The notes beneath the pieces were generated by a model that was given only the letters and a program-made list of their open reading frames with translations, ran no database searches and was not told the origin of the DNA. A stretch of 20,843 bases of DNA, from positions 1-20,843 of the IMG/VR virus record IMGVR_UViG_3300046318_000265. One strand, 5' to 3'. Every line of letters starts with the position of its first letter. Positions within the stretch are counted from its first letter, which is position 1. This document shows positions 1-20,843 of this stretch, piece after piece. The position numbers and the translations under genes were made by a program. Source of the DNA: a virus.

Positions 1-955
1 CTTCATATGGTAATAAAGTTTCGGACATTTTTTGTTTAACTTCATCTTTTAATTCCACACCTTCTAACCAAGCTAAAACATAAGTTCCTAAAATTTCAAC
101 AATTTTATTTGAATCATACGTCCACATTCCGTTTTCATCTAACCAATCAGGTTCAACGTTAGGAATTTTTCCAATGACAGGAACTCCTGATTTCATCGAT
201 TCTAATGGGAACGTACCGAATGTTGATTCATCATCAACCCAAACAGAAACTAAACATTCATTTAATGCGTCGGCAAATTCTGTGTAAGATAATTGAACCA
301 TATCTCTAAACGTTAACCATCTAAGTTGTGGATATTTTAAATAAAATTCAGAAATAATTCTTCTGTGAATTACTCTATCTCGACAACTAATTGCGATAAA
401 TGGTTTTAATGGTTTTTCGGATGGTTTAAAATGATCACCAATAATTGGAGGTACAATATGTACAATTGCCTCAGGGAAATACTCTAAAATGTATTTTTTA
501 GATTCTTCTGTTGTGGTGATTGCTTTATCAAAACCATAATCTGACCATCTACTACCAACTGGTAATGTATCGAATATGTAATCTTTTTGTTGAACTAACA
601 TAATCTTAACACATTTAACACTTGCTAACTGTTGTAGTACGTTTGAATAATACTCAGGAACAACCAATACGTCGTCGATTTTTAATTCAACCTTATCATC
701 TTTAATTGATACGACAGGTATATTATTATAATCCCCATCTAACCAATGAGACACTCCACCATATGTGTTATCCTCAACTAAAATTTTAGAAGTATATCCA
801 TTTTGGGTTAAAGTCAACGCCATATCATAGATATGTTTTACCGCCGCTCTTGGGTTATTTTTTGTGTCGTATGTTAAAAAATATACGACGTTTTCATTTT
901 TGTCTAACCTACCTAAGGCAGACTCTAGTTTTTCTATGTTTTCTTTATTCATCAT
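1..955 (-). CDS. GT-B fold glycosyltransferase, C-terminus cut by the window edge
   Basis: The reading frame is open from an ATG pair at 955/952 to the left edge, giving 318 visible codons and no stop. The protein reads as a GT4/GT1-type (GT-B) glycosyltransferase. An N-terminal Rossmann-like half starts with the strand ENVVYFLTYD (residues 21-30), and a C-terminal half starts near residue 185. The nucleotide-sugar-binding signature STFGTFPLESMKSGVPVIG lies at 244-262. In the usual EX7E motif the first Glu is replaced by Ser244, while Glu252 is kept. Donor and acceptor cannot be told; phage enzymes of this kind modify DNA bases, proteins or surface glycans. It is the last visible gene of the minus-strand series and overlaps the upstream small gene by 8-11 nt. 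Which of the two adjacent ATGs is used is undecided. The family call is firm, the substrate unknown. Confidence 0.8.
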   Translation of the reverse strand, partial: MMNKENIEKLESALGRLDKNENVVYFLTYDTKNNPRAAVKHIYDMALTLTQNGYTSKILVEDNTYGGVSHWLDGDYNNIPVVSIKDDKVELKIDDVLVVPEYYSNVLQQLASVKCVKIMLVQQKDYIFDTLPVGSRWSDYGFDKAITTTEESKKYILEYFPEAIVHIVPPIIGDHFKPSEKPLKPFIAISCRDRVIHRRIISEFYLKYPQLRWLTFRDMVQLSYTEFADALNECLVSVWVDDESTFGTFPLESMKSGVPVIGKIPNVEPDWLDENGMWTYDSNKIVEILGTYVLAWLEGVELKDEVKQKMSETLLPYE

Positions 956-1226
956 CTTCAATTAATATTCCGTATTTTATTAGTGTGTTAAATGCAATTT
1001 TTAAGGATACATTTACATTATTGCTTCCAAAGACTCCCATTTCTTCATCAACATCTTCGTAATCATTTAAAACTCTATCTAAACACATTTTAATGATTTC
1101 GTATTTAAAGATGTTAATTTCTAATGTTTCATTATCTTCATCATCTTTTATTGTATTTCCGGTTCGACATTTTTCGGTGATTCCGTCAATGTCAATGTAG
1201 TAGGGTTTTCCAAAGAGTTCGACCAT
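945..1226 (-). CDS. small conserved-type phage protein of unknown function (93 aa)
   Basis: I do not recognise a function. The 93-residue protein is acidic and soluble, with no signal peptide or membrane segment. It begins with a beta-like stretch (MVELFGKPYYIDIDGI) and then has a predicted helix around residues 40-57 (FKYEIIKMCLDRVLNDY) and a second helical part near the end. The chosen start puts its first 79 nt inside the 3' end of the gene before it, far more overlap than elsewhere in the window; the next Met is at residue 48 and would remove the well-formed N-terminus. Its stop overlaps the start of the downstream glycosyltransferase, so translational coupling is likely. The good composition and position within a compact same-strand series support it as a real gene. 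Confidence 0.7.
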   Translation of the reverse strand: MVELFGKPYYIDIDGITEKCRTGNTIKDDEDNETLEINIFKYEIIKMCLDRVLNDYEDVDEEMGVFGSNNVNVSLKIAFNTLIKYGILIEDDE

Positions 1227-1798
1227 AATTCTTCTATTTCTGTTAATTTAGTTATTTCTTTTTCATTTGTAAAGAATTCATTGTAAGTGGTTTGAAATTT
1301 TATTGCACTTTTTCCTTCAGGTTTAAGGTCAATAATTTTTTTATTATCACTTACCCACATATCACATTTTTCCCATTCCTTTTCAATGTCCACAGATTTT
1401 ATAAATTTAATATTGTTACCTAAGAAACCATTTTTCGAAAGAAAAAACAGGGTTGCAGGTTTTGCTTTACCAACTTCATCAACACCAACTACTGTGATGT
1501 TATGTTGTGGATTGTCAAAAATAATTTTATTTAAATCTGAAATTGATGTTGGGTAACTAACACCAGCGTGACCAAAAATCTCAATAGGATATTCAATATA
1601 TGTAAAAAACTCAAACTCTTCCATAGATTGAAATTTGTATGAGTTAAGTAAATTGTCGTTTTGAATTGGGTACACGATGTTGTATTCGAAATCGGTTTCG
1701 TTTTCGAATTCAGATTGTAAAAACGCGTCTGTGTAGTGATAGTTAAATTTCTGAATGAGATTTCTTAAAACCCCATCTATGCTAATGTATATTTCCAT
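1148..1798 (-). CDS. HAD-like protein with apparently lost catalytic residues (216 aa)
   Basis: The order of elements resembles a small HAD-superfamily 5'(3')-nucleotidase, but the active site looks dead. The N-terminal strand YISIDGVL (residues 4-11) sits where HAD motif I (DxDGV/T) is expected, with the nucleophile Asp replaced by Ser6. A central strand ITVVGVD (101-107), followed by a Lys-rich helix, matches the position of motifs II/III without the usual Ser/Thr. The stretch CDMWVSDNKKIIDL (145-158) matches the acidic motif IV with Ser150 in place of one Asp. These equivalences are inference from pattern and spacing. The start codon lies only 4 nt beyond the U-tract of a long hairpin that separates this gene from phoH, and no other in-frame start would keep the first strand. 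The 3' end overlaps the next gene by 79 nt. Confidence 0.75.
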   Translation of the reverse strand: MEIYISIDGVLRNLIQKFNYHYTDAFLQSEFENETDFEYNIVYPIQNDNLLNSYKFQSMEEFEFFTYIEYPIEIFGHAGVSYPTSISDLNKIIFDNPQHNITVVGVDEVGKAKPATLFFLSKNGFLGNNIKFIKSVDIEKEWEKCDMWVSDNKKIIDLKPEGKSAIKFQTTYNEFFTNEKEITKLTEIEELWSNSLENPTTLTLTESPKNVEPEIQ

Positions 1799-1802
1799 AT
1801 GG

Positions 1803-1849
1803 AAAAAGATAATACGAATAAGGTTATAAGTAAACCCTATTCGTATTAT
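1803..1849 (-). terminator. hairpin plus U-tract downstream of phoH
   Basis: The arms 1809-1825 (ATAATACGAATAAGGTT) and 1833-1849 form a 17-bp stem with a 7-nt loop (1826-1832). Read as the minus-strand transcript, the only imperfection is one G-U wobble; on the plus strand the same position is an A-C mismatch, so the structure is better on the minus transcript. It is followed on the minus strand by a run of five T (1807-1803). This is the arrangement of an intrinsic terminator ending the phoH transcript, although the stem is AT-rich. It ends 4 nt before the next start codon, so it could also act as an attenuator, a processing site or a translation block. Confidence 0.65.
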
Positions 1850-1880
1850 TATGTTGAGTCAAAATTGTAATATTCTACAA

Positions 1881-2609
1881 TTACTCGTATCTATTAAGAA
1901 TTTCTCCGATGATTGGGTTTCTAACAATGTCCTCCATACCAAATTCAAATATTCCAATACCTTTTACGTCCTGTAATCTTTTTTTAGCGTCGTATAATCC
2001 GGACTTAGTTTTGTCTCTAAATTTATCCGATTGTTCAAGGTCACCAGATAAGAAAAATTTAGAATTAAATCCAATACGAGTCAATAATAATTTAATTTGG
2101 GCAGGGGTTGCGTTTTGAGCTTCTTCAAAGACAAGTATGGTGTTATCTACGTTCCAACCTCTCATATACGCCAAAGCGGCCACTTCAATATAACCCTCAT
2201 CTTTTAAACGTTCTCTCGATTCCTTACCTATGATTTTATTTAATAGATAATATGATGGATAAATGTATGGGTCTAATTTCTCTTCTAATCCACCAGGTAA
2301 AGAACCTAACTTTTCTTCGGCTTCAACCGCTGGTCTAACAATAATAATTTTTTCATATTTGTTAGAATCATCGTGTAATAAATCGATAGCTCTTTTCATT
2401 GCTATATAAGATTTACCAACACCCGCAGGACCAAAACATAATGTAATTTGATTATCCCCAAGTATCTTCCAATACTCTTCTTGATTTTTAGTTAAAAATT
2501 TCTCTTTCGGCCTCTTTATTATTTGTCTAATTCTTTCCTTATGTGATGTCTTTCTATCTTCCACAACTACTGGTGGTTGACTTCTACTAGCTTTAGGTTT
2601 TACTGCCAA
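1881..2609 (-). CDS. phoH: PhoH-like P-loop ATPase
   Basis: This 242-residue protein has the PhoH ATPase core. Walker A is GPAGVGKS (residues 60-67). The PhoH signature RPAVEAEEKLGSLPGGLEEK spans 92-111, Walker B is ILVFEEAQN (158-166), and a sensor-like LSGD is at 187-190. The usual DEAQN reads EEAQN here, as seen in other phage homologues. PhoH proteins are common auxiliary genes in T4-like phages, proposed to act in RNA or phosphate metabolism; the exact role is unsettled. The first 40 residues are a basic, Pro-containing extension. The only possible canonical-type start is TTG at 2609: the frame has a TAG seven codons further upstream and no ATG before residue 71. A TATTTAT box lies in the gap to dUTPase, and a hairpin follows the gene. 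Confidence 0.93.
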   Translation of the reverse strand: MAVKPKASRSQPPVVVEDRKTSHKERIRQIIKRPKEKFLTKNQEEYWKILGDNQITLCFGPAGVGKSYIAMKRAIDLLHDDSNKYEKIIIVRPAVEAEEKLGSLPGGLEEKLDPYIYPSYYLLNKIIGKESRERLKDEGYIEVAALAYMRGWNVDNTILVFEEAQNATPAQIKLLLTRIGFNSKFFLSGDLEQSDKFRDKTKSGLYDAKKRLQDVKGIGIFEFGMEDIVRNPIIGEILNRYE

Positions 2610-2640
2610 AATCTTTTGTTTTAAATTCTAATTATTATTG

Positions 2641-2647
2641 ATAAATA
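2641..2647 (-). promoter_or_regulatory. TATTTAT box upstream of phoH
   Basis: Read on the minus strand, GATATTTATC sits in the 42-nt gap between dUTPase and phoH, 31 nt before the TTG start. The same heptamer lies in the gap before five other genes of the window, on the coding strand each time. Whether it is a promoter element is inference. Confidence 0.3.
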
Positions 2648-2651
2648 TCGA

Positions 2652-3245
2652 CTACTTTCCTGTGCTACCAAATCCACCCTCACCTCTATCGGTTTCAGAA
2701 AGACTTTCAGAATTAACAAAATTAATCTTTGGGTAAGGTAAAATAATGATTTGAGCCCCTCTTTCACCTACTTCATAGATTACTGAAGAATCTCCCTGTG
2801 TTTTTTTAAATGTTGCTTGAATCTCACCTCTATAACCACTATCGATTACCCCAACAGAATTTGTTAATAATAAATCTGTTTTACGAATTGATGATCTTGG
2901 GAAAACTAACCCAACAAATCCAGTAGGTATTTCTAATGCAATTCCAAATCCATAAGAAACATCTTCTGTAGTGTTTTTATATACTTCAGTAATAGTTAAA
3001 TCCATTCCAGCGTCTCCAGATTTTGAATATGTTGGAACTACCGCATTTGGGTGTAATTTTTTAATTTTAACGTCCGTAGTAAATCCTGCCGCAGCAAAAT
3101 TATCCTGTACGTCGGTTGTTAATTGATTTAATAATGAATCTAATTCACTAATAAAAGATAAGTCTTCGCCTTCTTCATCGTCAGACATTTCTTTTTCTAA
3201 CTCTTTTAGTTTATTGATGTAGTCTTCTAAATCTCCTTTATCCAT
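2652..3245 (-). CDS. dut: dUTPase (dUTP pyrophosphatase), trimeric type, with an acidic N-terminal extension
   Basis: The enzyme hydrolyses dUTP to dUMP and pyrophosphate, keeping uracil out of phage DNA and supplying dTMP synthesis. All five motifs of the homotrimeric family are present in order: AGMDL (79-83), PRSSI (116-120), GVIDSGYRGEI (132-142, with the catalytic Asp135 and Tyr138), GERGAQ (160-165) and the C-terminal RGEGGFGSTG (187-196) that closes over the substrate. At 197 residues it is longer than the usual 140-155. The excess is an N-terminal segment of about 57 residues, highly charged (DDEEGED at 22-28) and largely helical, possibly coiled coil. The start is one nucleotide after the preceding stop codon (TAA, A, ATG), which supports ATG 3245 and a shared transcript. 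Confidence 0.95.
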   Translation of the reverse strand: MDKGDLEDYINKLKELEKEMSDDEEGEDLSFISELDSLLNQLTTDVQDNFAAAGFTTDVKIKKLHPNAVVPTYSKSGDAGMDLTITEVYKNTTEDVSYGFGIALEIPTGFVGLVFPRSSIRKTDLLLTNSVGVIDSGYRGEIQATFKKTQGDSSVIYEVGERGAQIIILPYPKINFVNSESLSETDRGEGGFGSTGK

Positions 3246-3246
3246 T

Positions 3247-3462
3247 TTAATTGTTTTTCTTTTCTAAAATCCATTTATCCAACTTCTTGATTCTTTCTTT
3301 CAAATCGTTGTCTTGTGGTCTTAAGCAACACTCAACGAATACATCTGTAACTCGTTGAAGTTCCTCAACAGTAACCTTAACACCAACCGAGTTAAGGTAC
3401 TCTAATGCCATTTTACTTTGTGACTGACGAAGTATTTGTATATCTCTACTATTAAAGTCCAT
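3247..3462 (-). CDS. small helical protein of unknown function (71 aa)
   Basis: I do not recognise this protein. Its 71 residues are charged and mostly helical: MDFNSRDIQILRQSQSKMA, then a V-x-V-T-V-E-E-L hairpin-like segment, a helix with a Cys-Cys pair (residues 45-46) and a basic C-terminus ending KKNN. It has no signal peptide or membrane segment. It lies directly before dUTPase with a single-nucleotide gap, so co-transcription and coupled translation are likely. A TATAAATA octamer lies 25 nt upstream of its ATG, which could make it the first gene of a late transcript covering dUTPase and phoH. A structural or regulatory role cannot be told apart. Confidence 0.75.
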   Translation of the reverse strand: MDFNSRDIQILRQSQSKMALEYLNSVGVKVTVEELQRVTDVFVECCLRPQDNDLKERIKKLDKWILEKKNN

Positions 3463-3486
3463 AACTCGGATGATGTGTTTTAATTA

Positions 3487-3717
3487 TTATTTATAATACT
3501 CAGGTGTGTTTTTAGAATCGATAACACATTCGATTGCCATTTTGGCAACTGAGATACTTTCACTTGAACGAGTATCTCCAGCTCTGTACTTAGATGCCAC
3601 AATTGTTGCTTCTTCCACCGTTTCGGCTTCAATAATGTACTTGTACTTTTTAACACGTGGGTTACCTTCTCTGTCTAATTGTTCGGACTCATATCCGATA
3701 GTTACTAAATAATGCAT
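3487..3717 (-). CDS. small beta-alpha-beta protein, weakly DUF4494-like (76 aa)
   Basis: The sequence opens with a strand (MHYLVTIGYES), followed by a polar turn, then KKYKYIIEAETVEEATIVASKY (22-43), a strand leading into a helix, and a C-terminal strand AIECVIDS. The pattern of a strand, an E/D-A-x-T-x-E-E-A helix and a final strand recalls small Bacteroidota proteins of the DUF4494 type. That resemblance is weak and rests only on pattern. There is no catalytic motif. Its final codons (TAT AAA TAA) also form the TATAAATA octamer that may serve the next gene. It follows the glycosyltransferase gene by 12 nt. Confidence 0.7.
   Translation of the reverse strand: MHYLVTIGYESEQLDREGNPRVKKYKYIIEAETVEEATIVASKYRAGDTRSSESISVAKMAIECVIDSKNTPEYYK
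3488..3495 (-). promoter_or_regulatory. T4-late-like TATAAATA octamer
   Basis: The minus strand reads TATAAATA here, identical to the T4 late promoter core recognised by the gp55 sigma factor. By T4 spacing, transcription would start near 3482, leaving a leader of about 20 nt before ATG 3462. The octamer overlaps the last codons of the preceding gene. Such octamers are expected several times by chance in a window this AT-rich, so the placement is the only support. Confidence 0.3.
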
Positions 3718-3729
3718 AGTTGTTTTAAT

Positions 3730-4959
3730 TTACTTGTTTATAATTGATTTAAAAAATTGAACTCTGTCTTTTGAAACATTCTTTAATGAATATTTGTCTT
3801 TAACCGTTTCGTAAAGTCTGTTACCTAAATCTTCAATCATATTAGGGTTCTCGATGAGTTTCTTCATATGTTTACCCCATAATTTATGATTCTTTGATGG
3901 TGGAACAACTAACGCATTCCCTTTACTATTAAATTCGCTAGAACCAGTATCTATCGCGGATATTAAATCTAAAGTATATGGTTTAACATCACTTGCAATT
4001 AAAGCTTTCTTATGAAACCCCGCTTCAATAATTTTTAATTGAGATTTATTTGCGTTAAACTCTGTTTCAACTAACGGTGCCAAAGATACATCAAAAGAAT
4101 TGTAATTATTGGCATATTTGTTAATTTCTTGTGTCCATTTTCGGATGTACGGTTTATTAACATCATCATATGGAACGTCTGAAAACTTTAATAAGTAATT
4201 TTTATAGTCTTCATCGATTGCTTTATATTTTTCCGTGAAAATATTTTCATAACGGAACCAAATAGTTTCGTGTGGTAAAATGTTACGTTTTCTAGCTTGA
4301 CCGTCTTTAGTCATTTCGGTAACTGTACCTCTTAAGTCAAATCCACATAATACAAACTGAGCCTTATCTTTAAAAGAATTGTGAGTCGCGGCAATACCCG
4401 ATGACATTAACTCGATATCATATAAGTGAGATGAACCTCCTAACCAACCAAAACGAACTTTATCTGATTTAGATGGGTTGGGTTGAAATTGTGGTTCGTC
4501 TGGATTAACTGCATTTGGGAAAATCTCAACGTTTTTAATTCCAAGTCTATTTTTAATGGTTTGAGCGAAGATTGGAGTTGTTGTGGTTACGTAATCCGCT
4601 AATTTTAAAAGTTCTACCTTTTTCTCAGCAATTTTATTCGCTTTAATTTGTTGATACATCGGGTGTCTTTGATCTACCGTCCATAAATCGTCGATATCAA
4701 CAACGACCTTTATACCCTTTGATTTCAACCAATGGATTCTCTTTAAATTCTCTTCGTGTGGTAATTGATGGATGAAACTGTGTAGTACAACTACATCGTA
4801 ATTTAGAAACGCATCATCGTTATTTTCAACATTAAACGCGATATCAATATGTAGATCATCTGAGTGATTTTCCGCAAGATATTTGTATGGGTCTAATATT
4901 CTAAATTTCCCAACACCGTGTTGGTCGGATGGGATTGCTAAAATTCTTATTTTTGACAT
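3730..4959 (-). CDS. GT-B fold glycosyltransferase (GT4-like)
   Basis: This complete 409-residue protein has the two-domain layout of a GT4-like glycosyltransferase. The N-terminal Rossmann half contains KIRILAIPSD (3-12) and the strand-loop KVVVDIDDLW (84-93), and ends near PNAVNP (148-153). The C-terminal half starts with VRFGWLGGSSHLYDIE (168-183) and carries the donor-site stretch NKSQLKIIEAGFHKKALIAS (304-323), the form FN-x-x-KS-x-x-K-x-x-E known from this family, with Glu312 as the retained glutamate. There is no signal peptide or membrane anchor, so it acts in the cytoplasm. The substrate is unknown; candidates are modified phage DNA bases, virion proteins or host glycans. It sits between the head-associated genes and the nucleotide-metabolism genes, 54 nt after the stop of the gene at 5014-5580. 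Confidence 0.85.
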   Translation of the reverse strand: MSKIRILAIPSDQHGVGKFRILDPYKYLAENHSDDLHIDIAFNVENNDDAFLNYDVVVLHSFIHQLPHEENLKRIHWLKSKGIKVVVDIDDLWTVDQRHPMYQQIKANKIAEKKVELLKLADYVTTTTPIFAQTIKNRLGIKNVEIFPNAVNPDEPQFQPNPSKSDKVRFGWLGGSSHLYDIELMSSGIAATHNSFKDKAQFVLCGFDLRGTVTEMTKDGQARKRNILPHETIWFRYENIFTEKYKAIDEDYKNYLLKFSDVPYDDVNKPYIRKWTQEINKYANNYNSFDVSLAPLVETEFNANKSQLKIIEAGFHKKALIASDVKPYTLDLISAIDTGSSEFNSKGNALVVPPSKNHKLWGKHMKKLIENPNMIEDLGNRLYETVKDKYSLKNVSKDRVQFFKSIINK

Positions 4960-5013
4960 TTACATTAAGTTATATGTCTAAATAATAAACAAAAAAATTG
5001 AAAAAACAAAACG

Positions 5014-5580
5014 TTATTTTGCTTTATTTACTCCCGTGATTTTACCTTTAAAGATTGAATCTCCTACTTTAAGTACTAGATTTTCGTTAATTGATGAAGT
5101 TGTTGATGCTGTTAATATTTGATTTAATTTCTCGTCCATAACTTTACGAACGGTATTTTCGATAAGAACCGCAATTGCATTCATATCTATATTGTTATTA
5201 ACAACGGTTTGTTTTGGTTGTGCAGATGGTCTGGTTGAAACACCTTCTTGTTCCATTAATCTTTTAGCTCCTTTGATAAAATCCATATCTAAGGTATCCG
5301 TAAGAGATATTTGAGGTATTGGGTTTTCTATCATTGCCTTTTTTATTGCGTCTGGTAATTTAGAACTGTTAATCTTGTCAACAGACGGTGACCCTTGAAC
5401 TGGTCTTTTTGATGGGGAGGAATCTTGACTTTTCATCACATCTTCTGGATCTGATAATAACATAGATTCATTGACGTGACCTCTTTCAAAATTTCCACCG
5501 TCTACTTTATTCATCACTTTCTTAGCGTTTACTAATCTTGACATTAAATCGTTTTGTGATATTACTCCTTGACCTGACAT
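5014..5580 (-). CDS. putative virion-associated protein, unknown function (188 aa)
   Basis: I cannot assign a function. The protein has a polar, Ser/Pro-rich, probably disordered middle (about residues 50-75), a helical region AIAVLIENTVRKVMDEKLNQ that may form a coiled coil (135-154), and a compact C-terminal strand unit ENLVLKVGDSIFKGKITGV (165-183) that looks like a small beta-barrel or hairpin. It follows the WYL-like gene by 33 nt in a run of genes that look structural. A scaffold, core or assembly-chaperone role would fit the layout of a disordered part, a helix and a small globular tail, but this is inference. A TATTTAT box ends 4 nt before its ATG. Confidence 0.72.
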   Translation of the reverse strand: MSGQGVISQNDLMSRLVNAKKVMNKVDGGNFERGHVNESMLLSDPEDVMKSQDSSPSKRPVQGSPSVDKINSSKLPDAIKKAMIENPIPQISLTDTLDMDFIKGAKRLMEQEGVSTRPSAQPKQTVVNNNIDMNAIAVLIENTVRKVMDEKLNQILTASTTSSINENLVLKVGDSIFKGKITGVNKAK

Positions 5581-5584
5581 AATA

Positions 5585-5591
5585 ATAAATA
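5585..5591 (-). promoter_or_regulatory. TATTTAT box upstream of the 5580-5014 gene
   Basis: The minus strand reads AATATTTATTATT and then ATG, so the box ends 4 nt before the start codon. If it is a -10-type element, the transcript would be nearly leaderless. It belongs to the set of six same-strand TATTTAT boxes in gene gaps of this window. Confidence 0.27.
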
Positions 5592-5613
5592 TTTTATATA
5601 ATGGTAATTAAAA

Positions 5614-6501
5614 TTACCCAAACATTAAAGTTTTAATTCTGTTTATTGATTCTTGTAAATCGGTTACATCTTCAATTTCATTATCTACTTCATCCGAAAC
5701 TTTGATATTGTTTTTAGATAATAAATTTGATAAATCAGATTTAGAAGACATTTCAAATCTTCTTCTTGTACCTTCTCCTGGGTTTGTGTTTTTACCTATT
5801 TGTTTTTGAGTGTCCATCCACTCCTTTTCTTTCATTTTATATAACTCGGTACTTGCGTTTTGAAAATCTTGTGTGGTAATAATTTTTTCTCCGTTAACAT
5901 CTTTAACACTACCTTGTAATTTATTGAAAATCTCACCTGAAAAATCTTTAGGTTGCTCTTGAGGTGCTGCTGAAGGTTTTTCATCCGATTTAGGTTGTGG
6001 TAACGGTTCTTTGGATGGTTTAACAGTTGGTTTAGGTTGTGGTGTTGGTGGAGGTGTTTCTTGTTTTTTAACTTCAGGAGTTTCCGTCCAATTTGTTGTG
6101 ACATACGTTTTTACCATAGGTCCTTTATCTGACTCCTCACCTTGCTTATATCCGGGTCTTGTAACATCAAAAGTTTCATCTTGTAGAATTTGTAAATTAC
6201 TCATTCTATCAACACGAAATGTTCTCCAATTTGTTTTACTATATCCCTTTTTTGAAACTGAAGGTGGTTGAATGTATGCTCTAATAATAACATTACCTCC
6301 CTTACTTAGTCCCATAGCCACAGCTTCTGCTCTAACTCTAACTCCAGACTTAACACTATCTCTAGATGGTGCCTTTGGACCAGAGTAATAAAATGTAATA
6401 GGGTTCCTATTGGTAATTGCACTTACCAAGGTATTTGATTTCTTACCCTTTGGAACCTCTTGTTCTCCTATAATTTTGGAGAATATTTTATTTAAATCCA
6501 T
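5614..6501 (-). CDS. WYL-like domain protein with Pro-rich linker, probably virion-associated (295 aa)
   Basis: Residues 24-118 follow the WYL-domain pattern. There is a helix LVSAITNRNPITFYY, a basic loop, GVRVRAEAVAMG in place of the G-x-R-x-V-x-P segment, the strand NVIIRAYIQPP, and NWRTFRVDRMSNLQIL leading to FDVTRPGY. WYL domains are Sm-like barrels that bind ligands or nucleic acid in transcription regulators and in defence or phage proteins. There is no DNA-binding HTH here. A Pro/Lys/Glu-rich linker (140-185) joins a helical C-terminal part, and the chain ends with LQESINRIKTLM (282-293), a tail shared with the protein at 7128-7622. The neighbours look like structural genes; the start is 1 nt after the preceding stop. 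The domain call is from pattern only. Confidence 0.75.
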   Translation of the reverse strand: MDLNKIFSKIIGEQEVPKGKKSNTLVSAITNRNPITFYYSGPKAPSRDSVKSGVRVRAEAVAMGLSKGGNVIIRAYIQPPSVSKKGYSKTNWRTFRVDRMSNLQILQDETFDVTRPGYKQGEESDKGPMVKTYVTTNWTETPEVKKQETPPPTPQPKPTVKPSKEPLPQPKSDEKPSAAPQEQPKDFSGEIFNKLQGSVKDVNGEKIITTQDFQNASTELYKMKEKEWMDTQKQIGKNTNPGEGTRRRFEMSSKSDLSNLLSKNNIKVSDEVDNEIEDVTDLQESINRIKTLMFG

Positions 6502-6502
6502 A

Positions 6503-7126
6503 TTAAAAATCTGGATATGTTTTTGTTAATCCGTATTTATTTCTTGCCGCAGTTTCCATTCTAACATTGATATCGGTTAGAGAACCAATATTATTAGAGT
6601 TTTCACCTTTACCTCTTTCATCACCATTAGATAACGCATTTGCGTGTACACTTGAGTACCCGTTATCTTTATTATAAAGATTTCTACCTGTGTTGTCTAT
6701 TCTATTAAGTATATCGTCAGAACTACCTAATTCATTTTTTCCTTTAGAATCTCCGTCGGAAATTGCATTAGGGTGGTTAGAACCATATCCTTTACCGTCT
6801 GTATATGTATTTCTTCCTAATAATTCTTTTCTATTTTGAATGTCGATTGAATTACCTAACTCACTTTTTCCTTTTTCGTCACCATCGGAAATTGCGTTAG
6901 GGTGATTAACACCATAACCATTGTCGGAACTATACGTGTTCTTTACTAAATTACCAACACGATTTTGAATGTCAATCGAACTACCTATTTCGTTTTTTCC
7001 CTTCTCGTCTCCGTCAGAATTTGCGTTCTTGTGGTTTGAACTATATCCACCATTATCGGTGTATGCGTTTTTAGTTATTAAATCTTTTCTAAATTTTTCA
7101 GATAACGCTTCTAATTGTGTTGCCAT
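6503..7126 (-). CDS. tandem 43-residue repeat protein, probable virion component (207 aa)
   Basis: After an 18-residue helical N-terminus, the protein consists of four tandem repeats plus a fragment: residues 19-61, 62-104, 105-147, 148-194 and 195-207. The consensus is [KR]N-x-Y-x4-GY-x3-H-x-NA-x-S-x-GD-x-KGK-x-E-x-G-x-S-x-DI-x-NR. The first three repeats are exactly 43 residues; the fourth has a 4-residue insertion in its second half. The repeats are polar and rich in Asn, Gly, Asp and Lys, with no hydrophobic core, so each may be an extended segment that binds one copy of a symmetric partner such as a capsid or tail lattice. That role is inference from the repetition and from the structural neighbours. 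The start is 1 nt after the preceding stop codon. Confidence 0.8.
   Translation of the reverse strand: MATQLEALSEKFRKDLITKNAYTDNGGYSSNHKNANSDGDEKGKNEIGSSIDIQNRVGNLVKNTYSSDNGYGVNHPNAISDGDEKGKSELGNSIDIQNRKELLGRNTYTDGKGYGSNHPNAISDGDSKGKNELGSSDDILNRIDNTGRNLYNKDNGYSSVHANALSNGDERGKGENSNNIGSLTDINVRMETAARNKYGLTKTYPDF
6506..7072 (-). repeat. tandem 129-bp coding repeats (4 copies plus a partial)
   Basis: On the minus strand the copies run 7072-6944, 6943-6815, 6814-6686, 6685-6545 (12 nt longer) and a partial 6544-6506. They code for the 43-residue units of the surrounding gene. The protein sequence is more conserved than the DNA; third positions differ between copies, which points to old duplication under selection and not a fresh expansion. 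Confidence 0.85.
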
Positions 7127-7127
7127 A

Positions 7128-7622
7128 TTATTCCATTAATTTTTTAATTCTTTCAACTTCCTCAAACAATCCAGTTAATTTGATTGATGATATTGAGTTT
7201 TTATGTGAATTACTTTTAATAAGGTTTGTCGGTGGTAACCAACCCGCCTTTTTAGTGTGTTTCTTTAAATGACTATTTTTTCTTTCACCTGTCATTGATG
7301 AGATATCATCCGCACGTTTTCTACCATCTTTTATATTACTAACCAAATCTCTTTCACCTTGTAAGTGTTGATTGGCCCATTTTTCCATTAATTCACCACC
7401 GCATAGGTCATATTTTAACTTATCTCTATCCTTATCAATAGTCTTAAGGTCGTGAATGATAGACTTTAATTGTCCGTATTTAACTTTTTTGTCATTAAGA
7501 ATTTTTTTAGCTCTATCAATACCACGTGCGTGTTCTCCATTAAGACTAACAATTGTGTGGTTAATCTTATCTAAGATATTTTGTGGTACGTCAAAGATTC
7601 TATCTTTTAATTCTTTATTCAT
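7128..7622 (-). CDS. helical protein of unknown function, putative head/virion accessory (164 aa)
   Basis: I do not recognise a named family. The protein is basic and mostly helical, without membrane segments: VPQNILDKINHTIVSL (12-27), then GIDRAKKIL, a helix KYGQLKSIIHDLKTID, the stretch CGGELMEKWANQHL (74-87), and a Lys/His-rich part around RKNSHLKKHTKK (114-125). It ends with LFEEVERIKKLME (152-164), matching the tail of the WYL-like protein two genes downstream. That tail contains a form close to the T4 prohead protease site (L/I-x-E), which would suit a head protein, but this is inference. The start overlaps the previous gene by 8 nt. Confidence 0.75.
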   Translation of the reverse strand: MNKELKDRIFDVPQNILDKINHTIVSLNGEHARGIDRAKKILNDKKVKYGQLKSIIHDLKTIDKDRDKLKYDLCGGELMEKWANQHLQGERDLVSNIKDGRKRADDISSMTGERKNSHLKKHTKKAGWLPPTNLIKSNSHKNSISSIKLTGLFEEVERIKKLME

Positions 7623-8364
7623 TATCTTTAAGGTGTTTAATTAAATCCTCAATAGATAAATTGTGACTATCCATTGTGTTTTTTAATGATTTGATTTGTT
7701 TTTTAACAATTGGACTTATTTCTTTTACTCCATCTGTTACAATATCATTCTCATTAGTTTTCTTACTCATTAAAGATTCAATATATTCTTCGATGAATTT
7801 TTTAGGGTTTTCAACTAATCTAACTTTATCATCTGGAAGATTTGGGTCATAACCAATAGCATTTAATCTTTCTTCCGCCTCACTGTCTCCCATTCCCAAT
7901 TCTTTTTCAAAATATTCTTCAGCATCTTCTAAATCCGCGTCTTGACCTAAAGTTTTTTCATATCCAAGAGCTTTACTCATATCTGATTCACCCCAATATC
8001 TTCTATATGGTTGAGAACCTGCACCTCCAAATGAACCCATTTGACCTGTACCTGTTTTAGCAACCTCATCACTTGTTCTATTTTGAGTTACTCCTTTGGT
8101 TGCCGCCGTTGGACTTTTTTTACTTCTTTGAATGTTTCCTTTTACATCAACAATTTCATCAACTTCAGATTCGGATTCTTTTTTTTCTACCTTATTTGGT
8201 ATTTTATCGTAATCGGTATCGTCAGAGAACTCTTTAGCCCATTTACCCCATTTATTCTTTTCTTTCTTAGATTTACCCTTCTCATTTGCCTTAGCATAAA
8301 AGAATCTTTGTTGTGCTTTCGAAGCGAATTTCTCCTCAATTACCTGTTTTATAAAATTATTCAT
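7615..8364 (-). CDS. SKAQQRF-motif protein, probable head-internal or virion protein (249 aa)
   Basis: The N-terminus MNNFIKQVIEEKFASKAQQR is a short amphipathic helix leading into a basic motif: KAQQRFFYAKANEKGKSKKE and, further on, WGKWAKEFSDDTDY (to about residue 52). The middle is Ser/Thr/Gly-rich and probably disordered (about 60-130). The last 120 residues are acidic and helical, with a D/E-rich block ADLEDAEEYFEKELG. The N-terminal helix containing I-E-E resembles the capsid-targeting sequences of T4 internal proteins, which prohead protease removes; this is an inference from composition. It is the first gene of the minus-strand series, with its promoter in or near the 33-nt divergent gap. 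Confidence 0.75.
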   Translation of the reverse strand: MNNFIKQVIEEKFASKAQQRFFYAKANEKGKSKKEKNKWGKWAKEFSDDTDYDKIPNKVEKKESESEVDEIVDVKGNIQRSKKSPTAATKGVTQNRTSDEVAKTGTGQMGSFGGAGSQPYRRYWGESDMSKALGYEKTLGQDADLEDAEEYFEKELGMGDSEAEERLNAIGYDPNLPDDKVRLVENPKKFIEEYIESLMSKKTNENDIVTDGVKEISPIVKKQIKSLKNTMDSHNLSIEDLIKHLKDNE

Positions 8365-8380
8365 CTAAATACACTTTTTA

Positions 8381-8388
8381 TATAAATA
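8381..8388 (+). promoter_or_regulatory. TATAAATA / TATTTATA box in the divergent gap
   Basis: The plus strand reads TATAAATA, the exact T4 late core, 9 nt before ATG 8398. Read on the minus strand the same bases are TATTTATA, 17 nt (18 nt from the heptamer's last A) before the minus-strand gene start at 8364. The orientation, and hence the gene it serves, is undecided. With T4 spacing, a plus transcript would begin near 8394, leaving only 4 nt of leader for ATG 8398 or about 25 nt for the in-frame ATG at 8419. Confidence 0.4.
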
Positions 8389-8397
8389 TCAAATCTT

Positions 8398-9864
8398 ATG
8401 AAAGATATTTATAAACGTATGAATAGTCAAAATATTTTAAAATTTTATGGGACAAAGTTAGATGTCAGATTGGATAATTCGGAGTATTACGACTACGAAA
8501 TGGCCAAATTAGATGACGATTATAACAAAGATGTCTTAGATTTATCAACCCCTATAACATATACGGGTCTGACGATTAATACTAATTTAACCAATTTTGA
8601 CTGTATAAAGTCAACAATTACACTTGCTGAAGACAATTTAAGTGATTTAATTTCGGGATATACGTACTCTGGTTTGTCATTTACTTTAAACTATGAAAAT
8701 TTTGTAAATCATTTTGGTGAAAATTATATTAATACGATTTTAGATTCTAATAGATTTAAATTCACTCTATTATCTGGAGAAACTCATTATTTTAAGATAA
8801 TATCTTACAATTCTCCTATAACCGTAAATTTACCACCTTTAGATGTTTACACTGAAGATGAGATTATATCTGGATTTACTTCAAATGTTTATAGTTGTAG
8901 AAAAAACATAGTTAATCCGTTAGATTGTTGTCCACAGTCACCTAAATTAGGGGTAAAACCTTGGTCCTTTAAATTTAACGAAGGTTTAGGCACCGATAAC
9001 TGCACACCAACACTAAAAAGAAGAACAGAAAAAGGTTGGACTTTGGATTTTATTTTTAATAGAAATAATCTTCCTTGGGGTGCGGGTAGTACGTTTTATT
9101 ATATAGGTGTGAGGGGGGAAAATGACCCATACAACTATTCTGACAACAATTTATCTTTCCAATTTACTCCAGACAGAAGGATAAAATGGGTTTCACACCA
9201 TTATTCGGGTTATTGTGGTACAAATCAATATGAGGAAGATTTTTACGTTACAAGTGGTCAAACACCTCAATTATGTACTATAGATCCCGAAAAGGATTTT
9301 AATGTTACAATTGTTTTTGACCGATATAAAAGATATACCGATTGTAATTTAGAAAATGATGGAGGTTGGAACGATATGATTGGGTATAGAATAAATCCAT
9401 ATCAAGATACCGAAGTTAGTGCAGTTACATCAACACAATTGGCGGTGTGGGACGAAAATGAGGAACTATCTAAAAAATGGGCAGATGAACGACAAAGAAG
9501 ACTCGGAACATTAAAAATATATATAAATGGTAGACCGATATATAAGTTGGAGAATTGGGAGGAGGTTATACCATCTGAAAGAGGAGTTCAACCGTTTATA
9601 CAATCTTGGGGTGGAGGAACAGGATTAATGGGTAATATTCACAGTGGTGTCTGTTGCTTCAATATAAAATCAATAAAATATTACGAAGAACCGTTAGATT
9701 TTATTCACGTTAGACATAATTTCATTACACGTCAAAATCAATATGATTTTTCCATTTGTGGTGTTACTTGTGAAGACGATTTAATTGGTTTGGTTAGTAA
9801 TGGTTTATTAACTGAAGATTCCATACAAATAATAACAGAAAACGATAATATCGTATTATATTAA
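8398..9864 (+). CDS. LamG/concanavalin-like phage structural protein (tail or surface), 488 aa
   Basis: This is a large beta-rich protein with 12 cysteines, unusual for a cytoplasmic phage protein. Residues about 185-435 follow a concanavalin/LamG-like jelly-roll pattern: WSFKFNEGLG, GWTLDFIFNRN (213-223), FNVTIVFDRY (301-310), GTLKIYINGRPIYKLENWEE (370-389), then SWGGGTGLMGNI and a closing strand FNIKSIKYYEEPL. The YINGRPIY...EE-V-I-P...SWGGGTGL arrangement is one I associate with structural proteins of marine T4-like phages. A sugar-binding or virion-surface role is likely. ATG 8398 is the longest start; the in-frame ATG at 8419 (residue 8) also fits, and the promoter-like octamer at 8381 lies very close to 8398. 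It leads the plus-strand tail block. Confidence 0.82.
   Translation: MKDIYKRMNSQNILKFYGTKLDVRLDNSEYYDYEMAKLDDDYNKDVLDLSTPITYTGLTINTNLTNFDCIKSTITLAEDNLSDLISGYTYSGLSFTLNYENFVNHFGENYINTILDSNRFKFTLLSGETHYFKIISYNSPITVNLPPLDVYTEDEIISGFTSNVYSCRKNIVNPLDCCPQSPKLGVKPWSFKFNEGLGTDNCTPTLKRRTEKGWTLDFIFNRNNLPWGAGSTFYYIGVRGENDPYNYSDNNLSFQFTPDRRIKWVSHHYSGYCGTNQYEEDFYVTSGQTPQLCTIDPEKDFNVTIVFDRYKRYTDCNLENDGGWNDMIGYRINPYQDTEVSAVTSTQLAVWDENEELSKKWADERQRRLGTLKIYINGRPIYKLENWEEVIPSERGVQPFIQSWGGGTGLMGNIHSGVCCFNIKSIKYYEEPLDFIHVRHNFITRQNQYDFSICGVTCEDDLIGLVSNGLLTEDSIQIITENDNIVLY
8406..8413 (-). promoter_or_regulatory. second TATAAATA octamer, minus strand, inside the start of the plus gene
   Basis: The minus strand reads TATAAATA here. 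By T4 spacing it would start a leftward transcript near 8400 and give a leader of about 36 nt for the gene at 8364-7615. On the plus strand the same bases form TATTTATA, 6 nt upstream of the alternative ATG at 8419. Together with 8381-8388 it forms a face-to-face pair within 33 nt. Confidence 0.35.
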
Positions 9865-9866
9865 AC

Positions 9867-9873
9867 TATTTAT
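9867..9873 (+). promoter_or_regulatory. TATTTAT box in the gap before the fibre gene
   Basis: The 13-nt gap between the two structural genes is almost entirely this box (ACTATTTATCTAA), ending 4 nt before ATG 9878. It is one of six same-strand TATTTAT boxes in gene gaps. Its function is inferred only. Confidence 0.27.
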
Positions 9874-9877
9874 CTAA

Positions 9878-10903
9878 ATGGCAGGGAAAAAAATATCACA
9901 ACTAACGGGCTCACTATCTCCAAGTCTATCGGGAATTGTTCCAATAGTTTTATCTGGGACAACATATAGCACGACTTTAAATTCATTAAGACAAGTTTTA
10001 GTGGATAGTGGTTCTCACTATTTCACTGGTAGTCAAAAAATAAGTGGTTCCTTATTAGTTGGTACGGGTTCTTTTCATACGGACAATCCGGAAGTTTTAC
10101 ACGTACAAAACAGTAATAGTTATAATGTTGCACATTTTGAGGGAAATCACGGAAATTACATTCAATTTAACTTAAAAAACACAAATTCAGGAAGTAACGC
10201 CAGTGCTGATATTGTAGTAACCGCCGACAATGGTAACGAAGGTAATCACTTTATTGATTTAGGAATTAATTCATCCACATACCAAGGTGGGTTTGTTGGT
10301 AGGGAAAATGATGCATATCTTTTAAACGTTGGTAAAGATTTATATGTCGGAACTGTTGGAGGTACTAATCATCCAGCTAAGTTACATTTATTTGCAGAAA
10401 ACAATTGGGAAAATCCTCAAGTAACCGTACACACTGGTAGTCAAGTAACATTTAACACACCGTCATTTACCGATGGATATATGTACGAATTTAGTGGTAG
10501 TGCAAAAATGCAAAATGATTTATCTGTTAACGGTGAACTAAGCATTGGTGGTGTAAATGAAAAAATTGCATTAGAAATTAGTGGAGGAACCTCAACATAT
10601 GAATTTGATTATAATGAGGCTGCGGTGTTCTATTTAATGGATTCAGTATCTAATAACGTTTATAATGTGTCAAACATACCTACTGAAAACAGAAAGGCAA
10701 TATCACTTACCTTCATTATAAAACAAGGATTAACACCATATATTGCGTCTTCATATAAAATAAATAATGAAAACGTTTCTGTTAGTTGGGCAAACAATGA
10801 ACAACCTACAGGAAATTCAAATAAAACTGACGTAATAGGGTTAACCGCTTTTAGAATTGGTTCATCTTGGAATGTCTTAGGTACTTTTACAACATTTGGT
10901 TAA
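9878..10903 (+). CDS. tail fibre-like structural protein (341 aa)
   Basis: The N-terminus (MAGKKISQLTGSLSPSLSGI, continuing to about residue 41) has the short, Ser/Gly-rich pattern of fibre anchor domains (K-I-S-Q-L ... I-P-I-V ... T-T-Y ... L). The middle consists of repeated short beta segments with G-S-x-x-I-S-G-S and hydrophobic alternation, as in trimeric fibre shafts. The C-terminal 100 residues form a globular beta domain: an AVFYLMDSVSNNVYN strand, then NRKAISLTFIIKQG, then SVSWANNEQPTGN, and finally TAFRIGSSWNVLGTF. This last unit resembles C-terminal domains of fibre or structural proteins in marine T4-like phages. It lies 13 nt after the LamG-like gene and 6 nt before the mosaic adhesin, so the three are probably co-transcribed. 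Confidence 0.8.
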   Translation: MAGKKISQLTGSLSPSLSGIVPIVLSGTTYSTTLNSLRQVLVDSGSHYFTGSQKISGSLLVGTGSFHTDNPEVLHVQNSNSYNVAHFEGNHGNYIQFNLKNTNSGSNASADIVVTADNGNEGNHFIDLGINSSTYQGGFVGRENDAYLLNVGKDLYVGTVGGTNHPAKLHLFAENNWENPQVTVHTGSQVTFNTPSFTDGYMYEFSGSAKMQNDLSVNGELSIGGVNEKIALEISGGTSTYEFDYNEAAVFYLMDSVSNNVYNVSNIPTENRKAISLTFIIKQGLTPYIASSYKINNENVSVSWANNEQPTGNSNKTDVIGLTAFRIGSSWNVLGTFTTFG

Positions 10904-10909
10904 AAATAT

Positions 10910-13900
10910 ATGATAAGTAAAGTATCATCACGAGTTGGTGCAACAAGAATTTTTGTAGTTAAACCTAATGGTTCGGTTAACACACCGACACCAACGCCCA
11001 CATTTACCCCTACACCAACACCTATACCAACTAGTACCCCTACACCAACACCTACGGCAACTAGTACACCTACACCAACACCGACATTTACACCAACACC
11101 TACGGCAACTAGTACACCTATACCAACTAGTACACCAACCCCAACATTATTTATACCAGAAAACGACTTTACATACGTTATTATTCCAAATAACGATTTA
11201 ACATATACATTAATACCGAATAACGATTTAGTGTATTTGCTAATACCAAACGACGATTTAACATACACGTTAATTCCTACAAATGATTTAACACACACAT
11301 TAATACCGAATAACGACTTATTATATACGTTAGTTCCAGATGGTGACTTAAATTATGTTTTGTTACCTGACAACGATTTGAACCCTGTTGAAATTCCAAT
11401 TAATGATATTAACTACACATTAATTCCAAACACAGATTTAACATATACATTAATACCAAATAACGATATAGAATCTATTGTACTAAAACCAGGCGCATCG
11501 TTCTATGGTTATGTAATATTCGGAGAACAACCTGATATTTGTTATGGTTGTGACGGATGTGAGACACTTTATGTAGTGGGTGATGGACCAACATTCTGTG
11601 AATCAAACGTTTTTGTTACAAACGGAGATGGTTTTGGTTTTAGTGGTTATGGTTATATTAGTTACGGCGGTTATGTTAAATCGGTTAATCTAAATAACAC
11701 TAACATTGCAACGTATAGAACTGATTGTGAGGTTTGTCCTGAACTACCAATAGATGAAAACGGATACAGATACTATAAGTGGGAAATAACCGACACTAAA
11801 ACAACCGATTATTATACACAATCATCAGAATTTGTGTTTACAATTAACGGTACAAATCAAGTTATGTCAGGCGTTACAATGAGTAACCCAGGGGCAATGA
11901 ATTTAATTGATGACGTGGAAGGTGCAAATAAAATTATTGATGGTGACCTAAACACAAAATGGTTAGATAGTATTTCTTCACAATATGGTAGTAAAGCAAC
12001 ATTAATATTTGATTTTGGTGAACAAAAAATATTCACAGGTTATAAATGGGCAACTGGAAATGATTATGAGGAAAGAGACCCTAAAAATTGGAAAGTATTT
12101 GGTAGTAACGATAATGTGAATTATACAACATTAAGTACTGTTAGTGGATATACGTCGACATCTGATAGAAATACATTTAATATCGAAATGGATTTCGATT
12201 ATGCGTTTACACCACCGACCCCAACTCCCACACCTACTTCAACACCGAGTCCAACACCAACTAGTACTCCGACACCAACACCTACGAGTACTCCAACTCC
12301 AACACAGTCACCGTTAGATTTTACATTTACCGCCGAATGTGACCCACAAGGTACCAATATAACCAATTTCTCAGGTGGAAGTGGTCAATGGGAATATACC
12401 GCAAATGTATTTGGAAGTGAGAATGAGGCATTAAACGCGGGACTATGGTATACCGTTGCAAATTCTTGGAATAATGTCGGAGTACAGACAAATTCAGATG
12501 GGACGTATTGGGCGGCTGTGAGAGATTTAAATAACCCAAGTAATATAATTGCAAAGTCCGTAACTATTAGTTGTGTAACACCAACTCCAACTCCAACACC
12601 GACAAGTACTCCAACGCCAACACCAACACCTGAAATGGTAACATTGAATATTGACCTTGCATATGGTATTGATAGTTTTTCTTTTGGTGGGGTCACATAC
12701 ACTTCTGACACAACAATTAATGTTATTAGAAATCAAACATATACTGCAATTTGTGGTAGTTCATTTTTCTCCACATTTACAGGTACTGGACTTGCACCAT
12801 TAGTACAAAATGCATCTAACATAGCGGTAACTGTTACAGGTAGTACCGCAACTTTAAATGTCGTTAGTACTTTACCTGAACCAACACCAACACCAACACC
12901 AACTAACACTCCTACACCAACTCCGACATCTACAAGTACACCAACACCAACACCAACTTTACCTCCATTAAATTTCTCAATTTCTGGCACTTGTAATAAT
13001 AACGGTTCGATTAGATTAAGTGATTTTGTTGGTTCGGCGTCCAATAATTACCAATATAGTGCGGGAACACATACTACTGAAAATAGTGCACTTAATGCAT
13101 CTTCGTGGGGACCTATAATCGGAGGAAATATTGGTAGTGTGATTATAGGTTCAAGTGGAACATATTGGGTTGCGGTAAGAGAAACCGAAAACCCTTCAAA
13201 TATTATTGCAAAGTCGGCAACAATTAATTGTGTTGCGGGACTTGGTTTAGTTTTACATTATGACCCATCTAATACAACCTCATACTCAGGTACCGGCACA
13301 ACAATTAACGATTTGACCGGTCAGGGTAGAGTTGGAACGATGTCAAATATAACACACACATCACCATACTTTACATTCAACGGAACCTCTTCACAAATTT
13401 CAGTTGCCGATAGTATAGGGTTAGAACCACAAAGTGGTGATTGGACAGTGGAAGTTTGGGTGAATCAGACAGTGGCAGGAAATGATGTTGTACTTGGTAA
13501 ATTTAACACCGGTGGACTTTCATCAAATGTAGGATATAGTATTAGAACTACGGGTTCGTCATTTTACGCACAATATGGTTCAGGGTCAGGTTCGGGATCA
13601 ACATTATTCTCCAATAGTACAACACATAATGGGACAGTAAATACTTGGTATCAATTAGTTTATGTGTTTACCAATATTGCAGCAAACACATTTGAAACAT
13701 TTGTTAATGGTACAAGTATAGGTAGTGTGAATCATAGTTTGGCAAGTATATTAAACACCACCACGAATTTATACATAGGTTCATATAATAATGGTGAATA
13801 TGCACAGTGGTTTGACGGTAAAATCGGTATAGTTAGAATATATGGTAAAGCATTGACCGCCGCGGAGGTTTTAGGTAACTACAATACGGACAAATCAAAA

Positions 13901-13912
13901 TATGGATTATAA
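10910..13912 (+). CDS. mosaic adhesin / tail fibre with Pro-Thr linkers, decapeptide solenoid, discoidin-like and LamG-like domains (1000 aa)
   Basis: The order is: a short N-terminus (1-24, RVGATRIFVVKPNG); Pro-Thr linker 1 (25-79); eleven decapeptide repeats (81-190, consensus LIPNNDLTYT); a Cys/Gly/Tyr-rich segment (191-276, with CYGCDGC at 211-217); an F5/8-type-C (discoidin-like) domain (about 288-432, with IIDGDLNTKWLD and DFGEQKIFTGYKWATGND); linker 2 (434-468); a first copy of a duplicated module (469-555); linker 3 (557-574); a beta domain (575-655); linker 4 (656-685); a second module copy (686-774); and a C-terminal LamG-like lectin domain (about 777-1000, ending GKIGIVRIYGKALTAAEVLG). 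Discoidin and LamG domains commonly bind carbohydrates, so this is a strong receptor-binding candidate. It has no signal peptide, as expected for a virion protein. Its start is 6 nt after the fibre gene. Confidence 0.88.
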   Translation: MISKVSSRVGATRIFVVKPNGSVNTPTPTPTFTPTPTPIPTSTPTPTPTATSTPTPTPTFTPTPTATSTPIPTSTPTPTLFIPENDFTYVIIPNNDLTYTLIPNNDLVYLLIPNDDLTYTLIPTNDLTHTLIPNNDLLYTLVPDGDLNYVLLPDNDLNPVEIPINDINYTLIPNTDLTYTLIPNNDIESIVLKPGASFYGYVIFGEQPDICYGCDGCETLYVVGDGPTFCESNVFVTNGDGFGFSGYGYISYGGYVKSVNLNNTNIATYRTDCEVCPELPIDENGYRYYKWEITDTKTTDYYTQSSEFVFTINGTNQVMSGVTMSNPGAMNLIDDVEGANKIIDGDLNTKWLDSISSQYGSKATLIFDFGEQKIFTGYKWATGNDYEERDPKNWKVFGSNDNVNYTTLSTVSGYTSTSDRNTFNIEMDFDYAFTPPTPTPTPTSTPSPTPTSTPTPTPTSTPTPTQSPLDFTFTAECDPQGTNITNFSGGSGQWEYTANVFGSENEALNAGLWYTVANSWNNVGVQTNSDGTYWAAVRDLNNPSNIIAKSVTISCVTPTPTPTPTSTPTPTPTPEMVTLNIDLAYGIDSFSFGGVTYTSDTTINVIRNQTYTAICGSSFFSTFTGTGLAPLVQNASNIAVTVTGSTATLNVVSTLPEPTPTPTPTNTPTPTPTSTSTPTPTPTLPPLNFSISGTCNNNGSIRLSDFVGSASNNYQYSAGTHTTENSALNASSWGPIIGGNIGSVIIGSSGTYWVAVRETENPSNIIAKSATINCVAGLGLVLHYDPSNTTSYSGTGTTINDLTGQGRVGTMSNITHTSPYFTFNGTSSQISVADSIGLEPQSGDWTVEVWVNQTVAGNDVVLGKFNTGGLSSNVGYSIRTTGSSFYAQYGSGSGSGSTLFSNSTTHNGTVNTWYQLVYVFTNIAANTFETFVNGTSIGSVNHSLASILNTTTNLYIGSYNNGEYAQWFDGKIGIVRIYGKALTAAEVLGNYNTDKSKYGL
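10982..11146 (+). repeat. Pro-Thr linker 1, low-complexity coding repeat
   Basis: Residues 25-79 of the adhesin are almost only Pro, Thr and Ser/Ala (PTPTPT with STP and ATST interruptions). At the DNA level, ACACCN units alternate with CAACTAGTAC, seen four times here (near 11028, 11058, 11106 and 11127). Shorter relatives lie at 12209-12313, 12578-12631 and 12875-12964. On the opposite strand these stretches read as meaningless Gly-Val frames. Confidence 0.9.
11150..11479 (+). repeat. eleven in-frame 30-bp repeats (decapeptide LIPNNDLTYT)
   Basis: Eleven consecutive units of exactly ten codons code for residues 81-190 with no insertion or deletion. The Pro at position 3 and Asp at position 6 are kept in all eleven copies; positions 1-2 are hydrophobic and position 9 is mostly Tyr. 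Third codon positions vary, so the protein is conserved more than the DNA. Confidence 0.93.
12314..13231 (+). repeat. duplicated adhesin module (two copies separated by linkers and a beta domain)
   Basis: Copy 1 is 12314-12574 (residues 469-555) and copy 2 is 12965-13231 (residues 686-774). Both start LDF/LNF-x-x-x-x-x-C, share EN-x-ALNA-x-x-W in the middle and GTYW-x-AVR-x-x-x-NPSNIIAKS-x-TI near the end, and finish with Cys. The two Cys residues per copy may pair. Each follows a Pro-Thr linker. Confidence 0.85.
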
Positions 13913-13953
13913 AATAAAATATAACAAATAATAAAAGATACAATAAAATAAAG

Positions 13954-13960
13954 TATTTAT
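13954..13960 (+). promoter_or_regulatory. TATTTAT box in the 68-nt gap before the propeller-like gene
   Basis: The gap 13913-13980 is extremely AT-rich and shows no hairpin. It holds AGTATTTATAG, ending 20 nt before ATG 13981. Read on the minus strand, the same bases give TATAAATACT, an extended T4-late-like match that would point antisense into the adhesin gene. The orientation is undecided. Confidence 0.3.
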
Positions 13961-13980
13961 AGTAGACAAAATATTAAACT

Positions 13981-16062
13981 ATGGCAATTGGAGCAAGAAT
14001 AACAAGTGAAAACTTAAGTGGTAAGACGGCAACGGTTACGTTTATACCATATACAGGAACAACATCGGGAACCACGGTAAACCTTGGGACCAAGACAATT
14101 CCTTTTAATAATATCAACACTCACCCATATGGTGTTTATAATCTTTACTTTGCTGAATATGATTATACATACACGTTAACCGTAGATGAACCCGTAATCG
14201 AATCACAATTATTCGTTCATTCGAATAGAATGACGACTTCAAGTAACTATGGTGCAGCAACGTTAAACTTTAACGATTTTACTGCTGAAGTCATTGATTT
14301 AGGGGTTGATTCAACTTATTGGTATAACAGCGACATTTATCCATTAACCGATTCAGGTTATGGTTACTTTTTCGGAGGTAATGACAACGGTAATGAAAAA
14401 CTTATAATATTCACAGACGCTTCGAACGCAATTGTTGGCCAGTATAGTGGGACAACAAATAGTTATGACTTTAATAGTTTAGAAGGTAAATGGATAACAT
14501 ATGAAGATGCCGATAACGGTATATTAAAATATTTTAACGGAACAGATTTATATACCTATACTTGGGACCCTGAAACACATTATATTGATATTGAAAACGA
14601 TTATGACTCAGTAATGGGTGATGGTTCTTTTATTGTTAGAAAATATGAAATTGGACAATGGGGTTGTAATGGCCCAGGTGCTTCATATATTATGAAACCC
14701 GATGGTACTGTTATTCCATTCAAAACTTGGAACGACTGTATAAATATTGACCATATGATAACTCCATTTGTTGATTTCATTGCAGTTGAAACTAGAGACC
14801 AAAACACTAATCAATATACAAGTTTACAAATTTATAACACTGACGGTGATATTTTAGAAACAATATCACTTACGGGGGATACATATTCTAGTGTAGACGC
14901 AACTTTTCTTGGAACAGATAAAATGTGTGCAGTTTATTACAATTGGAACAACACCGCAGTAGATTATAAAATAATCCATTATAATGGTACAACAGGAACT
15001 TTAACCGAAACAAGTCACGTTAGAGGTTCTAGTTATGATGGTATTAACTTATCTGGTGACGAAAGTTATTGGCCAAATGATAACGTCGATGGTAGTGTAG
15101 TTATTTCATTTTATAACGAAGTTGGTTATGTTAATTTTGCTCCGGTATGTGATTATTTCGATTATGTTTATATGCTGAATAATCAAACTGGGTTTACAAC
15201 TTATTCTGTAACAAATGATGCAAATAGAGCAATCTCACCATATGGTAACCTTGGAAATACCTATAAGACGTGGTGTGAAACAACAGGTAATACATTAGGT
15301 ATATTAACAATAACCACTAGTGGTGTGACAATTGCAGATTTCAATGAACCGGTTTCAGGTGTAACCGATACCAATTATTACGGAATGGGAGATAGACTTG
15401 TAACATCTTACAGTACAAACAGTGGAATAGATATGTTTTTTAATTTAATTGGTAACGACGGAACAATTCTTGATAGTTTAGACCCGATATTATATTCAAA
15501 TTATGCTTACAATATGTCTAGTAACGGCGATGTACTTTATTTACGTTATACCGATTCGTCCACCACTAATCACGCATATTATATTTATAGTGGAAGTACT
15601 GGTTTTACATCAACAACACATTATAATCAAACTAGTACACCAAATGATTATTTCACATCTACATTCTTAGACCCAAGTAATATGGTATTATGGTCTGAAG
15701 GTGGTTCAAATTGTAGAGTTTTAACTAATAGTGGAATTAGTTCAGAATTTAGTATTCCAGAATATTATAATTACAGTCTATCAGTTGGGAAAGATAAGTT
15801 TATGTTAGTATATAACGAATCAGATGGTGGAATTTATACAATAAATTTATATGATTTTACCGGAACATTATTAAACACTCACACAACACAATATACGACT
15901 TGGGATGATATATATTCGGCAAAAGATAGATTTGTGGTTATGTTCCAGGGTCAAGGAACAAAAGAAATTTTCTTAGTTAGTGATGAAATAATAACATCTG
16001 TTACAATGGATGATTATGATGGTGAAAGAATGATAAACGATTTCATTTGGTGGGATGATTAA
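13981..16062 (+). CDS. beta-propeller-like phage surface / tail protein (693 aa)
   Basis: Residues 1-70 form a distinct N-terminal beta domain (MAIGARITSENLSG, then VTFIPYTG, and YDYTYTLTV), probably the virion anchor. From about residue 125 to 672 the sequence repeats a blade-like pattern roughly every 40-50 residues: a hydrophobic strand ending in Tyr/Phe, a polar loop, a second strand, then [DN]-x-x-G-x-x-L/I. Clear units start near 265 (DFIAVETRD to TDGDILET), 314 (KMCAVYYNW to GTTGTLTET), 471 (DRLVTSYST to NDGTILDS), 516 (GDVLYLRYTD) and 605 (DKFMLVYNE to DFTGTLLNT). This suggests one or two beta-propellers, a fold used for receptor or glycan binding. I know no specific family name. It is the last large gene of the adhesin block. 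Confidence 0.78.
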   Translation: MAIGARITSENLSGKTATVTFIPYTGTTSGTTVNLGTKTIPFNNINTHPYGVYNLYFAEYDYTYTLTVDEPVIESQLFVHSNRMTTSSNYGAATLNFNDFTAEVIDLGVDSTYWYNSDIYPLTDSGYGYFFGGNDNGNEKLIIFTDASNAIVGQYSGTTNSYDFNSLEGKWITYEDADNGILKYFNGTDLYTYTWDPETHYIDIENDYDSVMGDGSFIVRKYEIGQWGCNGPGASYIMKPDGTVIPFKTWNDCINIDHMITPFVDFIAVETRDQNTNQYTSLQIYNTDGDILETISLTGDTYSSVDATFLGTDKMCAVYYNWNNTAVDYKIIHYNGTTGTLTETSHVRGSSYDGINLSGDESYWPNDNVDGSVVISFYNEVGYVNFAPVCDYFDYVYMLNNQTGFTTYSVTNDANRAISPYGNLGNTYKTWCETTGNTLGILTITTSGVTIADFNEPVSGVTDTNYYGMGDRLVTSYSTNSGIDMFFNLIGNDGTILDSLDPILYSNYAYNMSSNGDVLYLRYTDSSTTNHAYYIYSGSTGFTSTTHYNQTSTPNDYFTSTFLDPSNMVLWSEGGSNCRVLTNSGISSEFSIPEYYNYSLSVGKDKFMLVYNESDGGIYTINLYDFTGTLLNTHTTQYTTWDDIYSAKDRFVVMFQGQGTKEIFLVSDEIITSVTMDDYDGERMINDFIWWDD

Positions 16063-16097
16063 TAATTAAGAAATAAAAAAAATATAAAATATAGAAT

Positions 16098-16340
16098 ATG
16101 AAATCATTTAATTTAGAAGTTTTAATCGTTAAGAACGAAGAAAAACTAAAAAGATATAGTAAGACATTCAATGTTGACGAACCGTTAACAATTGAAAACA
16201 TTAAGAGTGCAGTTAAAGAAGAAATCAAATTTCCACACGAAATTGTAAAGGAACAATTCTTTTATATGTCTAGTGAATTGAAAGAAGGTGAAACCGCACC
16301 GATTAAATCGGGTAACCAATTTATTTTAACAATTAAGTAA
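16098..16340 (+). CDS. small protein with a ubiquitin-like beta-grasp pattern (80 aa)
   Basis: The 80 residues show the strand order of a beta-grasp domain: a hairpin FNLEVLIVKN / KRYSKTFNV, a helix beginning LTIENIKSAVKEEI (30-43), then EQFFYMSSELKEGETAPIKS and a last strand QFILTIK. The helix start TIENIK and the position of the final strand parallel ubiquitin closely, but there is no C-terminal Gly-Gly; the chain ends ILTIK. The fold is an inference from pattern. Its stop codon overlaps the next start by one base (TAATG), so the two small genes are translationally coupled. The neighbour looks like a baseplate protein, so a structural role in the tail is as likely as any regulatory one. Confidence 0.72.
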   Translation: MKSFNLEVLIVKNEEKLKRYSKTFNVDEPLTIENIKSAVKEEIKFPHEIVKEQFFYMSSELKEGETAPIKSGNQFILTIK

Positions 16341-16708
16341 TGGAATTTTTTATCAGACAAGGATCGACAGAACCAATCCTAAAAATGAGATTGATAGATG
16401 ACGGTAAAAATGACAAGTCGTCCTTTAATGATATGCTAGAGAATTCCGACATCACATTTGAAATGTTTGATGTTAAAACAGAAGAATATCATATTTTAAA
16501 TGGTTCTTGTCTATTAACGACGAGAACCAAAAAATATGACCAAACAACTGACGAATACTATATTACCTATCGTTTTACTGAAGAAGGTACATCAATAAAG
16601 GGTCGTTTCGAGGGTATTATTACCATTCAATTCTTGGATACCAATAGTAACCCAACAACTAAACTTATAACCCCAATCTCAGAAAAATTATTTATCAACG
16701 TAATTTGA
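16340..16708 (+). CDS. baseplate BppU N-terminal-like protein (122 aa)
   Basis: The chain begins MEFFIRQGSTEPILKMRLID, matching the usual opening of baseplate upper protein (BppU) N-terminal domains: F-x-I-x-Q-G-x-T-x-P-x-L-x-x-x-L-x-D. It continues with SDITFEMFD (35-43), a short NG turn, the strand YYITYRFTEEGT (72-83), GRFEGIITIQFLD (87-99) and a closing strand TPISEKLFINVI. This beta-sandwich attaches receptor-binding parts to the baseplate in other phages. The family call is by pattern. It starts in the stop codon of the preceding gene, and its own stop (TGA 16706-16708) overlaps the -33 element of the polymerase promoter. Confidence 0.7.
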   Translation: MEFFIRQGSTEPILKMRLIDDGKNDKSSFNDMLENSDITFEMFDVKTEEYHILNGSCLLTTRTKKYDQTTDEYYITYRFTEEGTSIKGRFEGIITIQFLDTNSNPTTKLITPISEKLFINVI

Positions 16709-16735
16709 TAAACTAACCTTTTTTTATTATATTTG
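16704..16735 (+). promoter_or_regulatory. Bacteroidota-type promoter for the DNA polymerase gene
   Basis: TTTG at 16704-16707 and TATATTTG at 16728-16735 are separated by 20 nt. This agrees with the primary-sigma promoter of Bacteroides and Flavobacterium (TTTG at -33, TAnnTTTG at -7). The transcription start would lie near 16742, giving a leader of about 50 nt before ATG 16795. It is the only clear promoter of this type I found in the gene gaps. Confidence 0.7.
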
Positions 16736-16751
16736 TAACGAATAAGACAAA

Positions 16752-16768
16752 TTGTGAATTAATCACAA
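16752..16768 (+). promoter_or_regulatory. inverted repeat in the polymerase leader
   Basis: TTGTGA-ATTAA-TCACAA forms a 6-bp perfect stem with a 5-nt loop, about 10 nt after the predicted transcription start and 26 nt before the polymerase ATG. It may be an RNA hairpin or a DNA operator. T4 and RB69 gp43 repress their own translation through a leader hairpin, which makes an autogenous site possible here. The spacer of 5 is one short of the CRP consensus. Confidence 0.4.
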
Positions 16769-16794
16769 GATAATGTGTCGTTAAATGTAAAATA

Positions 16795-19692
16795 ATGAAA
16801 GAAGTTATCTCTCAGGAAATTATCGAGAATTTCCTAAACGGGGCAGACCCCGAAGAATTCATTGTAGGTGTGGAATATGATTACCCATCCAACAAAATCT
16901 ACAAAATTATCCAAGACCCTGAACAAGGGAAAATCGTTAAACCAGACAGTTTTACACCATTTTTATGGGTTGGTGACTTAGTTGGTTTGGGATTCTATAA
17001 CGATTCCAAGACTGACCAAAAGAAAGCAATGGCAAAACACGGTATTCTTATCGAAAGATTAGAAACAGGTGAAAATGAAAGACTTGAAAACGGTTTAAAG
17101 TATCTTGTAAAAAGTCTAAAAAGTTACACAAGCTTAGTTTCTTTCTTTAAAGAAGGTGGTCTTGACCCTTGGGGTGAAACATCTAGACAACATTTTCAAA
17201 TTTTATCTCCCGTTGAACAATATCTAGTTCAAACAAGGAAGAGATTATTTAAGGGTATTGAAGATTACGGTGGTGTTTATCGTTTTGTATTCGATATCGA
17301 GACCACGGGTCTTGATCCTGAAACTTGTAAAATCATTTTGATTGGAGTTAAGGATAATCGTGGTTTACAAAAGACTATTCCGGCATTTGGTGAAGATGGT
17401 GAGAAGGTGTGTATTGAGGAGTTTTTTGAGGTTATACGAGAAAAAAAACCAACCATTATTGGTGGATATAACTCAGCATTCTTTGACTGGCCCTTTATAT
17501 TAAAAAGGGCGGAAATACTTGGTGTTGATGTTAATGGTCTCACTCAAATATTCACTAAACAGGGAATGAAGGAGAAAGAGGGAATGTTAAAATTGGCAAA
17601 TGAGATTGAGACATATAAACAACATATTATATGGGGTTTTAACATTATTGATATTGCCCACGCAGTACGTAGGGCTCAAGCAATTAATTCCGAAATTAAA
17701 TCTTGGGGGTTGAAATATATCACCACTTATTTAGAAAAAGAAAAAGAGAATCGTATCTATGTTGACGGTGGTAAAATTTCTAAGATTTATTTAGAAAATG
17801 AAAGTTATTACGTCAATCCAAAAACTGGAGGTTATAAACAAATTGGTGACCCTGGAACTGAAGGTTTATTAGAAAAATATCCGGGTAAATTTGAAATATG
17901 GCCAGGTAGAAAAATTGTAGAACAGTATCTTGATGATGACTTGTATGAAACTATGGTCGTAGATGATAGTTTCAGTCAATCAACATTCTTACTTTCTAAA
18001 TTGGTACCAACCACATATGAGAGAGCCGCAACTATGGGTACCGCAACATTATGGAAACTGATAATGTTAGCTTGGTCATATGAAAACAAATTAGCAATAC
18101 CATCTAAAGATGAGAAACGTGCCTTTACGGGAGGTTTATCTCGTTTGTTAAATGTGGGTTACGCTAAAAACATTGTTAAATTTGACTACTCTTCACTTTA
18201 TCCATCTATTCAACTTGTTTACGATGTGTTCCCTGATTGTGATATTATGGGGGTTCAAAAATCGATGTTAAAATATTTCCGTAACATTCGTATTAAGTAC
18301 AAACATCTTGCTGGAGAATTAAAAGATAGTGACCCAGTATTATCGGAGATGTATGACCGTAAACAGTTACCTATTAAGATTTTTATCAACGCATACTTTG
18401 GTTCATTATCCGCACCACACGTATTCCCTTGGGGTGAGATGGATTCGGGTGAAACAATTACTTGTATAGGTCGTCAATGTTTACGTATGATGATTATGTT
18501 CTTTATGAAAAAAGGATATAAACCTCTCGTAATGGATACGGACGGTGTTAACTTTGAGACACCTGAAAGTGCAAAAGATTCTGTTTACATAGGTAAAGGT
18601 TTAAATGAATTGGTTATTGAAGGTAAAGAGTATCACGGAATTGAAGCTGACACTGCGGAGTTTAATGATATCTTTATGAGAAATGAGATGGGATTAGACA
18701 TTGACTACACAGCACCTGCTTGTATTAATGTATCTCGTAAAAACTATATCATTAAATTAGTTAAAAAAGGTAAAGAGAAAATTAAATTAACAGGTAACAC
18801 AATTAAATCTAAAAAACTACAAACATATGTGGTTGAATTCTTAGATGAGGGATTGAAATATTTGTTAAATGGTGATGGTTTATCGTTTGTAGAATTATAC
18901 TACGATTATGTAGAAAAAATTTATAACAAGGAAATCCCATTGTCTAAGATCGCCAATAAGGCTCGTGTTAAACAATCTATTAATGATTATAAAAAACACA
19001 TAAAGAAGACAACTAAGGCAGGTTCGTTAATGTCTCGTCAAGCACATATGGAATTAATCTTACAAAATGATTATCCCGCAGGTTTAGGTGATACGATTTA
19101 TTACATTAATAATGGTGAAAAAAAATCATCTGGTGATGTAACTAAAATAACTAAACCAACAAAGAAACAACAACAGGATTACATTGATAAACACGGAGAA
19201 CCGATGCCGAGTGATTATGTTCAAGTTAATTGTTATATGATTCCAGAAAAGGATATCGTTGATAATCCCGATTTAAAAGGTGATTATAATGTTCCTCGTT
19301 ATTTAACAAACTTCAATAAAAGAGTAGAACCATTATTAGTTGCATTTAATCCTTCAATACGTGAAGACATTTTAATTGAGGATCCTAAAGACAGACAATA
19401 CTTTACTAAACTACAATGTGAGTTGGTAAATGGATTTCCTCTTAAAGAAGATGGTCAGGATAAGTTTGATGAAGTAATGACACTATCCGAAGGAGAGGTT
19501 GTTTTTTGGAATAGAGTTGGTCGTGATCCGTATTTTATGTACGTTGAGGATAGTTTGAAATTGGTTGACCAATATTGGGTAGACCATAATCGTAAGGTTC
19601 TTAAAAACCAAGCTCAAAGTATTAAAAGTAATGAAGACGAAATCATTATTACGAATAGTAACGATTTCGCCTTACACGCTATTGAAAGTTAG
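16795..19692 (+). CDS. 43: DNA polymerase, family B, T4 gp43-like
   Basis: This is the replicative DNA polymerase with 3'-5' proofreading. The exonuclease motifs are FDIETTG (Exo I, Asp167 and Glu169), GYNSAFFD (Exo II, Asn226 and Asp231) and YLDDD (candidate Exo III, Tyr378 to Asp382). The polymerase motifs are DYSSLYPS (motif A, 464-471), KIFINAYFG (motif B, 528-536) and MDTDGVNF (motif C, with Asp581 and Asp583). All catalytic acidic residues are present. Motif B has Phe535 where T4 has Tyr567, and motif C reads DTDG and not DTDS. At 965 residues it is slightly longer than T4 gp43 (898); the C-terminal tail (about 935-965) is polar and may hold a clamp-binding peptide. It has its own host-type promoter and ends 4 nt into the convergent gene. 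Confidence 0.97.
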   Translation: MKEVISQEIIENFLNGADPEEFIVGVEYDYPSNKIYKIIQDPEQGKIVKPDSFTPFLWVGDLVGLGFYNDSKTDQKKAMAKHGILIERLETGENERLENGLKYLVKSLKSYTSLVSFFKEGGLDPWGETSRQHFQILSPVEQYLVQTRKRLFKGIEDYGGVYRFVFDIETTGLDPETCKIILIGVKDNRGLQKTIPAFGEDGEKVCIEEFFEVIREKKPTIIGGYNSAFFDWPFILKRAEILGVDVNGLTQIFTKQGMKEKEGMLKLANEIETYKQHIIWGFNIIDIAHAVRRAQAINSEIKSWGLKYITTYLEKEKENRIYVDGGKISKIYLENESYYVNPKTGGYKQIGDPGTEGLLEKYPGKFEIWPGRKIVEQYLDDDLYETMVVDDSFSQSTFLLSKLVPTTYERAATMGTATLWKLIMLAWSYENKLAIPSKDEKRAFTGGLSRLLNVGYAKNIVKFDYSSLYPSIQLVYDVFPDCDIMGVQKSMLKYFRNIRIKYKHLAGELKDSDPVLSEMYDRKQLPIKIFINAYFGSLSAPHVFPWGEMDSGETITCIGRQCLRMMIMFFMKKGYKPLVMDTDGVNFETPESAKDSVYIGKGLNELVIEGKEYHGIEADTAEFNDIFMRNEMGLDIDYTAPACINVSRKNYIIKLVKKGKEKIKLTGNTIKSKKLQTYVVEFLDEGLKYLLNGDGLSFVELYYDYVEKIYNKEIPLSKIANKARVKQSINDYKKHIKKTTKAGSLMSRQAHMELILQNDYPAGLGDTIYYINNGEKKSSGDVTKITKPTKKQQQDYIDKHGEPMPSDYVQVNCYMIPEKDIVDNPDLKGDYNVPRYLTNFNKRVEPLLVAFNPSIREDILIEDPKDRQYFTKLQCELVNGFPLKEDGQDKFDEVMTLSEGEVVFWNRVGRDPYFMYVEDSLKLVDQYWVDHNRKVLKNQAQSIKSNEDEIIITNSNDFALHAIES

Positions 19693-20798
19693 ATTACATT
19701 AAATGGTGAAACCATAGGTCTATATTTCAAAGATTTGTTTAGATTCTCCGCTTCGTTACCTTTCCTCTCAAGGATTTTTTCGGGGCGGAGTCTTTCTAAT
19801 CTTTGCATTAATTCTTCAACTAATTTCATTTTCTCATCTTTGGCCTCCGTTAGTAGAGATGAATAATCTAGTTTTACTTGACTGTCTGGAACTTGTAAGT
19901 CTCCCGAAAACTTACCCCAAATTCTCGCTAAACCTTCTTTAGCGAATGCAATCAAATATTTTCTAACCCAGTTTTGAGCTGGTTTGTTTAACACATCCCA
20001 AGTAAGTTGTTCAGTTTCAACATCAGATGGTAATTTAACAACATCTTTGTTTTTATCTAAACAAGTATCTCTATCCATAGTTTCGTAGTACCAATACCAA
20101 ACTCTATAGTTACGTTTAATATTTTGAAAATCAAATCTACCACCAGGAACGTTATATAAGTGTACAACTTTTGTTCCTTCAGGTCCCGCAGTAATTCTAT
20201 AGGTTAAATCTCCACCGATAATACGATTTTTGATACTTCTATCTTGCATTCTTAACAACAAATCAAACGCGGGCATCATAAAGTATGAACCACCATTCGC
20301 CATTTGAGCAAAACCACCTGAACCCGCAATACCACCTAAACCACCAAAACCACCTAAGAATGGGTCGATAATGGAGTCGGTTAACTCTGAACGAGAAAAC
20401 CATAAAAGTTCATTTATTTCACGTCCTGCAGGAATTGTATATAACTGTTGACCCGCCACAAGTTCAATATAATCCTTTTTAAGTTCAGAATTTCCACCCG
20501 CTTGTAAACCAACTATTTTAGAGTATGAATGAGAGTACTGTGTTTCGTAATCTAAACTTCTAGTTGTAAATGCTCTTGTTAATGATTGAGTGTCAACATC
20601 AAGTCCAGCCAATGCTGACCATTGTGATTCTATTAACCAATCACTTACGTATTGTTCGTATTCGGATAAGGATAATTCGATAAATGTATCCATTTGTTCT
20701 TCGGTAAGTTCAATACCTCTAACAGGCATACCCAACAAGTGGAATACCTGAGTATATAATTTTTCCTTCTCTGGTTGTGAAATAATTGTTGCGCTCAT
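19689..20798 (-). CDS. virion structural protein, head-tail neck/connector type (369 aa)
   Basis: The protein looks like a T4-like phage structural component. It has an N-terminal helical part (IELTEEQMDTFIELSLSEYE, residues 29-48), a beta section starting DYIELVAGQQLYTIP (109-123), a Gly-rich loop (149-170), then DLTYRITAGPEGTKVVHLYN (197-216) with NVPGG, YRVWYWYYET (231-240), and a C-terminal helical part with WVRKYLIAFAKEGLARIWGK (277-296) followed by a coiled-coil-like EKMKLVEELMQRLERL (322-337). The AFAKEGL...GKFSGDLQVP segment is typical of neck or connector-type structural proteins of marine T4-like phages, in my reading, but I cannot say whether it corresponds to gp13, gp14 or another. 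It converges with the polymerase gene, overlapping by 4 nt. Its ATG has no Shine-Dalgarno sequence. Confidence 0.8.
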   Translation of the reverse strand: MSATIISQPEKEKLYTQVFHLLGMPVRGIELTEEQMDTFIELSLSEYEQYVSDWLIESQWSALAGLDVDTQSLTRAFTTRSLDYETQYSHSYSKIVGLQAGGNSELKKDYIELVAGQQLYTIPAGREINELLWFSRSELTDSIIDPFLGGFGGLGGIAGSGGFAQMANGGSYFMMPAFDLLLRMQDRSIKNRIIGGDLTYRITAGPEGTKVVHLYNVPGGRFDFQNIKRNYRVWYWYYETMDRDTCLDKNKDVVKLPSDVETEQLTWDVLNKPAQNWVRKYLIAFAKEGLARIWGKFSGDLQVPDSQVKLDYSSLLTEAKDEKMKLVEELMQRLERLRPEKILERKGNEAENLNKSLKYRPMVSPFNVI

Positions 20799-20813
20799 TG
20801 TTTGTTTTATTCA

Positions 20814-20821
20814 TATAAATA
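20814..20821 (+). promoter_or_regulatory. TATAAATA / TATTTATA box at the right edge
   Basis: The plus strand reads TATAAATA, 19 nt before an ATG at 20841-20843 that is the last codon of the window, with AAAAGAAA just before it; this could be the start of a rightward gene. Read on the minus strand, the same bases give ACTATTTATATG, about 16 nt before the structural gene start at 20798. Either or both uses are possible. Confidence 0.35.
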
Positions 20822-20843
20822 GTTTATATTTTAAAAGAAAATG

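Follow-up and report, generated by a model that had tools for sequence, protein, structure and literature searches.

Genes and Modules at the Locus

The window, which is the whole 20.8-kb virus record analysed here, encodes PhoH, a dUTPase and a family B DNA polymerase. Its neck-type protein shows a distant likeness, at 23–24% identity, to proteins of Flavobacterium and Microcystis phages, and a match to a glycosyltransferase is weak (E 5e-4, under the curated cut-off). On the minus strand, positions 6503–7126 encode a 207-aa protein with imperfect repeats of about 40 residues that carry HPNAxSDGDEKGK-like stretches. A decapeptide array is present in a large adhesin-type protein, and the features that concern it are listed below, where L-numbered loci denote related arrays fetched from IMG/VR.

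8398–9864, plus strand: 488-aa protein, some relatives of which are fused to, or end in, decapeptide arrays
10910–13912, plus strand: ORF of a 1000-aa mosaic adhesin-type protein carrying the array, with predicted F5/8 type C and LamG_3 domains (Pfam)
10910–10978, plus strand: N-terminal segment of the 1000-aa protein, MISKVSSRVGATRIFVVKPNGSV; a 28-aa query is 75% identical in L004, L005, L018, L027 and L032
10979–11149, plus strand: first Thr/Pro linker
11150–11479, plus strand: eleven decapeptide repeats, consensus LIPNNDLTYT, in-frame, residues 81–190 of the 1000-aa ORF
11480–11740, plus strand: small, Cys-containing companion module (VLKPGASFYGY...CEVCP)
11921–12187, plus strand: F5/8 type C (discoidin-like) domain (PF00754, E 3.6e-9)
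12308–12583, plus strand: PLDFTF module, 100% identical in L007 over 92 aa
12980–13237, plus strand: PPLNFS module, 98.8% identical in L007 over 86 aa
13238–13909, plus strand: C-terminal LamG/concanavalin-like domain (PF13385, E 1.2e-17), 97.8% identical in L007 over 224 aa

The N-terminal segment of the 1000-aa protein is perhaps its virion-attachment end. Positions 13981–16062 encode a 693-aa protein whose first ~70 residues are also the N-terminus of otherwise different ORFs in relatives (e.g. L069, L066, L079, L102 and L041), and this shared stretch is perhaps a common attachment domain. An antisense ORF of 132 aa on the minus strand (10900–11298), which covers the linker and part of the array, is probably a by-product of the repetitive composition.

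The Decapeptide Array

The preliminary description had claimed eleven exact ten-residue repeats with invariant Pro3 and Asp6, and the array bears this out: both residues are present in 11/11 copies, position 2 is Ile/Val/Leu and position 7 is Leu/Ile/Phe in 11/11, and Tyr9 occurs in 8/11. Identity at lag 10 is 60/100, compared with a mean of 11.2 (SD 3.1, maximum 23) in 10,000 shuffles. At the DNA level, Tandem Repeats Finder detected two imperfect 30-bp arrays, at 11173–11332 and 11392–11469. The mean identity between copies is 56% for amino acids and 62% for nucleotides and, by codon position 1/2/3, 67/76/44%; because of this codon-position pattern, the copies look old and constrained at the protein level, and not like a recent expansion.

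Related Arrays and Their Copy Number

Searches of IMG/VR found 18 loci with the array, 22 with the array alignment and 10 with a two-copy relative, while a degenerate DNA pattern of two copies found 71 stretches, all of which are recognisable arrays except those of L054 and L059, an identical chance-looking match in an unrelated 141-residue ORF that was removed before arrays were counted. Related arrays of 2–11 copies are present on 68 contigs besides the window, or 69 with it. Among the distinct runs, there are 11 copies in four (the window, L003, L004 and L005), 10 in two (L006 and L007), 8 in nine, 7 in one, 5 in one, 4 in eight, 3 in fourteen and 2 in seven; these 46 runs include fragments, as L012, L069 and L062 each contribute two runs from one ORF, and L019 contributes two separate arrays. 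Copy number, for which a comparison between related phages had been proposed, therefore differs among them, and both odd (3, 5, 7, 11) and even (2, 4, 8, 10) numbers occur.

The differences are of whole units, with few irregular copies. In an alignment of 14 arrays, the one in the window and those of 13 relatives, every gap spans ten residues or a multiple of ten, except that L012 lacks one residue more. One nine-residue copy each is found in L012 and L069, and Val replaces Pro in one copy of L017. The claim that the repeat has no indels thus holds for the window, in all 11 copies, and does not extend to all of its relatives.

The position of the arrays within their ORFs also varies. Two-copy units stand alone between Thr-Pro linkers in L019 (twice, one of them being NDFTYTLIPNNDLYYEIIE), L050 and L120, and arrays of 2–4 copies lie at the very end of the ORF in L066, L079, L096, L102 and L112. 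In many loci, 3–4 copies start at about residue 616–652 of their ORF, and the preceding part of these ORFs is 26–44% identical, over parts, to the 488-aa protein of the window. A strand-turn-like motif, LLQENGFYILQENG, immediately precedes the array in L107 and L113. The 162-aa ORF on the minus strand of L062 shows a higher-order repeat, about 23 residues long, made by turns of a two-copy decapeptide unit and a spacer. A second strand-turn-like repeat, CDITYNIVPFDTT, of 13 residues with Cys, occurs in two to three copies at the C-terminus, both in L028 and at the end of the array ORF of L005, after the companion module.

Module Exchange

Modules were compared one by one across 29 fetched loci, picked to represent different arrays. 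The window array is 91% identical to that of L003, 90% to that of L004 and 86% to that of L005. Compared with the window, L005 has 87% identity over 343 aa in one of the two genes upstream and 81% in the other, but 60% in the companion module and 50% in the following gene. L007 shows the reverse, with C-terminal modules at 98–100%, the following gene at 87% and the array at 56%, and the companion module was not found there; L006 has the array at 76%, the PLDFTF module at 95% and the following gene at 84%. Because L005 is close upstream and in the array, L007 is close in the C-terminal modules and L006 lies between them, the 1000-aa protein is, by sequence comparison, a mosaic in which at least one boundary of exchange falls between the array and the PLDFTF module. 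With lectin-type domains (PF00754 and PF13385), Thr-Pro linkers that join them and module-wise identities to L005, L006 and L007, it belongs to the mosaic Thr-Pro-linked adhesins, as a putative binding protein.

The companion module comes next after the array in 8 of the 29 relatives compared, where contig ends truncate some of the loci; elsewhere a Thr/Pro linker or another domain takes its place. The N-terminal partners vary likewise, being a short MISKxSSRVGATRIFVV end, the 488-aa protein family or other ends. Relatives of the 488-aa protein are fused to arrays in L007, L008, L010, L011 and L016, and in L069 and L079 their C-terminal end consists of decapeptides. The C-terminal tail of the 488-aa protein of the window itself reads GLLTEDSIQIITENDNIVLY / LLTEDSIQIITENDNIVLY, a form similar to that in L005 and L017; since this tail is replaced by decapeptides in L069 and L079, strand-turn tails seem interchangeable at the C-terminal end of this family.

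Database and Literature Matches

When the window array and its relatives (14 arrays) were scanned alone, no match better than E 0.0016 was found in Pfam, PHROGs or NCBIfam, which agrees with the earlier remark that the repeat was not recognised as a named family. The best matches were Pfam YcxB (E 0.0016; 8/14 arrays), TssR_M (E 0.0023; 5/14), PHROG 24507 (E 0.0026; 5/14) and NF011297 (E 0.0061; 7/14). None of them was taken as membership, and the window array lies under the printed curated cut-offs of the best Pfam and NCBIfam matches. The whole protein matches PHROG 15511 at E 8e-14 over residues 18–108, that is, the Thr-Pro linker and about 28 array residues; this was read as a linker match because the family is missing from those listed for the arrays alone. 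No solved structure matched the array significantly.

In 50,697 phage records, the array alone matched six records, all at E 0.04 or worse, and all were rejected. A tail fibre of Pelagibacter phage Eistla (tblastn; whole protein E 2e-3, array alone E 0.04) was set aside, as a judgement, because the match lies on the strand opposite that of the annotated gene next to it and looks like another repeat translated in antisense, and matches of the array to Pelagibacter phage HTVC109P (E 2) and four Staphylococcus phages (E 2–8) are of chance level. The same records gave no credible match for the array, the 488-aa protein of the window or a related protein of L051. Among bacteria and archaea, represented by one genome each of 84,980 species, 20 peptide-pattern matches were found and none was confirmed as an array, and a DNA pattern covering two copies and a further two residues had zero matches. 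As none was confirmed in these species and the phage-record matches were rejected, the module appears, as far as the searches reach, to belong to uncultivated phages. The literature searched, with most subscription journals outside its scope, gave nothing relevant on decapeptide or 10-residue repeats in phages or solenoids, nor the string IPNNDL.

Residue Pattern, Periodicity and Structure Prediction

Among 171 distinct decapeptides, Leu/Ile/Val/Phe/Met occur at position 7 in 165, at position 1 in 129, at position 10 in 74 and at position 8 in 24, and position 2 is hydrophobic in 163. Tyr occupies position 8 in 22, position 4 is most commonly Asn, Asp, Ser or Glu, Asn/Gly/Asp occur at position 5 in 160, and Gly is present in at most 16 at any position. 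The family-wide high counts at positions 1, 2, 3, 6, 7 and 9 arise partly by construction, since the array finder required Pro, Asp or Asn, and residue sets at positions 7 and 9, and the two-copy DNA scan required Pro, Asp, Tyr and T-centred codons; the position counts of the window itself are free of this finder bias.

The RTX repeat is a nonapeptide of the period GGxGxDxUx, while the pentapeptide repeat has a five-residue period A(D/N)LXX. In 16 arrays of at least seven copies, identity is 680/1270 at lag 10 and 581/1110 at lag 20, compared with 88/1350 at lag 5, 116/1286 at lag 9 and 66/1190 at lag 15, and in these arrays neither a period of 5 or 9 nor a super-period of 20 residues is seen. 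The RTX signature fails on lag 9 against lag 10 and on the low glycine content, and the pentapeptide-repeat signature fails on lags 5 and 15, its matches (3du1 and NF052603) being non-significant.

Two single-chain AlphaFold2 jobs were run. The first, on the array and the companion module with an alignment of 7 rows (the window and 6 of the 18 loci then known), gave a mean pLDDT of 40.5, with ten-residue blocks of 24–35 in the array and mostly 53–67 in the companion module. The second, on the array alone with 35 rows covering 37/46 runs, gave a mean of 33.3 and blocks of 27–47. Neither monomer model gave a confident fold or a confident coil for the array, and in both of them low-confidence strands run mainly from Y9 to P3 of some copies and break over N4–T8. 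A confident prediction of disorder was not obtained either, the low pLDDT going with a shallow alignment; low monomer pLDDT of this kind cannot tell disorder from folding on oligomerisation. Covariation between neighbouring copies (mean APC-corrected, ~46 effective pairs) was 0.35 on the same-position diagonal and -0.11 and 0.17 on antidiagonals 14 and 15, and favours neither meander registers nor same-position stacking.

A Possible Strand-Turn Meander

The sequence comparisons show the array to be an exchangeable module whose copy number differs in whole units. For its fold we infer an antiparallel meander of amphipathic strands, probably in a trimer, which would stiffen the fibre as a spacer or clamp the three chains; this reading is tentatively preferred, at somewhat below an even chance. 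Each decapeptide would form about one beta strand and one tight turn, the strand spanning roughly D6-L7-T8-Y9-T10-L1'-I2' and the turn P3-N4-N5. Successive strands would run antiparallel and produce a meander with L7, Y9 and L1 on one face and T8 and T10 on the other, and a three-residue turn would make L1:L7, Y9:Y9 and T8:T10 cross-strand neighbours. Three chains would most likely pack their Leu/Tyr faces together, as do the antiparallel sheets of T4 gp34 P3–P5, and the array would then form a rigid stalk, or a clamp on the trimer, flanked by flexible Thr-Pro linkers, with the copy number (2–11) setting its length.

The alternation of strand sides is supported by the lower counts of hydrophobic residues at positions 8 (24/171) and 10 (74/171) than at positions 7 and 1, while Pro3, Asn/Asp/Ser/Glu at position 4 and Asn/Gly/Asp at position 5 fit the residue preferences known for a type I + G1-bulge turn. 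The lone two-copy units of L019, L050 and L120, as well as the two-copy unit and spacer of L062, suit a minimal unit that is a hairpin. Also in favour of the model are the module exchange, the occurrence of runs with odd as well as even copy numbers, the identity between copies of 76% at codon position 2 against 44% at position 3, and the low-confidence strands that both AlphaFold2 models place mainly from Y9 to P3. An amphipathic meander in a fibre also has a precedent, as PMC5537660 describes a five-stranded antiparallel sheet per chain in T4 gp34 P3–P5, three of which form a triangular, hydrophobic core. Several observations speak against the meander: AlphaFold2 produced no confident one and its low-confidence strand limits differ from those proposed, Ile2 (hydrophobic in 163/171) and Asp6 would lie on an otherwise polar face, Tyr is frequent at position 8, and covariation gives the meander registers no advantage over same-position stacking. 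The more specific proposal of an undescribed fibre fold, in which the decapeptide, as strand plus turn, builds a trimeric antiparallel prism of free length that phages tune by whole decapeptides and move as a block between adhesins, is possible and more doubtful.

The preliminary description had proposed a beta-solenoid or roll in which each repeat forms a short coil. The alternating pattern suits its beta strands, but one coil per repeat is not supported, given the lack of a confident AlphaFold2 fold, the lone two-copy units, the absence of a 20-residue super-period and the failure of the RTX and pentapeptide signatures. RTX rolls have two nonapeptides per coil and the pentapeptide-repeat fold has four pentapeptides per coil. 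A solenoid or roll with a coil of about 20 residues from every two decapeptides, and with Asn/Asp ladders as possible cation sites, is rather unlikely, although the strict period without indels in the window, the invariant Asp and an NDLTY stretch resembling pentapeptide and RTX units are in its favour. Non-significant matches point the same way (3du1, E 0.13 and 0.72; NF052603, 1/14 arrays, E 0.21; two Staphylococcus phage genes annotated as pentapeptide repeat, E 8), and the same-position covariation diagonal is not below the meander antidiagonals. These are set against the absence of a period of 5 or 9, the low glycine content at every position and the two-copy arrays that stand alone; a super-period is also missing, though a roll need not show one. 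AlphaFold2 is reported in PMC11795689 to give confident solenoids for 32/78 random perfect repeats of 5–30 residues, and in view of this tendency the absence of any confident coil argues modestly against a solenoid, an argument weakened by the imperfection of the repeats here. A cation ladder along the Asp residues found no support.

It is unlikely that the array is a disordered or locally structured multivalent ligand, in which a PxxDLxY linear motif would be repeated for avidity to a host or virion partner. Such a ligand would agree with the low AlphaFold2 pLDDT, the place between Thr-Pro linkers and the variable copy number, but four of the ten positions are rich in Leu/Ile/Tyr, alternate and are under protein-level constraint, and the spacing is kept, with whole-unit copy differences except where L012 and L069 have irregular copies. 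Arrays of 2–4 copies at ORF ends, together with the other strand-like tail that ends the 488-aa protein of the window, might instead suggest strand donation, by which short arrays would complete the sheets of a baseplate or fibre partner protein, hence their C-terminal placement; this is improbable, as it leaves the 8–11-copy arrays in mid-protein between linkers unexplained.

If the meander is true, the array would encode a rigid beta fibre in a very simple natural way, with one decapeptide per strand, and the natural variants of 2–11 copies would allow length to be compared with stability. The array also offers a signature by which adhesins can be searched for in a set of uncultivated phages.

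Comparison with Known Systems

Among trimeric phage fibres, antiparallel beta-prism domains are known from T4 gp34 (P3–P5) and, as triangular domains, from the P22 and Det7 tailspikes. Like these prisms, the array belongs to a fibre-type phage protein, and its proposed antiparallel strands would have one hydrophobic face. The gp34 domains, as presented in PMC5537660, have five strands per chain and loop insertions, whereas the array consists of 2–11 near-identical decapeptides, whose strand order and trimeric state we infer.

Like the RTX beta-roll, the array is a short tandem repeat in which a hydrophobic residue closely follows an invariant Asp, but its period is 10 instead of 9 and it has no glycine pattern. 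Pfam HemolysinCabind (PF00353), the family of the RTX nonapeptide beta-roll, is absent from the 13 families that the scan of the 14 arrays listed at E values up to 10, a range in which the HMMER filters drop most matches above ~0.1. The pentapeptide-repeat fold shares an NDLxx-like stretch in each repeat, while the array lacks the five-residue period and has non-significant matches only. As a whole, the window protein is of the kind of mosaic phage adhesins, with F5/8C and LamG domains, small modules and Thr-Pro linkers, to which it adds a genuine, unnamed decapeptide module.
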